In this document: one piece after another, positions 1 to 64,000 of the stretch
How positions within the stretch are numbered: position 1 is the stretch's first letter
How the letters are laid out: each line of letters opens with the position of its first letter
Assembly (NCBI GenBank): GCA_003156805.1
Contig: PMHV01000059.1
Coordinates: 59,983-123,982 of the forward strand
Length of the DNA stretch: 64,000 bases
Reading direction: 5' to 3'
Origin: Acidobacteriaceae bacterium
Lineage (GTDB): Bacteria; Acidobacteriota; Terriglobia; Terriglobales; Acidobacteriaceae
Made by a program: the position numbers and the translations under genes
Notes under the pieces: generated by a model
What the model was told of the DNA's origin: nothing
The model's database searches: none
Seen by the model: only the letters and a program-made list of their open reading frames with translations

Positions 1-2673
1 GTGGTCTACAAGGCTGAGGACATGCGGCTGCATCGCTTCGTTGCCCTCAAGTTCTTGCCGGGGAAAGTGGCCCATGACCCGCAGGCGCTCGCCCGTTTTC
101 AGCTCGAAGCCCAAGCCGCATCCGCACTGAATCACCCCAATATTTGCACGATTCACGACGTTGGCGAGCAGGACGGCCAGGCGTTCATCGCTATGGAGTT
201 TCTGGACGGGCTGCCTCTGGCGCGCCGTATCGCGGGGCGTCCGCTGGAAATTGAGATCCTGTTGTCGCTCGGAATCGAGATCGCCGATGCTCTGGACGCC
301 GCCCATGCGCATGGCATCATTCACCGCGACATTAACCCGACAAACCTTTTCGTCACCAAGCTCGGCCACGCCAAGATTCTGGACTTCGGTCTGGCGAAGC
401 TCACCGTTGGGGACGAAGCCGGTATCGGCGGCAACACCTTCGGGGGTGTAACTCAGTCGCCGGAAGATCTCACCCGCCCGGGCCCCGCACTGGGAACTAT
501 CCATTACATGTCGCCGGAGCAGGCGATGGGCCGGCCAGTGGACTCCCGTACCGACCTGTTCTCCTTCGGCATCGTGCTCTACGAGATGGCGACGGGAGTC
601 TTGCCTTTCCAGGGACAGACTACGGCCGCGTTTTTCGACTGCCTCATTCACCGCGTGCCGGAGTGGCCTCTGCGCTTTAACCCTACGACGCCGGCACTTG
701 AACGCATCGTCAGGAAAGCCCTCGAGAAAGGCGCTGGGCTGCGATATCAAAGCGCTGCTGAGATGCGGGCCGATTTACAGCGCCTGCGCCGGGAAGTGGA
801 GTTGGGACAAAACCTGAATGCCGGGTCCAGCGCAAATCCGGTGCCGGATTCGAAAGAGAGAATCCGTGCGTTGTTCTCTACGGCTCACGCCACTGCGCAG
901 CCTGAGCCCAAGAAAAGGATCGCGCCATGGCTGGCGCTCGGTCTGGTTGCCGTCGCAGCGTTGGTTGCAAGCATCCTGTTCCTAAGATCACCGGAGCGTC
1001 CCCCGGTGGTTATTTCGTCGCTGCAGATTACAAACGATAGCGCCTCGAAGCGCTCTCTGGTCACCGACGGAACCCGGCTGTACTTTTCCGAACATCTGAG
1101 CGGCCACTCGGTCCTGATGCAGGTTTCGACCTCGGGCGGAGAAACAGGTCCCCTGCCAACCCCACTGGCGAGCGCCGACATCTATGATTTCTATCCCGGC
1201 CGTTCTGAATTGCTGGTGAAAGGCGTGGCCGATGGTTCGGAGACAGAATGGCCGGTGTGGGTGTTGCCGCTTCCCGCGGGGTCGCTCCGGCCGGTGGGAA
1301 ACATCCTCGCACACGCAGCCACGTGGGCGCCGGATGGCCAACACATCGTGTATGCCAGGAAGTCAACTTTGTATGCGTGTAACGAGGATGGAACCGATTT
1401 GCGGGAGCTGGTTACCGTGCCGGGAGTTCCGTTTGCGCCTCGATTTTCTCCCGATGGCCGCCGTTTGCGCTTCACCATCCGGGACACCGACCAGCGCACT
1501 TCTTCATTGTGGGAGGTTTCGGCCGACGGGAAGGGTTTGCGCCCGGTGTTGCCGGACTGGAACAAGCCGGCGCAAGAGTTGAACGGAACCTGGACGCCGC
1601 ATGGAGAATACTTCCTGTTTGAATCGACTCGCGACCACGCGCAGAACATCTGGGCTCTGCGCGAGGGTGTGTCGTGGTCCAGCAGGCTTGGGTTTAGCAA
1701 GGCAGGGTTTCGCCAGGCTGGAGCTGAAGCGACGCAACTGACAGTGGGGCCGCTTATGTTTAGCAATCCCACGCCGAGCCTGGATGGGAAGAAACTATTT
1801 GTAATCGGTCAGCAGCGCCGCTTCGATTTGATCCGCTTGGGCGGCAAGACGCCGCAGTTCTCCATCTACGTTCCCGGAGTGTCGGCGGGCGAGGCCGACA
1901 TCCAGCGAAATGGCGGACCCAATGGCGAGTGGATCACCTACGTGGCCCATCCCGAACTCACATTGTGGCGAAGCAAACTGGATGGAAGTTCTCGGACCCA
2001 ACTCACGTATGCGCCGATGCAGGCGCATATTCCGCGTTGGTCACCGGATGGAACCCGCATCGCATTTATGGCATCGCGTCCGGGAAGACCCTGGAAAATC
2101 TTTGTGATCCCTGCCGAGGGCGGCACGCCGCATGAAGTGACGGCGGGAGACCACAACCAGGGCGATCCCACCTGGACACCCAAAGGCGATGCCATCGTGT
2201 TCGCGGGAATTCCCTGGCTGGAATACGGGACCGCAGCCAGCCTCAATATTCACATCGTTGACTTGAAGACTTCGCAAGTCTCGGATGTGCCGGGCTCGGA
2301 AAACCTTTTCAGCCCCCGCTGTTCGCCGGATGGGCGCTACCTGGCGGCTCTCTCTGCGGACTCCACGACGCTGATGCTGTACGACATGGAAAAGAAAACC
2401 TGGACACATCTCGCGGTGTCGCGCTTCGGTTTCCAGAACTGGTCACGTGATGGCAAGTATCTGTACGCAGAAGATTATTCCGACAAAACCGATGACTTTG
2501 TGCGCGTGAGTGTGGCCAACGGCAAAATGGAACGCTTGCTCAACCTGAAGGCGATTCCGCGCGGATTCGATCCCTGGGAGTTCTGGGTGGGTCTGGCGCC
2601 CGATGACTCGCTGCTCCTGATGCGGGATCGAAGTACGCAGGAGATTTACCGCCTCGATGTGCGCTTTCCGTAG
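1..2673 (+). CDS. Ser/Thr protein kinase with C-terminal TolB-like beta-propeller (5' truncated by window)
   Basis: Membrane-anchored eukaryotic-type Ser/Thr kinase. The reading frame is open at base 1 and begins inside subdomain I (VYKAED), so the glycine-rich loop and true start lie upstream. Visible are the ATP-anchoring Lys17 (VALKFL), the HRD loop at 108-110, DFG at 128-130 and an activation-segment end [10 protein letters not shown]. The catalytic-loop Lys usually found two residues after HRD is Asn112 (HRDIN instead of HRDIK). A hydrophobic segment at about 307-328 should cross the membrane. The remaining ~560 residues contain repeated SPDG-type blades ([27 protein letters not shown]) typical of TolB/WD40-like propellers, predicted outside the cytoplasm. 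This kinase-TM-propeller architecture is common in Acidobacteriota. The substrate is unknown. Confidence 0.93.
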
Positions 2674-2678
2674 CGCCG

Positions 2679-2924
2679 CTAACTCGCCAGCTTGCGCAGA
2701 AATTCACGCTCATCCATTCGGTACTTGAAGGCCTTATGCCCGTCGATAAATACGACGGGAACCTCATCGCTGAACTGGCGGCGCAATTCGTTGTCGCTGT
2801 CCACGTCCACTTCGCGCCACGCAAATCCGCCGCGGCGAGCCAGCTTGCTGAGGCTTTCCTTCACCACCTCGCAAAGATGGCATCCCTTGCGCGAGTAAAC
2901 CACGACCTGGCGAGACTCTGGCAC
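2679..2924 (-). CDS. Glutaredoxin-like (DUF836-type) small thiol protein
   Basis: Small thioredoxin-fold protein of 81 residues. It shows VVVYSRKGCHLC near the N-terminus, a CxxC redox pair at about residues 16-19, then VDVDSD, the cis-Pro strand motif VPVVFIDG and a short C-terminal helix. This is the glutaredoxin/DUF836 layout. It probably works as a cytoplasmic dithiol reductant or a small redox carrier; the partner is unknown. The start is a GTG with no obvious ribosome-binding site. Its stop lies 6 bases from the convergent kinase stop. Confidence 0.85.
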   Translation of the reverse strand: MPESRQVVVYSRKGCHLCEVVKESLSKLARRGGFAWREVDVDSDNELRRQFSDEVPVVFIDGHKAFKYRMDEREFLRKLAS

Positions 2925-3073
2925 GGGTGAATTTTAGTCTCCATGCCCCGCCGATTTCTAGCGTGAAATTGTAGAGAAAGGAAAAGAAATGTAGGGCTTC
3001 CTGAATTGGCGCCTGACCCAAAGAAGCACGCGGAGAGCCCGAAACCGGTATCCGTTCGAGGTAGAATTCGGTA

Positions 3074-3850
3074 ATGCAAAAAGACTCCGGCAAACCCCTG
3101 CGCGGCCAAACCGCTCTCATTACCGGCGGCGCCAAGCGTCTGGGACGCGCCACTGCCCTGGCGCTTGCCAACGCCGGCGCCGATGTCGCCATCACCTTCC
3201 GCAATTCGGCTCGCGAGGCGCAGAGTACGGTGGTCGACCTTGCCAGTTTCGGGGTCCGCGCCTTCGCCCTGCGTTGCGACGTCACCGACGAAGCCAGCGT
3301 CAAGTCCATGATGAAAGAAGCCGGACGCGAACTGGGCCGTATCGACATCCTCGTCAACAACGCCGCCAACTACGAAACCGCCGACTTCGAACGCCTTACC
3401 GTTCGCCAGTGGGACGGCATCTTCGCTTCAAACACGCGAGGGCCGTTCCTGGTGTCGCGCGAAGCGCTCAAGTGGATGCGGCGAAAAAGACCCGGATCAA
3501 AGCGACCCGAAGAAGCCGCAGCTAAGATTATCCACATGGGATCCCTCGGCGGCTTGCGTCCCTGGGCTACGCACGCGCATTACTGCTCCTCCAAAGCAGC
3601 CCTGCACATGTTGACCAAGGTCATGGCCAAAGCCCTGGCTCCGGAGATCGCCGTCAACGCTGTGGCTCCGGGAATGATCGATCTCGGCGAAAAATCCGCA
3701 GCCGCTTTCATGCGCCGCATGGCCCGGCAAACTCCCATGCTGCGCAACGGACGCGCCGATGAAATCGCGGCAGCGGTTCTCTTCTTTGCCACCGCGCCGC
3801 GGTTCATCACCGGACAAATTCTTGCAGTGGATGGAGGACTGGGACTCTGA
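3074..3850 (+). CDS. SDR family oxidoreductase (FabG/pteridine-reductase-like)
   Basis: Short-chain dehydrogenase/reductase of 258 residues, the usual classical-SDR length. The cofactor motif is TGGAKRLG near residue 17, in the TGxxxRLG form seen in pteridine-reductase-like SDRs. NNAAN stabilises the central sheet, the catalytic Ser is in HMGSLGG, and the YxxxK pair is YCSSK. The C-terminus has the AVNAVAPG and ITGQILAVDGGLGL motifs. It most likely uses NADPH; the substrate cannot be assigned from sequence. The gene stands alone between two minus-strand genes. Confidence 0.9.
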   Translation: MQKDSGKPLRGQTALITGGAKRLGRATALALANAGADVAITFRNSAREAQSTVVDLASFGVRAFALRCDVTDEASVKSMMKEAGRELGRIDILVNNAANYETADFERLTVRQWDGIFASNTRGPFLVSREALKWMRRKRPGSKRPEEAAAKIIHMGSLGGLRPWATHAHYCSSKAALHMLTKVMAKALAPEIAVNAVAPGMIDLGEKSAAAFMRRMARQTPMLRNGRADEIAAAVLFFATAPRFITGQILAVDGGLGL

Positions 3851-3862
3851 CCGATAACAAGA

Positions 3863-4138
3863 TCACGCTTCCGCGGAAGTCGGATCGATGATCCGCTTCA
3901 CTTCCGAAACGCGGTTCGCGGGAAAGCCGCCCTGCTTTGCATGCTCTCGCACCAGCGCTTCATTGGGAGCAATATAGACGCAGTAAATTTTGTCCTGGGT
4001 GACATAGCTCTCGAGCCACTGAATCTGCGGTCCCAGGTTCTTCAGAACACTGCAGGATTTCTGCGAAATGGCCAGAATTTGTTCTGGCTTTAAACTTCCC
4101 GCATCGGGGATCTCACGCTCGATGACATACTTAGGCAT
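3863..4138 (-). CDS. DUF4242 domain protein
   Basis: Small protein of 91 residues beginning MPKYVIEREIPDAG and continuing with a strand-rich DUF4242-like fold (IQWLESYV, KIYCVYIAPNE, GGFPANRV). I chose the ATG at 4138 rather than the longer upstream frame. A strong GAAGGAGGA ribosome-binding site sits just before it, and the upstream extension has no family similarity. DUF4242 proteins are small dimeric ferredoxin-like-fold proteins with poorly known function; a metal-binding role has been suggested for some. The end converges on the SDR gene with a 12-base gap. Confidence 0.82.
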   Translation of the reverse strand: MPKYVIEREIPDAGSLKPEQILAISQKSCSVLKNLGPQIQWLESYVTQDKIYCVYIAPNEALVREHAKQGGFPANRVSEVKRIIDPTSAEA

Positions 4139-4282
4139 CTCTTCCTCCTTCGGGTTTTGGGGGTCTACGCCAAGCCGCGGCGGCCCTTGCCGCAAGATTC
4201 TATGCTGTGGGGCAGGCAATAGCCAATCGATTGGGCTCATACCCCTTCTGTACTGTTCCGGCTTCAAGGTATAGTGGGGCGA

Positions 4283-5734
4283 ATGAAGAAATCCAGGAAC
4301 TTACTTCCTCGTTCAAAGACGTGGGCGGATGCCCCTCGCGTCGCCGTCGCCATCATGGCCGCGGGCAAAGGCACGCGGCTCAAGTCGCAACTGCCCAAGG
4401 TGCTGCATGAAGTCGGCGGCAAGCCGCTGCTGGCTCATGTTATTGCGGCCGCTACGAGCGTGGTGCCGGCAAACGATGTCTATACCATCGTCGGACACGA
4501 AGCCGGCCGCGTCCGTGCAGGTCTTGAGGCAACCGGCGTCAACTTCGTCCTTCAGGCTGAGCAGCGCGGCACCGGCCACGCGCTGATGGTGGCGCGGGAA
4601 CCGCTCTCCGCTTATGGTCATGTCATTGTCCTCTCCGGAGATGCTCCGCGCATCACGCCCCAGACTATCGCGCACCTCCTCAACTTCCACCTTGATGAGC
4701 AGGCCGCCATGACGTTGTTAAGTGCGGACCTGGACAATCCCGCCGGCTACGGCCGCATCATCCGCAAAAGATCTCGCAACAATTCTCGCAGCGCCGAAGT
4801 CCAGGCCATCGTCGAAGAAAACTCCGCCAGCCCGACCCAGAAAAAGATTCACGAGATCAACGCTGGGTTCTATGTGTTCGCAGTGCCAAAATTGTTCTCT
4901 CACATCGAGAAACTCTCTACCGCGAATCCGCACGGGGAGCGCTATCTTACCGACATGGCTGCGCTTCTGCGCAAAGCCGGGCAGCGTGTCGTCGCGTGGA
5001 AAACGGAAAACTCCGGCGAAGTTCTCGGCGCCAACACCCGCGCCGAACTCGCGTCTATCGACCAACAAATCCGCATAACCAAGTGCCGGCAACTTATGGC
5101 CGAGGGCGTCACCATCTTCTATCCTGCCACGTGCGTGATCGACAACGACGTCGAAGTCGCCCCCGACACCGTGATCGAACCTTTCGTCCAGATTCTGGGC
5201 CGATCGCGTATCGGCGCCGGGTGCCGTATTCGCTCTTACTGCGTGATTCGCGATTCCGAAATCGGCCACGGCGTGCTGATTCGTCCCGGCTGCGTTCTGG
5301 AAGAGGCCCGCATCGGTCCCAGCGCGGTCCTCGGACCCTATTCTCATCTGCGCCCCGGCAGCGACATCGGAGAAGGCGCGCACGTCGGCAATTTTGTCGA
5401 GACCAAAAAGATCAAGCTAGGCAAGGGATCCAAAGCCAACCATCTTACGTACCTCGGCGACGCCGAAATCGGCGCGGACGTCAACATCGGCGCCGGAACT
5501 ATCACTTGCAATTACGACGGCAGAGCTAAGCACACCACGGTAATCGAGGATGGCGTTTTTGTCGGTAGCGACAGCACGTTGGTCGCTCCTGTGCGCGTTG
5601 GGAAAGGCGCATACGTTGCCGCTGCCTCCTGCGTTACCGAAGATGTCCCCGAAGACGCGCTGGCGATAGGCCGCTCGCGTCAAATTGTGAAAGAGGGTTG
5701 GGCGCGCGAGAAACGCGCCGGGCGGGGCAAGTAG
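4283..5734 (+). CDS. glmU: Bifunctional GlmU: GlcNAc-1-P uridyltransferase / GlcN-1-P acetyltransferase
   Basis: Makes UDP-GlcNAc for peptidoglycan and other envelope glycans in two steps: acetylation of GlcN-1-P, then uridylyl transfer. The N-terminal pyrophosphorylase signature AAGKGTRLKSQLPKVLH is followed by the QAEQRGTGHA and LSGDAPRI active-site loops. From about residue 250 the hexapeptide left-handed beta-helix begins (IGAGCRIRSYCVI, IGPSAVLGPYSHLRPG). It carries the acetyltransferase motifs VGNFVETKK, NHLTYLGDAEIG and NIGAGTITCNYDG. Length (about 483 aa) is close to the family norm plus a short N-terminal tail. An ATG at 4283 is preferred; a GTG at 4274 is also in frame. Convergent with the following peptidase gene. 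Confidence 0.97.
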   Translation: MKKSRNLLPRSKTWADAPRVAVAIMAAGKGTRLKSQLPKVLHEVGGKPLLAHVIAAATSVVPANDVYTIVGHEAGRVRAGLEATGVNFVLQAEQRGTGHALMVAREPLSAYGHVIVLSGDAPRITPQTIAHLLNFHLDEQAAMTLLSADLDNPAGYGRIIRKRSRNNSRSAEVQAIVEENSASPTQKKIHEINAGFYVFAVPKLFSHIEKLSTANPHGERYLTDMAALLRKAGQRVVAWKTENSGEVLGANTRAELASIDQQIRITKCRQLMAEGVTIFYPATCVIDNDVEVAPDTVIEPFVQILGRSRIGAGCRIRSYCVIRDSEIGHGVLIRPGCVLEEARIGPSAVLGPYSHLRPGSDIGEGAHVGNFVETKKIKLGKGSKANHLTYLGDAEIGADVNIGAGTITCNYDGRAKHTTVIEDGVFVGSDSTLVAPVRVGKGAYVAAASCVTEDVPEDALAIGRSRQIVKEGWAREKRAGRGK

Positions 5735-5814
5735 GCTCGTATTGCGGAAGCACAGTCCGCGCGGGTTGCCTCAGCCTGCGCGGTTTCCCAAGGGCAGCGA
5801 GCGGCGAGCAATCT

Positions 5815-7980
5815 TTACGGCTTGACCCCCAACTGCCAAAACAAGAACGAATAAATATCCGTGAACTCCTCGATCTGCTTGGTCACGGGTTTGCCCGCGC
5901 CGTGGCCGGCTTTGGTTTCGATGCGCAACAGGATCGGACGTTTGCGGCTGGAGCCATTCTTCGCTTCCGCCTGCATCAGCGCTGCCATTTTCTTCGCGTG
6001 CATGGGATCGACGCGGGTATCGGTGTCGGCGGTCATGAAAAGAATCGCGGGATATTCCTGGCCGGGCTTCACGTGGTGGTAGGGCGAATAGGCGTAGAGC
6101 CACTTGAACTGTTCGGGATGTTCGGAGCTGCCGTACTCGGGAATCCAGAGCTTGGCGATCTGGAAATTCTGATAGTGCAGCATGTCGAGCAGCGGGACCT
6201 GGCAGACCACGGCCCGGAACAGGTCAGGACGCTGAGTGATCATCGCTCCCATGAGCAGGCCGCCATTGGAGCCGCCTTGAATTGCGAGGTGATTGTTGTC
6301 GGTATATTTTTCCGCGATCAGGTGCTCGGCAGCGGCAATCATGTCGTCGAAAACGTTCTGCTTATTGCCCAACATGCCGGCGCGATGCCAGTCTTCGCCG
6401 AACTCGGCGCCGCCGCGGAGGTTGGCTACGGCGTAAACGCCGCCGTGATCGAGCCAGAGATACGCGTTGCGGCTGAAGGTGGGCGTGAGACTGACATTGA
6501 AACCTCCATACGCCGTGAGCAGCGTGGGATTGTGACTTTCTTTCTTCAATCCTTTCTTGTGAACGATGAACATGGGCACACGCGTGCCATCTTTGGAGTG
6601 ATACCACTCCTGCTGCACGTCATAGGCCGCGGGATCGATGGAAGGCGCATCCACTTTGGCCCAGAGCGAAGCGGAGCCCGTCTTCAAGTCGTAACGGTAG
6701 ATGGAGGGCGGGAAGATGAACGACTGGAATCCGTAGAAAATCTCGTCGCGATTCCATTTGCCGTCCGATCCGAAAATGCTGCCGATGGCGGGCAGAGCGA
6801 GATCGGTGAGCTTCTTGCCGTCGAGATCGAACAGCTTGATCTGTGAACTGGCATTCTGCTCGTACTGGGCGAAAAGTTTCCCTCCCCAAACCGCGGTTCC
6901 CTGCAGAACCGCGTCAGTCTGGGGGATGATTTCCTTCCAGCTTTCGCGATCGTAATTGCCAGCGTCGGTGACGAAGACGCGATAGCGGGGAGCGTCTTCG
7001 TTGGTGGTGATGAAGAGCCGTCCGTTGTAAATCTCTCCGCTATACAGGAAGTTCTTGCCGCTCGTGACTCGAGTGGGTGGCGTGCCAGCTTTCAAGTCCA
7101 TGAGAAACATTTCGGTCTTGGTCCAGCCCTGCTCGACATTGATTAGCAGCCAGCGGCTGTCGTTGGAGAGGCTGACGTTGGGCCAGTCCTCGGGGTCGCG
7201 GCCCTCGCCGAAAATAGGTTTATCTTCCGCGGGATCGGTGCCGAGATCGTGGTAGAAAACGCGGCGGTTGTACATCTCCTGGCCTTCAGGGACATCGCCC
7301 TTCTTGGGATAGCGCGTGTAGTAGAAGCCGGAGTTGTCGTGCTTCCAGGCAATACTGGCGGCGCGAGTGCGATCGATGGTGTCGGGAAGCAAAGTTCCAG
7401 TCTTAGTCTCGACAATGTGCAGCGTGCTCATCTCCGAACCGCTGGGCGAAGTGCCGTAGGCGAAATACTTGCCATTCTCCGAAGGCTGATACCAGTCGAG
7501 CGCAATCGTGCCGTCGGCGGCGAGTTGGTTGGCATCCACCAGCACGCGGTCTTTCCCCGCGAGGCCTTCGCGAACGTAGACGATAGGCTGGTTCTGCATG
7601 CCCTCGCGGCGCGTGTAGAAGTAATATTTTCCAGCGATCTGCGGCACGGTGATGCTGCCGATGCCCAGCAGTTCGGTGAGCCGCTTATGAATCTGCTCGC
7701 GGCCTGGCAGCGGATCAAGCACGGCGCGGGTGTAAGTCATTTCTTCTTCCACCCACTTCTGCGTCTCCGGACTTTTTCCATCCTCCAACCAGCGATAGTT
7801 GTCGACGATCCTGGTGCCGTCCAAGGTTTCTGCGATCGGCTTTACCGCAGCTTGCGGAGGCCCCGAGGGAGTGGCAGAAGACAGCGCGACAGCAGACTTG
7901 GAGTCAGACGCGGCGTAGACCGCGGCTCCCAGCAAGAACGGGAAAAAGAGGACACAGAACAAGCGCAGACCTCCTGACAT
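5815..7980 (-). CDS. Prolyl oligopeptidase (S9A serine peptidase), secreted
   Basis: Peptidase cleaving short peptides after proline, probably periplasmic. The chosen ATG at 7980 has a GGGAGG ribosome-binding site and opens a signal peptide (MSGGLRLFCVLFF...AAVYA). The longer upstream frame is discarded. The 721-residue product has the N-terminal motif DNYRWLED, a seven-bladed propeller, and a C-terminal alpha/beta-hydrolase domain. The catalytic triad is visible: nucleophile Ser in GGSNGGLLMGA, Asp in DTDTRVDPMHAKK, His in KAGHGAGKP. The length agrees with the family. No operon partner is apparent. Confidence 0.95.
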   Translation of the reverse strand: MSGGLRLFCVLFFPFLLGAAVYAASDSKSAVALSSATPSGPPQAAVKPIAETLDGTRIVDNYRWLEDGKSPETQKWVEEEMTYTRAVLDPLPGREQIHKRLTELLGIGSITVPQIAGKYYFYTRREGMQNQPIVYVREGLAGKDRVLVDANQLAADGTIALDWYQPSENGKYFAYGTSPSGSEMSTLHIVETKTGTLLPDTIDRTRAASIAWKHDNSGFYYTRYPKKGDVPEGQEMYNRRVFYHDLGTDPAEDKPIFGEGRDPEDWPNVSLSNDSRWLLINVEQGWTKTEMFLMDLKAGTPPTRVTSGKNFLYSGEIYNGRLFITTNEDAPRYRVFVTDAGNYDRESWKEIIPQTDAVLQGTAVWGGKLFAQYEQNASSQIKLFDLDGKKLTDLALPAIGSIFGSDGKWNRDEIFYGFQSFIFPPSIYRYDLKTGSASLWAKVDAPSIDPAAYDVQQEWYHSKDGTRVPMFIVHKKGLKKESHNPTLLTAYGGFNVSLTPTFSRNAYLWLDHGGVYAVANLRGGAEFGEDWHRAGMLGNKQNVFDDMIAAAEHLIAEKYTDNNHLAIQGGSNGGLLMGAMITQRPDLFRAVVCQVPLLDMLHYQNFQIAKLWIPEYGSSEHPEQFKWLYAYSPYHHVKPGQEYPAILFMTADTDTRVDPMHAKKMAALMQAEAKNGSSRKRPILLRIETKAGHGAGKPVTKQIEEFTDIYSFLFWQLGVKP

Positions 7981-8198
7981 AGCACGCCTCCCTCGAGGCC
8001 GAACCCCATCTATGGAACCAACTCTAAGCCTATCATCACTGTGATTAGCGGCTCCAGTGGGCGCGGAATCTGAAGCGGCGTTACAACCCGTACGCGACGC
8101 TCCACGTCCCAACCGGGCGGATGTGATCGTTGGCGCTGTTTGAAATTCAGATACTGCCCAATCACTCTTCAAATATGGAGCAAGGGGAGCGAATGGAA

Positions 8199-8204
8199 TA
8201 TAAT
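8199..8204 (+). promoter_or_regulatory. Candidate -10 box of the phosphodiesterase-like gene
   Basis: A perfect TATAAT lies 54 bases upstream of the ATG at 8259. The -35 position (8176-8181, TGGAGC) matches consensus in only three bases, so this is a candidate sigma-70-type promoter supported mainly by its -10. Confidence 0.4.
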
Positions 8205-8258
8205 TACCGAACCCGCGAGGCAAGAAGAATTCCGACGACTCGATGAGGTGAGCTCCCC

Positions 8259-9491
8259 ATGGTATCGCGACGTTCCCCTGTAATTGTTCTCATGCTGTTA
8301 TCCGTGCTTGGGTTGCGGTTGGCCGCTCAGAATCAGAGCACTGCCAAACCGAAGCCCGGAGTGGTGGTGGTGAGCGTAAACGGCATGGAGTTGGACGTTA
8401 TTCGGCCTCTATTGTTGGAAGGCAAGATGCCCAACCTTTCCAGCGTGATTAAGAAGGGCGCATACGGCAAGTTGCGCACGGTCTCGGCCCCGAATTGCCC
8501 GCGAGTCTTCAGCACCATCTTCACCAGCACCAAGCCGGAAGAGAATGGCGTGACCGGTTTCATAGTGGGCGGGATTACGGCGAACACCAACATGCTAAAG
8601 GAAGAACCCATCTGGTCGATGCTGTCGAAGAATGGCGTGACGGTCGGAATGGCCAATGTGCCCGCCACTTTTCCAGTGCTTCCCGTGAATGGCTACATGA
8701 TCAGCGGTATGTTGACCCGCGGCAAGAATTGCGAAGACGGCGTGCTGTGCGCTCCCAAGCTCTCGGAAGTAGAAGGCGGCGACGCGGTATATCCCGCCAC
8801 ATTGAAAGCGGAGTTGCTCAAGAACGTGGGCGATTTCTACATTGACTGCGAACGCATGCCCTCGGCTGCAGATTTGAAGGGACACGAAAGCGAAGTCATC
8901 GACGCCTGGCTGAACAAAGTACAGCTCATCCGCGATCAGCAGACTCAACTTTTCGACTACCTGTTGGATCATCACCCTACCGACTTCACCTGGCTGGGGC
9001 AGTCTTGCGAAGACCGGACCGGGCACTGGCTTTATCCCATCGCGCCTTACAATGCGGGTTACAACCCCAAGATCAACGGGGTGCGCGTGGACGCCTTCCC
9101 CGACCAGTACATCGCCTTCGATAAAGTGCTGGGCGCGGTCCTGAAACACGTTGACGAGAACACTTACGTCATTATCGTCTCCGATCACGGCATCAAGCCG
9201 TTGCGGGAGTTCGAAGAGACCGACCCTCATGCCCACATGGATCACGAAAAGACCACACCGGTGGTTGCAAAACATGACTTCGCCGACGGCGACGACGTCC
9301 CGGGCTCATTCTTTGCCATGGGCCCTGGCATCAAACATGATTTGCGGCTGATGGGGTTTGAGGCTTCGGTGTATGACATCGCGCCGACTATTCTGCACAT
9401 TTATGGCATCGAGCAGCCTGCGCAGATGCACGGCCATGTGCTGACCGAGATCTTCGAGGGCCCGGCGGATAACAAGTTGGCGCAAAAATAA
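8259..9491 (+). CDS. Secreted type I phosphodiesterase/nucleotide pyrophosphatase-like protein
   Basis: Alkaline-phosphatase-superfamily hydrolase of 410 residues with an N-terminal signal peptide (IVLMLLSVLGLRLAAQ). Recognisable elements are the first metal strand VVVVSVNGMELD, the nucleophile region SAPNCPRVFSTIFTSTKPEENGV, a metal-site DRTGHW and the SDHG motif followed by a His-rich stretch (DPHAHMDHEKTT). In most family members the first strand ends in DG, but here it is NG. The usual HG of the substrate loop is also NG. The fold assignment is firm; the substrate and full activity are not. An intrinsic terminator follows the stop. Confidence 0.85.
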   Translation: MVSRRSPVIVLMLLSVLGLRLAAQNQSTAKPKPGVVVVSVNGMELDVIRPLLLEGKMPNLSSVIKKGAYGKLRTVSAPNCPRVFSTIFTSTKPEENGVTGFIVGGITANTNMLKEEPIWSMLSKNGVTVGMANVPATFPVLPVNGYMISGMLTRGKNCEDGVLCAPKLSEVEGGDAVYPATLKAELLKNVGDFYIDCERMPSAADLKGHESEVIDAWLNKVQLIRDQQTQLFDYLLDHHPTDFTWLGQSCEDRTGHWLYPIAPYNAGYNPKINGVRVDAFPDQYIAFDKVLGAVLKHVDENTYVIIVSDHGIKPLREFEETDPHAHMDHEKTTPVVAKHDFADGDDVPGSFFAMGPGIKHDLRLMGFEASVYDIAPTILHIYGIEQPAQMHGHVLTEIFEGPADNKLAQK

Positions 9492-9528
9492 GTCAACCTG
9501 CATTAGCGGATGCAAGCGCTAAAGAACG

Positions 9529-9562
9529 AAGAAGAGGCAATCAGACGGCCTCTTCTTTTTTT
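9529..9562 (+). terminator. Intrinsic terminator after the phosphodiesterase-like gene
   Basis: AAGAAGAGGC (9529-9538) pairs perfectly with GCCTCTTCTT (9548-9557) across a 9-nt loop and runs into a T tract ending at 9562. A second small hairpin (TTAGCG/CGCTAA, 9503-9522) precedes it. The structure sits between convergent genes and is best placed to end plus-strand transcription. Confidence 0.8.
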
Positions 9563-9567
9563 GCTTC

Positions 9568-11529
9568 CTACTTGGTGTTTTGCCGGAGTCGTTTAGCCCG
9601 CTGTTCCGCCTGCTGCGCCGGCAAGTTTTTTCCCAACCCCGAATATGCCTGCGCCAGGAGTTCAAAGACTGCCGCATTCTTGGGCTGCGATTTAGAGAGT
9701 CGATCGAGTCCGCGTACTGCTTCGGCAAAGCTGCCTTCGGATATTTGCGCATTGGCCAAGCCGAGTCGGGCTTCGGCGCTGTTTGCTTGAAGCAGAATTG
9801 CCGCTTCAAATTGGTCCTCAGCGGCCTTGGAATTTTTCAACTCTAAATAGACCTGGCCAAGCAGCAAGCGGGCTTGGAATTGCCCCGGCAGTTGCTCCAG
9901 GCTACTCGCGATCGCATCCCGCGCGCCGGTAAGATCGTGCGTTTTTTCCAGCGCTTGTCCTTCGTAGAACGCGGAGGTTGCGTCATCTGGACGCGCTTCA
10001 CGCGCTCTCTTTAGATGGTCGGCGGCTTTGGAGTAGTCCCCCGCATGTAGTTCCAACTCTCCCAATTGCCGCAGCGCGGTGGCAGATTTCGCATCCAGTT
10101 GCAGCACTTTTTCCAGAGACTCGCGAGCCGCCGTTTCACGATTGTCTTCCGATGCCATCATTGCGAAGTGGAGCAGGTTTTGCTCCTCGATCTTGTCCTT
10201 GGGATCGGACAACAGCCACGGTTCAGGAACGTTCGTTGAGCTGCCCGCGTCGGCCCTGCCTAAATAGCCCAAAGCTTTCAATTCATCGATGGTCGCTTGC
10301 CCGACCACGCCCTTGGAAGCCCCTGGCGGCGGCGCTTTCGCTCGCAACTCGGCGAGCATCCCGCGGAACTTCTGTACTTGCGCGTTCCAAGGCTCATATT
10401 TGTTGTCCAGTTCGGCAGCGTCAGTCTTCAGATCATAGAACTCGGGGCGAGGCGCTTCGATGAACTTGCTCCCTTCCGTTCGCACCGAGCGCAACGGCGC
10501 CCAGCCGAAACGCAAGGGATAATCCGTCTCACCGAAGGCAATTCGCGAAGCCTGATCCGTACCGGCGAGATACGGTTTCATCGATTCGCCATCCAGTCGC
10601 GGTGGGGAGGAAATGCCCACAAGATCGAGCACGGTGGGCAGAATGTCCGTAGTGCGCACTTGAGCGTCTACCACTTTGACTTTCCCGGCAGCACTTCTGG
10701 TTGGCAATTTGAGAATCAGGGGAACGTGCGTGGTCGAGTCATACAGGAAGATTCCGTGCGTGTCCTCGTGATGTTCTCCCAAGCCTTCACCATGATCCCC
10801 CACAACTACGATCAGCGAATTTTCATACCAGCCATGCTTCTTTAGATACGCGATGAAGTTGGCCAGCGCCGAATCAGCATAGGCGATCTCGCCGTCGTAC
10901 AAGTGATCTCTGTAGATTTGCGAGTACGGCGCTGGCGGCTCGTAGGGATCATGAGGATCGTAAAGGTGCACCCACACGAAGTGAGATCCCGCAGGATGCT
11001 CGTCCATCCATGCTTGCGCACGCCGGACCACGTCCATGCCGCGGCGTTCCACTCGGCCCCAGCGTGACTTAGTGCGCGAGTGTTCGGGAAAATTGTCGTA
11101 GAAATCAAATCCGCGATCCAATCCGGGAGCCAGAGTCTTGCTGTCGAGAATCACGGCGCCGATGAAGGCCGCGGTGTGGTAGCCCTGCTTGTGCAGCAGT
11201 TCGGCCCAGGTTGGATGCGTGGGCGAGAGCGGCACCGCAAAATCCGTAACCCCATGCGTGCTGGGAAGCAGTCCGGTAAGAATGCTGGTGTGTGAAGTGT
11301 TGGTGATCGGGCTGGGCGTGAAGGCTTGGGTGAAGCGGACTCCGTCCTTGGCTAGGCCATCCAGCGCCGGTGTTTGCACGTCCTCATAGCCGTAGCAGCG
11401 GACGTGATCGGCACGTAAGGTGTCGATGGTGATCAGGACAACATTCGGCCGCGGCGTTTCTTGCGATCCAGCGCCGGCGTTCAAACTCGCAGCCAGGCAA
11501 AAGACTGGAAGAACACGCAGGATCTTCAC
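9568..11529 (-). CDS. Sulfatase/alkaline-phosphatase-fold enzyme with C-terminal TPRs (paralogue 1)
   Basis: Secreted 653-residue protein: signal peptide (1-22), sulfatase-fold domain to about residue 420 starting with NVVLITIDTLRADH, then a TPR region (about 470-640). The domain carries the metal motif GDHGEGLGEHHEDTHG. The nucleophile loop reads PSPITNTSHTSILTG; no C/S-x-P-x-R formylglycine signature is present. Classical sulfatase chemistry is therefore not supported, and a Ser/Thr-nucleophile phosphatase or transferase is possible. It is divergent from paralogue 2 with 103 bases between the starts. Three such proteins are adjacent here, implying local duplication. Confidence 0.88.
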   Translation of the reverse strand: MKILRVLPVFCLAASLNAGAGSQETPRPNVVLITIDTLRADHVRCYGYEDVQTPALDGLAKDGVRFTQAFTPSPITNTSHTSILTGLLPSTHGVTDFAVPLSPTHPTWAELLHKQGYHTAAFIGAVILDSKTLAPGLDRGFDFYDNFPEHSRTKSRWGRVERRGMDVVRRAQAWMDEHPAGSHFVWVHLYDPHDPYEPPAPYSQIYRDHLYDGEIAYADSALANFIAYLKKHGWYENSLIVVVGDHGEGLGEHHEDTHGIFLYDSTTHVPLILKLPTRSAAGKVKVVDAQVRTTDILPTVLDLVGISSPPRLDGESMKPYLAGTDQASRIAFGETDYPLRFGWAPLRSVRTEGSKFIEAPRPEFYDLKTDAAELDNKYEPWNAQVQKFRGMLAELRAKAPPPGASKGVVGQATIDELKALGYLGRADAGSSTNVPEPWLLSDPKDKIEEQNLLHFAMMASEDNRETAARESLEKVLQLDAKSATALRQLGELELHAGDYSKAADHLKRAREARPDDATSAFYEGQALEKTHDLTGARDAIASSLEQLPGQFQARLLLGQVYLELKNSKAAEDQFEAAILLQANSAEARLGLANAQISEGSFAEAVRGLDRLSKSQPKNAAVFELLAQAYSGLGKNLPAQQAEQRAKRLRQNTK

Positions 11530-11614
11530 GGTCCCTCAGACTAGCACAACAGAAGAAGCATCCGATGAGGGTGGGACACACGCTGCACCACCCAGTCGTT
11601 GCGCTGATGTGGAG

Positions 11615-11620
11615 TATAAT
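11615..11620 (+). promoter_or_regulatory. Possible -10 box upstream of sulfatase-fold paralogue 2
   Basis: A perfect TATAAT ends 12 bases before the ATG at 11633, so a transcript would have an almost absent leader. No convincing -35 is present at 16-18 bases upstream. Weak candidate. Confidence 0.25.
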
Positions 11621-11632
11621 TTTTGCTTGCCC

Positions 11633-13591
11633 ATGGTGTCCTGCCAGCGATTTGCACTCCCTTGGATTGCCGGCGTTCTCCTCAACTGCTCTGGATTACC
11701 GGCCCAGATCAAACCTGTGCCGAACGTGGTGGTGATCACCGTCGACACTCTGCGGGCCGACCACCTGGGCTGCTATGGCTATAAGCAAATTCGCACACCG
11801 AACATCGATGCGCTCGCCGCCGACAGTGCGCGTTTCGAGCGCGCCTACACGCCCGTGCCGGTCACGCTGCCGGCACACACGGTCATCTTTACTGGAACCT
11901 ATCCCATGCTCAGCGGCATGCATGATTTCAGTGGGAACAAGCTGAATCCCGGCCAGCCGACCCTGGCGTCTATTCTTAAGCAGGACGGGTACACGACGGG
12001 GGCGGTGATCGGCTCGGCGGTGCTGGACTCGCGCTTTGGCCTGAACCAGGGATTTGATTTCTACTACGACCACTTCGATTTCAACCGGCTGCAAGAGTCG
12101 AATCTCGATGAGATGGAGCGTCCGGGAAATATGGTGGCCGATGAATCGCTGAGGTGGCTTGGCAAGAACCATCAAAGCAAGTTCTTCCTCTGGATGCACC
12201 TCTACGACCCGCACTATCCTTATCGGCCGCCTGCGCCCTATAGCGAGCGATACAAAGATCGTCCTTACGATGGGGAAATTGCTTTCGCCGACGCGCAGGT
12301 CGGCCGCTTGATCACTTATCTTAAAGCGAATGGTCTTTATCGCAACACGCTGATCGTGCTCACCGGCGATCACGGAGAGAGTCTTGGCGAGCACGGCGAG
12401 AAAACCCACGGCTTCTTTATTTACAACGCCACTTTGCACGTGCCGGTGATCATTCATCTGCCGGGCAGTGCATCGGCAAAGGTTGTGAGTGAAATGGCGA
12501 GTTTGGCGGACCTGATGCCGACGATACTTCAGGTCTTGAAGTTGGATGTGCCCTCGCAAGTGCAGGGCCGCAGCCTGTTGCCGCTGATGGCTGCTAGGAA
12601 AAAACCGCAAGAGTCCCGCAACCTTTACGCAGAAACTTTCCTGCCGCGCCTGCACTTCAACTGGAGCGAACTGCGAGCCGTCGAGACCGAAAGATACCAT
12701 TTCATCGACGCACCAAGGCCCGAGCTTTACGACTTGAGCGCCGATCCGGGCGAAAAGGAGAATCTCTACCCGCAGAAAAAAGCGGTGGCCGAAGAACTGC
12801 ACGCGCGTTTGGCCGCATTGATCGGTGAATATAGCGCGGGCAAGGAGTTGGCGCAGGAGGCCGGCCTCGATCCGGCCCTGATGGAGCGGCTGAAGTCGTT
12901 GGGCTACGCCGGTTTTTCTGGCGGCGGAGATCCCACCATCAGCAACCGGTCCTTGCCCGATCCCAAGGATCGCATTCAGACCTACGAGTTGGTTTCCGAT
13001 GCGATTGCTGAGAGCCAGCGAGGAGAGTATCGGAGCTCAACCGAAAAGCTGGCAGCCGCCTTGAAAACAGAACCGGACTCTGTGCCCGTGCACTATTTGC
13101 TGGGACTCGACTACTACCGTTTGCGCGAGTTTCCGCAGGCGGTGGAAGAACTTCAGCATGTCCTGCAACTCAGCCCCGACTATTCGCTTGCGGCTTTCAA
13201 CTTAGGACTTGCCTATGCGCGCACCGGCGACTTCGATCACGCCATCCAGACCTTGACGCATGCCTTGGATTTGGACAGCACGAACTTTTCCGCGGCCTAC
13301 AATCTTGGCGCGGCATACTCGCAGAAACAGATGGTTCCGGAAGCTGTGGCGGCATTCCGCCAGACAATCGCGATTGCTCCGCAATACGCTCCTGGACATC
13401 GTGCGTTGGGAGAACTGCTGCTTTATCGGGGACAGGTCGATGAGGCGCTCGCCGAATTGCGCCGCAGCGCCGATCTCGATCCGCGCGATGCCGGCATACA
13501 TGCGGCATTGGCCAAGGCCTTGGCGGCGAAAGGCTTGAACGCAGAAGCCAACGAAGAGATGCGCAAGGCCCAACAATCCCGGCCTCAGTAG
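11633..13591 (+). CDS. Sulfatase/alkaline-phosphatase-fold enzyme with C-terminal TPRs (paralogue 2)
   Basis: Secreted 652-residue protein with the same layout as its neighbours: signal peptide (MVSCQRFALPWIAGVLLN), NVVVITVDTLRADHLGCYGY, nucleophile loop PVPVTLPAHTVIFTG, GDHGESLGEHGEKTHG and a linker PDPKDRIQTYEL. Four to six TPRs follow in the last ~210 residues (for example AAFNLGLAYARTGDFDHAIQTL). The ATG at 11633 is chosen because it starts a signal peptide; the frame extends upstream into the divergent gene. It lacks CxPxR. It probably forms an operon with paralogue 3, which begins 6 bases after its stop. Confidence 0.88.
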   Translation: MVSCQRFALPWIAGVLLNCSGLPAQIKPVPNVVVITVDTLRADHLGCYGYKQIRTPNIDALAADSARFERAYTPVPVTLPAHTVIFTGTYPMLSGMHDFSGNKLNPGQPTLASILKQDGYTTGAVIGSAVLDSRFGLNQGFDFYYDHFDFNRLQESNLDEMERPGNMVADESLRWLGKNHQSKFFLWMHLYDPHYPYRPPAPYSERYKDRPYDGEIAFADAQVGRLITYLKANGLYRNTLIVLTGDHGESLGEHGEKTHGFFIYNATLHVPVIIHLPGSASAKVVSEMASLADLMPTILQVLKLDVPSQVQGRSLLPLMAARKKPQESRNLYAETFLPRLHFNWSELRAVETERYHFIDAPRPELYDLSADPGEKENLYPQKKAVAEELHARLAALIGEYSAGKELAQEAGLDPALMERLKSLGYAGFSGGGDPTISNRSLPDPKDRIQTYELVSDAIAESQRGEYRSSTEKLAAALKTEPDSVPVHYLLGLDYYRLREFPQAVEELQHVLQLSPDYSLAAFNLGLAYARTGDFDHAIQTLTHALDLDSTNFSAAYNLGAAYSQKQMVPEAVAAFRQTIAIAPQYAPGHRALGELLLYRGQVDEALAELRRSADLDPRDAGIHAALAKALAAKGLNAEANEEMRKAQQSRPQ

Positions 13592-13597
13592 CGGGAT

Positions 13598-15826
13598 GTG
13601 CAGCCTGCCGGCAACGTCGATGACAAGATCGAGATTATTACGCGCGTCTCCGCTGCCGAAAGCGGATCGGCCAGGAAAGAAGTGGTTCCAGACTCCCGGG
13701 CGGTCAGGATCCGAAGCGCAACATTGAAACGCGGTCTAAAGCTCGCGGTAGGGCTCGCTGTGCCGCTCGCCCAGGCGCTCGCCGCCACCACTCCGCCTGC
13801 CCACAAGACAGCGACGAACGTGATCCTCATCACCATCGACACCGTCCGCGCCGACCACCTCGGATGCTACGGAACCAAGGACGTTCAAACGCCTACGCTT
13901 GATGCTCTGGCCCACGATGGTATCGTCTTCGAGCGTGCTATCTCACAAGTCCCGTTGACATGGCCATCCCACGCAGCCATCCTGACCGGCTTGTACCCCT
14001 TCCAGAATGGGGTGCAGGATTTCACCGGCCAGCCGCTGGAACCGCGCTTCCGTTCCGTGGCGCAAGCTTTCCAGCAGCAAGGCTATGCCACGGGAGCGGT
14101 CGTCAGCGCCTTTGTGCTCGACCGCAGTTGGGGGCTGGCCCGCGGATTTGATTTCTACGACGACGCGTTCGCTCCCGAAGCCTTCGCCAACAGAGATCTG
14201 GGCTTGGTTGATCGTCGCGCCCGCGAGAGCGTGACTCGCGCCTTGGCTTGGCTGCAAAAGAACTCACGCCGGCCGTTTTTTTTCTGGCTGCACCTGTACG
14301 ATCCCCACAGTCCCTACGACCCACCTGAGCCTTATCGCACGCAATACCGCGGCCATCCCTATGACGGCGAGATCGCATACGCGGACCATGAACTCGGACG
14401 TCTGATTGCGTGGCTGAAGCACAACCAACTCTATGATCGCAGTTTGATCGTGTTCCTTAGCGATCACGGCGAATCGTTGGGCGAGCACGGCGAGCAGGAG
14501 CACGGTTTTTTTGTTTACGATTCGACCGTTCACATTCCTCTGATCGTCAAACCGCCCGCCGGAAGCGGAGTTCGAGCCGGCCGGGTGTCCCGGCCGGTCG
14601 AGACCATCGCGGTCTCTCCTACTCTGATCCGGTTGGCCGGAATTCACGACGAGATTGAGAAGCAACTCCAATCGCATGGTCTCCTTGGAAGCAGCGCCGA
14701 AATCGAAGACGAGGCCTATAGCGAGACTTTCTATCCCTTCAGTTCCTTTGGCTGGAGCCCGCTGCATGCCCTGGAAACCAGCCGCTATCAATACATCGAT
14801 GCGCCCGAGCCGGAACTCTACGATTTGGCGGCCGATCCGGAGGAAAAGAATAATTTGGCCGCGCAACAAACCGCCATCGCGGCGGTTCTGAAGGAGAAAC
14901 TGAAAGCGCGGCTGCAGGACCACCCCTTCACTCCCCCTAAGACTGGTAACTCTGAGCTAAGCAGCTCTGAGCTAGGTCCGGGTGCGCTGGAGAAATTGCG
15001 CGCTTTGGGTTACGTCGCATACCGTTCTCCGATTTCGGCGGAGGCATTAGCTTCCGGCTTACCCGATCCCAAGGCCAAGCTGTGGGAGTTCAATTCCATC
15101 CTGCAGGCTGAAGATGCGCTGCATGCAGGCGATGTCGGCAAGGGAAAATCCTTGCTGCTGCAAGTGCGGGAGAAAGACCCGACGATGTATGTCGTGCCGT
15201 TCAGTCTGGGCGAGGCCGCGATGAGCCAACAAAAGTGGGACGAAGCCGCCGCGGAATTCAAAGCTTGCCTGGATCTCAATCCAAGCTTTGATCAAGCCAT
15301 GCTGGGGCTGGCGCGCGCCCTGATCTTTCAGGAAAAGACAAAGGAAGCGAAGGAGTGGACGCGGAAGGCAATCCAATACAATCCCGAGAGTTATCGCGCC
15401 TGGTACCAGTTAGGTTCCATTGAAGCGCGCACCGACAAGCCAGCCGCTATTTCTGACTATGAGAAGGCAGTTGCCATCCAGGGCAATTTTGCTCCGCTGC
15501 GGCGCGACCTCGGGCTGCTTCAATTCCAAGAGGAAAACTATCCTGAGGCCGCGAAACATCTCTCGCGTGCGATTGCATTGGGCATCAACGATGCCATCCT
15601 CTACAACGATTTAGGGATTTCCTACAGCCGCATTGGACGCCAGCGTGAGGCGATTGACAGCTACCGGCAAGCATTGCACGTGGATCCGAATTTGCCGCAA
15701 GCCCACTTGAACCTTGGCTATGCCTATGAGCAGCTAAGCCACAAGGACCTTGCGCAGCGGGAGTATCAGCGTGCCTGCCAGCTGGAGGCGGACCTGTGTG
15801 AAATGATCAAGCGGCATCAGCAGTAG
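13598..15826 (+). CDS. Sulfatase/alkaline-phosphatase-fold enzyme with C-terminal TPRs (paralogue 3)
   Basis: Third tandem member, up to 742 residues. The sulfatase-fold part begins NVILITIDTVRADHLGCYG. The nucleophile loop is QVPLTWPSHAAILTG, without CxPxR, and the metal motif is SDHGESLGEHGEQEHG. The C-terminal ~220 residues are TPRs (ILYNDLGISYSRIGRQREAIDSY). The start is uncertain. The GTG at 13598 gives a long charged N-tail, while an in-frame TTG at 13724 would start directly at a signal-like segment (KRGLKLAVGLAVPLAQALA). The stop lies 7 bases from the stop of the convergent TPR gene. Confidence 0.87.
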   Translation: MQPAGNVDDKIEIITRVSAAESGSARKEVVPDSRAVRIRSATLKRGLKLAVGLAVPLAQALAATTPPAHKTATNVILITIDTVRADHLGCYGTKDVQTPTLDALAHDGIVFERAISQVPLTWPSHAAILTGLYPFQNGVQDFTGQPLEPRFRSVAQAFQQQGYATGAVVSAFVLDRSWGLARGFDFYDDAFAPEAFANRDLGLVDRRARESVTRALAWLQKNSRRPFFFWLHLYDPHSPYDPPEPYRTQYRGHPYDGEIAYADHELGRLIAWLKHNQLYDRSLIVFLSDHGESLGEHGEQEHGFFVYDSTVHIPLIVKPPAGSGVRAGRVSRPVETIAVSPTLIRLAGIHDEIEKQLQSHGLLGSSAEIEDEAYSETFYPFSSFGWSPLHALETSRYQYIDAPEPELYDLAADPEEKNNLAAQQTAIAAVLKEKLKARLQDHPFTPPKTGNSELSSSELGPGALEKLRALGYVAYRSPISAEALASGLPDPKAKLWEFNSILQAEDALHAGDVGKGKSLLLQVREKDPTMYVVPFSLGEAAMSQQKWDEAAAEFKACLDLNPSFDQAMLGLARALIFQEKTKEAKEWTRKAIQYNPESYRAWYQLGSIEARTDKPAAISDYEKAVAIQGNFAPLRRDLGLLQFQEENYPEAAKHLSRAIALGINDAILYNDLGISYSRIGRQREAIDSYRQALHVDPNLPQAHLNLGYAYEQLSHKDLAQREYQRACQLEADLCEMIKRHQQ

Positions 15827-15833
15827 CAGTCGT

Positions 15834-16898
15834 TCAGTTGGGAACCGCCGTCGCCGGTTTTGGCGGCGCTTCCAGCCGCTGGAGCACCTGTTTCGCCTGC
15901 GTGCTGAACGCACTGTCGGGGAACATACTCAAGAAGTCGCGCAGCAGAGCTGCGGCATCCTCTTTTCGTCCTTGACGCAACAGAAGGTTCGCCAGTTGCA
16001 ACCGAGCTTGCACCATGACGGGGTCCAGTTGGATAGCCCGGCGCAGGGCTCTTTCTGCTTCGGGAAGTTTCCCCAATCGCAGATTCAACGATCCCAGAAA
16101 AAACTGGCCCAGCGGCGAGTCGGGTTGACGGCGCATCCCTTCTTCCAGGTATTGCCAGGCATCGGGAAGCTGGCCCGACAGCATACACACGTTGCTCAGG
16201 TTAAAGTACGCGTCAGCGTCGCTCTGGTTGAGCTGGACCACCTGCTCGAATTCCTTGCGGGCGGCGGGAAAATCCGACCTGCTCAGATAATCGGACCCCA
16301 AGTTGTTGTGCGCAAAATAGAAATCCGGGGCGATCGCAATCGCCTTCCGATAATGGCGAACGGCCTCATCGCGTCTGCCCGCCGCATCCGCGCTCAGCCC
16401 CTTCTCGAACTCTCGTACCGCAGGCTTGGGAAAGCGCGCGGAGTATGCGCGCGCATCGATCAGGTTGGGATTGGAACCGGAAGGCTGCGGGCGAGATTCG
16501 GAAGGCGATTCCGCCGTCTTCTTGGGAATAAGCGTAATGTCGACGAAGACGATTGGCGACATACTTGTGGCTTCGATCACAGCGAGTTTCTCGACCGGCT
16601 GATAATGGTCGTCGTCGATGCGGACGGTATAGGAATTGGGTGTAAGAGTGTGGAAGCCAAACGTTCCCTGCGCGTCAGTGAAAACGCTGTTCATGCTGGC
16701 GCCGCGGAATTCGAGGTTCACCAAAACTCTTTGGGCCGGAGCGTCCCCCCGTTCGTCGCGCGCTCGGCCGATGATGGAACCGAGTATCTGCTGCGCCCAG
16801 ATTTGCGGGCTCACGGCCAGCCAGAACATGACCGAGGCCAACAGCACAAGGGCGCCGTGGCCGGACTTCACCCTGCGGAGCTTCGCACTAAGGAACAT
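15834..16898 (-). CDS. Secreted protein with carboxypeptidase-regulatory-like domain and TPRs
   Basis: 354-residue protein. The N-terminal signal segment (ALVLLASVMFWLAVSPQIWAQ) leads to a CPreg-like beta-sandwich at about 38-125 (GSIIGRARDERGDAPAQRVLV, DAQGTFGFHTLTPNSYTVRI). TPRs follow from about 165 to 330 (YFAHNNLGSDYLSRSDFPAARKEF begins the array). It lies 68 bases downstream of the TonB-type receptor gene on the same strand, with a hairpin between them. This suggests co-transcription with partial termination. Its role could be scaffolding in the periplasm; no enzymatic motif is visible. Confidence 0.83.
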   Translation of the reverse strand: MFLSAKLRRVKSGHGALVLLASVMFWLAVSPQIWAQQILGSIIGRARDERGDAPAQRVLVNLEFRGASMNSVFTDAQGTFGFHTLTPNSYTVRIDDDHYQPVEKLAVIEATSMSPIVFVDITLIPKKTAESPSESRPQPSGSNPNLIDARAYSARFPKPAVREFEKGLSADAAGRRDEAVRHYRKAIAIAPDFYFAHNNLGSDYLSRSDFPAARKEFEQVVQLNQSDADAYFNLSNVCMLSGQLPDAWQYLEEGMRRQPDSPLGQFFLGSLNLRLGKLPEAERALRRAIQLDPVMVQARLQLANLLLRQGRKEDAAALLRDFLSMFPDSAFSTQAKQVLQRLEAPPKPATAVPN

Positions 16899-16912
16899 GT
16901 GCCCACCAACGG

Positions 16913-16945
16913 AAAATGGGGCTCATCCGTACCGGACAAGCCCCA
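16913..16945 (-). terminator. Hairpin between the TonB-type receptor and CPreg-TPR genes
   Basis: TGGGGCT (16917-16923) pairs with AGCCCCA (16939-16945), and inner TCCG pairs with CGGA around a TAC loop, separated by a symmetric CA/CA internal loop. On the minus strand the stem is followed by TTTT. It is placed like a partial terminator or attenuator downstream of the receptor stop. Confidence 0.5.
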
Positions 16946-16966
16946 TGATACGCGAGTTTGTTGGCG

Positions 16967-19900
16967 CTAAAAGCTGAATTTCAAACCAAGTTGCATATTG
17001 CGGGCGTTCAGTGTGCCTGCCGCTTCACCGAAAGCGCTGTCGGTAACCGCATTGTGGGCGCCACCACCGTTTACAGCCAGCAAGAAGTTGGCGCGATTGA
17101 ACACGTTGAACGCTTGCCATTCGAACTTCATATTTACCCGCTCAGTAAGCCTGAAGGTCTTGGCCAAGGTCATGTCCGAATACCACTGTCCCGGACCCAC
17201 GAACTGATTACGGCGCAAGTTGCCCACGCATCCCAAACAAGGTGTAGTGAGGGCCGGCAAGCCTGCCTGCCCCGGAGCGCCGCAGCTAGCCCCGAAAGTA
17301 TATCCGCCGGGACACCAACCATGCTCCCAAGTGCTGCGTGCAAACGAAAGACCCGGAACGGAGGAGTTCGGACGATCATTCGTTCCGCCATCGAGGTTGA
17401 AATCGCCTCCGACATTTTGACAGTTTGCAGGGACGTCGGCCGCTGTGCAAGGGTTCAGCGGATTTGAGATTTCCACCAGGTCGGCGTTGTCTCCGTCGTA
17501 CGGCTCCCAGTGAGCGCCTGACTGGAACGCCCAGATGCCGTTATAGGACCACCCACCGGCAACCGCGCCCAGTACGCCCTTAAAGTTCTGACCCGGCAAC
17601 TGGATGACGTAGTTCAGCACCAGGCGCTGATGGATGTCGTAGATGGAGTTGCCATAGTCCAGCCCTGGATCAGTCTGGTCCGTGGTGTAGCCTTCGCCGG
17701 CGGCGCCGCCGTTGGCCGTGGTCGCGCCACTGTGCCAGGTAGAGCCGTCGTCCAGGGAGTGGCTCCACGTGTAGTTTGCGTTCAACAAAATGCCGTGGCC
17801 CATCTGCTTCTTCACCGAGGCCTGTAACGCATTGTAGCTAGAGTTGACCACGTTTTCCCAGGTGCGCAGCTTTCCATAGTTGGGATTCGGATATCCGCCC
17901 AGGCCGGTCAAGAGTCTTCCAAGGTTATCCGTGACTTGAGCCCCTACCGGCAACTCCGCTCCGGGTGCGCGGTTGATGTTTTCCGCGCGGAACAACCTGC
18001 GGCCCATGGTGCCCACATAGTCCAATTCCATCACGACCTTGGGTGCGATTTCCCGCTGCAGGCTCAGGAAGTCGTTATATACGTATGGGTCTTTCACGCC
18101 CGAAGGCAGAACGATGCCCGTGAGATAGGCCGTGTCGGGGTTGAAACCCGCATAACCGATGATGTTGCCTGTGGCCTGGTTGCCTTGACTGCCCTGGCCG
18201 GGATTGGCACTAGGACCGGTATAAGTCGGGGTCGCGCCGGTCGGTGAACAACTGGTACTGGTGCAGGTTGTGGGGCCGTAGACAACCGTGTTGGTCCCTC
18301 CGCCGCTCTGAAGACCGTTAAACTCCAAATTGAAAGAGTAATAAGGAGGGTTCCAGCGTGAGTTCGAGAGCGGATTATAAAGCGTGCCCTCGTAAGAGAT
18401 ACCGAAGCCCGCACGCAAGGAGGTCTTTCCGTCTCCAAACACGTCCCAGGCAAAACCGACTCGCGGCCCGAAATCTCTGAATTGATTAGGCCCCAGTCTA
18501 TCGGTAGGAGCGAAGCCGCCCGGCCCGCACACTCCCGCCAGAACAGCCGTGCTGGCGGCTACGCCGCCGTTGGGGAAGCAATTAGCACTGCCCACTGGAG
18601 CATTCGCGTTTATCAATTGCTGGACGATGCCGGTACCCGGCCCCGGAATGAAGGTCGTCGCCAGATTGTCCTCCTCGGTGTGGCGGGTATACAAATCCCA
18701 ACGCAGGCCGAGGTTCAAAGTCAGCCGTTTGCTAGCCTTCCAATCATCCTGAACATAAGTGCCGACTTCCCAATTGCGCCAGTGGCGGATATTCGTTTCC
18801 AACTGGCCCGTGTCGCTCCCGTTAGTAAAACCCGGATCCACGCCGGCGACTTCGCCGTAAGGCGCATCCGCCGCGAAGTAGAGCGGATCGACAAAAAGAT
18901 AAGATGGCCGAGCCACGTTGAATTGACTGTTCTCAAGATTACGCCGCAGATCACCGCCCACCTTAAAATTGTGTTTCCCATGGCTTATGGACACGATGTC
19001 AGAGAACATGTACTCGTGGTCCTTAAAGAACTGGGGATAGCCGTTGTAGGATCCGAAGGCCGCTACGCCGTCGTTGAACCCGACCGCCGGCACGCCCGGC
19101 ACCGCCGTCGTAATCGCGATATTGTTCTGTGTGTATCCCACCGTGGCGGAGTTCAGCACACTCGAAGAGAAGGTGTGGACGAAATTCAATTGCGCGTTGG
19201 GGAAGTATTCACGGGATGGGTTAGTGAAACCGCGCGTGCAATACGAGTAGCAAGGACCATACTGATCGGTTTCATGCAGCCAGTTGAGCTCTGCGAACAT
19301 ACGGTTGCTGGAATTAAAAACGTAGTCGAGCTTGCCCATGGCCTCGTTGCCATTGAACAGGTTGCCCAGCGATTGCGTCTGCGTGCCGAAAATCGCCGTG
19401 GTTGAATTGAGAAAGGCAGAGCTGCGAGCAAAGGTCCCTGCCTGAATCGGCAAAATGGAGCTGCACCCAACCCCACCTGAAGTTGCGGCTTGTGTCAGCA
19501 GGGCCTGGTCCGCTGCGGTGACGCCGATAATACTCGCCATCTTCGCGGCAATGCCGGGGTTGCCGGGATAGCTATCCGGGCAGAGATACTGTGCGTAGCT
19601 TGTGAAGCTCTGGTTTGGCTGTACTCCCACCGTGCCCTCGCACCCGGGGGCGCCACAAATGTAGTTGTCCAGCGAGGTCGCCTCGGATCCGGCAATCGCC
19701 GGTTTGAAGTTGCCGTACAGAAGCGAGGCCACCGAATTGGGTTGGGCCGCAATCACCGCCTGCTCAAACGCGGGGGATTCCACGGTAAGCGACTCGGGGG
19801 TGCCCGAAGTCTTGAACCGATCGCCCTGGTAGGAGGCGAAGAAGAACAGCCTGTCCCTAATGATCGGTCCGCCAACCGTGCCACCGAATTGGTTAAAGTG

Positions 19901-20722
19901 CAGAGGCGGATTGGACACCCCCGCCTGATTTAGGAAGTACTCGTTGGCGTCCAACGCATTGTTCCGAATGTATTCCCAAGCGCTGCCATGAAAGGCGTTG
20001 GTGCCCGATTTCGTGATGAGATTGTTGATCGTTCCAGCGCTGCTTCCGTATTCGGCGGAGACGTTCAACTGTAGCTGCTGGAACTCCTGAACCGTATCCT
20101 CAATGGGAACGTTATTCACTCCGCCGCTCAGATCCTTGTTGGACACGCCGTTGATCAGGAAACCGTTGAAATCTTCCCGCACACCATTGACGACGGTGTT
20201 GTGCCCGTTTTCCATGTCCACGCCCGCCACGTTGACCGCACCCGGCGCCATCTGCATCAGGTCGTAAACATTACGGCCGTTGAGCGGGAGATTGCTGATT
20301 TGGGTCGAGCTTATGGTCGTGGACAGCTTGGACTCTTCCGTGTTCACCGCGGATGCTTCGCCGGTCACCTCGACGATTTCACGCGCCTGACCCAACTGCA
20401 TCTTCACGTCCACGCGAGATACGGTGCCCGCGTCCAGGGTTATGCCGACCTCCGTAAAGGTCTTAAACCCCGACGCTTCCACGGTAATTTTGTAGATGCC
20501 GACCGGGAGTTCCTTGGCGGCATAGACGCCCGTCTGATTCGTGGTGCTGGTGACCGAGAGATTGGTGGCTCGATCAGTGACGGTGACTTTGGCGCCCGCA
20601 ACCGACGCGCCGGAGGGATCAGTCACCGTGCCGGTGAACTGCCCGTTCTGAACTTGCGCCATTGCGCTCAGCGCCGATAGCAGGATGCACAACGAAATCA
20701 GGCAGAGCTGCAGCTTTGTCAT
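16967..20722 (-). CDS. Oar-like TonB-dependent receptor with N-terminal CPreg domain
   Basis: 1251-residue outer-membrane protein. A signal peptide (LISLCILLSALSAMAQ) is followed by a carboxypeptidase-regulatory domain (GQFTGTVTDPSGASVAGAKV) and a plug domain with the typical Acidobacteriota segment ISNLPLNGRNVYDLMQ. The long beta-barrel ends in LKFSF with a C-terminal Phe, as required for barrel insertion. Repeated aromatic strands such as VGTYVQDDWKASKRLTLNLG are characteristic of Oar-like transporters, thought to import large oligomers. The ligand is unknown. A promoter-like TTGACA/CAAAAT pair lies about 100 bases upstream. Confidence 0.92.
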   Translation of the reverse strand: MTKLQLCLISLCILLSALSAMAQVQNGQFTGTVTDPSGASVAGAKVTVTDRATNLSVTSTTNQTGVYAAKELPVGIYKITVEASGFKTFTEVGITLDAGTVSRVDVKMQLGQAREIVEVTGEASAVNTEESKLSTTISSTQISNLPLNGRNVYDLMQMAPGAVNVAGVDMENGHNTVVNGVREDFNGFLINGVSNKDLSGGVNNVPIEDTVQEFQQLQLNVSAEYGSSAGTINNLITKSGTNAFHGSAWEYIRNNALDANEYFLNQAGVSNPPLHFNQFGGTVGGPIIRDRLFFFASYQGDRFKTSGTPESLTVESPAFEQAVIAAQPNSVASLLYGNFKPAIAGSEATSLDNYICGAPGCEGTVGVQPNQSFTSYAQYLCPDSYPGNPGIAAKMASIIGVTAADQALLTQAATSGGVGCSSILPIQAGTFARSSAFLNSTTAIFGTQTQSLGNLFNGNEAMGKLDYVFNSSNRMFAELNWLHETDQYGPCYSYCTRGFTNPSREYFPNAQLNFVHTFSSSVLNSATVGYTQNNIAITTAVPGVPAVGFNDGVAAFGSYNGYPQFFKDHEYMFSDIVSISHGKHNFKVGGDLRRNLENSQFNVARPSYLFVDPLYFAADAPYGEVAGVDPGFTNGSDTGQLETNIRHWRNWEVGTYVQDDWKASKRLTLNLGLRWDLYTRHTEEDNLATTFIPGPGTGIVQQLINANAPVGSANCFPNGGVAASTAVLAGVCGPGGFAPTDRLGPNQFRDFGPRVGFAWDVFGDGKTSLRAGFGISYEGTLYNPLSNSRWNPPYYSFNLEFNGLQSGGGTNTVVYGPTTCTSTSCSPTGATPTYTGPSANPGQGSQGNQATGNIIGYAGFNPDTAYLTGIVLPSGVKDPYVYNDFLSLQREIAPKVVMELDYVGTMGRRLFRAENINRAPGAELPVGAQVTDNLGRLLTGLGGYPNPNYGKLRTWENVVNSSYNALQASVKKQMGHGILLNANYTWSHSLDDGSTWHSGATTANGGAAGEGYTTDQTDPGLDYGNSIYDIHQRLVLNYVIQLPGQNFKGVLGAVAGGWSYNGIWAFQSGAHWEPYDGDNADLVEISNPLNPCTAADVPANCQNVGGDFNLDGGTNDRPNSSVPGLSFARSTWEHGWCPGGYTFGASCGAPGQAGLPALTTPCLGCVGNLRRNQFVGPGQWYSDMTLAKTFRLTERVNMKFEWQAFNVFNRANFLLAVNGGGAHNAVTDSAFGEAAGTLNARNMQLGLKFSF

Positions 20723-21127
20723 TGGCCTATCCTCGCACCGAGATTTTCACGGACTGCCAAAGGCCCCAAAATCAACGAGAACGACCCAACATGGGATCGG
20801 TGTCACATGTCTTTGGTAATTGGGCGGCATTTTGCTCTTAGTTCACGGCAAGTGTCAAGAAATGTTTAATGGTTTTGAGTTATTGACCGGTGTCCGGCAA
20901 GGCGGGTTTCCCAAGTCAGGAAAGCGTCGCGGAACAGCCAATCGGCAATCGGCGACCCCTGGGCCTCTGAACTCGGAGCCACTGTGGACGCGTATGAGCG
21001 TTAATTCAATGACTTACGTCGTTATTGAGCAGTCGGATCTTGGCTGAAAAAGAAGCGAGTTGGCGGCTAAGTCTTGAGGCCTTGAGGAAGTGAACCTCAC
21101 CCTTATTGATCCCGAGGATCGAATTTT
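20723..21127. other. Intergenic region upstream of the receptor gene
   Basis: Both flanking genes are on the minus strand. The part nearest the receptor holds the candidate promoter at 20829-20858. A 75-codon open frame at 20820-21047 on the plus strand has no start signal, no recognisable domain and overlaps the promoter; I do not call it. Nothing else recognisable is seen. Confidence 0.5.
20829..20858 (-). promoter_or_regulatory. Candidate sigma-70-type promoter of the Oar-like receptor
   Basis: On the minus strand, TTGACA (20858-20853, perfect -35) is followed after 18 bases by CAAAAT (20834-20829, four of six to TATAAT). Transcription would start about 100 bases before the ATG at 20722. 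Confidence 0.5.
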
Positions 21128-22981
21128 TCACTGTGGCATCGGGGCATGAGTAAGTCCGGGGAACTCAAGTTTAGCTGGCATTTGACTTCGCCGGTAGCGG
21201 GCGATCACACCTTTTCCTTCTTCGACGACGAGTTCCTGGTCAGCGGCTTCCGGGCCAAGACGATCAGTCATGCCCGACGGCCAGTGGATGGTAATCGAAT
21301 CTGCATGGGCTGAGGAACCCAAGCCGAAGTGCAGCCGGGGATCGCTGGCGGATTCGAAGCTGGAGTTGGCGCGGACTTCGGCAATTTGGGTCAGACTGCC
21401 GACTTTCACCTGGACGCGAGCTCCGAACCCATCGCGATTCGAACGCGTGCCGACGGTCTTGATCCGCAGCCAATGCCCGCTATTGGAGACTTGGTTACGG
21501 AGCAGAATCGGAGAGCCGTCGAGCACACTGACCAGCAGATCCTGCCTGCCGTCATTGAAGAAATCAGCAGTGGCGGCGCCTCGGGCTACATAGCGGCGGG
21601 AGATGGCTGGTCCCGCGCTCGTGCCAATTTCGTCGAATTTTCCGTTTTTCAAGTTGTGGAATAGCAGCGGACGCTCGGCGTAGGTAACGCCGAACGAGTG
21701 CTGATCGACTTGCGGGTTGACGTGTCCGTTGGCGACGAAAACGTCGGGCCAACCGTCGTTGTCGAAATCGAGAAACTTCACTCCGAAACCGAGGAAAGGG
21801 ATGCTGACCGCGCCAAAATCTGCCGGGCCGGCCAGATCGGTGAACTCGCCGGTGTGATCGTTGTGGAAGAGATTATTCGAGTCGTCGGAAAAGTTTGTTT
21901 TGGCGATGTCGGGCCAGCCGTCGTTGTCGTAGTCGGCAGAGTCGATGCCCATGCCTGCTTGCTCGCGGCCATCGGCACTGTAGGCGACTCCGGCTGGCAC
22001 GCCTACCTCGGTGAATCCGCCCTTGCAGTCGCCGTGCAGCAACATGCTGGGCGAGGAGTCGTCGGCGACATAAAGGTCCAGGCAGCCGTCCAGATCGTAG
22101 TCAAGCCAGAGCACACCTAGCCCGTAATATGCGTTGGGATCGATATTCAATTTCTCCGTAACGTCGGTAAAGGTGCCGTCGCCGTTGTTGTGATAGAGGC
22201 GGTCGCGTCCGCCCTTGAGTCCTCGCGGGCCGCAAGACACGGGAATACCGCGGTACTGGCAGAAAGGTCCTTGCCCGAACTCGGGGAGGTGTTTGAGGTC
22301 GAGGCCGACGTAGTTGGCGACGTACAGGTCGAGGTTACCGTCGTTGTCGTAGTCGCCGAAGGCTGCGCTGGTGCCCCAGTTGCCCGCATTGCCCACGCCC
22401 GCTTTGGCAGTGACGTCCGAGAAGGTGCCGTCGTGGTTATTGTGGTAGAGGATGGCGCCATCGAGATAGGTGACGTAAAGGTCCTCCCAACCGTCGTTGT
22501 CATAGTCGCCGACGGCGACGCCGAAACCCCAGCCGCAGTGGTTGAGGCCCGCTTTTGCCGTCACGTCGGTAAAAGTGCCATCGTGATTGTTGCGATAAAG
22601 CTTGCTGGGATGACATTTCTGCGCTTGCAGGTCATCGAGGGTGGAACCGTTGACCAGGAAGATGTCCATCCAACCATCGTTGTCGTAATCGAAAACGGCG
22701 ATGCCGCCGCACATGGATTCCATGATGTAGCGCTTTTCCAGGCTGCCGCAGGTGAGATGGAAATCGATGCCGGCGGCCCGGGTTGTGTCGGCGAACCAAA
22801 CGGAGTTTGAAGACGAGCTGTTCTTCCTATTAGTAGAGCGCGGTTCCGCAGGAAGTTTGTGAGATTGTTCGGAGGGGCTCAGTTGCACGGGTGTAATGCC
22901 GGGCGACCACAGACCGATGGATAGAATTGCAGCGCTGGCAAGAACTAGACTTAGCTTCAAGAACGCAATCTTCGGCATCAC
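21128..22981 (-). CDS. Secreted CRTAC-type protein: FG-GAP/VCBS repeats with C-terminal ASPIC/UnbV domain
   Basis: 617-residue secreted repeat protein. After a signal segment come at least six FG-GAP/VCBS-like calcium-binding blades with the pattern DYDNDGWxDxF/LYV (FDYDNDGWMDIFLVNG, GDYDNDGWEDLYVTYL, GDYDNDGNLDLYVANY). The C-terminal ASPIC/UnbV domain includes FGARVQVKVG, SSFESASDPRLHFGLG and ITIHWPSG. Asp-rich loops indicate Ca2+ binding and a seven-bladed propeller. It overlaps the upstream TPR gene by four bases (ATGA), so the two are translationally coupled. The precise function of this family is not known; an extracellular binding role is likely. Confidence 0.93.
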   Translation of the reverse strand: MMPKIAFLKLSLVLASAAILSIGLWSPGITPVQLSPSEQSHKLPAEPRSTNRKNSSSSNSVWFADTTRAAGIDFHLTCGSLEKRYIMESMCGGIAVFDYDNDGWMDIFLVNGSTLDDLQAQKCHPSKLYRNNHDGTFTDVTAKAGLNHCGWGFGVAVGDYDNDGWEDLYVTYLDGAILYHNNHDGTFSDVTAKAGVGNAGNWGTSAAFGDYDNDGNLDLYVANYVGLDLKHLPEFGQGPFCQYRGIPVSCGPRGLKGGRDRLYHNNGDGTFTDVTEKLNIDPNAYYGLGVLWLDYDLDGCLDLYVADDSSPSMLLHGDCKGGFTEVGVPAGVAYSADGREQAGMGIDSADYDNDGWPDIAKTNFSDDSNNLFHNDHTGEFTDLAGPADFGAVSIPFLGFGVKFLDFDNDGWPDVFVANGHVNPQVDQHSFGVTYAERPLLFHNLKNGKFDEIGTSAGPAISRRYVARGAATADFFNDGRQDLLVSVLDGSPILLRNQVSNSGHWLRIKTVGTRSNRDGFGARVQVKVGSLTQIAEVRANSSFESASDPRLHFGLGSSAHADSITIHWPSGMTDRLGPEAADQELVVEEGKGVIARYRRSQMPAKLEFPGLTHAPMPQ

Positions 22982-24186
22982 TGGGTTGGGCCTGCCGCCA
23001 TTCCTCCCTGCACGGGCTGGTTCTTCTTTAGAGCGGAGAAATTCTGAAACTCCTGCTGCGCCTCTGCTTCCCGGCCGGTGCGCTGTAATGCCCGCGCCAA
23101 TTGATAGTGCGGGCTGGGATCAGACGGCTTTAATGCCAACGCATGACGGAGAGCGAAAATTGCACCTTCGGCGTCTCCCTCCAGCAATAACGCCTTGCCC
23201 AAATCATAAGCGGCATCGGAGTTTGACGGGTCGAGGCCGGCAGCTCTTTTCAAATGCGAGACCGCCGCTTGCAAATCCCCGGCTTCTAACAAACAATGGC
23301 CCAACTGGTAAAGAACGGAAGGATTATCCGGTGTCTGAGCAAGCTCTTTCTCGTATTGGGCAATTGCTCCATGCTTGCGCCCGACACTGGCGTAGGCAAA
23401 GCCGAGATGATAGTGGCCCAGTGGAATATTCGGTTCCAAGCGCAAGGCCATTTTAAATTGCTCAATAGCCGGTACGGTACGGTTGGTATTTTGATAGCAG
23501 CGGCCAAGCAGAACATGAGCCAGCGCAGCTTCAGGGTCAAGCTTTACGGTCCTCTCCAGTTCCTCGCCGGCGGCCGAATATTGGTCCCCTGAAAGCAGGA
23601 CGAGAGCTACATCCAAGTGGATCCCGTACCGCGAGCCGTCGAGATTCTCCGAGCGCTGTAACAGCTCCAACGCTTTTGGGTTTTGGCCCTTCTTGAAATA
23701 AACCAACCCGAGCCAATGCTGCAGTTGGGCGTCTTGTGGCCAGCGCTCCACGGCGGCCTGCCCGATATTTTCCGCGTCATCCAGGCGCTTCATCTGCAAA
23801 TAGCTGAGCAGGAGTCCACGGTTGACTTCGAGATTGTCTGGCGACAATTGCCGAGCTTGCTCAAAGTCGCTTGCGGCGCGCGCGAAATCCTCGGCGTCTA
23901 AAGCCCTCTGGCCATGGCGTATCAACGATTCCGATTTGGAATTCTGAGATTGCGCTGCGGCTCCGAGAGGGAGAACCAAGATCAGAGCGAGAGGTAAGAT
24001 CCAGGCACTTTCGGGCAGGGGGAAATTTCGAGACCGGGAAGGCCAATTTCGCCGCCGTCTCGTTCTGCTGCGGCGACCCGACCTGGCAAGTCGCGAACGG
24101 AGAGACAGGGCAGAACGACCTACTCGCACCTTGGCTGGTTTCAACGTAGTGTGCACCTTGCGAGCTTGCGAAAGACAGCGTGCCAT
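22978..24186 (-). CDS. Secreted TPR protein coupled to the CRTAC-type gene
   Basis: Up to 402 residues. A strongly basic N-terminal stretch precedes a hydrophobic segment (SAWILPLALILVLPLGAAAQ). About nine TPR units follow (AALAHVLLGRCYQNTNRTVPAI, SVLYQLGHCLLEAGDLQAAV, and others), ending in a short Gln/Gly tail. The start is uncertain: the ATG at 24186 gives about 55 Arg-rich residues before the membrane/signal segment, and no inner ATG exists. The stop overlaps the next start by ATGA. Co-production suggests that the TPR superhelix and the propeller protein act together in the envelope. Confidence 0.85.
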   Translation of the reverse strand: MARCLSQARKVHTTLKPAKVRVGRSALSLRSRLARSGRRSRTRRRRNWPSRSRNFPLPESAWILPLALILVLPLGAAAQSQNSKSESLIRHGQRALDAEDFARAASDFEQARQLSPDNLEVNRGLLLSYLQMKRLDDAENIGQAAVERWPQDAQLQHWLGLVYFKKGQNPKALELLQRSENLDGSRYGIHLDVALVLLSGDQYSAAGEELERTVKLDPEAALAHVLLGRCYQNTNRTVPAIEQFKMALRLEPNIPLGHYHLGFAYASVGRKHGAIAQYEKELAQTPDNPSVLYQLGHCLLEAGDLQAAVSHLKRAAGLDPSNSDAAYDLGKALLLEGDAEGAIFALRHALALKPSDPSPHYQLARALQRTGREAEAQQEFQNFSALKKNQPVQGGMAAGPTQ

Positions 24187-24323
24187 CGAGACGGCTTTAA
24201 CCGCGCAGTATACATTGGCATCCGTCTCCAGCTACAAACCAGTTGCACGCCTTTTCAAAAAGTAATAACGTACAGGCGAAAAGAAAGGCGATTCGGAATT
24301 TCGGAGTGAAGAGAGGAGTGAAT

Positions 24324-26072
24324 ATGACTGCCTCCGCGGGTCGGTCCCATCGTCTCTACGCGTCTCTGCTGGCAATCGGGTGGTTCGCGCTGGTGGCCTG
24401 GGCTCAGGCGCCCCAATCCACTATAGAGGTGCCCGCTCCAACCGTACGAGTTAGTACTCATATGGTGCTGGTGGATGTGGTCGTGACTGACAGGCAGGGT
24501 AAGCCCGTCCCCGGCCTGCGTCCCGAAGATTTTGTAATCGAGGAAAATGGCAAGGTGCAGAAGATTTCCAGTCTGGTCACGCCCGCGGAAAATTCTCCCG
24601 CTCCGGCTCCGCAATTGCCGCCCGGCATCTACTCGAACCGGCCGCAGTACCGCTCTACCGGCGGTCCCATCACCGTGATGCTGCTCGATGCTCTCAACAC
24701 TCCCTTTACCGATCAAGCCTATGCTCGCGGTCAAATGCTGCGTTTTGTCCAGGGGCAGTACAAGCCAGGCCAGCGCATGGGTATCTTTACGCTGACTGGC
24801 TCGTTGAACGTGCTACAGGACTTCACCAGCGATCCGCAAATCTTGTACGCTGCATTGCAGAGTTACAGACCCCAGCCGCAGGAATTTGCCAGCACGGCCG
24901 CTGGAACGCAAACTGGCGCGGGTTCGGCCACCGCGAGAGGAACTGTTAGCGATCTGAATGCGAGCACACTTCCTCTGACCAGTTCTAGTGACCCCTATCT
25001 TGGCGCCGGAGCAAGGATTGCCATCGCCAACGCGCAAGGGGCGCTCCGTTCCTTTGAAGGCATAGACGTGGGGTATGCCAAAGACCAACGGGCCGTGCTG
25101 ACCCTGAACGCGTTGAATAGCCTGGCTCGCATCTTGGGAGGACTGCCCGGCCGGAAGAACCTCATCTGGGCAACGGGCGATTTGCCTTTTTCATTCATTC
25201 CGGAAGACAGCACCGTTTCGCGGGCAGAACTGGCAGAAGACTTACCCAGCTTGAACACACGCCGGGTTGGCGAGCACGCAGCCGGAAATTATGCGGCGAC
25301 TTTCCGGGAGTCGCACGCGGAGGAAATCCGCGAGACCGCTACGAGGCTGGCCAGCGCGCAAGTTGCGGTATACCCGGTGGATGCGCGCGGATTGTCTCTT
25401 TCGCTAGCAGTCGACTCCCAGGAAACGATGAGAGAAGTGGCCCGCGAGACTGGCGGTCGTGCCTATGTCAACGAGAACGAAATCAAGGACGGAGTCGAGC
25501 GCGCTTTTGAAGATGAATCCGCCGCCTACACGCTGGGCTACTATCCGGAAAATAAGAAGTACGATGGCAAGTACCGGTCGATCAAGGTCAAAGTGAAGCG
25601 GGACGGGGTAGACGTTCAAAGCCGCCGCGGGTACTACGCCATTGATCCCACGCAGACCAAAGGCTACAACCCGCAAGTAGAGGTGGCTTCAGCGCTCGGA
25701 GACGTCGTTCCCTCTACTCTGGTCGCCTTCAGCGCACAGGTTAAGCCGCCTTCCGCCAATTCAGTTAAAGATAAGATTGGGGTGACTTTCCTGGTCGACG
25801 CCAGCACTCTTTCTGCCGAGGATACATCCGGTGGCAAGCACCTGAATGTCGCCATGTACGCAACGATCTATTCTGCTGGCGGCAAGATGCTGACGAATCG
25901 AAGCCAGAAGGTGGACCAATCCTTTGATGCGAATACTTATCAACAGATTCTGCAACATGGAATGATGCTGCACATGGATTTGGATCCGCAGCCCGGGAAT
26001 AACCAGTTGCGGCTGGCGGTGCAAGACAATCGTACCGGCCTAGTGGGAACCATCAACGCTCCAGCTCCGTAG
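24324..26072 (+). CDS. VWFA-related Acidobacterial-type secreted protein
   Basis: 582-residue protein of the VWFA-related domain family that is expanded in Acidobacteriota. A signal peptide (LYASLLAIGWFALVAWAQ) is followed by the family N-terminus VRVSTHMVLVDVVVTDRQG and LRPEDFVIEENGK. The Rossmann-like VWA core is ITVMLLDALNTPFTDQ...RMGIFTLTG. The metal-binding DxSxS motif is replaced by DALNT, so a classical MIDAS is absent. The ATG at 24324 has a GAGAGGAGT ribosome-binding site and fits the signal peptide; the frame opens earlier. The last 20 bases overlap the convergent PhzF gene. Function unknown, probably adhesion or binding. Confidence 0.9.
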   Translation: MTASAGRSHRLYASLLAIGWFALVAWAQAPQSTIEVPAPTVRVSTHMVLVDVVVTDRQGKPVPGLRPEDFVIEENGKVQKISSLVTPAENSPAPAPQLPPGIYSNRPQYRSTGGPITVMLLDALNTPFTDQAYARGQMLRFVQGQYKPGQRMGIFTLTGSLNVLQDFTSDPQILYAALQSYRPQPQEFASTAAGTQTGAGSATARGTVSDLNASTLPLTSSSDPYLGAGARIAIANAQGALRSFEGIDVGYAKDQRAVLTLNALNSLARILGGLPGRKNLIWATGDLPFSFIPEDSTVSRAELAEDLPSLNTRRVGEHAAGNYAATFRESHAEEIRETATRLASAQVAVYPVDARGLSLSLAVDSQETMREVARETGGRAYVNENEIKDGVERAFEDESAAYTLGYYPENKKYDGKYRSIKVKVKRDGVDVQSRRGYYAIDPTQTKGYNPQVEVASALGDVVPSTLVAFSAQVKPPSANSVKDKIGVTFLVDASTLSAEDTSGGKHLNVAMYATIYSAGGKMLTNRSQKVDQSFDANTYQQILQHGMMLHMDLDPQPGNNQLRLAVQDNRTGLVGTINAPAP

Positions 26073-26877
26073 GTTCGCCCGGGAGGGCCAGGATTGACCC
26101 TCTCAAAATAAGCACCGCGTTGCCTTTGATCGCGATGCGCGTCCCCGCGAGTTCACACCAGAGTTCGCCGCCGCGCTGCGATACCTGCCGCGCATGGAGG
26201 TTGTTTTTGCCCAGCCGTTCCGCCCAATACGGAGTGAGAGAACAATGAATCGAACCGGTGACGGGATCTTCCGGAATACCATAGCTTGGAGCAAAGTAGC
26301 GCGATACGAAATCAGCGTCCTTTCCGGGGGCCGTCACTGCAACTCCCGCGGGATGAAGCTTCTCGAGCAGCGCAAAATCGGGCCGAATGCGGCGCACGTC
26401 GTCTTCCGACGCGTATACCACAAAGTAGTTATCCTCGATTTGCAGAATTGACGAGGGCACGTCTTTCGAACCCAGACCCTCGATCAGCTCCGCCGGGGGA
26501 TCGGCACATACCCAGGGCGGCAGCGCAGGGAAATCCATGGAGAGCAGATTTTCTTGACGCCGAACGGTAAGAGGACCGCTGCGCCGGGTTTCGAAGCGCA
26601 CAGTCTCGCGCCCCGGCTCCAGGATGTTCAGAACAACAAAAGCAGAGGCCAGAGTCGCATGTCCGCACAGCTTGACCTCGCATCGAGGCGAAAACCAGCG
26701 AAGTTCATAGTCCTCGCCCCGGCGCACCAGATACGCGGTCTCTGAAAGATTGTTTTCGGAAGCGACCGATTGCAGCAGATTGTCATCCAACCAATTATCG
26801 AGTGGACAAACCGCAGCTGGATTGCCCGCGAACGGCGTGCTGGTGAATGCGTCTACATGGAAGAGGGGTGCTGGCAT
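26053..26877 (-). CDS. PhzF family isomerase/epimerase-like protein
   Basis: 274-residue PhzF-fold protein with two diaminopimelate-epimerase-like halves. The N-terminus has FHVDAFTSTPFAGNPAAVC, and the proposed catalytic Glu is in ENNLSETAYL. Further motifs are LRWFSPRCEVKLCGHATLAS and, in the second half, YGIPEDPVTGSIHCSLTPYW and QRGGELW. The ATG at 26877 is preferred over the longer frame because it begins directly at the family N-terminus (MPAPLFHVDAF). Family members isomerise small metabolites; phenazine synthesis is not implied, as no other phz gene is present. Confidence 0.93.
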   Translation of the reverse strand: MPAPLFHVDAFTSTPFAGNPAAVCPLDNWLDDNLLQSVASENNLSETAYLVRRGEDYELRWFSPRCEVKLCGHATLASAFVVLNILEPGRETVRFETRRSGPLTVRRQENLLSMDFPALPPWVCADPPAELIEGLGSKDVPSSILQIEDNYFVVYASEDDVRRIRPDFALLEKLHPAGVAVTAPGKDADFVSRYFAPSYGIPEDPVTGSIHCSLTPYWAERLGKNNLHARQVSQRGGELWCELAGTRIAIKGNAVLILRGSILALPGEPTELER

Positions 26878-27074
26878 TACCCTATGGTACGCGGTTCGCC
26901 GCATCCGTAGAATTGCCGCTGGCTCGTGGGAGAAGAAAGCCTTGCCGCGCCCTGATCGGCAATGATACTCTCTGTGACCTCCCGGCAGATTGTCGCGTGA
27001 CGTCCAGCAGCAACGCCCAGCAGCTAAGGTGAGTTTTTATTACAGGCAGAACTGTTCGCTCCCAGGAGGTTCCA

Positions 27075-28439
27075 GTGCTTGCCACCCAACATACAGCTAC
27101 CGCCGGGCATACGCTGCTAGAGCGGCTTTACGAAGCTCGCCAGCGCAGCGATGAGATTTTCCGCCTGGTTCGCGGCGACTCGCTGTACGAGCGGCCAATT
27201 CCCGAGCGGCACCGCATTATTTTTTATCTCGGTCATCTTGAGGCGTTCGATTGGAATTTGCTTCACGACCGCGTCGTGGACCTGAAGAGTTTCCAGCCTG
27301 AGTTTGATCGCCTGTTTGCCTTCGGCATCGACCCGGTGGGCGGCGGGCTGCCCGACGATCGGCCTTCGGATTGGCCTTTGCTGAGCGCTGTGAAGCAATA
27401 CGCTTCGCGCGTCCGGGCGGCGGTGGATCAGGGCCTGGCGAACGGAATTCTGGACTCCGACTTTCGCACCAGCGACGGATTTTCGGCCGCCACTCTGATG
27501 AATGTAGCCATTGAGCATCGTCTGATGCACGCTGAAACGCTGGCGTACATGTTGCACCAGGTGCCGCTTGATCGGAAGGTTTGGCAAGCTGACCGGCTGC
27601 AGACCGATGCCGCGCCTTTGTCCCAGCGCATGATTGAGGTTTCGACTGGCGCGATCCAACTCGGCCTCTCGCGCGAGAGTGAAGTCTTCGGATGGGACAA
27701 CGAATTCGGAACGCACACGGTCAGCGTTCCCGCTTTTGCCATCGATCAATACAAGGTGACCAACCGCCAGTTTCTTGACTTCATCACGGCCGGGGGCTAT
27801 GAGGCGCGTACTTTGTGGACCGACGATGATTGGGAGTGGAAGACCGCGAACGCAATTGTTCACCCAGTTTTCTGGAAACGCGAAGGTGAGGCATGGCTCT
27901 ACCGGACCATGTTCGACGAGTTGCCGCTGCCCATGGAGTGGCCCGTCTATGTGAGTCACGCGGAGGCCGCAGCATACGCGCGTTGGGCGGGGAAGTCGCT
28001 TCCCACCGAAGCCGAATGGCAGCGCGCAGCCTACGGCGCCCCCGGCGGCGAGGAACGCGCGTATGCGTCTTATCTTAGTCCTGATCATCGATATCCATGG
28101 GGAAACGCCGCGCCCAGCTCCCGATTCGGCAACTTCGATTTCGGCGGTTGGAGTCCCACGCCGGTCAATGCTTTTCCCGCTGGCCAGAGCTCCTTCGGCG
28201 TGGAGGATCTTTTAGGCAACGGCTGGGAGTGGACTTCCACCGCCTTTGCGCCGTTCCCCGGGTTCGAGCCGTTTCCGTTCTACCGCGGGTACTCGGCGGA
28301 CTTCTTCGACGGGAAGCACTTCGTGATGAAGGGCGGCTCCGCGCGCACTGCCGCTTGCATGTTGCGCAGCACATTCCGCAACTGGTTCCAGCCGCACTAC
28401 CAATACAGCTATACGGGATTTCGCTGCGTACGCCGCTGA
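27075..28439 (+). CDS. egtB: EgtB-type ergothioneine sulfoxide synthase
   Basis: 454-residue non-haem iron enzyme that couples a thiol (Cys or gamma-Glu-Cys) to hercynine with O2. The N-terminal DinB-like domain carries the three-His iron site: His54 in FYLGHLEAFDW and His148/His152 in IEHRLMHAETL. The C-terminal half is the formylglycine-generating-enzyme/SUMF1-like domain (VPAFAIDQYKVTNRQFLDF, SLPTEAEWQRAAYG, GNGWEWTSTAF, MKGGSARTA, FRNWFQPHYQY). The start is GTG with a good AGGAGG at 27064-27069. The gene is followed by egtD on the same strand 61 bases later, making a two-gene ergothioneine operon. No egtA, egtC or egtE is nearby. Confidence 0.92.
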   Translation: MLATQHTATAGHTLLERLYEARQRSDEIFRLVRGDSLYERPIPERHRIIFYLGHLEAFDWNLLHDRVVDLKSFQPEFDRLFAFGIDPVGGGLPDDRPSDWPLLSAVKQYASRVRAAVDQGLANGILDSDFRTSDGFSAATLMNVAIEHRLMHAETLAYMLHQVPLDRKVWQADRLQTDAAPLSQRMIEVSTGAIQLGLSRESEVFGWDNEFGTHTVSVPAFAIDQYKVTNRQFLDFITAGGYEARTLWTDDDWEWKTANAIVHPVFWKREGEAWLYRTMFDELPLPMEWPVYVSHAEAAAYARWAGKSLPTEAEWQRAAYGAPGGEERAYASYLSPDHRYPWGNAAPSSRFGNFDFGGWSPTPVNAFPAGQSSFGVEDLLGNGWEWTSTAFAPFPGFEPFPFYRGYSADFFDGKHFVMKGGSARTAACMLRSTFRNWFQPHYQYSYTGFRCVRR

Positions 28440-28479
28440 CTTATTCCGGCGGGCCCAAGCCGCTGACTTGATCCGCTGA
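28431..28479 (+). repeat. Triplicated CCGCTGAC in the egtB-egtD junction
   Basis: The octamer CCGCTGAC occurs three times in short succession, once overlapping the egtB stop codon and twice in the spacer just before the egtD ribosome-binding site. It looks like a small duplication of the 3' end of egtB. Confidence 0.6.
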
Positions 28480-28500
28480 CCCAGGAGGAGATTCAGAGCC

Positions 28501-29469
28501 ATGCTGACCCACACCATTACCGCCAACCCAACCTACGAATTTGCGGCCGATGTTCGCGCCGGACTCACCAAGCTGGGACAGAAAGAACTGCCTTCGAAAT
28601 ATCTTTACGACGAGATCGGCTCGGCACTATTTGAAGTGATCAGCTTTCTTCCTCAGTATGGCCTCACCCGCGCCGACGAGCGCCTGCTGCGGCGCCACGC
28701 TCATGAAATTGTCGAGCGGCTGGCTACTCCTGTGGCGGTCGCGGAACTCGGCAGCGGCAGTGGCAAGAAAACGCGGTGGATTCTCGAGGGCCTTTGCCGG
28801 CGTCAGAGAACGTCTTATTATCCCATCGAGATTTCTCCCTCCGCGCTCGCCATGTGCGAGCGCGAACTTAGCGACATCGAGTCCATCAGCATTCTCGGCT
28901 TTGAGCGCGAATATCTTGATGGGCTGCTGGAAGTGGCCGCACAACGGCACAGCGGCGAGCATCTTCTCGTGCTATTCCTGGGCAGTACGATCGGTAACTT
29001 CGATCGCCCCGCAGGCGTCAAGTTTCTGGCGGAAGTCCGGCACATTCTGCAACCGGGCGATTCACTGCTGCTGGGAACCGATCTGGAAAAATCTAACGCG
29101 CAACTGATCGACGCGTATGACGATGAGCTGGGCGTAACGGCAGCCTTCAACTTGAATCTGCTGGCCCGCATCAACCGTGATCTCGACGCGGACTTCGATC
29201 TGCGGCAGTTTGAGCACATGGCAAGGATCAACCACCAAGATCGCAGCGTCGAGATGCATCTGCGTTCCCGGTGTCGCCAGACCGTGAACATCCCAGCGTC
29301 AGAACTTCTCGTCGAATTCCTGGAAGGTGAAACGATCTGGACGGAAAGCAGCCACAAATACTCGCGGCAGGAAGTGCATGAAATGGCCAGTCGTGCCGGG
29401 TTTTGCTGCGAAGCGCAATGGATCGATCAGCAATGGTCTTTTGCGGAGAACCTGTTGATCGCATATTAA
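28501..29469 (+). CDS. egtD: EgtD: L-histidine N-alpha-methyltransferase
   Basis: 322-residue SAM-dependent enzyme that trimethylates histidine to hercynine, the substrate of EgtB. Family motifs are LPSKYLYDEIGSALFEVI near the N-terminus, the SAM-binding VAELGSGSGKKTRWIL and the LVLFLGSTIGNFDR segment. The C-terminus has FNLNLLARINRDLDADFD, IHTESSHKY-like IWTESSHKYSRQE and AGFCCEAQWIDQQWSFAENLL. Length matches characterised EgtD enzymes (about 320 aa). An AGGAGG precedes the ATG. Coexpression with egtB is expected. Confidence 0.96.
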   Translation: MLTHTITANPTYEFAADVRAGLTKLGQKELPSKYLYDEIGSALFEVISFLPQYGLTRADERLLRRHAHEIVERLATPVAVAELGSGSGKKTRWILEGLCRRQRTSYYPIEISPSALAMCERELSDIESISILGFEREYLDGLLEVAAQRHSGEHLLVLFLGSTIGNFDRPAGVKFLAEVRHILQPGDSLLLGTDLEKSNAQLIDAYDDELGVTAAFNLNLLARINRDLDADFDLRQFEHMARINHQDRSVEMHLRSRCRQTVNIPASELLVEFLEGETIWTESSHKYSRQEVHEMASRAGFCCEAQWIDQQWSFAENLLIAY

Positions 29470-29484
29470 ATTCTGGCGGCCGGA

Positions 29485-29526
29485 GGCGGGTAATCTCCCG
29501 GTTTTCCGCCCGCTTCCCGCCTTTTT
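29485..29526 (+). terminator. Possible intrinsic terminator after egtD
   Basis: GGCGGG (29485-29490) can pair with CCCGCC (29516-29521), immediately followed by TTTTT. The internal loop is long and contains further C-rich and G-rich segments. It is a plausible but imperfect terminator located 16 bases after the egtD stop. Confidence 0.45.
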
Positions 29527-29619
29527 CATTCACGTAAGACTTCTCAAATACTGAAGTAAAACTTTGTAAATCGTGAGTTTCCCGGCGTGCGACGATGTAA
29601 AGTAAATAGTGGGAACGGA

Positions 29620-30891
29620 ATGAAGAACGCACTCCTCGCACTTGTGATGGGCGCGGCCGTGGTGCTCAGCCCGCCTTTGATTCCAGCCAGCCACGCCATG
29701 CCTGTGAGCGCGCAACAGGCTCAGGCAGCGGCGGGCCCGAGCGCGATGGCGCGGCGCATCGGCACCATCAAAGCCATCCAAGGCACGACGACCCAGGCCA
29801 CGACGACCCAAGGCACGACGATCACGCTGACGCCGGATTCCGGTCCGGATGTGAACGTCTCTGTCGCCGACACGACTCGTATCGTTCGCATCGCACCGGG
29901 CGAAAAAGATTTGAAAAATGCCACGCAGATCCAGCTGCAGGATCTTCAGGTTGGCGACCGCATTCTCGCGGGCGGCAGGGCTTCCGGAGACACGGCGCTG
30001 ACGGCTTCGACGATCGTGGTGCTGAAACGCTCCGACGTCGAGGCGCAGCACGAGCAGCAGCGGCAAGACTGGCAAAAGCGCGGCGTCGGAGGCTTGGTAA
30101 GCGCAGTCGATCCCGCGACCGGAACCATAACCATTTCGGTCACCGGTTTCGGCGGTACGAAGAAGATTGCGGTTCAAATCTCAAGAGACACAGTGATTCG
30201 CCGCTACGCGCCCGATTCTGTGAAGTTCGATGACGCCAAGACCGGCACGCTGCAGGACGTTCAACCGGGCGACCAATTACGCGCTCGCGGTAACCGCAGC
30301 GCCGATGGAATGGAATTGACTGCCGATGAGATTGTTTCCGGGACATTCCGCAACGTCGCCGGAACCGTGATTTCTATTGACGCAAGTTCGTCGACGGTCA
30401 GCGTTCAGGATTTGTTATCGAAGAAAGCCATGGTGGTGAAGGTGACCGCGGATTCCCAGCTTCGTCAGTTGCCCGAAGAAATGGCTCGGCGCATCGCTAT
30501 GCGCCTGAAAGGCGCTGGCGCTGCCGGCGGCGCAATCAACGCCACTTCTTCTTCCGGCAACGGATCTGCGATGGCTCCGGGTGGAAGAGCGCCTGGCGAC
30601 GTGGGCTCTCCGACAAGCGGAATGGGCGGCGGCCCGTCTCGCTCCGGGGGTGCGCCCGATTTTCAGCAGATGCTCAACCGCATGCCCGTGGTCACGCTCA
30701 CGGATCTGCGCAAAGGCGAAGCGGTGCTGATCGTGGCCACGCAAGGCACATCTACCGCCGGCGGCACCATCATTACTCTTCTCACCGGTGTTGAGCCGCT
30801 CTTGCAAGCCGCTCCCACCGCCAGCAGCGCGGCGATGCTTACGCCCTGGAGCCTGGGCGCTCCTTCCGGCGGCGATGCCGCGAGTCAATGA
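29620..30891 (+). CDS. Secreted DUF5666-like repeat protein
   Basis: 423-residue exported protein. A signal peptide (LLALVMGAAVVLSPPLIPASHA) is followed by three or four repeats with the pattern GTIxAI...TITxxxG, a D-x-T-x-I strand and a GDRILAGG/GDQLRARG turn. These resemble DUF5666 beta-barrel repeats. The C-terminal part has a Ser/Gly-rich linker (SSSGNGSAMAPGGRAPGD) and a final repeat (DLRKGEAVLIVATQG). The ATG at 29620 is chosen for the signal peptide. It lies 117 bases before an Oar-like receptor gene on the same strand; a functional link is possible but unproven. Confidence 0.75.
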   Translation: MKNALLALVMGAAVVLSPPLIPASHAMPVSAQQAQAAAGPSAMARRIGTIKAIQGTTTQATTTQGTTITLTPDSGPDVNVSVADTTRIVRIAPGEKDLKNATQIQLQDLQVGDRILAGGRASGDTALTASTIVVLKRSDVEAQHEQQRQDWQKRGVGGLVSAVDPATGTITISVTGFGGTKKIAVQISRDTVIRRYAPDSVKFDDAKTGTLQDVQPGDQLRARGNRSADGMELTADEIVSGTFRNVAGTVISIDASSSTVSVQDLLSKKAMVVKVTADSQLRQLPEEMARRIAMRLKGAGAAGGAINATSSSGNGSAMAPGGRAPGDVGSPTSGMGGGPSRSGGAPDFQQMLNRMPVVTLTDLRKGEAVLIVATQGTSTAGGTIITLLTGVEPLLQAAPTASSAAMLTPWSLGAPSGGDAASQ

Positions 30892-30928
30892 TGAGAATCA
30901 ATCATGCCGCGAACAAATGCCGCAGTAG

Positions 30929-30948
30929 CGTTCGCAAGCGAATGTTTT
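30929..30948 (+). terminator. Weak hairpin with T-run after the DUF5666-like gene
   Basis: CGTTCG (30929-30934) pairs with CGAATG (30939-30944, one G-T pair) around a CAAG tetraloop, followed by TTTTCTTC. Weak terminator candidate between two co-directional genes. Confidence 0.35.
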
Positions 30949-31008
30949 CTTCGCAGTCGATGATTCGGTTTGGTCAGCGAAGTCTTCGTCAGGGAATGGA
31001 ATAGTTGA

Positions 31009-33867
31009 ATGAAGGTTCAGAGATTCTTAAGCATCGCAATCATCTTCTTGTTGCCCGTGGGGTTCGTCACGTTCGCGGTTGCGCAGTCGGCTACGGGTAT
31101 TTTGCGCGGCCAAGTCACCGATCCTTCGGGCGCGGCCATCACCAATGCCAGCGTTGTGCTGACGCCCGCCACCGGTTCGCCGCAAACAGTGCAGACCAAC
31201 GGCCAAGGCATGTATGAACTGAAGAGTCTTGCGCCCGGCAAGTACACGCTCAATGTCATCGCCGACGGTTTCGTCGTCTACGAAAATGACAACCTGGTGA
31301 TTGCCGACCAGCCCCTTCGTCTGAATGTGGCCATGGCGATTCAGGTGGAGCAGCAAAAAGTCCAGGTCTCCGACACCGCGCCCACGGTTGACGTCAACCC
31401 CGCCAGCAACGCGGGCGCCATCACCATCTCTGGCAAAGAATTGGAAGCGCTGCCTGACGATCCCGATGAATTACTCACCGACCTGCAAGCCCTGGCTGGC
31501 CCCTCCGCCGGACCCAACGGCGGCCAGCTTTATATCGATGGCTTCACCGCCGGCCAGCTTCCGCCCAAGTCGTCTATCCGCGAGATCCGCGTCAATCAGA
31601 ATCCCTTCTCCTCGGAGTATGACAAATTGGGCTATGGCCGCATAGAAATCTTCACCAAGCCCGGCACCGACAAATTCCATGGCCAGTTCCTGGTCGACGG
31701 AAACGATTCCGCTTTTAATACGCACGATCCCTTTGTGGCAGGCCCGGAACCGGGTTACGACTCCACCTTGTTCAACGGGAGTCTCGGCGGGCCAATCAAC
31801 AAGAAGTCGTCTTTTTTTGTCAGCGTGCAGCGGCGGGACACCAACGACCTCTCGGCGATCGATGCGATCGACCCTGATTCCTTGACTACTCCTTTGAACG
31901 CCACCCTGCCCAATCCGCACGCGCGCACGAACATCGCCCCGCGCCTCGATTACGCACTCAGCAAGAACAACACGCTAACCGTCCGTTACCAGTACTATCG
32001 CGACACCCAAACCAACGGCGGCGTAGGCCAGTTCAGCCTGGCCCAGCAGGGCTTCGACAGCGCGTCCACGGAACACACCGTTCAGATCGGCGATACCCAA
32101 GTTTTCGGCGCCAAGGTCGTCAACGAGACGCGCTTTCAGTATCTGCGGGAAAACGACACGCAGAACGCGCTGGATTCCAATCCCGCCGTCAATGTCCCGG
32201 AAGCCTTCACCGGCGGCGGCAACGCCCAAGGCACGAGCGCCGATCACCAGGACCACTACGAATTCCAGAACTACACTTCGGTGATCCACGGTAACCACAC
32301 CATCAAATTCGGCGCACGCTTGCGCGAATTGCGCGATGCCAGCGAGTCGACCTCGGGATTTAACGGCACCTTCACGTTTCCCACCATTGGGGATTTTGAA
32401 GCCAGCCTCCCCAGCCAGCTCATCATTACCCAAGGTTCGCCTTCTGCGGGGGTTGGGGCTTTCGACGCCGGACTCTACGTCCAGGATGACTGGCGCGTGC
32501 GCAGCAACATCACGTTAAGTGTTGGCCTTCGTTTTGAAACGCAGGACCACATTTTCGATCACGCGGACCTGGCGCCACGGCTGGGCCTCGCCTGGGGCGT
32601 GGGCGGCAGGAGCTCTCCGCCCAAGGTGGTGATCCGCGGCGGACTCGGCATTTTCTATGACCGCTTCCAGGAACCGCAGATTCTTCAAGCCGAGCGTCTC
32701 AACGGCGTCACGCAACAGCAGTTCATCATCGACAACCCCACTTGTTTCCCGGGTCTCGACCAGCCGCTCACTACCGCCATCTCCAACTGCGGCACGGCCA
32801 GCTCCAGCGCCTCGTCCATCTATCAGATCAGCCCCTCGCTACAAGCCCCCTACACTCTGCAGTCAGCCATCAGCGTTGAGCGGCAGTTAACCAAAACCGC
32901 TACGCTGGCGGTCACTTATCTGAATTCCCGCGGCTTCGACCAGTTACTCTCGCTCAGCCTTAACCCCGCCACCGCCAACGGGCCGCGCATCTACCAGTAC
33001 GCTTCTGAAGGCGTGTTCCGCCAGAACCAACTCATCGTGAACACTAATGTGCGCGCCGGGTCGAAGATTCAGCTCTTTGGCTTCTACACATTGAACTATG
33101 CCAATAGCGACACCGCTGGTGTTTCCAGTTTTGTATCGAACTCGTCCGATATCAGCCAGGACTATGGCCGGGCCTCCTTCGATACCCGGCATCGCCTGTT
33201 TTTTGGCGGGAGCGTCGCCTTGCCCTATGCCTTTCGTCTGAGCCCATTCATGATCGTCAGTTCCGGCACGCCGTTCAACATCGCGGTGGCCGATGATCTG
33301 AACGGAGACTCCATCTTCAATGATCGCCCCGTTTTTGTTTCCAATGCGGCTTGCCCCGGCCTCGGCACCGTGACCGGCACTACCTACTGCACCCCGCTGG
33401 GGACTTTCGATGATGCGCTTCCGTCCGCGGGCCAGAAAGTAGTTCCCATCAACTACGGCACCGGTCCGGCCCATTTCGTGATGAATCTGCGGCTCACCAG
33501 GACCTTCGGATTCGGCCCCAAACTCAAGGGTCCAGCCGGCAATCTGGGCCAAAACCAGGGTGGTCCGCCGCCGGGCGGTGGTGGCCGCGGCGGAGGCGGA
33601 GGCGGTCCGCGCGGTGGCCCACTTTTCGGCAGCGGACCCCAGATGGGCGGAGGCGGCTCCGACCGTCGGTACACCCTGACTCTTGGCGTGTCCGCCCGCA
33701 ACGCTTTCAATAACGTAAATCTGGCGAATCCCAGCGGCATTCTGACCTCGACGCCGCAGGGAACAGTTTCGCGATTCTTCGACACGCCGAACACACTTCA
33801 AACCGGTCCGTTTTCCACCGGCACGGCCGTTCGCCGCATCGACCTGATCGCGACCTTTAACTTCTGA
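31009..33867 (+). CDS. TonB-dependent receptor-like protein with CPreg domain and Gly-rich insert
   Basis: 952-residue outer-membrane protein. Signal peptide (IAIIFLLPVGFVTFAVAQ), carboxypeptidase-regulatory domain (GILRGQVTDPSGAAITNASV), plug-like region (ALPDDPDELLTDLQALAG, LYIDGFTAGQLPPKSSIREI) and beta-barrel ending IDLIATFNF. Compared with the first Oar-like receptor the plug is distinct and the barrel shorter. Near residues 845-885 an inserted Gly/Pro-rich loop (GGPPPGGGGRGGGGGGPRGG) interrupts the last barrel strands, probably as an extracellular loop. The ligand is unknown. It may be cotranscribed with the DUF5666-like gene upstream. Confidence 0.9.
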   Translation: MKVQRFLSIAIIFLLPVGFVTFAVAQSATGILRGQVTDPSGAAITNASVVLTPATGSPQTVQTNGQGMYELKSLAPGKYTLNVIADGFVVYENDNLVIADQPLRLNVAMAIQVEQQKVQVSDTAPTVDVNPASNAGAITISGKELEALPDDPDELLTDLQALAGPSAGPNGGQLYIDGFTAGQLPPKSSIREIRVNQNPFSSEYDKLGYGRIEIFTKPGTDKFHGQFLVDGNDSAFNTHDPFVAGPEPGYDSTLFNGSLGGPINKKSSFFVSVQRRDTNDLSAIDAIDPDSLTTPLNATLPNPHARTNIAPRLDYALSKNNTLTVRYQYYRDTQTNGGVGQFSLAQQGFDSASTEHTVQIGDTQVFGAKVVNETRFQYLRENDTQNALDSNPAVNVPEAFTGGGNAQGTSADHQDHYEFQNYTSVIHGNHTIKFGARLRELRDASESTSGFNGTFTFPTIGDFEASLPSQLIITQGSPSAGVGAFDAGLYVQDDWRVRSNITLSVGLRFETQDHIFDHADLAPRLGLAWGVGGRSSPPKVVIRGGLGIFYDRFQEPQILQAERLNGVTQQQFIIDNPTCFPGLDQPLTTAISNCGTASSSASSIYQISPSLQAPYTLQSAISVERQLTKTATLAVTYLNSRGFDQLLSLSLNPATANGPRIYQYASEGVFRQNQLIVNTNVRAGSKIQLFGFYTLNYANSDTAGVSSFVSNSSDISQDYGRASFDTRHRLFFGGSVALPYAFRLSPFMIVSSGTPFNIAVADDLNGDSIFNDRPVFVSNAACPGLGTVTGTTYCTPLGTFDDALPSAGQKVVPINYGTGPAHFVMNLRLTRTFGFGPKLKGPAGNLGQNQGGPPPGGGGRGGGGGGPRGGPLFGSGPQMGGGGSDRRYTLTLGVSARNAFNNVNLANPSGILTSTPQGTVSRFFDTPNTLQTGPFSTGTAVRRIDLIATFNF

Positions 33868-33993
33868 GCGAAATTTGCCTGTTGGCGGTGCTGAAGAGAT
33901 TGCTCCCCCGTCCGAATCCCGGCTCATTTTGAGTGTGGCCGTGGCCGCTCAGAGTCACCACCCTAGTCATGCCGCGAACTTCCGCCTCGGTTT

Positions 33994-34875
33994 ATGCTGA
34001 AACTGGAAGGTTGCGAAGCCCCATTGGCCATTTCCAGACGGAGATTTCTTCAGCTTGCCGCTGCAACCGGCGCAACCGCCCTGGCGGCGGATGCCGTGCT
34101 CCTCGAGCCAAACCGCCCTCGCCTCATTCGGCGTCACATACCTTTGCGCCGCTGGCCCGAACGTTTGAATGGTTTCACAATTGCCATCCTCAGCGATTTT
34201 CACTACGACCCCTATTTTTCCCTCCATCCTTTGAAGGCATCCATCAACATCGTCAACGGGCTAAACCCAGATCTCATCGCGCTGACCGGAGACTTCGTTT
34301 CCCAGCCTCTGTCAGGCGACGACAGAAAAGCAGCCTTGGCCGCCGAACCCTGTGCCCGCATCCTGCGCGACCTGCGCGCAGTTCATGGTTTGTGGGCGGT
34401 GATGGGAAATCACGACTACTTTACGGATCCCCAGCATGTGACCCACGCCCTTGAGGCCGAAGGCATTCATGTTCTCGCCAACCAATCGCGACCCATCGAG
34501 CGCGAGGGCGGCCGCATCTGGTTGGCCGGAGTGAATGACGTTCTGGGCCGCACCGCTGATCTGGGCCAAACGCTGCGCGGCGTTCCCACGGGCGAAGCCG
34601 TGGTCCTTATGGCCCACGAGCCCGACTTCGCCGACCAAGTCGCGAGCTTCCCCGTCGACCTCCAACTCTCGGGACACTCCCACGGGGGGCAGGTGCTCTT
34701 GCCCGGATTGCCTCCGCTCTATCTCCCGGAACTGGCGAAGAAGTATATCTCGGGGCTATATCATATTGGACCGCTCACCCTGTACACCAACGCCGGCCTG
34801 GGGACCGTGTACCTGCCCGTCCGTCTGAATTGCCCGCCCGAAATTACCTTGCTCACGCTGCGCCCCGCGCCCTAA
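33994..34875 (+). CDS. Tat-exported calcineurin-like metallophosphoesterase
   Basis: 293-residue phosphoesterase of the YkuE-like type. A twin-arginine signal (SRRRFLQLAAATGATALAA) directs export of a folded, metal-loaded enzyme. The metallophosphoesterase motifs are all present in order: LSDFHYDP, LTGDFVSQP, MGNHDYF, LMAHEPDFAD and SGHSHGGQVLLPG. These supply the Asp, His and Asn ligands of a two-metal site. Homologues act on membrane lipid intermediates or nucleotides; the substrate here is open. Single gene with no strong operon context. Confidence 0.93.
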   Translation: MLKLEGCEAPLAISRRRFLQLAAATGATALAADAVLLEPNRPRLIRRHIPLRRWPERLNGFTIAILSDFHYDPYFSLHPLKASINIVNGLNPDLIALTGDFVSQPLSGDDRKAALAAEPCARILRDLRAVHGLWAVMGNHDYFTDPQHVTHALEAEGIHVLANQSRPIEREGGRIWLAGVNDVLGRTADLGQTLRGVPTGEAVVLMAHEPDFADQVASFPVDLQLSGHSHGGQVLLPGLPPLYLPELAKKYISGLYHIGPLTLYTNAGLGTVYLPVRLNCPPEITLLTLRPAP

Positions 34876-35044
34876 CCGTTGGGTGGCGCAACGAAACGGT
34901 TCAGGATGTGCAATGCCTTGCCCAATCGATCTCCCTGTGCGCCTGCTTAGCCTTCGTAACTAATTGAAACAGCAGTATATTAACCGGGTTTAAGCATGGC
35001 CCCAGATTTGCCGACAGTATGTTGGAATGGGACGGTTCCACGAC

Positions 35045-35503
35045 ATGCCGCGTCGCTTCTGGCTTTGGCTTCTGATCTTCCGGCTCTTGATGTGCGCGAT
35101 TCCCGCGTCGAGCGCGGCTTCGGTTGAGGCTCCCGCGCCGCACTTGCGACGTCCATCCCTCACCGAGCTTGAGCGGCGGGCTTGGCGAAATCCGATCCGC
35201 GCCTCGGAGTTTAACGACGTTCCTCATAGCAGCGCGCGGTCCCGATGCGAGGAAACCCAACTCCCTGAGGCGCTGACCACCCCCGACCCTCTGCTGGTGC
35301 CGTTCGCCGGCGGCGCAAGAGTAAAAGTCAGTTTTATCGTCGGAGCCGATGGGCGCGTGCACAGCCCGCTCATTCTCGAAAGCGCCGGTCCGGTGGGCGA
35401 CCGCTACGTCCTGCAAACCGTTCGTTCGTGGCGATATCGTCCCGCAACCTGCAATGGCGTCCCCACGGAGTTCGAGGGAAGAATCGAGTTTTCCAGCCGT
35501 TGA
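35045..35503 (+). CDS. Small secreted TonB C-terminal-domain protein
   Basis: About 152 residues. A hydrophobic N-terminus (FWLWLLIFRLLMCAIPASSA) is followed by a short linker and a TonB_C-like fold (VKVSFIVGADGRVHSPLILESAG, VLQTVRSWRYRPATCNGVP). The TonB membrane anchor and Pro-rich span are absent, so it is more likely a periplasmic TonB_C-like domain than an energy transducer. The start may be the ATG at 35027 or 35045; the latter begins nearer the signal peptide. Confidence 0.8.
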   Translation: MPRRFWLWLLIFRLLMCAIPASSAASVEAPAPHLRRPSLTELERRAWRNPIRASEFNDVPHSSARSRCEETQLPEALTTPDPLLVPFAGGARVKVSFIVGADGRVHSPLILESAGPVGDRYVLQTVRSWRYRPATCNGVPTEFEGRIEFSSR

Positions 35504-35543
35504 GGCGCTTGCGCTAGAATGACAACAGCGACACTGCCGAATC

Positions 35544-36599
35544 GTGGAAAAAAACAGAAAACCCGCAAAGCCCAGTGAGCCATCGCACCATGCCGACGAT
35601 GCTCAGCAAGGCACGGGTATGCACAACCCCGCGCTGGGCGAAATCTACCAGCGGCTGTATCCCGAAATCAGGCGAGCCAAGCCGAATCAGGACGCGATCG
35701 CTGCCGCTCTCCAAGCCATGCAAGACTTGGCGACGGAAACCGATTCTGAACAGAGCGGCGAAGACACCGCGCTCGAAGCCACCGAGACGACGACGACGGC
35801 GGCGGTGTGTCCCGTCTGCGGGCATCCCAATCGCGAAGGCAACCGGTTTTGTGGCAAGTGCGGACTTCTCGTGGAAGACGGCTCAGGCAGCGTCGATTTG
35901 CCTGAAGAATTGCCGCAGCCTCCCGAACTTCCCGCGTCCGCAGCGAGGAGCGACATTCCGGGTCCTGCGCCGAGGTCTGCGGCTGCTGCTCCAGGAACTC
36001 ATCATTATCACCATCACTACCATCACCACTATTTCCGCTCCGAGCGTGAAAGCGCCGCGGTTCCGCGCGCCAACCCGGAAAGCGTCCGTGAGGCCGACCG
36101 CCTGAGGGTGGCTGCCGCGGCCAAGGGGGAGCCGATGAGCCGCGGCGAAGCTTCGGTCCGCCGGCTGACTCAGGAGTGGGTGCTGGCCTGCAATACCCGG
36201 CAGCTCGAAGAGTTGCTTGAGCTTTATGCGCCGGATGCGCTCGTGTTGCGCTCCAACCATCCGCCGGTTCGGGGCGCGTCGTCAATCCGCGAGTTCTTTG
36301 TGGCTGCACTCGATGCGGGACTGGGCGAAGCGGAAATTGAGCCGATCCGCGTGGAGGTCGCAGGCGATATGGCCTACGAAGCTGGGCGCTACAACGCGCT
36401 GGTACCCGCGACGGTGGGCAAGCGGCGCGAAGAACGCGGCCGCTATTTGTGGGTGTTCTCGCGGCAAAGCAATGGCCAGTGGAAACTCACCGCCGATTGT
36501 TGGTCGAGCGATCTTAACCTGCCCGGCGCCGAGTCGGATCTCCCCAAGACCGAGACGCGTACCGGAATCGAAAGTGGGCCGCCGCGCAAGGGCAGATAA
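35544..36599 (+). CDS. Zinc-ribbon protein with His-rich linker and SnoaL/NTF2-like domain
   Basis: 351-residue cytoplasmic protein with three parts. The N-terminus is hydrophilic. A double-CxxC zinc ribbon (CPVCGHPNREGNRFCGKCG) lies near residues 88-106. A Pro/Ala linker then leads to a striking His/Tyr tract (HHYHHHYHHHYF) at about 153-164. The C-terminal ~130 residues have the SnoaL-like/DUF4440 pattern (EWVLACNTRQLEELLELYAPDALVLRS, GASSIREFF, ANGKWKL-like NGQWKLTADCWSSD). The start is a GTG; an internal ATG at 35619 is an alternative. The His tract suggests metal binding. No enzyme function can be assigned. Confidence 0.8.
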   Translation: MEKNRKPAKPSEPSHHADDAQQGTGMHNPALGEIYQRLYPEIRRAKPNQDAIAAALQAMQDLATETDSEQSGEDTALEATETTTTAAVCPVCGHPNREGNRFCGKCGLLVEDGSGSVDLPEELPQPPELPASAARSDIPGPAPRSAAAAPGTHHYHHHYHHHYFRSERESAAVPRANPESVREADRLRVAAAAKGEPMSRGEASVRRLTQEWVLACNTRQLEELLELYAPDALVLRSNHPPVRGASSIREFFVAALDAGLGEAEIEPIRVEVAGDMAYEAGRYNALVPATVGKRREERGRYLWVFSRQSNGQWKLTADCWSSDLNLPGAESDLPKTETRTGIESGPPRKGR

Positions 36600-36686
36600 T
36601 CTGTTGTTTCGCCGACTCTGAGCTTTGCGTCTCAGCGGTTGGATAGCATTTCATCCTTACGTTTGCCCTCTCGATGATTCTTCGCG

Positions 36687-37304
36687 TTACCCAGGTATTC
36701 CAACGCCGAGCTTCTCCAAATCTCCGCGCAGATCCTCCAGCGTTTGCATTTCGATCGTGTGCATGCCTAATTTGGCGGCGCACTCCAGGTTCAGCGCCCG
36801 ATCGTCGATGAAACAGCACTCCTCCGGCGATCGCTGCGTAGTTTCCAGCGCCAGGCGATAGATGTCGCGCTCGGGCTTGCGCAAGCCCACGAAGCAGGAA
36901 CTGACGAAAAGACGGAAGATGTTTTTCAATCCATAAGTCTCAATACGATAGAGATTGAGTTCGCGGGACTCATTGTTGATGGTGCCCATGAAATATTTCC
37001 CCGTCCCAGCCAGGGAGCGGGCGAAGTTGAGAACGTCGGGGAAAGGCTGCGACAGCGAGAACATATAGTTCTTGAACGCTTCGCGCGTGAAGGGACGCGT
37101 GCGATAGAGCACAGTCCGGTCGAGATATTCGTCGAGCGTAATTTCTCCTCGCTCGAACGAAGAGACCACCATTTCGTGGCGGTCGTGAAACTCTTCTTCG
37201 TCGAGGTGAAAATGTTCAAGGGAGGCGGTGCGCTCGGCGTGATCCCAGGCATTAGTCAGCAGTACGCCGCCCACGTCCCAAAAAATGGCGCGAATGACAG
37301 GCAA
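36687..37304 (-). CDS. HAD family hydrolase (YihX-like subfamily IA)
   Basis: 205-residue haloacid-dehalogenase-type phosphatase. Motif I is FWDVGGVLLTN with nucleophile Asp10 and the DxGGVL form of the YihX/epoxide-hydrolase-N group. The acid/base Asp of DxD is replaced by Gly, as in that group. Motif III Lys is in VGLRKPERDIY and motif IV is FIDDRALNLECA. Probably a small-metabolite or sugar phosphatase. Convergent with the zinc-ribbon gene; starts with ATG preceded by AGGAGGA. Confidence 0.92.
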   Translation of the reverse strand: MPVIRAIFWDVGGVLLTNAWDHAERTASLEHFHLDEEEFHDRHEMVVSSFERGEITLDEYLDRTVLYRTRPFTREAFKNYMFSLSQPFPDVLNFARSLAGTGKYFMGTINNESRELNLYRIETYGLKNIFRLFVSSCFVGLRKPERDIYRLALETTQRSPEECCFIDDRALNLECAAKLGMHTIEMQTLEDLRGDLEKLGVGIPG

Positions 37305-37561
37305 GATGGAATCCTCCTGATTGGAGCTTTCTCAAGAGTGTAGACGCAAAGAGTGTTGATGAAAGCGTGTAGATGAATTTGGTGGAAACATTTGCGGGTC
37401 GAAGCCTGGGAGGCGGTTGCTCTTTTGCCACCCTAAGTTCGAATCGCTTCTGAATTCTTCTGATTCAGATCATCGATGCCGGCACCGGCTCGGCCGAGCC
37501 CGCGAGCGCATTGGGCCGCTTTCATTTGCTGGTTGGCCTCGTGCCATAAGCGGCGTCCCAA

Positions 37562-37591
37562 AGTGGGTCGAGTTATAGAGAGTGACCCACT
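37562..37591. repeat. 8-bp perfect inverted repeat upstream of the phosphoesterase promoter
   Basis: AGTGGGTC (37562-37569) and GACCCACT (37584-37591) are perfect inverted arms separated by 14 bases. The right arm ends 18 bases before the candidate -35, a position suited to an operator; the same pairs could form a hairpin. Confidence 0.55.
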
Positions 37592-37609
37592 ACTGCAAAA
37601 TCTTTCATA

Positions 37610-37638
37610 TTGACAGGCGGTTGGATCGCGTAAAGAAT
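37610..37638 (+). promoter_or_regulatory. Candidate sigma-70-type promoter of the phosphoesterase gene
   Basis: TTGACA (37610-37615) is a perfect -35, followed after 17 bases by AAGAAT (37633-37638), four of six to TATAAT. The leader to the GTG at 37700 would be about 55 bases. Confidence 0.5.
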
Positions 37639-37699
37639 TTGTTCTGGGTTACCGGTTTTACTTCCCTCCCAAGCACAGAGAATTGTTACGAGGACCAAC

Positions 37700-39877
37700 G
37701 TGCTCTTCTGTTTACTTCATGGGTTTGCGCGGCGCGGACGGGCTTGGTTCGCGCCCGCGCGAGGCTTTTTGTTGGCGGCTTGCGTTCTGCTGGGAGTTCA
37801 AGCGTTCGGGCAAACGCGCGTTCCAGCGCCACGATCCGGGCACCCTGACGATATCAGCGTAATCCAGCACGTCGTTTTTATCGTCAAAGAAAACCGCTCG
37901 TTCGACAATTACTTCGGTACCTATCCCGGCGCGAACGGAGCCACCACCGCGGTCATCTCCACCGGGCAAACCATCAGTTTGTTGCGCACGCCCGACCCCA
38001 TGCCGCGTGATCTGGGCCACGCCTGGTTTGACGCCCACACCGGCATGGACAACGGAAGCATGGATCTGTTTGACATTCTCGGCGAAGGAAGCATCAATGG
38101 GGACCTGCTGAGCATGTCGCAATTGACCCAGGCCGACATTCCCAACTACTTCAACTACGCGCAGCATTTTGTGTTGGGAGACAACACATTTTCCTCGCTG
38201 GCGGGGGCCAGTTTCGCCAATCACCTCTACACCGTGAGTGCCCAGTCCGGAAACGTGTTCGGCCAGGCGGATCTTTTGAACCAGAATGCGTGGGGATGCG
38301 ATGCCACCCCGGAAATGTATGTTTACCTGTGGAATGACGACGACACGGTCAACACCGTGTTCCCATGTTTTACTTTCGAGACGCTGGCAGATGAAATGCT
38401 AAGCGCGGGCGTGAGCTGGCGTTACTATGCCTCTCCGCAGGGTTTATCGGGTTACTCGTATTCGACGCTGGACGATTTCAGTGCGATCCGCTACGGCCCG
38501 GGGTGGAGCAACGTGGTCAATCACACGCAGTTCAACAGCGACGCGCTCAGCGGCAATTTGCCCGAGGTTTCCTGGCTGATGGCGCTCGCCGGGGACGACG
38601 ATCACCCTCCTTCAGCGGCCTGTCCGGGAGAGAATTGGGCGGTCAATACCCTGAATGCCATCATGAATGGCCCCGATTGGAATTCCACCGCAGTCTTTAT
38701 CTTGTGGGACGATTTTGGAGGGTTCTATGATCACGTGCCCCCGCCCGTGCTGGATAAATTTGGCCTTGGCCCGAGAGTGCCGCTGCTGATTATTTCTCCC
38801 TACGCGATCGCAGGATATATCTCGCACACCCAGTACGAAGCTTCATCCGTGCTGAAGTTCGTCGAGGAACGGTTTGGCCTGCCGCCTCTGGCGGAGCGGG
38901 ATGCGATCGCCAACGACATGACGGATAGCTTTAACTTTTCGCAGAATCCGATCGCTCCTTACATCCTGAGCCCGCGGGTTTGTCCTTTCATTACCCCGGA
39001 TTTCTACTCGGGCGTCCAGTCGGTGGGAGGAACAAGTACAGCGGAAACCCTGACCTTTGTGAATCAAGCGTCGAAGGCGCTGACCATTTCCAGTATCGCG
39101 ACCACGGGGGATTTCTCGCAGACCAATACCTGCCCGGCGAAGCTGAACAAGGCTCAGAGTTGCAATATAAACCTCGCCTTCGCCCCGACTGCGACAGGGC
39201 CGCGCACCGGCACGCTGACCATTACCGACAGCGACCCCAGCAGCCCGCAGGTTTCAAACCTCACCGGAACAGGCACATTTATTTCGCTCACCACACCCAA
39301 GAATTTCGGCACCGTCATTTACGGGGCGAAGAGTGCCCAGGCGATGACCCTGACCAACACAGGCGGCGCAGCCTTGGCCATTTCCAGCATCACCACCCGC
39401 GGACCGTTCACTGAGAGCGACAATTGTAGCGGCAGTGTTGTGGCCGGTGGCAGTTGCCAACTCACACTCAGCTTCGCACCAACTACATCCGGAATCGTCT
39501 ACGGCGATGTCATCGTGAACGCCACCGATCCGGCTAGCCCGGTGATGATCAACTTTTCGGGAACCGGTAAGGCGATCCGGTTTACGCCGGGCAGCCTGAC
39601 ATTCGCGTCGCAGCCGGTCGGCACCACCAGCAAGCCGCAGAATATAAAAGTCATGAATCCCTCCACAACCGACAATTTGATTATGGGAGCGGTCACCGCC
39701 GCGGGAGATTTTGCCGCCGAGTCGAACTGCCCGCAAACGTTGTCACCCGCCGCATCCTGTACCATTCGCGTTACTTTTACTCCAACGCAGACGGGAGTGC
39801 GCACGGGCGCGGTCACAGTGATTGACAGCGATTTCAGAAGTCCGCAAGTGCTGGCTTTGACGGGGACAGGAAGCTAG
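37700..39877 (+). CDS. Phospholipase C/acid-phosphatase-type phosphoesterase with choice-of-anchor D repeats
   Basis: 725-residue secreted protein. A signal segment ([16 protein letters not shown]) is followed by the phosphoesterase family (phospholipase C/AcpA) signature [23 protein letters not shown]. Further active-site motifs are [27 protein letters not shown] and [21 protein letters not shown]. After about residue 435 come three ~95-residue Ig-like ASPM/SPD-2/Hydin (choice-of-anchor D) modules. Each has [15 protein letters not shown]-type and [18 protein letters not shown]-type strands. These bacterial Ig-like repeats often mediate surface attachment. Start GTG at 37700 with GAGGA upstream. 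The substrate may be phospholipid or a phosphomonoester. Confidence 0.92.
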
Positions 39878-39951
39878 CGCGGCTTGCGGCGCATGTGGGA
39901 CGGCGCATGTCCAGAGCGCCTAATATCCAGCCGCGCGGTTCCCGACCGACG

Positions 39952-41220
39952 CTAATGTTTGTAGATCGTGGTGCTGGGGTGGTAGTTGCGCCAGTCGAAC
40001 CAATAGTCTTTCAGTGCGGGGATGCGATCGAGGCATTTGCCCTGAGCCGGACCTGACGTCGCGCAGCCCTGAAAGTTCCACTCGCTGGCGGTCTCGGTAT
40101 CCAGCAGAATCCAATCTTTGCTTTCGCTCTTAAGGAAGAATTCCGCATCATGGCCCCCGATGCGGCTGACGAACACGCGGAATGACTTACCATCCGGGCC
40201 CACGGCCACAAGCAAGGGTGTGCCGTGCACGCGGTCCAGAACCGGTGATTGCTTCACCAGCGCGTCCCAGGGATAAGCGCGGTCTGAGCCCTCGCTTTCG
40301 AGACCCACGACCACGTCTCGCGATTTCAGTTCCGTCCCCGGAAAGCTGATCACCACCGGATACTTGGCGACTTCCGGTTCCCAGTTGCTGTCATATTCCT
40401 TTACGTACTTGGGCACCTGAGCCAGAACGAGTCCGCCGGTAGTTTCGGATTTCCACTCTCCATAGGTGAGTTCGTCGCTGAGCACGAGTTCGAGCGACGC
40501 GCCCCGTAGCGGGCCATAGATGGCTTTGCCTGTGATCTGCTGCCACCACGTGCCGGTTTCCCGGTCGCGCATGAGGAAATTCTGGTTGTTGATGCCGGCC
40601 AGATAAAAATGCAACGTCTTGCCGTTCACGGATCGTGTCCACACCAGACCGGTGTGACAGAGCGTTCAATACGTGACCGCGACGGGGACGCCTCCGACCA
40701 CGTCGTTCAGAACGTGGTGGTAGGCCATTTGGCTGATGGGATAAGCGCGAGCGTCACTGCCCAAGCGCACCGCCAGGATCATTTCTTTTGGGTCGAGCTT
40801 GCTTTGTGCTTCAGCGTCGAATCGCGGGCTGTCGACGGGATGGAACATCCACTCGAAGTAGTTGAGCCGAGCCATCACGGCGGAAAAAGTGACGGCCAGC
40901 AGCGTGAGCACGAGGAGTCCCTTGCGCCAGAGGCCAACGGTTCTCCAAAGAGCGAAGGCAGGGACGAGGCAGGCCAGGGCTGCGATCAGCGTACCCAGAG
41001 GAGCGCGCTGGCGTAGCGCCATCGCAAGCCAGAGCGCGCGCGGCCCCTGATAACGGAACGGCCGAATGACGAAGGCAGGAATGAAAAACAGCGCGATTGC
41101 AGCGCTGGCGCAGACGCAGAACACAGTCCAGATCGAGCGCCGGGCTTGGCGGCTCGTCTGCGGCCGATAAGCTCGTTCCAGTGGCGGCGCGGATGGCGGA
41201 ACTGGCGACGACGCGTTCAT
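39952..41220 (-). CDS. DUF3179 membrane protein with in-frame TGA at the CxxC site (candidate selenoprotein)
   Basis: Reading through one TGA (40666-40668) gives a 422-residue protein with about three N-terminal membrane segments (SIWTVFCVCASAAIALFFIP; GTLIAALACLVPAFALW; GLLVLTLLAVTFSAVMA) and a C-terminal DUF3179 domain. The sequence runs VGGVPVAVTY-TGA-TLCHTGLVW. DUF3179 proteins have TYCxLC here, so the TGA replaces the first Cys and would give Sec185-x-x-Cys188. Frame and family similarity continue without a break on both sides (AYPISQMAYHHVLND before; RDRETGTWWQQITG after). A hairpin with a GGTCT loop follows the TGA. The ATG at 41220 is assumed; the frame is open to a TTG at 41271. The alternative is a recent nonsense mutation of a Cys codon. 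No sel genes are in the window. Confidence 0.8.
40636..40659 (-). promoter_or_regulatory. Candidate bacterial SECIS hairpin
   Basis: Read on the minus strand after the TGA: TGTC (40659-40656) and ACACC form the 5' arm, GGTCT (40650-40646) is the apical loop, and GGTGT then GACA form the 3' arm with one bulged G. The loop starts 15 nt after the TGA. The E. coli fdhF SECIS, bound by SelB, also has a GGUCU apical loop, about 18 nt after its UGA, and a one-base bulge. The structure lies wholly inside the coding frame, as bacterial SECIS elements do. Confidence 0.65.
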
Positions 41221-41295
41221 CGGTTGATTGGGCGAATGCTCAAACGGTCTTGAGCCGTGACTGTAAGCCAAAGAGCGTGGCCGGGGGAATAGTAT

Positions 41296-41333
41296 AAAAA
41301 ATGAAGAACCCCGATCCGCGCAGCGGATCGGGG
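41296..41333 (-). terminator. Strong intrinsic terminator of the minor-pilin operon
   Basis: A perfect 11-bp stem, CCCCGATCCGC (41309-41319) with GCGGATCGGGG (41323-41333), closes a 3-nt loop. On the minus strand it is followed by TTCTTCATTTTTT. It lies 25 bases beyond the stop of the pilX-like gene. Confidence 0.92.
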
Positions 41334-41357
41334 CGGTAGTAAGTCGAGCCGGTTGAT

Positions 41358-44198
41358 TTACTGGGGCGTGTAATTCTGGTGATAGCTGAGGTCCACCACG
41401 TCCTGGAAACTCGGTGTGCCCGGAGGCAAATTCGCCGGACTCAGGAACAGCGTGTCAAACCAGAAGTTGCGTTTCGGCGCACCGTACACTACCGTGCAAC
41501 ACTTAAAGGTACCCGTGTTGTATTCCGCGTAGTACATGCTGACCAGCGACCCATCGTAATTGAGTATGGCCTGGTTGCCGGGGCTGGCGGCGTTCGAGCC
41601 CCAGTTTTCGAGGAGGCGCAAGAAGTTGTGCAACCCTCCGTCGGTGCCGAAGTCCTCACCTGCGGATGTTTCCCAGCCTGGCTCCGGGAATGGTATGTTT
41701 TTGCCTCCCGCAACCGCCATACGATAATAGGTCTGCGCGGAGGGTAGACGATTGCCGAGCGCGGTGGGGTTGTTCAGACTGTTTAGATCGGTCCAGTTGT
41801 CGGAGAGGATCGAGACTGCGTCGGCGATAATCGCCGCCGCGGAATGCGGTGTGGTGGTGTTGGTGCCCGCGCTGCTCCAAAATGGATCGGAGACGCCGCT
41901 GTTGTAGTCGCCTTGCACGTAAACCGGATTCTCTGAGACCACGGTAAATCCGCCGCCGTTGTTGTCCCAGCGCACGGGCAGGTAGCTGGTGCCGCCGCTC
42001 ATGCCGCCATCCACCAGCTTTAGAGCGTGACGCGCGCCAGTCACCGCATTGGCCTGGCCGGTGGTGTTGCAGGCGAAGGTGGTGTTCGGTGCGGCGTTGA
42101 TTTGAACGTACGGGTTCAGCGGCGTCTTAGTGTTTTGACCAAATCCGTTGCCAATGTTCGCAGCTCCCCAGTTGTCGAGGACTCCATTCTGATCTACGTC
42201 CTCGGGAGAGTAGGTGTAGTACGTGGCAGCCTCCTTGACGCCATCTGGCGTATTTGAGGTTACGGGCTGCGTCGAGTTTACGACATCTTCAAGGCCGGAC
42301 TCCCCGCTGATCACGCCCGGCGGGGTCGCTCCGCCGTTAGACGCGTTCGGATCCGTTAACATGCCGCGATGATCGGAGAAGTACAACACGTAGCCATTCT
42401 GGTTGGTAAGATTCACTGACTTACCAGCGCCCGCGCCGAACGGACCCTTGCCCTCCAGCCACAGCGCCAGATTACCCACGTCGAGTTCCGCGGCGTTTAT
42501 GATCCCGTTCACCGCGCAACCGTTGGGGTTGTCCCTCATTTCGCCTTCCCGGGGGTCATATAAATTGATGGGGTACCAGTTGTTCATGGGAGTTGCGCCG
42601 CCCGTAGGAGAGGTGGCGCTAGGCGAGAGCTGCTGCAGAATCAGGATAGCGTTCGGGTTGATTGAATTGCTGCCCGCGGACCCGTTCGGAGCAGTCAGAA
42701 CCGTGTTATAGGCGCGCCCGAAGCCATACCCCAGCCATTGCGTCGTGATACCCACCCATTTGCCGCTGGCGCTGTTCAGGTATTCGACGCGGATCCAGGC
42801 GCCTACTCCGCCTGGGTTGGTCGGAGCGGTGGGCGGATTGGTTGTGAGTTCGCCGAGCAGAGGCCACGAGGTCCAGCCGTAGGCAAGGCCGGTGGCGGGG
42901 TTGATCGGCGGGGTCCAATTGGCATCCACGCTGGTGTTCGCCATGGCGTAGTATTCGGCGCCGCCTGCCGCTGCTCCTGCGGTGGTAAAAGCGGTTGCCA
43001 CGGCTTGGGAACCATTGAGCGTAAATTGCACGTCTTGTCCGTCGAGGATAGGTCCGCGCTCTGGATGAAGGTCGGCCTGAGTGTCGGCCAGCAGGATACG
43101 AATTTCTGCTTTGTTGTACTCGCGCGATTGTCCAATCGTGCTGGTGGAAAGCTCGCCGGCCAGGGGTTTGCGAATGATCTGAATTGGATCGGTGCAAGGC
43201 GGCGGATTGCTGGTGCAGCTATTCTGCACGAAGGGCAACTGAAGGTTGCTCGCCCCGGTCGCCCCGTTTACGAAGAAGCCGTTGAAGGTTGACGCGGCGA
43301 TACTGGGAAAACCTGGGTTTGCAGTACCGAGGGGAGTGCTGAGGGGTGGTATACCCCCGCTCCAACTGGCATCCCCTGGAATGGCACTTGGCAGCGAGAT
43401 ACAATTTGCCCCGGGCGGAGGGAAGGTATTGAGCGGACAGCCCGAACTTGCGTTGGGAGCGTACACCGTACCGCCATATCCGGACGAGGTAAGGTGACCG
43501 TTCTCCAGTCGATCCGTGATGATCTGGCCAAAAGCTGCGACCTTGTCGTCAAAAACCAGGTCCGCGCCGGAGGCGAGGAACAGGTTGCCGTTGGTGTGGA
43601 CGCGGCCCCCAAAGCTGAAGTTGGGACCGGCGAAATAGCTGCAGTCGTAGCCGCAAAACACGCCGAACTGAAATACCGGAATCAGGGCCACTTCGATGCC
43701 GCGGGTCATATTCACCGACGCCCCAGTCGGCCGGGTGGCATTCACTTGCAACGTCATGGGAATGATTTCGGCATACAGCCCCTGGTCGGGGCCTGAGCTA
43801 ATGGTATTGGACGTGGTTACGGGGTTGCCGTTGGCATCGGTAGCGTAGGTGATGCCCTCAGTGTAGGTGACCGTACCCACCATTGCCGGGGTGGGCGGAA
43901 AATTGATCAAGTTCTGAATCTGGCTGTTGATGGGCGAGGCGCTCGTCTGGTAGAGCGAGGACAGGTCTGCCGTCAGCTTCTCCATGCCCGACTCGGCGTC
44001 ATAATAGGCGATATTGTCTTCCAGGCCATTGCCTCCGGCGCGTACTTCATTGCTCACCATAAACAGGAGTCCGACCGCCAGCCCCGAAAGCAGGACCATG
44101 ATCAGCAGAGCCGCGATCAGGGTAAAACCCCGCGTGCTATTCTTCGACTTGGACTTCGACTTCGACCTTGACTTTGATTTCCCTATACTCGTCCCCAT
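41358..44198 (-). CDS. PilX-like minor pilin/pilus assembly protein, very large, with Lys-Ser repeat leader
   Basis: 946-residue protein, last gene of the operon. The N-terminus is MGTSIGKSKSRSKSKSKSKN followed by a type IV prepilin-like segment RGFTLIAALLIMVLLSGLAVG, in which the usual Glu at position +5 is Ala. The downstream AGGNGLEDNIAYYDAESGMEKL segment is PilX_N-like. Residues ~120-946 are Asn/Gly/Pro-rich with no catalytic motif. The family is usually under 250 residues, so the C-terminal ~800 residues are an unusual extension, possibly an exposed adhesive or tip domain. The ATG at 44198 has GAGGAG upstream. The first 25 codons contain a degenerate 6-bp repeat. Confidence 0.82.
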   Translation of the reverse strand: MGTSIGKSKSRSKSKSKSKNSTRGFTLIAALLIMVLLSGLAVGLLFMVSNEVRAGGNGLEDNIAYYDAESGMEKLTADLSSLYQTSASPINSQIQNLINFPPTPAMVGTVTYTEGITYATDANGNPVTTSNTISSGPDQGLYAEIIPMTLQVNATRPTGASVNMTRGIEVALIPVFQFGVFCGYDCSYFAGPNFSFGGRVHTNGNLFLASGADLVFDDKVAAFGQIITDRLENGHLTSSGYGGTVYAPNASSGCPLNTFPPPGANCISLPSAIPGDASWSGGIPPLSTPLGTANPGFPSIAASTFNGFFVNGATGASNLQLPFVQNSCTSNPPPCTDPIQIIRKPLAGELSTSTIGQSREYNKAEIRILLADTQADLHPERGPILDGQDVQFTLNGSQAVATAFTTAGAAAGGAEYYAMANTSVDANWTPPINPATGLAYGWTSWPLLGELTTNPPTAPTNPGGVGAWIRVEYLNSASGKWVGITTQWLGYGFGRAYNTVLTAPNGSAGSNSINPNAILILQQLSPSATSPTGGATPMNNWYPINLYDPREGEMRDNPNGCAVNGIINAAELDVGNLALWLEGKGPFGAGAGKSVNLTNQNGYVLYFSDHRGMLTDPNASNGGATPPGVISGESGLEDVVNSTQPVTSNTPDGVKEAATYYTYSPEDVDQNGVLDNWGAANIGNGFGQNTKTPLNPYVQINAAPNTTFACNTTGQANAVTGARHALKLVDGGMSGGTSYLPVRWDNNGGGFTVVSENPVYVQGDYNSGVSDPFWSSAGTNTTTPHSAAAIIADAVSILSDNWTDLNSLNNPTALGNRLPSAQTYYRMAVAGGKNIPFPEPGWETSAGEDFGTDGGLHNFLRLLENWGSNAASPGNQAILNYDGSLVSMYYAEYNTGTFKCCTVVYGAPKRNFWFDTLFLSPANLPPGTPSFQDVVDLSYHQNYTPQ
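44150..44185 (-). repeat. Degenerate hexanucleotide repeat encoding (Lys-Ser)n
   Basis: Six-base units of the form AAGTCG/AAATCA/AAGTCC are repeated in tandem at the 5' end of the pilX-like gene and encode alternating Lys-Ser (one Arg). A variable number of units would change the leader length without a frame shift. Confidence 0.7.
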
Positions 44199-44226
44199 GT
44201 ATGTCTCCTCGCTCCCCTGAAACCCC

Positions 44227-45306
44227 TCACTGGTAGGTGTTGCGGAACGCCATGTTGCGTGCGCTGATCGATGTCGCCAGATACATGTTTTGTGACCGAT
44301 TGCCATTCGGCGTCAAACTCTCTCCCATGACCACCAGGTTGATTTTCTGAATCAAGTTGGGGGATTCGCCCACTCCGATGGGATTGGGTTCGTTTGCGTC
44401 CAGCACGTTGGTGGTGGAGTTGTATACGTCATAGGAGAACTGCAGATTAATGATATTGTCGGCCACTGGCACGGGGGTTAATCCGTTTACCTGGCGCATC
44501 AGGCGCGGAAGCTGGCCGTTGGTTGGAACTGTTAAGTAGTAGGTAACGGCGAAAAGGCGGTAGGCCGTGGTGGGAGTACCGGCGGCGATCGCCTGAATGT
44601 TATTGGTGATGCCAGGGGCCGCGCCCGGCTGGTTCACGTTTAACGGGTCGGTGGCAGCAAAGCTGATGCCGCCCGCAGTCAGCCCCGTAACTTCGCCCAC
44701 CGCGTTGCCCGCGGAATTGCTAAGTAGAATGAGGTCCCCCACCTGGATGCCTCCGGGAGAATTGATCGCGACCGGGGCGGGAATATAAATCGGGTTAGGC
44801 GCCACGGTGATCGAGGTGCCATTTGACCCGGCGGGAAAAGTCACGGTGTACTCAAACAGCGGAAAATTGTAGTCGGCATAGACCACCGTGATGCTGTCGT
44901 TAACCTGTCCTGGAGCGGAAGGAACTGTCGCGTTGCCTTGCACGCCGTTGCTGTACCCGGGGATGATTCCGTACATGTAATTGTTCGTGTACGTATAAGC
45001 GGGAACGTAGCAGGTGCCGCTCTGATCGCAACCGTATTTCTCAGGGGAAGATCCACCTCCGGTGGGCAACTGGACCCCGCCGGTGGGCAAGCCTGCGCCG
45101 GCCATGTTGATGTCCTTATTCATGATCTCCATGGCGGCACGCATGTTTTGCTGGCCCTCGATGCGTTGTGCAACGATAAACGTGGAATCCATGCCGGTCT
45201 TGAACAATGAGGTCAGAGCGGCCATAACGATGAGACCCAGGGCCATCGAGATCAGAAGCTCGATTAGAGTGAATCCGCTGTCGTTCTTTCCTGCTTGCAT
45301 CTTCAT
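44227..45306 (-). CDS. PilW-like minor pilin (prepilin N-methylation domain)
   Basis: About 359 residues with a short leader and the class III signal DSGFTLIELLISMALGLIVMAALTSLF, where cleavage follows Gly and Phe is methylated. The IEGQQNMRAAMEIMNKDINMAGAG segment is typical of PilW-like proteins. The rest is a beta-rich globular domain with MYGIIPGYSN and SVVYADYNFPLFEYTV-like strands. The start may be the ATG at 45306 or the one at 45300; a GTGAGGA sequence lies immediately upstream. Fifteen bases separate it from the preceding pilV-like gene. It is likely exported and assembled as a minor tip component. Confidence 0.88.
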   Translation of the reverse strand: MKMQAGKNDSGFTLIELLISMALGLIVMAALTSLFKTGMDSTFIVAQRIEGQQNMRAAMEIMNKDINMAGAGLPTGGVQLPTGGGSSPEKYGCDQSGTCYVPAYTYTNNYMYGIIPGYSNGVQGNATVPSAPGQVNDSITVVYADYNFPLFEYTVTFPAGSNGTSITVAPNPIYIPAPVAINSPGGIQVGDLILLSNSAGNAVGEVTGLTAGGISFAATDPLNVNQPGAAPGITNNIQAIAAGTPTTAYRLFAVTYYLTVPTNGQLPRLMRQVNGLTPVPVADNIINLQFSYDVYNSTTNVLDANEPNPIGVGESPNLIQKINLVVMGESLTPNGNRSQNMYLATSISARNMAFRNTYQ

Positions 45307-45321
45307 AATCCTCACCAGTGC

Positions 45322-45924
45322 TTAGCGGTATGTCGAGATCAGGGCATTCACGGTGTAATCGCGCGAAGCCGTCATCCCGGGTTTGGTATAGGAAACGGTG
45401 ACCACAATCTGTTTCAAATTGGGGTCGATGGTGACGCCATCGCTTTCCAGTACGCTATTGATGGCAATCGTCCGGGTGAAGTTGGCCAGGCTCATGGCCA
45501 CGTCATCCGCGGTTCCCAGGATGCCATCCGGACCGGGAAGGACTACGCATTCCGGGCCGGCCGGGCAGATCCCGTTAGCTGGATAGTTGATGTCGTCCAC
45601 GGTGCCCACCAGGCCATCCGGGCCGGCTGCGAGAAGCTGTGTTGGGCCGGCGGTGAAGATGCCGTTGGGGAAGTTGGCGATTTGAGCGAACACGATCTGC
45701 TGGGTGTTGCGGGCGGTGTAGATGCTCTCCATCGCCTCCAGGGCTTTCTGCCGCGCAATCAAATCCTCCTGGGCCGACTTGGTCGCGCCTATCGCCGTTC
45801 CAAACACGGCGATCAGAGCTACCAGGCTAATGGTCATGATGGCGATTGCGATCATGACCTCAACCAGCGAGAAGCCGCGCTGGGATTGGCGGGCTGGCAT
45901 TCGAGTCTTTGGGTTTCGCGTCAT
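45322..45924 (-). CDS. PilV-like minor pilin
   Basis: 200-residue prepilin-like protein. The leader MTRNPKTRMPARQSQRG precedes GFSLVEVMIAIAIMTISLVALIAVFG, the methylated N-terminal helix with the canonical Glu5. The globular part has repeated GPDGxxGTxDD turns (GPDGLVGTVDDI and GPDGILGTADDV), which resemble Ca2+-binding DxDG-type loops. The ATG at 45924 lies two bases after the stop of the gspH-like gene, and its stop is 15 bases before the pilW-like gene. All four genes are therefore tightly linked. Confidence 0.9.
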   Translation of the reverse strand: MTRNPKTRMPARQSQRGFSLVEVMIAIAIMTISLVALIAVFGTAIGATKSAQEDLIARQKALEAMESIYTARNTQQIVFAQIANFPNGIFTAGPTQLLAAGPDGLVGTVDDINYPANGICPAGPECVVLPGPDGILGTADDVAMSLANFTRTIAINSVLESDGVTIDPNLKQIVVTVSYTKPGMTASRDYTVNALISTYR

Positions 45925-45926
45925 GG

Positions 45927-46553
45927 TTATTGTTGTACCCACGTGTTTACTCCCGCCTGCAAATACAGGCGCCATCCACGGATTCTGCCCGTGGCGCCGA
46001 AAACGGTAATTGCCCGCGAACTGTAAAGGTCGCCGGCGCGTCCCATGTAGAGCACTCCGCTGTTCCAGTTGCCCAGCAGATCCTGGGAAGAACCGTCGGG
46101 CATGAACATGACATAGTCTTGGCTGCCCAGGCCCATGCCTTGATCGAAGTCAATGGCGACGGTCCCAGCGCCAAACCCATCCGGCACGGCCGCGGCAGTG
46201 CTGGGATAGCCTGCCTGCGTCGAGAACGTGACGTCTGGCGGCAGGGTGAGAGTGTCGACCACCACCGGCGCGGGCGAGACCGGCACGGCGTAGTCCCAGC
46301 GCGCAATCGTGATGGTGCTCGGGTTGGGGGCGCCCGGGTTTGTGAAGGTTACGATGTAGCGTTTGCGCTGCACGATAGACAGATTCTGGTAGTTGCGCAA
46401 TGCCATCAACGTCGTGTCGTAAGCGGAGCTGACGTTGTTCTGCTTCATCATGGGCAGCAACGCGATGACGGAAACAGCCGCGACCGTGAAACCGATGGCG
46501 ACGACGATCATCATTTCCAGCAGTGAGAAGCCGTTTTGTTTTCTCGATGCCAT
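45927..46553 (-). CDS. FimT/GspH-like minor pilin
   Basis: 208-residue prepilin-like protein and first gene of the operon. The leader MASRKQN is followed by GFSLLEMMIVVAIGFTVAAVSVIALLP, with the conserved Gly, Phe and Glu5. The C-terminal half is a beta-sandwich region (RKRYIVTFTNPG, GRIRGWRLYLQAG) resembling GspH/FimT minor pseudopilins. The ATG at 46553 has an AGGGA ribosome-binding site; the longer upstream frame is rejected because it precedes the class III leader. Proteins of this kind prime assembly of type IV pili or type II secretion pseudopili. Confidence 0.88.
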   Translation of the reverse strand: MASRKQNGFSLLEMMIVVAIGFTVAAVSVIALLPMMKQNNVSSAYDTTLMALRNYQNLSIVQRKRYIVTFTNPGAPNPSTITIARWDYAVPVSPAPVVVDTLTLPPDVTFSTQAGYPSTAAAVPDGFGAGTVAIDFDQGMGLGSQDYVMFMPDGSSQDLLGNWNSGVLYMGRAGDLYSSRAITVFGATGRIRGWRLYLQAGVNTWVQQ

Positions 46554-46905
46554 AATCCCTTGCTGGGCGAACCGCCCGATTCTCCAAATGCTGGCCGCTC
46601 TTGGCGCCGGCCGCGCGCCGGTGTCCGAAAAACTCAACCGCCTGACCGGCCGAAACCTGCGTTGCTTGCCGGGAGAGCAATCCGAAGCGCACTTGCTGCG
46701 GGGAGGTAGACTTCATCCTAGGAAGGCGCTCCAGTGGCGTCAAAGCACGACGGTGCAATGCCGGGACATTGGCCTTTTGTAATTGGAGTGGTTACCCACG
46801 TCACCGCATTGACTCTGCTTTACTTAATGCGTTTCTCACGACGCTAGTCCGACGGGGGCGTGACTCCGGTAACTTGTCGGCGGAACCGGCGTGATCCTAC
46901 GATGG
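46554..46905. other. Divergent intergenic region between pilin operon and PilZ gene
   Basis: Holds the candidate minus-strand promoter at 46715-46743. No convincing promoter for the plus-strand PilZ gene and no convincing sigma-54 site was found. A long open frame extends the gspH-like gene upstream but shows no pilin leader. Confidence 0.5.
46715..46743 (-). promoter_or_regulatory. Candidate promoter of the minor-pilin operon
   Basis: On the minus strand TTGACG (46743-46738) and TAGGAT (46720-46715) are separated by exactly 17 bases, giving five of six and four of six matches to sigma-70 consensus. The predicted leader is about 155 bases. Confidence 0.4.
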
Positions 46906-48123
46906 ATGTCAGGTATGACTTACTCGTCGCTGCTGGTGTGCAAAGAAGACGCTTCGGCCCAGGTGCTGCGCCGCGTCCTGGAAGAACTCCACATTCAGGT
47001 CGAGTCCTCCGGCGACTCCGCCCGCGCCGCCATGCGCCTGGCGCAAGAGCGTTTTGACCTCATCATTCTCGACTGCGAATCGCAGGCCGACGTGGTTGCG
47101 CTGCTGCGTGAAATGCGGCAGTCACGGTCGAACGATGCGACCCTGGCCGTGGCCGTGGTGCCCGGGCAGGAGAGCATCCGGGAGATGTTCTCGCTCGGCG
47201 TCAACTTCGTGCTCTATAAACCGGTCTCCTACGAGCGCGCGCTGAGCAGCCTGCGCGCGGCACAGGCATTGCTGGGCAAGGACAAGCGCCGGAACCCGCG
47301 CGCGCCCGTGCATACCCAGGCGACGATCGATTACTCCGACGTGGCCCAGGCCAACGCCACGCTGGTTGATCTGGCCGAAGACGGTATGGCAGTGCACTTC
47401 GGCCAAAAGTTTCCGCCCACTTGCAAGGTTTATTTCCAGTTTCAATTGCCCGGACAGACGGCCAGCGTGCGGCTCTCCGGGCAGGTCGTTTGGCAGGATT
47501 GGAATGGGCGGGCTGGAATTCAATTTGTGAATGTGCCGCAAGCTTCGCGCCGCGTGTTGCGCGAGTGGTTGCGTGTGAGCATGCAGAATGCGCCGAAGCA
47601 GCAGCCTCTGCCCTCGGTTGAGGTGGAAGTGGAGCATTCCATCGCGGCGCCGGAGGGCCATGCGGCAGTCGAGACACCGCGGGAACCGGTCGCCAAGGTT
47701 CCCATTGCCAAGGCCAACGTGCCGGCCAACTCCAACGTAAAGTCCAAGACCGAGGCCAGCGAAGAAAACACGCCGGCTGCGAGTCATCCCGACCCAGGCG
47801 ATCGCCGCGGGGAAACGCGTTATCCGTGCCGCATTGGGGCGGAGGTCTACACATCCGGGACTTCGGTGCGGAACTATTGTCATCTGAGCGATCTGAGCTC
47901 GGGAGGATGCTATCTCGAGATTCCGCTGGCCTTTCCCGCGGGCACACGAGTCGAGATCGTGGTGCGTACGCAAGAGATCAAAATGCACCTGAGCGGAGAA
48001 GTGATGTCTTCGCATCCAGGCTACGGGATGAGTATCTCATTCAGTTTAGAAAACAAAAGCGATCGCGATGGAGTGCAGCAGTTGATCGATTTCGTGGCCG
48101 CTACGGCCGAGAGCTCCAGCTAG
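46906..48123 (+). CDS. Receiver-like domain fused to two PilZ domains (c-di-GMP effector)
   Basis: About 405 residues. The N-terminal ~115 residues have a response-regulator fold: acidic pair in SLLVCKEDASAQ, phospho-acceptor Asp in DLIILDCESQ, Lys in FVLYKPVSY. Next comes a PilZ domain with RRNPRAP and DLAEDGMAV (RxxxR and D-x-A-x-x-G), then a Pro/Ala linker of about 80 residues. A second PilZ domain follows with RRGETRYPC and DLSSGGCYLEIP. Both motif pairs needed for c-di-GMP binding are recognisable, more clearly in the second. Divergent from the minor-pilin operon, so a role in pilus or EPS control is plausible. The start is one of GTG 46891, ATG 46906 or ATG 46915. Confidence 0.88.
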   Translation: MSGMTYSSLLVCKEDASAQVLRRVLEELHIQVESSGDSARAAMRLAQERFDLIILDCESQADVVALLREMRQSRSNDATLAVAVVPGQESIREMFSLGVNFVLYKPVSYERALSSLRAAQALLGKDKRRNPRAPVHTQATIDYSDVAQANATLVDLAEDGMAVHFGQKFPPTCKVYFQFQLPGQTASVRLSGQVVWQDWNGRAGIQFVNVPQASRRVLREWLRVSMQNAPKQQPLPSVEVEVEHSIAAPEGHAAVETPREPVAKVPIAKANVPANSNVKSKTEASEENTPAASHPDPGDRRGETRYPCRIGAEVYTSGTSVRNYCHLSDLSSGGCYLEIPLAFPAGTRVEIVVRTQEIKMHLSGEVMSSHPGYGMSISFSLENKSDRDGVQQLIDFVAATAESSS

Positions 48124-48664
48124 GGCGGCTTTCAGCTGTCAGCTCTAATCCAAGTTCTGGGTAGAGGCTGGTGTTTCTTGCGGCTTGGTTTCCAGCTTTC
48201 GACAGCCGGTTCCGGCTGTGGATTTCTCACTGAAATAAACTTTGGCTGAGGTTCCCGGAATGGGACCGTTTGCCTGTTTGCGGACTGCGAACCATGAATG
48301 TGAGTGGTGAATGGGTATCCCCCACCCCGCTTGGGCTATTGGAATCATCGGGTTAGCAGGAAATTCCTCCTAAATCCGAAGGTCTAAAGAACTTAGAAGT
48401 CAAAGTCTAGACAACAAAGAACTTGGACCGGCGACGATGCGGGCTCACCCGACCGTCTCGGCCTCGACCATGATCGCGCAGTTGAGATTGCGGGTGCAAG
48501 GTTGGATGTCACAGAGCGTTGTGGATTTCTTGGTTTGGCGCACGATCGACGGTCTTGTTGTGGCCAAGGTTATAGGATCGCGAATGCCCGCCCTTTGCAA
48601 AAACCGCAAAGGATGGGCCACTCGCGATCGACTTGTTCTCGCATTGTCTGCCTGACCGGAGACG
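48124..48664. other. Intergenic region, no gene supported
   Basis: About 540 bases between convergent genes. A 9-base direct repeat AAAGAACTT occurs at 48386 and 48416, 30 bases apart. A 72-codon open frame at 48437-48655 has no ribosome-binding site or recognisable domain and is not called. No terminator hairpin with a T run was found. Confidence 0.45.
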
Positions 48665-49798
48665 CTACTGCGGGAAATCGCCCGATTCCAATCCTTGCTC
48701 CCCTATGACTATTAACGCCCAGCTATCTGCTTGATCGGTGACACCATGCTGCGACAGCACTGAGGTAGTTCCGTATTCATGAACAGATTGCAGAACAGTC
48801 CCGTCCGGATCCGTCAAGTACAGAAGTTTATACGGGCTTGATTGGTCTACGGCACCTGAACATAATTGCCCTGGAGTACACACTTGCATATCCCATAGCC
48901 AGGTCGCCCAAGGGGCCGAAAATGCCCCAGGAGTGGGACACAGAAAGCGACCGCAACTACCAAGTTGATAGGGCCGCTGAACGCCGAACTGAACGGTAGT
49001 AAATGAGCCCGAATAGCTAAGGCTAATCGAGGAAGCGATGTTTAGATTCAGGTCTATGATCGTCGCGATAAGCTCGTCACCCCCTCCAAATCCGCTCTCG
49101 AGAAAACCCATCATCACGTCGCCGGGGTTAACAGGGAAGTTGAGAAACGGAACAAAAATGAATCCAAAAGTGACAAGCGCCCCAAAGGTGGTGGGACCAG
49201 GACAATAGGCCGGCACGCCGCCTGGAAAGTTCGGCGGAGATGTGCAGGATCTATTTTGAGTCGTACCGAGAGAAACACTGAGGGAGTTCGCATTCGAGGC
49301 CGAAATTGTGACAAGAGAACTGCCGTTGGTAGATGGTGTTGGAACCAGCCATCTAGCGAATGCCTCGTCATATCCGACGGTCGATGTGTCACTGATTCCG
49401 GCCAGTTGCTGCGACTCGACGAGGCCGGTCAGTATTCTTGCCGCTCCTCCCCGCCGCTTGGCCTTGGTGGCGGCGCCATCGACCCGATACTTTGGAGCCA
49501 CGAAGCGAAGAGAACGGCTAAAGACCTCACGCCAGGCCGCATAACCCGGACCCGACTCAGCCTTCGGGGGCCGAGGTATGCCATATTTATCTCGCTCCTG
49601 ATCCGTTGCGTTCAGGGCGCGAAAGTCTGCCGGGGGCGCTGGAAACGTCCTGATCTTAGGGATTTTCTGGATAGGTTGGGGCCTTGCCTGATGAGGGCTC
49701 TCTTGGGTAAACCCACGCCCCTCATATAGCAGCCCAAGCGTCAGGATGTAAGCCAGCACAACGCGAGAACGAAACGAGTAATAGTGAAGCACGGGCAT
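48665..49798 (-). CDS. Secreted protein sharing the propeptide of the adjacent G1 peptidase homologue
   Basis: About 377 residues with a signal-like N-terminus (VVLAYILTLGLLYEGRGFTQ). The segment PPADFRALNATDQERDKYGIP...YAAWREVFSRSLRFVAP clearly parallels PPANFDPVGASDVELARYGFP...YRQWKTTFSRPLRFADR in the upstream gene, so the two N-terminal propeptide-like regions are homologous. The C-terminal part has no NWSG, WIGIDG or WIVED motif, so the catalytic Gln/Glu dyad of G1 peptidases is not found. A GGAGG abuts the ATG at 49798; a GTG at 49792 would give better spacing. It lies 10 bases downstream of the peptidase gene in one operon. Function unknown. Confidence 0.7.
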   Translation of the reverse strand: MPVLHYYSFRSRVVLAYILTLGLLYEGRGFTQESPHQARPQPIQKIPKIRTFPAPPADFRALNATDQERDKYGIPRPPKAESGPGYAAWREVFSRSLRFVAPKYRVDGAATKAKRRGGAARILTGLVESQQLAGISDTSTVGYDEAFARWLVPTPSTNGSSLVTISASNANSLSVSLGTTQNRSCTSPPNFPGGVPAYCPGPTTFGALVTFGFIFVPFLNFPVNPGDVMMGFLESGFGGGDELIATIIDLNLNIASSISLSYSGSFTTVQFGVQRPYQLGSCGRFLCPTPGAFSAPWATWLWDMQVCTPGQLCSGAVDQSSPYKLLYLTDPDGTVLQSVHEYGTTSVLSQHGVTDQADSWALIVIGEQGLESGDFPQ

Positions 49799-49808
49799 CC
49801 TCCAGACT

Positions 49809-51065
49809 TTATGGTTGGAAGAACATGAGCGTGTCTTTTCCGAGCACACTTACGGTCGAGATAACATTGCCGTTCGAGTCGGTAAAGTAGAGAGGAGTAA
49901 GAGTGCCAGTGCCCGGATAAATGAAGGAGCCCGCTGGGCTGGTCAGGGTCGCATAAGCATCCCACATGAACAAGTTTCCATAGTGAGCCATTGAAACCGT
50001 GCTTGGCGTACCCGTACCAAAGATCTGGCCGCCTGGATCTTCTACTATCCAATCAGCTAAGGCATAGTTGATAATCAGCGGAGTCGACTGATCCATCACA
50101 TACGAATCAGCGTCGCCAGTGGTCAGGTCAAGGAAAAAATAGCTCTGAGCCGCTTCACTGCCTCCTCCGAAGGGAAAACTAAAATCGAACATCGGAGTGA
50201 TATCCACGAGCACGGCATCCCCCGGATTTACGGTAATTGGCGGGTGCATATCCATGACTCCGCCTGTTGATTCCGATGAGTTGCTCGATATAACTGTAGA
50301 AAAGGGTCCATACGAGAAACCGCCAGTGAGCGGTCCGGGGGACTCCACCGAAATACCAGCTTGGATTAGACCATCATTAACGCCAAGATTATCGTAGCCA
50401 TCTATTCCAATCCACTCTGCAACGTTAGTAACGCGGTTTGGATTTGATCCGTCCACATTTGGACACGTCATGATCGCTCTAATGTCAGTGATTGCAGAAG
50501 GAGATCCAAACGCAACGGGGCCGTTGGGAACGCCATTGTTGAAGACGGTGCCCGTCGGGTTTCCGTTCAGCATTCCGCTCCAATTAGGGTTGAACGTGTA
50601 TGTCTGCATGATTGGACGCGGACGCGGGTGAATAGATCGTAGGCGGTTCTTGTCCCCAGTCGATAAAGGTCGATCGGCGAAGCGAAGTGGCCTGGAGAAT
50701 GTCGTTTTCCATTGGCGGTACCGGACTGAGTGTGTGTCTGGAGGCCGGCTCGGAAAGCCATACCGCGCGAGCTCTACGTCTGATGCACCTACAGGATCGA
50801 AGTTGGCGGGCGGTCGTACGTGGCGAAATATTCCGGGGATGCCGGTAGAACGCAATCCCAAACTCGCGAGTTCTTCCTCAGAAAGGCCCCGCAATCCGAC
50901 CATTCGAGCGGTTTCCTTGTTCGCGGGGGGCGCCGCTTGTGCAGCCGCGAGCAATAAACTAATCGAAAAGGTGGTAATGATGCCGAGGACGAAGATCGGC
51001 TCAACCCTCTTGCGTATTTCTAGCCTGCGGGGCGTTGAGTTCTGGAGTTTTGTTTCGTCGGACAT
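49809..51065 (-). CDS. G1 family glutamic endopeptidase (eqolisin-like)
   Basis: 418-residue secreted peptidase. A signal/membrane segment (IFVLGIITTFSISLLLAAAQA) and a ~115-residue propeptide precede the eqolisin core. Visible are NWSG (161-164), the tryptophan motif AEWIGIDG (216-223) with the proposed catalytic Gln235 in DGLIQAG, and the catalytic Glu342 in ADWIVEDPG. Eqolisins use this Gln/Glu pair at acidic pH and are best known from fungi. Bacterial members occur, including in Acidobacteriota. An AGGAGG site precedes the ATG. The following gene is a diverged paralogue. Confidence 0.87.
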   Translation of the reverse strand: MSDETKLQNSTPRRLEIRKRVEPIFVLGIITTFSISLLLAAAQAAPPANKETARMVGLRGLSEEELASLGLRSTGIPGIFRHVRPPANFDPVGASDVELARYGFPSRPPDTHSVRYRQWKTTFSRPLRFADRPLSTGDKNRLRSIHPRPRPIMQTYTFNPNWSGMLNGNPTGTVFNNGVPNGPVAFGSPSAITDIRAIMTCPNVDGSNPNRVTNVAEWIGIDGYDNLGVNDGLIQAGISVESPGPLTGGFSYGPFSTVISSNSSESTGGVMDMHPPITVNPGDAVLVDITPMFDFSFPFGGGSEAAQSYFFLDLTTGDADSYVMDQSTPLIINYALADWIVEDPGGQIFGTGTPSTVSMAHYGNLFMWDAYATLTSPAGSFIYPGTGTLTPLYFTDSNGNVISTVSVLGKDTLMFFQP

Positions 51066-51277
51066 TTTTACCTCCTTGGACTAATGAAAACAGGATAGCT
51101 CGCCTCAACCGGAGGTTCCGTCGCACAGGCCGAAAGCGCGACGATTATACACCTAGTATTTTTTTGGACACGTCGGGTGGCTCGGCCCAAAGCGGGCATT
51201 CTACCCTCGACCGCCCCAAGCGCACCTTGGGCGGCGCACCCGGGCTGTCCCCAAATGGCCGGCGGCGGCGGTGGTGG

Positions 51278-52233
<956 letters not shown>

Positions 52234-52237
<4 letters not shown>

Positions 52238-53646
52238 GCTTTCTTGCCGTTTCCGTTTTTCAAAACCGCGGCGGGCACGCCATCCGGGTGCGAGGCCGAA
52301 CGGCCAACGCTGTAATAAGTAAAGCCGTGCGCCGCCATTACTTCGGGATCATATAGGTTGCGGCCGTCGATTACGATGGGGTACTTGAGTTCCTGAGCGA
52401 GGCGGTCGAGATCGAGATTGGAGAACTCTTCCCACTCGGTGAGGATGAGCAGCGCATCGGCGCCGCTGGCGGCTTCATAGGCCGAGTTGGCGAATTTGAT
52501 GGACGAACTCATGGCTTCCTGCGTGCGCTCCATGGCGGCGGGATCGTAGGCGGTGATCTTGCAGCCTTCCTGCAGTAGCGCCTGCACCAGGAAGAGCGCG
52601 GGCGATTCGCGAATGTCGTCGGTGCCGCCCTTGAAGGCGAGGCCGAGCACGCCGAGGTGCTTGCCGCGGAGGGTCCATAGCGCGCTGCGCACCTTGCGCA
52701 GAAAGCGCTCACGCTGGTCCTCATTGATGCGCATGACTTCATCGAGCAGGCGGAAGTCGTAGCCGCATTCGCGGGCCACAGCGCGGAAGGCCATTACATC
52801 TTTCGGGAAGCAGGAACCGCCGTAGCCGATGCCGGGATTGAGAAATCTGGGGCCAATGCGGGAATCGGTGCCGATGCCATGGCAGACCTGGCCTACGTTG
52901 GCGCCCACCGACTCGCAGATGGATGATACGGCGTTGATGAAAGAAATCTTCATGGCGAGGAACGCGTTCGAGGCATGCTTGATCAATTCTGCACTCTTGG
53001 TGCTGGTCACAATGATGGTCGCGGGGATGGATGTGCGGTCGGGTTGAGGAATGGCATCGCTGCGTTCGTAGTAGCTGCCGCTGGTGAGCGGGGCATAGAC
53101 TTCGCGCAGAACCTGGGCGCAGCGTTCGTTATCGCAGCCGACTACGATGCGATCGGGAAAAAGAAAATCGGTGACGGCCGTGCCTTCGCGCAGAAACTCA
53201 GGGTTGGAGGCGACGTCAAAGGACTCGGGGTCGGCGCCATTGCGCAGAATGATTTTGCGAACCCACTCGCTGGTATAGACCGGAACTGTGCTTTTCTCGA
53301 CGATAACTTTGTAGCCGTCAACAGCAGCGGAAATTTCCCGGGCCACCGATTCGACATAGGAAAGATCCGCGTCTCCGCGCTCGGTGGGCGGGGTGCCTAC
53401 GGCAACAAAAATCGCTGAACTGGCGCGGACCGCTTCGTGCAGATCGGGGGAGAAAGTGAGGCGATGGCCGCGATGCCGGCTCAACAATTCGGGCAGGAAG
53501 TTTTCATGGATCGGCACCTCACCATTCTTGAGGGCCGCCAGCTTGCGCTCGTCGTTATCAACCAGAACAACGTCATGGCCGAGGTCGGCGAAACAGGCTC
53601 CCGCCACTAACCCCACATATCCGGAACCGACAACCGCAATGCGCAT
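52234..53646 (-). CDS. ugd: UDP-glucose 6-dehydrogenase
   Basis: 470-residue NAD+-dependent enzyme that oxidises UDP-glucose twice to UDP-glucuronate. The N-terminal cofactor motif is [20 protein letters not shown]. The central domain has [20 protein letters not shown], and the catalytic Cys is in [11 protein letters not shown]. The C-terminal UDP-binding part includes [17 protein letters not shown] and DGRNLYDP. Length is within the bacterial range. The region just upstream holds degenerate 15-nt repeats. It is translationally coupled to the UXS gene. Confidence 0.97.
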
Positions 53647-53663
53647 GTTTCAGACTCCCTGGA

Positions 53664-53710
53664 CTAAACATCGTCGAACTGAAGATCGTTGAATAGAAAA
53701 TCGAGATCGC
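53664..53710 (-). repeat. Degenerate 15-nt tandem repeats upstream of ugd
   Basis: On the minus strand the units TTCAACGATCTTCAG and TTCGACGATGTTTAG are adjacent, preceded by a weaker copy ending TTTTCTA. The array ends 18 bases before the ugd ATG. The same consensus (TTCGnCGATCnTYAn) occurs upstream of the terminal acetyltransferase gene at 63330-63404. Confidence 0.55.
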
Positions 53711-53869
53711 GGAATATCCTCGCGTCTAGAGCGCTTGTGCGCAGATTCGCGTGGGGAGAAGCCAAAAGCGACGGCCTCGCTTAAGCATATCGAACTGACC
53801 CAAGATAAGCAGATTTTAACAGGTCTATTGCACAAAAGGAGGTTACAAAAGACTCCGCCACGATCTTCA

Positions 53870-54472
53870 CTATTGCGTTCCAGACTGTTTTGGGACTCGG
53901 GCCGGGCGGCTCAGCATGTCCAGCCTTTGCTGGTGGCCGGAAGTCCGAATGAGTTTGGCTAGCCGATTTTGCCTGGTTTCTTCTCTTTTCGCGCTGACTA
54001 CCCACGAACTGGCGGTACGGCGATAACCGGGAGGCTGCGATTGGAAAAAGTTCCAGGCTCTTTTTTGGGCACGGAACTGCCGCTCTGCGGCTGGATCGAG
54101 TTTCGCGGTGTAGCGCTGTTCGTAGGAATAGGATCGAGACTGATCCTGGGCCCCTTCAAATGCCTTCAGACCTGCAAGATGCATGAGACCAAACTTGGTG
54201 AGCTTTTGCACACGTGCGATATTGACCGCGCTCCAATTGCTCCTGGGTTTTCGCGGTGTGAAGCGAACGCGATAAGCGGCAGGGTCGACGCTGTTGCGGA
54301 CGCCGTCGATCCAGCCGAAACAGAGCGCTTGGTCTACCGCCTCGGAATAGGTGATGCTTGGCCTGCCTGATTGCTTTTTGTAAAAGCCGATCCAGGCTTC
54401 GGCGGCGCCGGCGTGGTTCTCTCCCAACCAGTTTCGCAATTGGGATGGAGTTGGAAAGAAGAGGATTTTCAT
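53870..54472 (-). CDS. YdeI/OmpD-associated-like protein
   Basis: 200-residue protein with the family pattern WLGENHAGAAEAWIGFYKKQSG, the signature ITYSEAVDQALCFGWIDGVRNSVD, RFTPRKPRSNWSAVNIARVQKL and a C-terminal helical LAKLIRT segment. The chosen ATG (54472) begins MKILFFPTP at the usual start; the longer frame upstream overlaps the divergent gene and is rejected. The exact function of this family (often called OmdA/YdeI) is unclear. Divergent from the GAF-TonB_C gene. Confidence 0.92.
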   Translation of the reverse strand: MKILFFPTPSQLRNWLGENHAGAAEAWIGFYKKQSGRPSITYSEAVDQALCFGWIDGVRNSVDPAAYRVRFTPRKPRSNWSAVNIARVQKLTKFGLMHLAGLKAFEGAQDQSRSYSYEQRYTAKLDPAAERQFRAQKRAWNFFQSQPPGYRRTASSWVVSAKREETRQNRLAKLIRTSGHQQRLDMLSRPARVPKQSGTQ

Positions 54473-54635
54473 GACCGCGCCCGGTGTGTAGTTTATTGCA
54501 GCGTGCAACTTCTTGCATCCGCAGGGTGCCAGACGGCAGAAGCGAAGACTTGGAAGCCCCATTGTCATATTGACAACCCAGGACTTTGGAGCCACACTCC
54601 GCTCAGACGCCGATTGTCTTAAATCTGCTTCTGAC

Positions 54636-56255
54636 ATGGCCCATTCTTCCATGTTCGAGTCCGAACCTTCGGAGTCTGTCTCACCCGCCACCTCAGGGCC
54701 TCGGACACGACCGGGAGAAACCTCTTCGCGAGAATTAGGACTCACTTCAGGGAGTGATCTGGCGGAATTGGCGGCGAGGTTTGCACGGCACGGCGCAGGC
54801 CAGGTTTCGGCGCAGCTATCGGCCGATCTTGCGCTTCAGGTAGTACTCAACGAAATCGTACAGCAGGCCTGCCTGGCTACGGGAGCCGCCGGCGCCGCAA
54901 TTGTTTTGGCCAGCGCCGGGGAAATGGTTTGCCGTGGGAGCACGGGCAGCGTGGCGCCCGCACTCGGGGTGAAGCTCGACACGGAGGGTGGCTTGTCGGG
55001 CGCCTGCATCAAGACCCGGCTGGCGCTACGTTGCGACGACGCCCTGACCGACCCACGAGCCGACGCGGAAGCGTCGCGCCGACTGAGTGTGCGCTCGGTG
55101 CTGATCGTTCCTTTGGTAGGGCCTTTGGTAGAGAAGGTGGAGAAGGATGCGCGGAACGAACTGCAGAGAAGTGAACTGCAGAGAGACGAGTTGATCGGCG
55201 TCTTCGAAATCTTTTCACCGCGGCCGTCGGCGTTCAGCGAGCGGGACCAGCGCACGCTGGAGGCGCTGGCACAGCGCGTTCTCGAGAACTTGAAGCGAGC
55301 CAGCGAACCCTTCGCGCTTCCCGGAAATGGAAGCGGCCCGGCTGTGGCCGGCTCTGCGGAACCCAGAGACCGGGTTCAGGCAGAAGCAGGAGCGAAGCCA
55401 AACGGACTTCAAAACAATCATAAAGACGAGTCCGCGGATTCTTATAACGCGACGGACTCTTATATCGAGGAGCACGCTCAGCGCCCGCCGCGCAGGGCTG
55501 ACCTGCTCAGCTTCGGGCTTGGTCTTGTGGTTTTTGCCTGCGTGGCGTTAATGGGTGCGCGGGCCGGGCTTCGACTAGGGTGGTGGCCGGCTCTGGTCCG
55601 GCATGAACAGCAGAGCACGGCTCCTGGCCGCGTTCCCGCCAACCCGTCTCAAGCAAACTCTACGCTGCTGGTTAACGCGGCTGCCGCACAAGCTGCGAGT
55701 GTGGCGGCGAATGGAAGTGCCGGCAAATCGGCCGCAGCGGCCGGAACACCCAACGCCAGCCGGAGCCAGCCCGAGAGCAACGCTGCCCGGGCGGCAGATT
55801 CGCCGGTGCCGGTGGGCACACTTCTGGTCTATGAAAATGGGAAAGAGGTGTTCCGCATGCCGCCGGCTAAAACCCCGGTTGGGCGGGAAGCTGGCGCCAG
55901 TGGCGGCGAGGGGCAGCACGCCTCTTCGTTCGGGCCGTCGTTCGGGCCGGCAGTCGGGCCGTCTAAGGTGATTGACCTTTCACCGGGTGCTGCGGACAGC
56001 AGTTTGCTTCATCGCGTTGAACCCACTTATCCCGAGCAGGCGCGGCAGCAGCAGATCCAGGGTGCGGTGGTGCTTGATGTGCATATCGGGCGCGACGGAG
56101 CGGTCGAACAAATCAAGCTGGTGAGTGGCGATCGGTTGCTCGCTGAGGCGGCAACTGCAGCGGTAAAGGAATGGCGATTCCAGCCGCGTGTCGCGGATGG
56201 GGTTGGGGTTGAGATGCAGACTCGCATCACCATCAAATTCCGCCTGCCCCGCTAG
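54636..56255 (+). CDS. GAF - transmembrane - TonB C-terminal domain fusion protein
   Basis: 539-residue protein with an unusual order. A disordered N-terminus of about 55 residues leads to a GAF-like sensory domain at about 61-225 (LALQVVLNEIVQQACLATGA, AGAAIVLASAGEM, SVRSVLIVPLVG, LIGVFEIFSP, FSERDQRTLEALAQ). One transmembrane segment lies at about 289-318 (LLSFGLGLVVFACVALMG). An Ala/Pro/Gly-rich span follows, then a TonB_C domain at about 452-539 (HRVEPTYPEQARQQQIQGAV, VEQIKLVSGDRLLAEAA, KEWRFQPR). It looks like a TonB-type transducer whose cytoplasmic side is a GAF sensor. The start is uncertain; the ATGs at 54636 and 54651 are both possible. Confidence 0.83.
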   Translation: MAHSSMFESEPSESVSPATSGPRTRPGETSSRELGLTSGSDLAELAARFARHGAGQVSAQLSADLALQVVLNEIVQQACLATGAAGAAIVLASAGEMVCRGSTGSVAPALGVKLDTEGGLSGACIKTRLALRCDDALTDPRADAEASRRLSVRSVLIVPLVGPLVEKVEKDARNELQRSELQRDELIGVFEIFSPRPSAFSERDQRTLEALAQRVLENLKRASEPFALPGNGSGPAVAGSAEPRDRVQAEAGAKPNGLQNNHKDESADSYNATDSYIEEHAQRPPRRADLLSFGLGLVVFACVALMGARAGLRLGWWPALVRHEQQSTAPGRVPANPSQANSTLLVNAAAAQAASVAANGSAGKSAAAAGTPNASRSQPESNAARAADSPVPVGTLLVYENGKEVFRMPPAKTPVGREAGASGGEGQHASSFGPSFGPAVGPSKVIDLSPGAADSSLLHRVEPTYPEQARQQQIQGAVVLDVHIGRDGAVEQIKLVSGDRLLAEAATAAVKEWRFQPRVADGVGVEMQTRITIKFRLPR

Positions 56256-56382
56256 ACGGGCGTCAAGCGCTCGGAGGGAGGGATAGGCTTCCTTAATATT
56301 AGTACGCGAATTGGAATCGCGCGTTTTTGCTCTGGATCTTCGACCGGGCTGAATCTCCGCTGAAGACGACGAAGAAGAAGAC

Positions 56383-57171
56383 TTATGTAGCCGTTTTCCG
56401 AATCGTGACCGGCACGCTGGTGGCGGGACGCGCGGCAGCGGGAACGGGCCGCGCGTGGCGGCGGGATGAACCGGGGACGCTGGGGCGCGTGCCACTCCTG
56501 GTGTTCAAGGCGTAAAGCACGACCTCGACTCGACTGGAAACGCCGAGTTTATCGAAAATGCGGAACAGATAGTTCTTCACCGTATGTTCGGTTAGCTTCA
56601 GGCGCTGGGCGATTTCGCGGTTGGTCAGTCCTTCGGACACGCACCGCACAACATCCACTTCGCGTGCCGAGAGCAGCGAGTTCCCGTTCAGATTCAGGCG
56701 ATTGGCTAGCGCCGGTTCGGTGAGCGCTTGCAGGACATAGTGCAGTTCCTGGCTGCTCGCCCACACCTGGCCGTTGTGTACGCATTGAATGCACTTGGCC
56801 AGCAGCCGAAAAGGCTCGGTGCGACAGAAAACTCCCGTGGCACCGGAGCGAAACGCGTCGACCACGGCGGACTCTTCGGACGAATCCAGAAGAACGATGA
56901 CGCGAGTCTGAGGAGATGAGGCGCGGATTTCACGGGTAAGCTGAAATCCACCAGCTTCGGAAGACCCGAGTTTCGCACTGATGAGGGCGATGCCGGGCTT
57001 CGTACGCTCGACCTGGGCCAGAATGTCGGAAGACTGCAAAGGAGATTCAGTCACAGCGAAAGTCTTGGCGCGGATCAGCGCCTCCACCAGGAGTTGGGTG
57101 CTCATGGGGGTGTCGTCGGCGACCAGAACGCTGATGCACTCGGGTTCGGATGAAATATTTGCCGCGCTCAT
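56383..57171 (-). CDS. LuxR/FixJ-type response regulator with degenerate receiver
   Basis: 262 residues. The receiver-like part keeps the acidic pair VLVADDTP (19-20), but the phospho-acceptor position is Ser65 (GIALISAKLG instead of a D-x-x-x-D pattern). The conserved Lys of the beta5 loop is also not evident (GVFCRTEPF). The LuxR helix-turn-helix lies at about 166-222 (LSAREVDVVRCVSEGLTNREIAQRL, EHTVKNYLFRIFDKLGV). A 40-residue basic, Pro/Ala-rich tail follows. The protein is probably a phosphorylation-independent DNA-binding regulator, perhaps of the neighbouring EPS genes. An inverted repeat lies in its upstream promoter region. Confidence 0.9.
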   Translation of the reverse strand: MSAANISSEPECISVLVADDTPMSTQLLVEALIRAKTFAVTESPLQSSDILAQVERTKPGIALISAKLGSSEAGGFQLTREIRASSPQTRVIVLLDSSEESAVVDAFRSGATGVFCRTEPFRLLAKCIQCVHNGQVWASSQELHYVLQALTEPALANRLNLNGNSLLSAREVDVVRCVSEGLTNREIAQRLKLTEHTVKNYLFRIFDKLGVSSRVEVVLYALNTRSGTRPSVPGSSRRHARPVPAAARPATSVPVTIRKTAT

Positions 57172-57204
57172 ATATGAGAAAAAAGTCTCTGGTCCCGGTT
57201 CGTG

Positions 57205-57235
57205 GTTATAAGCACTAACTTTCTGTCTAGAAAGT
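57205..57235 (-). promoter_or_regulatory. Inverted repeat and -10-like box upstream of the LuxR-type gene
   Basis: On the minus strand TATAAC (57210-57205) is a five-of-six -10. The inverted repeat ACTTTCT-GTCT-AGAAAGT (57218-57235) covers the place where the -35 would be, and no consensus -35 is present. The arrangement suits an activator- or repressor-controlled promoter, possibly autoregulated. Confidence 0.4.
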
Positions 57236-57805
57236 GTTCTGTTTTGTTTGCGATTGGCCGAAATTGAATGTGATGTGCCCAGGGTGATGATGGTCCGCGC
57301 TCCACCCTCTAAGGACTAGAGTATGTGGGTCTTTCAGATGCGTAAATGGCACGTTGGGGCTATGACCTTGTAGTAATTACCGCAGTAATCAGCCCCTGCC
57401 GCACGCCAGAGGGCAGCGCACCCGTCCCTAAGGTGCGGTGGAGGAGGCCAGGGTGAACAAAGTTGCAAGATCGGAGTACTGGAGGATCTACCCGAAGCGG
57501 GGTCGGGATCCGGTTTCCAGAAAATTTGCTGCGTTCCAAAGCCGGAATGGAAGCTACAGATCGTTTATTTGCAATTATATCCACATAGAGACTTTCGTCC
57601 CCTGCACTTTAGGCAACTTGCCATAAATTGCACACACACGTAGTCTGATCCCACTTGAGCCGGGGAGATTTCTCCCTGGGATGCGTTCCGAGTTGGACAC
57701 GAAGTACTTAGCGTAAGGATCCCCCCCGTCATAGCCGCGGTATTGGCAAATTTGCACCAAGGTGCTACCAAGCGCCGGTGGCGCAATTCCTTTTCCTTCT
57801 TTCCG

Positions 57806-57824
57806 GAGTCACAAAATGTGACTC
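57806..57824. repeat. Perfect inverted repeat just before the NusG-like gene
   Basis: GAGTCACA (57806-57813) and TGTGACTC (57817-57824) are perfect 8-bp arms around AAA. The repeat ends 13 bases before the GTG start, next to the AGAGGGCGGAG ribosome-binding region. It may be a protein-binding operator or an RNA hairpin controlling translation. Confidence 0.7.
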
Positions 57825-57837
57825 AGAGGGCGGAGCT

Positions 57838-58398
57838 GTGAGCGCGGGCAGCCAACTACTTCCGTTGAATACACCCACAGCAGAAAACATCGCGCTGTTG
57901 AGCCAACCCCGTTGGTACGCGATTCGCACGCGTTCGCGGCACGAGAAGATGGTGCACGAGCAGTTGCAGACTCAAGGCATCGAAACATTTCTCCCGCTGG
58001 TCAAGCGCATTCACAAATGGAGTGACCGCAAAAAAGAAGTCGAGGTGCCGCTGTTCTCAGGTTACACCTTCGTACGCCTCGTGCTCTCGTCCGGCGATCG
58101 TCTGCGGGTATTACAAGCCCATGGTGTAGCGGGCTTTGTGGGCAGAAGCGGTGCAGGAACCCCCATCCCTGATCACCAGATCCACGACATCAAGACCGTC
58201 CTCGAAAATCGCATCCCTTTCCAGGATCATACTTTCCTGCAAGTCGGCCAGCGGGTGCGGATTCGCGGTGGAGCGTTGGACGGAATCGAAGGCATTCTGG
58301 CCGCGCACCACGACGATCATAGCCTGGTGATTTCGCTCGAACCGATCCAGCGATCACTTTCGATTCGTATCGACGGATACAACATCGAACCCCTGTAG
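57838..58398 (+). CDS. NusG/RfaH-like transcription antiterminator (UpxY type)
   Basis: 186 residues. The NusG N-terminal domain begins at RWYAIRTRSRHEKMVHEQL and continues with GIETFLPLVKR, PLFSGYTFVRL and GVAGFVGRSG. A KOW domain follows (LQVGQRVRIRGGALDGIEGIL). The GTG at 57838 has an AGAGGGCGGAG site; an upstream GTG at 57778 would add a tail across the inverted repeat. Paralogues of this type precede long EPS or capsule operons and prevent premature termination inside them. That fits the genes downstream. Its own synthesis may be controlled by the adjacent dyad. Confidence 0.92.
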   Translation: MSAGSQLLPLNTPTAENIALLSQPRWYAIRTRSRHEKMVHEQLQTQGIETFLPLVKRIHKWSDRKKEVEVPLFSGYTFVRLVLSSGDRLRVLQAHGVAGFVGRSGAGTPIPDHQIHDIKTVLENRIPFQDHTFLQVGQRVRIRGGALDGIEGILAAHHDDHSLVISLEPIQRSLSIRIDGYNIEPL

Positions 58399-58573
58399 TC
58401 CGTAATGGTTGCGCGGAAGACGCGGAATTTTTTGCCTCCCCGGTTGCCCCCGTTTGTCCCCGCAAATGATTTCTCCCAATCCTGAACACCCTAAATGGCA
58501 GACCGACTCGATTCGGCTGCTGGTTCGCAAATCGATATTCCCAGCCAGGTGCATTCACCCGAGGTTCTAAATT

Positions 58574-58915
58574 ATGCCTAACGTCGCAGACAACGTGGTT
58601 ACGAAGATCAACAATAACGGCAGTGGCGAAAATCTTGCTTCCGATTCTTGGCACTCCGCGGGACAAATCGGCGAGGTGGCTGCTGCCATTGAGCCGCCGG
58701 TGCTAAATTTCTCGCTGCGCAGCTTCCGGGACGAAGCGGAGATCCGGGCCATCAGTTCCGCACTGACGCGGACGTCCTGGAACCGCAAGCGGGCCGCCAA
58801 GCTGCTTAGCATCAGCTATCGCGGACTTCTGCTGAAGATTCGCCGGCACAACATCACGCCCGCTTCGGGCAACGGGAGGACAACTTCTTCCGCCGCGGCA
58901 CCGAAGGTGGACTAG
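58574..58915 (+). CDS. Fis-type helix-turn-helix protein
   Basis: 113 residues. The C-terminal half is a Fis/HTH_8-like DNA-binding domain (EAEIRAISSALTRTSWNRKRAA, KLLSISYRGLLLKIRRHNI), as found at the end of NtrC-type activators but without the AAA+ or receiver parts. The N-terminal 45 residues are low in similarity to known domains. Stand-alone proteins of this form are found in EPS loci of Acidobacteriota and relatives. A regulatory role is likely; the target is unknown. Confidence 0.85.
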   Translation: MPNVADNVVTKINNNGSGENLASDSWHSAGQIGEVAAAIEPPVLNFSLRSFRDEAEIRAISSALTRTSWNRKRAAKLLSISYRGLLLKIRRHNITPASGNGRTTSSAAAPKVD

Positions 58916-59033
58916 AATTCCCCGCAGGGGCGCGACCCTAGCGGGCAGAACCTCGGCAGATTGTCGCGCCGCAGTCGCGAGGTTTTGCGGTCCGTCTTTC
59001 GTCTCCGGCGCCAGGCAGATTCACGGGAAAAAC

Positions 59034-59771
59034 ATGAACATGAACATGAAAATGATGAAATCGCCAATTCGAATACTGATGTTGTTATTGGCCGGTGTGG
59101 TCTGCAGCGCGGCCCAGACGGTATCGCCGGCGGCTGCCACCGCTTCCGTGCCGGAGGTCGGCGGGACCAAGACGATTCCGGCGCCCACTACTCCGCAACT
59201 GCAGCCCCGTTATCCGCGCTACAAAATCGCGTCCGGCGACTCGTTCGACGTAAACTTCGAGCTCAGCCCGGAATTCAACCAGACGGTCACGGTGCAGCCC
59301 GATGGCTTCGTGACTCTGCGCGGCGTGGGAGATATCAACGTAAGCGGACAGACCGTCCCCGAACTGAGCGAGACTCTGAAGCAGGCCTACAGCAAGATTT
59401 TGAACGATCCTCTGATCGTCGTGATGCTGAAGGACTTCGAGAAGCCCTATTTCGTGGCGGATGGGCAGGTCGGGCATCCCGGCAGGTATGATCTGCGTGG
59501 CGACATCACGGTGACGGAAGCCATTGCCATCGCGGGCGGGTTTACAGAAGCGGCGAAGCACTCGCAGGTGCTGCTTTTCCGGCGGGTTTCCGACGAGTGG
59601 GTCGAGGCCAAAATCATCAACGTCAAGAAGATGCTGAAGGCCGGCAATCTGCACGAGGATGCGCACCTGCACCCCGGAGATATGATTGTTGTGCCGAAGA
59701 ACGCGCTCTCGAAGATCTCACGTTTCATCCCCACCAGCAATATGGGAGCCTTTACTCAATTTCCCCTCTAG
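59034..59771 (+). CDS. Wza-like polysaccharide export protein
   Basis: 245 residues. A signal peptide (IRILMLLLAGVVCSAAQ) is followed by a Poly_export domain (YKIASGDSFDVNFELSPEFNQTVTVQ, PDGFVTLRGVGDINVSGQ, LPELSETLKQAY-like PELSETLKQAYSKIL). SLBB-type domain residues follow (PYFVADGQVGHPGRYDLRG, TVTEAIAIAGGFTEAAKHSQV, LHPGDMIVVPK). Such proteins form the outer-membrane channel for polysaccharide. Several closely spaced ATGs occur at the start. The gene lies 34 bases before the chain-length gene. Confidence 0.92.
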   Translation: MNMNMKMMKSPIRILMLLLAGVVCSAAQTVSPAAATASVPEVGGTKTIPAPTTPQLQPRYPRYKIASGDSFDVNFELSPEFNQTVTVQPDGFVTLRGVGDINVSGQTVPELSETLKQAYSKILNDPLIVVMLKDFEKPYFVADGQVGHPGRYDLRGDITVTEAIAIAGGFTEAAKHSQVLLFRRVSDEWVEAKIINVKKMLKAGNLHEDAHLHPGDMIVVPKNALSKISRFIPTSNMGAFTQFPL

Positions 59772-59805
59772 CGGCAAAGCGGCAACAGGAGGAGTTCTTA
59801 AGCTT

Positions 59806-61386
59806 ATGACTGACCAAAATTTCACTTCGTCGACCCCCCAACGGGCATTGTCCTTTACGCTGCGCGACTTTGTGGCGATCGGATTCCGGCATCAGCGCCT
59901 GCTGGTGCTGTGCTTTGGAGGACTGCTGCTGGGAACCCTGGCGGCGGTGCTGATGATCGCGCCCAACTACCAGGCCGTGACCAAGATCCTGGTGAAGCGC
60001 GAGCGCGTCGACCCGGTGGTGACGGCGCAGAAAAGCGACGAAACCCAGATGAAGGAAGACATCAGCGAAGAGGAGCTAAACTCTGAAATCGAGCTGATCG
60101 AAAGCGACGACGTGCTGCGGCAGACCGTGCTCGAATGCGGCTTACAGAAGCACAAGTCGAAGCTGGAGTACCTCGGCTTCCATCCCAGCCAGGACGAGAA
60201 GACCTCGAAGGCAATCATCCGGCTGAAGGCGGCGTTGCACGTCGAACTGCTGAAGAAGAGCGATATCATCAGCCTGACCTACAGTTCGTCGGATCCGAAG
60301 CTGGCGGCCCGGGTGCTGGCCACGCTCTCCAACGCGTACATCGAAAAGCATTTGGCGGTGCATCGTGCAGTGGGACAAGTGCAGTTCTTCGCGCAGGAAA
60401 CCGATCGCTACCACCGGAACCTGGAGCAGGCGGAAGCCCAGCTCAAGAGTTTTGCCGGCGAGCAGGGAGGCGTGGCGCCACAACTGGCGCGCGATATCAC
60501 CCTGCAGAAGCTGAACGATTTCAGCGCCACGCTGGAGTCGACACGCGCGGAATTGGCCTCGACCGAACAGCGCATTCGCGATCTGCAGAAGCAACTGGGA
60601 TCGACCCCGGACCGGCTGACCACCTCGGTGAAGGAGTCCGACGATGCGCCCGTGCTCGAACAGATGAAGAGCACGCTGATGACGCTGGAGTTGAAGCGCA
60701 CCGAACTGCTCACCAAGTACCAGCCCGGCTACCGCCTGGTGACCGAAGTGGACAAGCAGATTGCCGATACGCGCGCGTCGATCGAGGCGGAACAGAGCAA
60801 GCCGGTGAAGGAAGAGACCACGGACCAGAACCCGACTTACAACTGGCTGCGTACCGAACTGGCCAAAGCTCAGGCGGACTACAGCGCGTTGCAGGCGCGC
60901 GCTGCGGCTACGGCAACCGCGGTCAGCCTTTACCAGGCCAACGCCCGCAACCTGGAAGAGAAGGGCTTGGTTCAGCAGGATCTGTTGCGCGCGGCCAAGA
61001 CCAACGAAGAGAACTATCTGTTGTACCTGCGCAAGCAAGAAGAAGCGCGCATGGCGGAAGCTCTGGACGAGAGGCGCATTCTGAACGTGGCGGTGGCGGA
61101 GCAGCCCAACGTCCCACTGGTTCCCACTAATCCCTGGTGGATTTTCGCGCTGGTCGGAGTTTTGCTCTCGGCGACGGTGAGTCTGGGTGTGGTCTTTGTG
61201 GTCGAGTATACGGATCCATCGTTCCGTACCCCGGGCGAGGTATTGACGGAGTTGAACATTCCGGTGCTGGCCTCGGTTCCGCAGCGCTATCAGGGGTACT
61301 ACGGCGGCAACGGACGCGAGGGCGGGAACGGGAACGGCAGTCACGAAGCGGAAAGCCAGTTCGACGAGCGCATAGCGCAACAATAG
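59806..61386 (+). CDS. Wzz/GNVR-type polysaccharide chain-length protein
   Basis: 526-residue inner-membrane protein. The first membrane segment (LLVLCFGGLLLGTLAAVLMIA) follows FTLRDFVAIGFRHQR, and the second lies near the C-terminus (WWIFALVGVLLSATVSLGVVFVVEY). Between them are the Wzz beta-rich base (YQAVTKILVKRERVDPVV) and a long coiled coil (LEQAEAQLKSFAGEQG, LESTRAELASTEQRIRDLQKQ). The GNVR-type segment is PNVPLVPTNPWW. It has no cytoplasmic kinase domain; the next but one gene encodes a kinase-like ATPase. The ATG at 59806 has an AGGAGGAG site. Controls chain length or export of the exopolysaccharide. Confidence 0.94.
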   Translation: MTDQNFTSSTPQRALSFTLRDFVAIGFRHQRLLVLCFGGLLLGTLAAVLMIAPNYQAVTKILVKRERVDPVVTAQKSDETQMKEDISEEELNSEIELIESDDVLRQTVLECGLQKHKSKLEYLGFHPSQDEKTSKAIIRLKAALHVELLKKSDIISLTYSSSDPKLAARVLATLSNAYIEKHLAVHRAVGQVQFFAQETDRYHRNLEQAEAQLKSFAGEQGGVAPQLARDITLQKLNDFSATLESTRAELASTEQRIRDLQKQLGSTPDRLTTSVKESDDAPVLEQMKSTLMTLELKRTELLTKYQPGYRLVTEVDKQIADTRASIEAEQSKPVKEETTDQNPTYNWLRTELAKAQADYSALQARAAATATAVSLYQANARNLEEKGLVQQDLLRAAKTNEENYLLYLRKQEEARMAEALDERRILNVAVAEQPNVPLVPTNPWWIFALVGVLLSATVSLGVVFVVEYTDPSFRTPGEVLTELNIPVLASVPQRYQGYYGGNGREGGNGNGSHEAESQFDERIAQQ

Positions 61387-61398
61387 GGGAACCCAGGA

Positions 61399-62376
61399 AT
61401 GTTTTTAAAATTTTTCGGCTTGCGGGAACAGCCATTTGGAGTCACGCCCGATCCGCGTTTTCTTTATCTCAGCCCGGCGCATCGCGAAGCGCTGGCGTCC
61501 ATGTATTACGGCATCGAGACCGGCCGCGGATTTCTGGCGTTGATCGCGAAGCCGGGGATGGGCAAGACCACCTTATTGTTCCACTTGCTCGAAAAGTTCC
61601 GCGGCTCGGCGCGCACCGCGTTCGTGTTTCAGACGCAGTGCACGTCGCGCGAGTTCATGCGCTTCCTGCTGGCGGAACTGGGCTATGAAACCGCGGACCA
61701 GGACTTCGTGCGCATGCACGAGGAATTCAACCGCCATCTGCTGCAAGAAGCGCGGGCGGGAAACCGGTTTATTGTGGTGGTGGATGAGGCGCAGAACCTG
61801 GATGCGTCGGTGCTGGAGACGGTGCGGCTGCTCTCGGACTTCGAGACTCCGCGCAACAAGCTGTTGCAGATCGTGCTGGCGGGCCAGCCGGAACTGGCGG
61901 ACAAGCTGGCCAGCCGCCCTCTGGCACAGTTGCGGCAACGGGTCTCGCTGGTGAGCGGCTTGCAGCCTCTCTCGGCGGTAGAAACCAAGAACTATGTGCA
62001 GCATCGCCTGCGCGTCGCCGGCTTTGCCGGAGGGAGCCTGTTTACCGCTCAGGCGCTGGCGTCGCTGACTGAAATCACCGAAGGGATTCCCCGCAACATC
62101 AACAATTTTTGCTTCAATGCGCTGTCGCTGGCCTGCGCCCTGCGGCAGAAGGTGATTGATGACGCAATTGTGCAGGAGGTAGTCTCCGATCTGGACATCT
62201 CCCGGCACCTTTCGCAACCTGGGACTGGACGGCTGGCCGATCGCGGTAATTTCGACTACGAGTCGACCGCGAAGCGGATGGACGCCGATCGCGGAAAGGT
62301 GGGAGCGCTGACGCCTACCGAAGCGCGTTCGTATCTGGAGCAGGTGGCGCGATCGCTCAAGAGCTGGCAGTCTTAA
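61399..62376 (+). CDS. ExeA-like AAA ATPase of EPS/PEP-CTERM-type loci
   Basis: 325-residue ATPase. The N-terminal MFLKFFGLREQPFGVTPDPRF is typical of ExeA/GspA-like and PEP-CTERM-locus secretion ATPases. Walker A is AKPGMGKTT (Lys56, Thr57) and Walker B is FIVVVDEAQNL (Asp129-Glu130). The sensor-like Arg region is PLAQLRQRVSLVSGL. The C-terminal ~60 residues have no membrane segment or peptidoglycan-binding domain, unlike ExeA. It starts 13 bases after the chain-length gene stop. Probably powers a step of EPS or surface-protein export. Confidence 0.9.
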   Translation: MFLKFFGLREQPFGVTPDPRFLYLSPAHREALASMYYGIETGRGFLALIAKPGMGKTTLLFHLLEKFRGSARTAFVFQTQCTSREFMRFLLAELGYETADQDFVRMHEEFNRHLLQEARAGNRFIVVVDEAQNLDASVLETVRLLSDFETPRNKLLQIVLAGQPELADKLASRPLAQLRQRVSLVSGLQPLSAVETKNYVQHRLRVAGFAGGSLFTAQALASLTEITEGIPRNINNFCFNALSLACALRQKVIDDAIVQEVVSDLDISRHLSQPGTGRLADRGNFDYESTAKRMDADRGKVGALTPTEARSYLEQVARSLKSWQS

Positions 62377-62515
62377 GAAGAAGTCTTAAGAAGAGAACAG
62401 AGACGGCAGGACGGGAAACGGCTGGGAAACAGTGAACGTGGAGTTGGCATTCCAAGCTTGGAAAGGGCGGCGTCGGCGTGATGCGGCGAATTGACGAGCC
62501 CAGGGAACCTTAAAG

Positions 62516-63307
62516 ATGAGTAGAAACTTCGAGCTGCTGCAAAGAATCGGGAAAGAGCAGGAGTATTTCGAAGCTCCTGAAGACGTTCTGCAACCTGCGG
62601 ACGAGCCTGCCGTCGCCTTCACTGCGGAAGAAGCTCCCGCGCCTGTTCCCGAGATCGGCAGCGCTCCGCTGGATCTCGATGCCGGGGAATTGGAAGAAGT
62701 AGGCAAGCTGGTGCAGCGGGTTTTTCTGCTGCCGGGAATCGATTCGCCACGCTCGGTGGTGTTCGTGGGCACGGAGCCGGGCAACGGCTGCAGTTGGATG
62801 TGCGCCCGGGCCGCGGAAGTCCTCGCCGCACAGGTGACGGGTTCGGTTTGCCTGGTGGATGCGAACCTGCGCGAGCCGGCGCTGCATGAGATGTTCGGCG
62901 TTCCCAATCATCATGGACTTTCCGATGCTCTGCGGTTTACCGAACCGATCCGCAGTTTTACCCAAACCCTCTCGCGGCGCAATCTGCACCTGGTGAGTTG
63001 CGGGTCTGCGGCGGAGACCTGGCAGTCGCTGATCGGGTCGGAGCGCATGCGGCTGCGCCTGGCGGAGTTGCGCACCGAATTCGATTACGTGCTGATCGAC
63101 ACGCCTGCCATGAGCGGCAGCAACGATGCGGTGGCGCTGGGTGCGGCCGCCGACGGCGTGGTACTGGTGTTGAAAGCCAACTCGTCGCGCCGCGAATCCG
63201 CGCGCAAGGTGGTCAGCGAGTTGCAGGCGGCGAAAGCGCGGGTGTTGGGCGCGGTGCTGAATCAGCGGACGTTCCCCATCCCCGACGCGATTTATAATAA
63301 GCTTTAG
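62516..63307 (+). CDS. BY-kinase/CpsD-like P-loop protein with degenerate Walker A
   Basis: 263 residues. The ATPase fold is of the BY-kinase/MinD type: SVVFVGTEPGNGCSWMC (Walker A region), SVCLVDANLREPAL (Walker A') and YVLIDTPAMSG (Walker B). In place of PGEGKS the P-loop reads PGNGCS, so the nucleotide-binding Lys is Cys92. No Tyr-rich C-terminal tail is present. The N-terminal ~70 residues are acidic and Pro-rich. The protein is therefore likely catalytically impaired or a pseudo-kinase and may act as a structural regulator of the Wzz-like protein. Confidence 0.88.
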   Translation: MSRNFELLQRIGKEQEYFEAPEDVLQPADEPAVAFTAEEAPAPVPEIGSAPLDLDAGELEEVGKLVQRVFLLPGIDSPRSVVFVGTEPGNGCSWMCARAAEVLAAQVTGSVCLVDANLREPALHEMFGVPNHHGLSDALRFTEPIRSFTQTLSRRNLHLVSCGSAAETWQSLIGSERMRLRLAELRTEFDYVLIDTPAMSGSNDAVALGAAADGVVLVLKANSSRRESARKVVSELQAAKARVLGAVLNQRTFPIPDAIYNKL

Positions 63308-63329
63308 GCGTGCGGCGTCAGCCGCGCTT

Positions 63330-63404
63330 CTGGTCGATTGTTCCTTCGGCGAATGTCAATTCGGCGATCATCACTTCGTCGATCGTTACTTCGTCGACCA
63401 TCGA
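63330..63404 (+). repeat. Degenerate 15-nt tandem repeats before the acetyltransferase gene
   Basis: Five consecutive 15-nt units: CTGGTCGATTGTTCC, TTCGGCGAATGTCAA, TTCGGCGATCATCAC, TTCGTCGATCGTTAC and TTCGTCGACCATCGA. Consensus TTCGnCGATCnTYAn. They lie in the same orientation relative to the downstream start as the copies before ugd. A short open frame over them (Arg-Arg-x-Ser pentapeptides) is a consequence of the repeat and not a gene. Confidence 0.65.
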
Positions 63405-63435
63405 AACCAAGCCAACGAAAGAGCCAGCTTCCAAA

Positions 63436-64000
63436 ATGTTTGACAATTTACGCGCTGATTTCCAGGCCGCCATGGGAGACCGCAAGATGGAGAGCGGCTG
63501 GTGGCGGGTTTTGTTTCACGTTGAAATGCCCGCCCTGTTGTGCTACCGCTACTCCCACTGGGTTGTGAATCTCAAGGTTCCGGTAGTGCGCCAGTTGCTC
63601 ATGATTCCGGCGCTGTTCTGGCAGCGCTTCAATCAGTTATTTCTGGGAGTGTTCATTTCACCCGACGCCGAGATTGGGCCGGGACTGGTCATTCATACGC
63701 CGCAAGGAGTCTACATTCCGCCGGTGAAGATCGGGCAAGGCGCGACGTTTCAGTCGGGTGTGTTGATTGGGTCGGGATGCCGCGGCGTGGGCGACAACGT
63801 TTATTTCGGCGCGGGCTGCAAGATTGTGGGCGACGCCAAGATCGGCAATAACGTGGTGATTGTGGCCAACAGCGTGGTGATCACCGACGTGCCCGACAAC
63901 ACCACCATCATGGGCGTACCGGCGCGGATCAAGCTGCCCGGCGGCAAGCCGCGGCGCTTCCCCTGGAAAGTCTCGGCAACCGAGGAAGAGACTAAGAATG
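63436..64000 (+). CDS. Serine O-acetyltransferase-like hexapeptide acyltransferase (3' truncated by window)
   Basis: Translated by hand from 63436; 188 codons are open to the window edge, with no stop seen. The N-terminus is MFDNLRADFQAAMGDRKMES, followed by a helical region (PALLCYRYSHWV...LMIPALFWQRFNQL). A left-handed beta-helix then follows (ISPDAEIGPGLVIHTPQG, VKIGQGATFQSGVLIGSG, VYFGAGCKIVGDAKIGNNVV) and the catalytic-loop ending IMGVPARIKL. CysE-like acyltransferases of this form are often found in EPS loci, where they acetylate a sugar or acceptor. The catalytic His is probably in VIHTPQG. The gene probably continues a few residues beyond the window. Confidence 0.85.
   Translation, partial: MFDNLRADFQAAMGDRKMESGWWRVLFHVEMPALLCYRYSHWVVNLKVPVVRQLLMIPALFWQRFNQLFLGVFISPDAEIGPGLVIHTPQGVYIPPVKIGQGATFQSGVLIGSGCRGVGDNVYFGAGCKIVGDAKIGNNVVIVANSVVITDVPDNTTIMGVPARIKLPGGKPRRFPWKVSATEEETKN

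Follow-up and report, generated by a model that had tools for sequence, protein, structure and literature searches.

A predicted selenocysteine-containing DUF3179 membrane protein in an Acidobacteriaceae genome

The interrupted DUF3179 gene and its neighbours

A DUF3179 gene interrupted by a single in-frame TGA was identified in the window, that is, the whole stretch of 64,000 nucleotides analysed (Table 1). The original prediction had given the right coordinates without a strand, and its claim of one TGA within an otherwise continuous DUF3179 frame was confirmed. With the TGA taken as a residue, the full protein matched PF11376 with E=2.3e-63 (214.8 bits against a gathering cut-off of 27) and belongs to the family. 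Taken alone, the segment preceding the TGA and the one following it also matched PF11376, in consecutive regions of the model. No NCBIfam model was found for the protein. The dN/dS against eight relatives was 0.1-0.25 before the TGA and about 0.1 after it, so both parts are translated in this frame.

The residue context of the TGA was GVPVAVTY-U-TLCHTGLVW. As had been proposed, the TGA took the position of the first Cys of the motif, which was invariant (C/U) in an alignment of 40 family members. Four residues were invariant in this alignment (Cys/Sec, D, W and G), and a His located 17 residues before the Cys/Sec was nearly so. A GTG at 40644 opened an ORF of 230 aa without the first part of the DUF3179 domain, which agreed with the earlier statement that a start there would give a domain lacking its N-terminal part.

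The minor-pilin-like cluster upstream of the DUF3179 gene was syntenic in about ten close relatives, and not in more distant ones. A phosphoesterase gene was located between a HAD gene and the DUF3179 gene; its homologue was absent from the matching loci of relatives, thus it was probably inserted or lineage-specific. When the neighbourhood was compared as a clue to function, the other neighbours of DUF3179 differed between relatives.

Table 1. Features of the DUF3179 locus and of the formate dehydrogenase locus in the same genome
Feature	Position	Strand	Basis or content
DUF3179 gene, predicted selenoprotein	39952..41220	-	422 codons, from ATG (41220) to TAG (39954-39952) through one TGA; PF11376 match; architecture shared by orthologues
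In-frame TGA, codon 185, predicted Sec, first position of U-x-x-C-H	40666..40668	-	Orthologue and family alignments
Predicted SECIS hairpin	40639..40657	-	Fold, synonymous constraint, pairing counts
Predicted N-terminal membrane anchor, three long helices (residues 24-51, 60-92 and 97-116)	40873..41151	-	AlphaFold2; hydrophobicity judged by eye
First DUF3179 repeat, bearing the predicted Sec	40360..40821	-	Profile-profile match to the second repeat; AlphaFold2 pLDDT 95.5
Second DUF3179 repeat, without Cys or Sec	39955..40341	-	hhalign against the first repeat
Minor-pilin-like cluster	41358-46637	-	PilX_N-like protein of 982 aa and two N_methyl proteins
Phosphoesterase (PF04185) fused to several ASH-type Ig-like repeats	37700-39877	+	
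FdnG with Sec TGA (at L211:1649), fdnH and fdnI	L211:1043-5856, contig C18		

Selenocysteine machinery, TGA orthologues and the hairpin

The genes for Sec insertion, which the original prediction had suggested looking for, were found in the genome holding the window (5.03 Mb, 75 contigs, 95% complete). A tRNA-Sec with anticodon UCA (68 bits) was present together with selA (551 bits), selB (364 bits) and selD (363 bits), each far above its curated cut-off, giving selA, selB, selC and selD in one genome. The selD gene (locus L017, contig C33) was a selenoprotein gene itself, with an in-frame TGA in the active site (AAG-U-ASKLSP). In addition, an FdnG-type formate dehydrogenase alpha subunit with a Sec TGA in the canonical context ARV-U-HGP was encoded on the contig of the tRNA-Sec. 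The hairpin of this fdnG gene had an AGUU loop, in contrast to GGUCU in the DUF3179 gene.

A total of 107 distinct CHTG-type orthologues were collected from a family scan of 200 genomes and from further phylum and named-genome loci. When these homologues were aligned at the TGA, as had been proposed, the site of codon 185 was TGA in 94 and TGC in 13; recurrence of TGA in 94 of 107 orthologues is beyond chance. Within the family scan the readable sites were TGA except for four TGC, and a selB match existed in all 24 TGA genomes and in none of the four TGC genomes. The 13 TGC orthologues formed one fully supported clade and corresponded to one change on the tree, so the link between TGC and loss of selB counts as one evolutionary event. 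Cys homologues at the Sec position were thus represented by these 13 orthologues and by further Cys paralogues. Thirty more distant DUF3179 genes, mostly of the TWUPL type, also carried TGA at the same codon.

The nearest named relatives were Acidobacteriota genomes, many of them carrying the label Acidobacteriaceae or Candidatus Sulfotelmatobacter. Across the phylum, many genomes (loci L057-L118) had several DUF3179 paralogues each, and TGA-bearing and TGA-free paralogues could occur within one genome (e.g. G200, G207, G223 and G558). DUF3179 genes of about 27-29% identity were also observed on plasmids from haloarchaea and a few from bacteria (e.g. NZ_CP078064.1), and no relatives were found in phages.

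The GGUCU-loop hairpin that had been expected after the TGA was present by folding. Counted from the U of UGA, the predicted SECIS covered nt 12-30, with the apical loop GGTCT at nt 19-23 and the sequence CACACC-GGTCT-GGTGTG (stem U/C-CACACC with GGTGTG-G). The single-sequence fold had a z of about 0 against shuffles, a stability not unusual for its composition, so the hairpin claim is carried by comparative evidence. No match was obtained in an Rfam search of the window.

Synonymous constraint was expressed as the top-codon fraction over 79 well-conserved codons with synonyms. In the TGA orthologues the hairpin codons, H-T-G-L-V, had fractions of 0.95-1.00 and were the five highest of the 79; the remaining conserved codons had a median of 0.595 and a maximum of 0.94, the latter for the codon directly after the TGA. 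The odds of five given codons ranking first are about 1 in 22 million if codons are assumed to be exchangeable. The same five codons in the TGC orthologues had fractions of 0.38-0.77, with a median of 0.62 equal to that of the rest. The GGTCT loop occurred in 90 of 94 TGA genes and in one of 13 TGC genes, and all seven stem pairs were intact in 87 of 94 and two of 13, respectively. TGA homologues without the hairpin, which the original prediction had named as evidence that would speak against it, were therefore not the pattern observed. Among individual genes, L134 had the TGA with one broken stem pair (CACAC/GTCTG), L080-L082 and L184 had loops other than GGTCT, and L040 had TGC and a compensated pair (CATAC/GTATG).

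Little covariation was visible among the close orthologues, since the hairpin was nearly invariant there. In the distant TGA-type DUF3179 genes the hairpin was shifted 5 nt further downstream, with 94.6% of cells paired, a value reached in none of 500 shuffles. Five of its seven pairs covaried, and 20 cells were changed on both sides against 3.3 in shuffles, while the Cys paralogues of these genes did not keep the hairpin (39% paired). Thus a hairpin directly 3' of the UGA was under selection, as judged from constraint in the orthologues and covariation in the relatives.

Domain architecture and fold

The AlphaFold2 model of the whole protein (pLDDT 93, pTM 0.87) showed three long helices at the N-terminus together with a domain rich in beta structure. 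This domain was a tandem repeat, with the first and second repeats matching each other in hhalign at a probability of 99.8% (E=4.2e-29). The second Cys of U-x-x-C was replaced in many TGA homologues (by A, T, V, S or D), so the pair is not required in all members. Several other DUF3179 proteins had signal peptides or lipoboxes when their sequences were judged by eye, and the domain is therefore likely to be extracytoplasmic.

The best-ranked Foldseek matches of the first repeat were mostly Rieske domains, with probabilities up to 1.0 and TM-scores of 0.5-0.6 by target length, and no Foldseek match reached E 0.001. The second repeat matched a Rieske profile in hhalign with a probability of 62% (P=7.4e-5, 74 columns), and no sequence match to this profile was obtained for the first repeat. 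The CxH and CxxH boxes of Rieske [2Fe-2S] proteins were not found in the DUF3179 alignment, and Pfam Rieske was unmatched. Searched by sequence, the PDB returned nothing for the whole protein and matches at chance level for the first repeat. AlphaFold2 and Foldseek weakly suggest a tandem Rieske-like fold that lacks the cluster ligands.

Two more specific assignments were rejected. One equated the TYCPLC loop with Rieske box 2 (CPxHG) and the conserved upstream His with the His of box 1; this was unsupported by hhalign, in which box 2 fell at the D-x-x-T-x-S-x-W motif of the second repeat. Another took U/C-x-x-C-H of the CHTG subfamily as a haem c site (CxxCH); the second C and the H were lost in other DUF3179 members, and cytochrome models gave no match to the window protein.

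Decoding of the TGA, possible function and known systems

The sel genes, the conserved TGA, the constrained and covarying hairpin and the low dN/dS together make it very likely that Sec is inserted, and codon 185 is almost certainly decoded as Sec; this part of the original prediction was strongly supported. A TGT or TGC mutated or misread to TGA, in a pseudogene or through a sequencing error, would need only a single substitution between TGA and TGC, but the same TGA was present in 93 other orthologues from many assemblies, dN/dS stayed low downstream of it and the hairpin was constrained; with TGA, frame and hairpin all conserved, this explanation is in practice refuted. It is also most improbable that the locus encodes two proteins, one ending at the TGA and another starting from the GTG at 40644. 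That GTG was indeed 98% conserved in the TGA orthologues, but its place in the 3' side of the hairpin explains this: the codon varied in the TGC orthologues (GTG in eight, GTC in three, GTA in two), where the ORF is unbroken, and a start there would leave out the invariant residue and cut the first repeat in two. The UGA might instead be recoded as Cys by a SelB-using, tRNA-Sec-like tRNA-Cys (tRNA-ReC). Such tRNAs are known from other bacteria, which also have tRNA-Sec, and TGA and TGC interchange in this family. However, the 13 RF01852 matches in the 95%-complete genome comprised one tRNA-Sec (UCA) and ordinary tRNAs, with no second UCA tRNA and no tRNA-Sec-like tRNA-Cys among them, and the tRNA-Cys near selC was an ordinary one of 76 nt, which makes Cys recoding very unlikely.

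A different question is what an inserted Sec would do. It could serve as a metal ligand or in another reaction on a Rieske-like fold instead of in a thiol/selenol oxidoreductase, a possibility held to be less likely than the redox role. The mostly Rieske matches of the first repeat, the profile match of the second and the dispensability of the C at +3 in some members are in line with it. Against it, the Foldseek E-values and TM-scores were modest and the first repeat lacked a sequence match; moreover, the cluster ligands were missing, and the Sec fell off the ligand positions in the alignment of the second repeat. Confidence is high for the Sec-insertion part of the reading, with a redox role as the most likely function.

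For such a redox selenoprotein, a ribosome arriving at the UGA of codon 185 would meet the downstream hairpin, whose GGUCU loop would recruit SelB with Sec-tRNA-Sec, and Sec would be placed at the position of the invariant Cys of the family, to give a protein of 422 aa. In this product, three membrane helices at the N-terminus would be followed by two DUF3179 repeats, the first of which has U-T-L-C-H. It could act as a membrane-anchored selenol/thiol oxidoreductase outside the cytoplasm, in which Sec would attack as nucleophile and the Cys three residues after it would resolve the intermediate. Motif and family make it reasonably probable that the window protein is an extracytoplasmic redox enzyme. 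A more speculative idea is that DUF3179 is a cluster-free tandem Rieske-like fold turned into a membrane-tethered extracytoplasmic selenol enzyme, widespread in soil Acidobacteriota. To our knowledge, no tandem Rieske-like redox scaffold has been known among selenoproteins.

Compared with Rieske domains (e.g. 2qpz, 3gce and 5cxm), the DUF3179 repeat had a weak but consistent likeness in fold, whereas the [2Fe-2S] ligands were absent and the Sec-bearing repeat was without sequence match. The SECIS elements of E. coli fdhF and fdnG are hairpins directly 3' of the UGA, and their apical loop is GGUC(U). The window hairpin was alike in its placement 3' of the UGA and in its loop, but this loop was about 3 nt closer to the UGA than in E. 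coli and no bulged U was apparent. It was also 5 nt closer than the loop of the TWUPL-type relatives.

The original prediction had supposed a DUF3179 selenoprotein to be undescribed, which did not hold, since two reviews already include DUF3179 (pfam11376, UxxC/T) among the predicted selenoprotein families (PMC9312934, 2022; PMC13188914, 2026). In their entries on the family both reviews credit the work of Zhang and Gladyshev 2007 on the Olavius algarvensis symbiont (PMC9312934, PMC13188914), and a full-text literature search gave just three papers naming DUF3179, these two among them. Having an in-frame UGA in place of the first Cys of CxxC/T, the window gene is a well-supported further member of this already predicted family. 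As far as those entries describe the predicted DUF3179 selenoproteins, the window protein shares their Pfam family and has Sec at the same U-x-x-C/T motif, and differs in its CHTG-type subfamily, its three N-terminal membrane helices and its origin from Acidobacteriota. The present analysis contributes the extent of the set in Acidobacteriota, the evidence for the SECIS, the pattern of Sec/Cys and selB, and a lead on the fold. It gives the predicted family strong comparative backing in soil Acidobacteriota. Gene callers that take UGA only as a stop will split such genes. Since Sec and Cys orthologues occur naturally side by side, and two differently placed SECIS hairpins exist within one family, the exchange of Sec and Cys, recognition by SelB and the role of the DUF3179 domain become testable.

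Follow-up and report, generated by a model that had tools for sequence, protein, structure and literature searches.

The hairpin that follows an in-frame TGA in a DUF3179 gene of this Acidobacteriaceae bacterium is almost certainly a functional bacterial SECIS element of a DUF3179 selenoprotein. Comparative evidence is decisive for this reading: the UGA is conserved, the codons of the loop and stem are frozen, arm changes are compensated silently, SelB co-occurs with the TGA form of the gene, and the hairpin has decayed after replacement of Sec by Cys. During translation of the DUF3179 gene, SelB carrying Sec-tRNA-Sec would bind the GGUCU-capped stem, the start of which lies no more than 20 nt from the UGA, and Sec would be delivered at codon 185. 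The product would then be a 422-aa membrane-anchored protein with a redox-type U-T-L-C-H motif, which may have a redox role, and not a fragment ending at the UGA.

The gene and its TGA are located as follows in the window, i.e. the whole stretch of 64,000 nucleotides that was analysed.

39952 to 41220, minus strand: selenoprotein gene DUF3179, 422 aa with the TGA read as Sec (translation with one TGA; PF11376 match)
40666 to 40668, minus strand: putative Sec codon TGA, U185 of the U-T-L-C-H-T-G motif (same codon TGA in 96/96 non-Cys orthologues)

The reading frame includes 422 codons (41220 to 39952, minus strand), with the start ATG at 41220 assumed and the stop TAG at 39954–39952, and has one in-frame TGA at 40668–40666. 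PF11376 (DUF3179) matches residues 129–417 with 215 bits, and the domain spans the TGA. The UTLC segment at residues 185–188, together with this domain, gives the UxxC pattern expected of DUF3179 selenoproteins. NCBIfam has no model for this protein, and standard ORF calling divides a protein that is common across Acidobacteriota.

The source genome (5.03 Mb, 95% complete) has this copy of DUF3179 as the only one found. It encodes both SelB and tRNA-Sec, as expected for a genome with a bacterial SECIS; tRNA-Sec has the anticodon TCA and scores 68.2 bits, and the SelB, SelA and SelD proteins score 364, 551 and 364 bits, respectively. SelD (locus L124, G000:C33:20288-21211) is a selenoprotein itself, with an in-frame TGA within K-A-A-G-U-A-S-K-L that is followed by a hand-read hairpin, GTCCGG[CGGCG]CTGGAC, the loop of which lies 19 nt after the TGA. 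Minor type IV pilin-like genes lie in a row directly upstream of the DUF3179 gene (41358–46637, minus strand). Minor-pilin, HAD-type and zinc-ribbon genes recur as neighbours of DUF3179 in about 16–22 of 60 related loci, and no functional link was drawn from the gene neighbourhood of these 60 loci.

Homologues were collected by a scan of genome contigs, from 150 related genomes and by a phylum-wide domain search, and loci were kept where the Sec codon was readable. Genes with the local motif xxLCHTG[LIV]VW were taken as orthologues; TGA is present in 96 distinct sequences of this set, and Cys (TGC) in 10. TGA occupies the same codon in each of the 96 distinct non-Cys orthologues, and Cys is the only alternative. 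The TGA orthologues reach down to about 38–45% identity, yet nearly all read CACACCGGTCTGGTGTGG. Where the homologous loci come from named relatives, these belong almost exclusively to Acidobacteriota, and many carry the label Acidobacteriaceae or Candidatus Sulfotelmatobacter; DUF3179 homologues were not found in the phage collection. At two loci (L163 in G033 and L164 in G044), a junction of two Ns interrupts the gene close to the Sec site, most likely because of an assembly gap.

Three features describe the hairpin.

40636 to 40659, minus strand: hairpin as first drawn, 9 bp with a G bulge (RNAfold MFE structure; outer part not conserved)
40639 to 40657, minus strand: predicted conserved SECIS core, 7-bp stem UCACACC/GGUGUGG without a bulge (−8.7 kcal/mol; 97.8% of pair cells kept; codon-shuffle null; codon entropies)
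40646 to 40650, minus strand: apical loop GGUCU (loop plus 5-bp stem in 89/96 against 1.7 expected, and in 0/10 Cys orthologues)

The minus strand reads TGTCACACCGGTCTGGTGTGGACA from 6 nt past the TGA (40659–40636), divided as TGTC-ACACC-GGTCT-GGTGT-G-GACA, and the GGTCT loop begins 15 nt past the TGA. Sequence, coordinates (40636–40659) and spacing had been given in a preliminary description of the site, and all three are exact in the letters. The nine base pairs with one bulge drawn there are the RNAfold MFE structure, but the lower stem and the G bulge are not conserved. In the RNAfold centroid, which differs from the MFE, C40656 pairs with the "bulged" G. Across the 96 orthologues, the G7-C28 pair of the four-pair lower stem is possible in 33. 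The whole of TGTC/GACA with its bulged G can form in only 27, and it was ruled out as a conserved feature. All 96 can form the unbulged pairs C9-G25 and Y8-G26, which gives a continuous 7-bp stem. The stable core, as predicted from the orthologues, is YCACACC[GGUCU]GGUGUGG (40657–40639), without a conserved bulge. A doubt about SelB recognition had been raised because the bulged G lies on the 3' side; it is moot, since the conserved stem is an unbulged 7 bp and the G bulge lies outside it.

Taken as a single sequence, the hairpin is less distinctive. Shuffling the 49-nt stretch gives fold energies that are just as good (z 0.40), and 59 of the 1767 TGAs in the window (both strands) have a hairpin at least as stable (≤ −8.7 kcal/mol). 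A 7-bp stem with a GGTCT loop follows a TGA once among these 1767, only here. Because the energy is unremarkable and the combination of 7 bp and GGTCT is unique among the TGAs of the window, the single-sequence case for a SECIS is suggestive only. Thermodynamic significance of the single hairpin was dropped as an argument, the z of 0.40 being uninformative. When the window and the TGA site were scanned with Rfam, no SECIS family matched.

The hairpin resembles that of E. coli fdhF, in which GGTCT lies 18 nt after the TGA (42-nt sequence, exact match in fdhF). Both have GGUCU atop a stem just downstream of the UGA and within the coding frame, and the fdhF element is read by SelB; the likeness pointed out in the preliminary description, with the same loop and a spacing of 15 versus 18 nt, holds on the E. 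coli sequence. The fdhF SECIS has a bulged U that is needed by SelB, whereas the DUF3179 element has no conserved bulge. As a short-spaced (15 nt), bulge-free GGUCU element, it is useful for testing the rules of SelB recognition. In the bacterial SECIS model of bSECISearch, the loop has 3–9 nt with G in the first two positions, the stem has 4–16 bp, the MFE is ≤ −7.5 kcal/mol, and a distance of 16–37 nt from UGA to loop is stated for most elements (PMC13188914). The DUF3179 hairpin lies directly downstream of the in-frame Sec UGA and agrees with this model in every aspect of shape (7-bp stem, loop GGUCU, −8.7 kcal/mol). Its spacing is borderline, at 15 nt, or 16 nt if a G-U pair closes a GUC triloop.

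The hairpin might be a mere reflection of the peptide C-H-T-G-L-V-W and of GC-rich codon use, with the UGA decoded without it. Indeed, the amino acids dictate three of the five apical pairs, and codon use alone predicts the stem in about 20% of genes. Synonymous codons of the 96 Sec genes were resampled with each gene's own usage as a null. The 5-bp apical stem is observed in 90/96 genes versus 18.9 expected, and the stem together with GGTCT in 89/96 versus 1.7. Thus, the loop is conserved in the Sec genes far beyond synonymous expectation, and this argues against the peptide as its source. When the conserved degenerate residues of the protein are compared in the codon alignment, relative codon entropy is lowest at six codons after Sec: +7, +4, +8, +6, +1, and +5. 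The freezing ends after codon +8/+9, and codon +10 is free. Outside the apical stem, the Cys codon +3 is TGT or TGC (70/26), giving U-G or C-G at the stem base. The Thr codon +1 (ACG, 40663–40665, minus strand) is frozen in 87/92 though it lies outside the conserved stem, which possibly reflects stop-codon context or SelB positioning. In this case, the share of RNA constraint on a SECIS can be separated from that of protein constraint.

A natural control is built into the family, in that one clade without SelB has swapped Sec for Cys and retained the peptide, while the stem and loop decayed. The 10 Cys orthologues encode CTLCHTGLVW, the same peptide, with mixed codons (GGG, GGA, CAT, ACA, TTR). 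Upon codon resampling, the complete 5-bp stem was expected in 1.5 of them and GGTCT with the stem in 0.17; they are observed in 1/10 and 0/10, respectively. An equal frequency of the hairpin in Cys homologues had been named beforehand as the finding that would speak for the peptide, and it was not obtained. Codons +4 to +8, frozen in the Sec genes, are free in these same-peptide Cys genes. The structure is thus maintained where the gene encodes Sec and has relaxed where it encodes Cys, as expected of a bacterial SECIS, though a weak hairpin still appears in 7/10 Cys genes under a loose rule (at least 6 bp, larger loop). Such hairpins favour the peptide to some extent, and are explained by the three pairs that follow from it and by relics that may remain. 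As a separator of Sec and Cys genes the loose rule performs poorly and was rejected, so that the argument rests on codon freezing, the exact loop and covariation. Given the Cys comparison, and the compensatory and register-shift variants described below, the view that the hairpin merely mirrors the peptide appears already contradicted and is very unlikely.

SelB was not found above the curated cut-off in the genomes of the Cys orthologues, whereas the same search found it in all 19 Sec genomes tested. The tRNA-Sec scores are 60.8–75 bits in the Sec genomes tested and about 45 bits in 9/10 Cys genomes, which is the level of the ordinary tRNA-Ser, -Leu, and -Asp genes of the source genome; the score of 51.3 bits in the Cys genome G275 is ambiguous. 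In the tree, the Cys genes form one clade (100/99) that lies inside the Sec orthologues under a midpoint root, used for drawing only. If that root is assumed, a single Sec-to-Cys replacement would have given rise to the Cys clade. In genome G140, a TGC paralogue (L161, G140:C24) keeps a SECIS-like hairpin, CGGGCGTA-GTT-TACG-A-CCCG, that closely resembles the hairpin of the TGA paralogue L146 (G140:C8). L161 has probably changed from Sec to Cys recently, and its hairpin would be a relic SECIS.

Compensatory changes in the arms, which had been proposed as a check across TGA homologues, were found in three Sec genes. In L035 and L080, ACC/CTG is replaced by ACG/CTC, which turns the closing pair from C-G to G-C, and in L210 CAC/GTG is replaced by CAT/GTA, which turns C-G into U-A; both changes are silent in each case. 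In the four Sec genes that encode Ile or Val instead of Leu (L075, L208–L210), the stem has 9 bp and the loop 7 nt. In an alignment of 26 sequences of the window's subfamily, chosen to cover variants and without two register-shifted genes (L025 and L058), 97.8% of the cells pair and both partners have changed in 2/7 pairs.

The usual hairpin cannot form in L025 or L058. A replacement, CGGGUCU-GGUCU-GGACCCG, lies 5 nt downstream and has the same loop, for which GGTCT is rebuilt from other codons. L025 and L058 occupy distant positions in the protein tree, which makes two events the simplest reading of the shift; local transfer is a possible source of the shared register. L035, the sister of L025 (100/99), can form both hairpins (−7.8 and −7.0 kcal/mol) and looks like an intermediate. 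On balance, it seems fairly likely that the SECIS in the DUF3179 family can shift within the coding sequence without altering the surrounding peptide. The shifted register is that used by distant DUF3179 selenoproteins: in TGA paralogues of the type U-P-x-x-x-x-[AG]-[VI]-[VG]-[YH], the stem is centred 5 nt further downstream. Among 23 such distant sequences, picked by protein type and including seven that failed a simple unbulged-stem rule, 91.9% of the pair cells are standard and 5/7 pairs changed on both sides. Their covariation is 0.364, versus 0.133 for shuffles and at most 0.107 for slid partners.

It could also be supposed that the UGA is read as Sec through a longer element, or one located mainly elsewhere, of which the stem-loop is only a part. 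The spacing at the short edge of the published range and the frozen ACG at +1, which the 7-bp stem leaves unexplained, would fit such an arrangement. However, the freezing does not extend beyond +8/+9, with codon +10 free, and the hairpin moves by 5 nt while keeping GGTCT, which makes the arrangement highly improbable. The two ORFs of 201 and 230 aa that flank the TGA in the six-frame listing might suggest a genuine stop codon between two separate genes, a pseudogene, or a mistake in sequencing. This has next to no probability and appears refuted by conservation: 96 distinct orthologues, some of them with only about 40% identity, share the same single TGA, to which Cys is the sole alternative. 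The frame is also intact on both sides, and a single Pfam domain spans the TGA. The SECIS reading of the preliminary description is thus supported by the Sec machinery, TGA conservation, codon freezing, compensation, the loss in Cys genes and the distant covarying hairpins, recognition by SelB itself being predicted from sequence. Counted against it are the unremarkable energy, a loop spacing one nt short of the 16–37 nt range, the lack of an Rfam SECIS match, the three apical pairs set by the peptide and the weak hairpins of 7/10 Cys genes.

DUF3179 with UxxC/T is listed as a selenoprotein family in two reviews, which credit it to the 2007 study of the Olavius algarvensis symbionts by Zhang and Gladyshev (PMC9312934, PMC13188914). 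Selenoproteins of acidobacteria, and remnants of SECIS structures in Cys homologues, have also been reported earlier. The element described here is a well-supported member of this catalogued family and not a new kind. It shares with the family the Pfam domain PF11376 and Sec as the first residue of UxxC. The window's subfamily differs in having an N-terminal three-helix anchor and the sequence UTLCHTGLVW, and in being widespread in Acidobacteriota. As far as the literature searched shows, the clean Cys control, the register movement and the Rieske-like structural hint are new.

The AlphaFold2 model of the full protein (mean pLDDT 90.6) has three long helices at the N-terminus and two beta domains that resemble each other, encoded as follows.

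40867 to 41151, minus strand: three long N-terminal helices, residues 24–118, presumed membrane anchor (AlphaFold2 and hydrophobic sequence, from which the membrane location is inferred)
40462 to 40761, minus strand: repeat 1, residues 154–253, predicted Rieske-like fold with Sec185 (domain model pLDDT 94.4; VIA-align)
39973 to 40299, minus strand: repeat 2, residues 308–416, second predicted Rieske-like fold, no Sec/Cys motif at the equivalent place (AlphaFold2 model)

When the repeat 1 model was compared in VIA-align, all 50 rows listed were Rieske-fold domains (Z 8.9–6.5, rmsd 2.3–3.9, about 90–108 residues). Foldseek on the same model gave weak E-values (best 0.04), and no convincing sequence relatives of the DUF3179 protein were found in the PDB. 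The Rieske ligand motif C-x-H ... C-x2-H is absent from the protein, in which U185-x-x-C188-H189 is the only Cys/His cluster. Both repeats resemble Rieske domains in predicted fold but lack the cluster ligands. The literature searched has no mention of DUF3179 together with Rieske. The model is consistent with a Rieske-like scaffold, anchored in the membrane, that carries a redox or metal site, and a predicted fold of this kind without cluster ligands offers a structural handle on the possible role of Sec in DUF3179.
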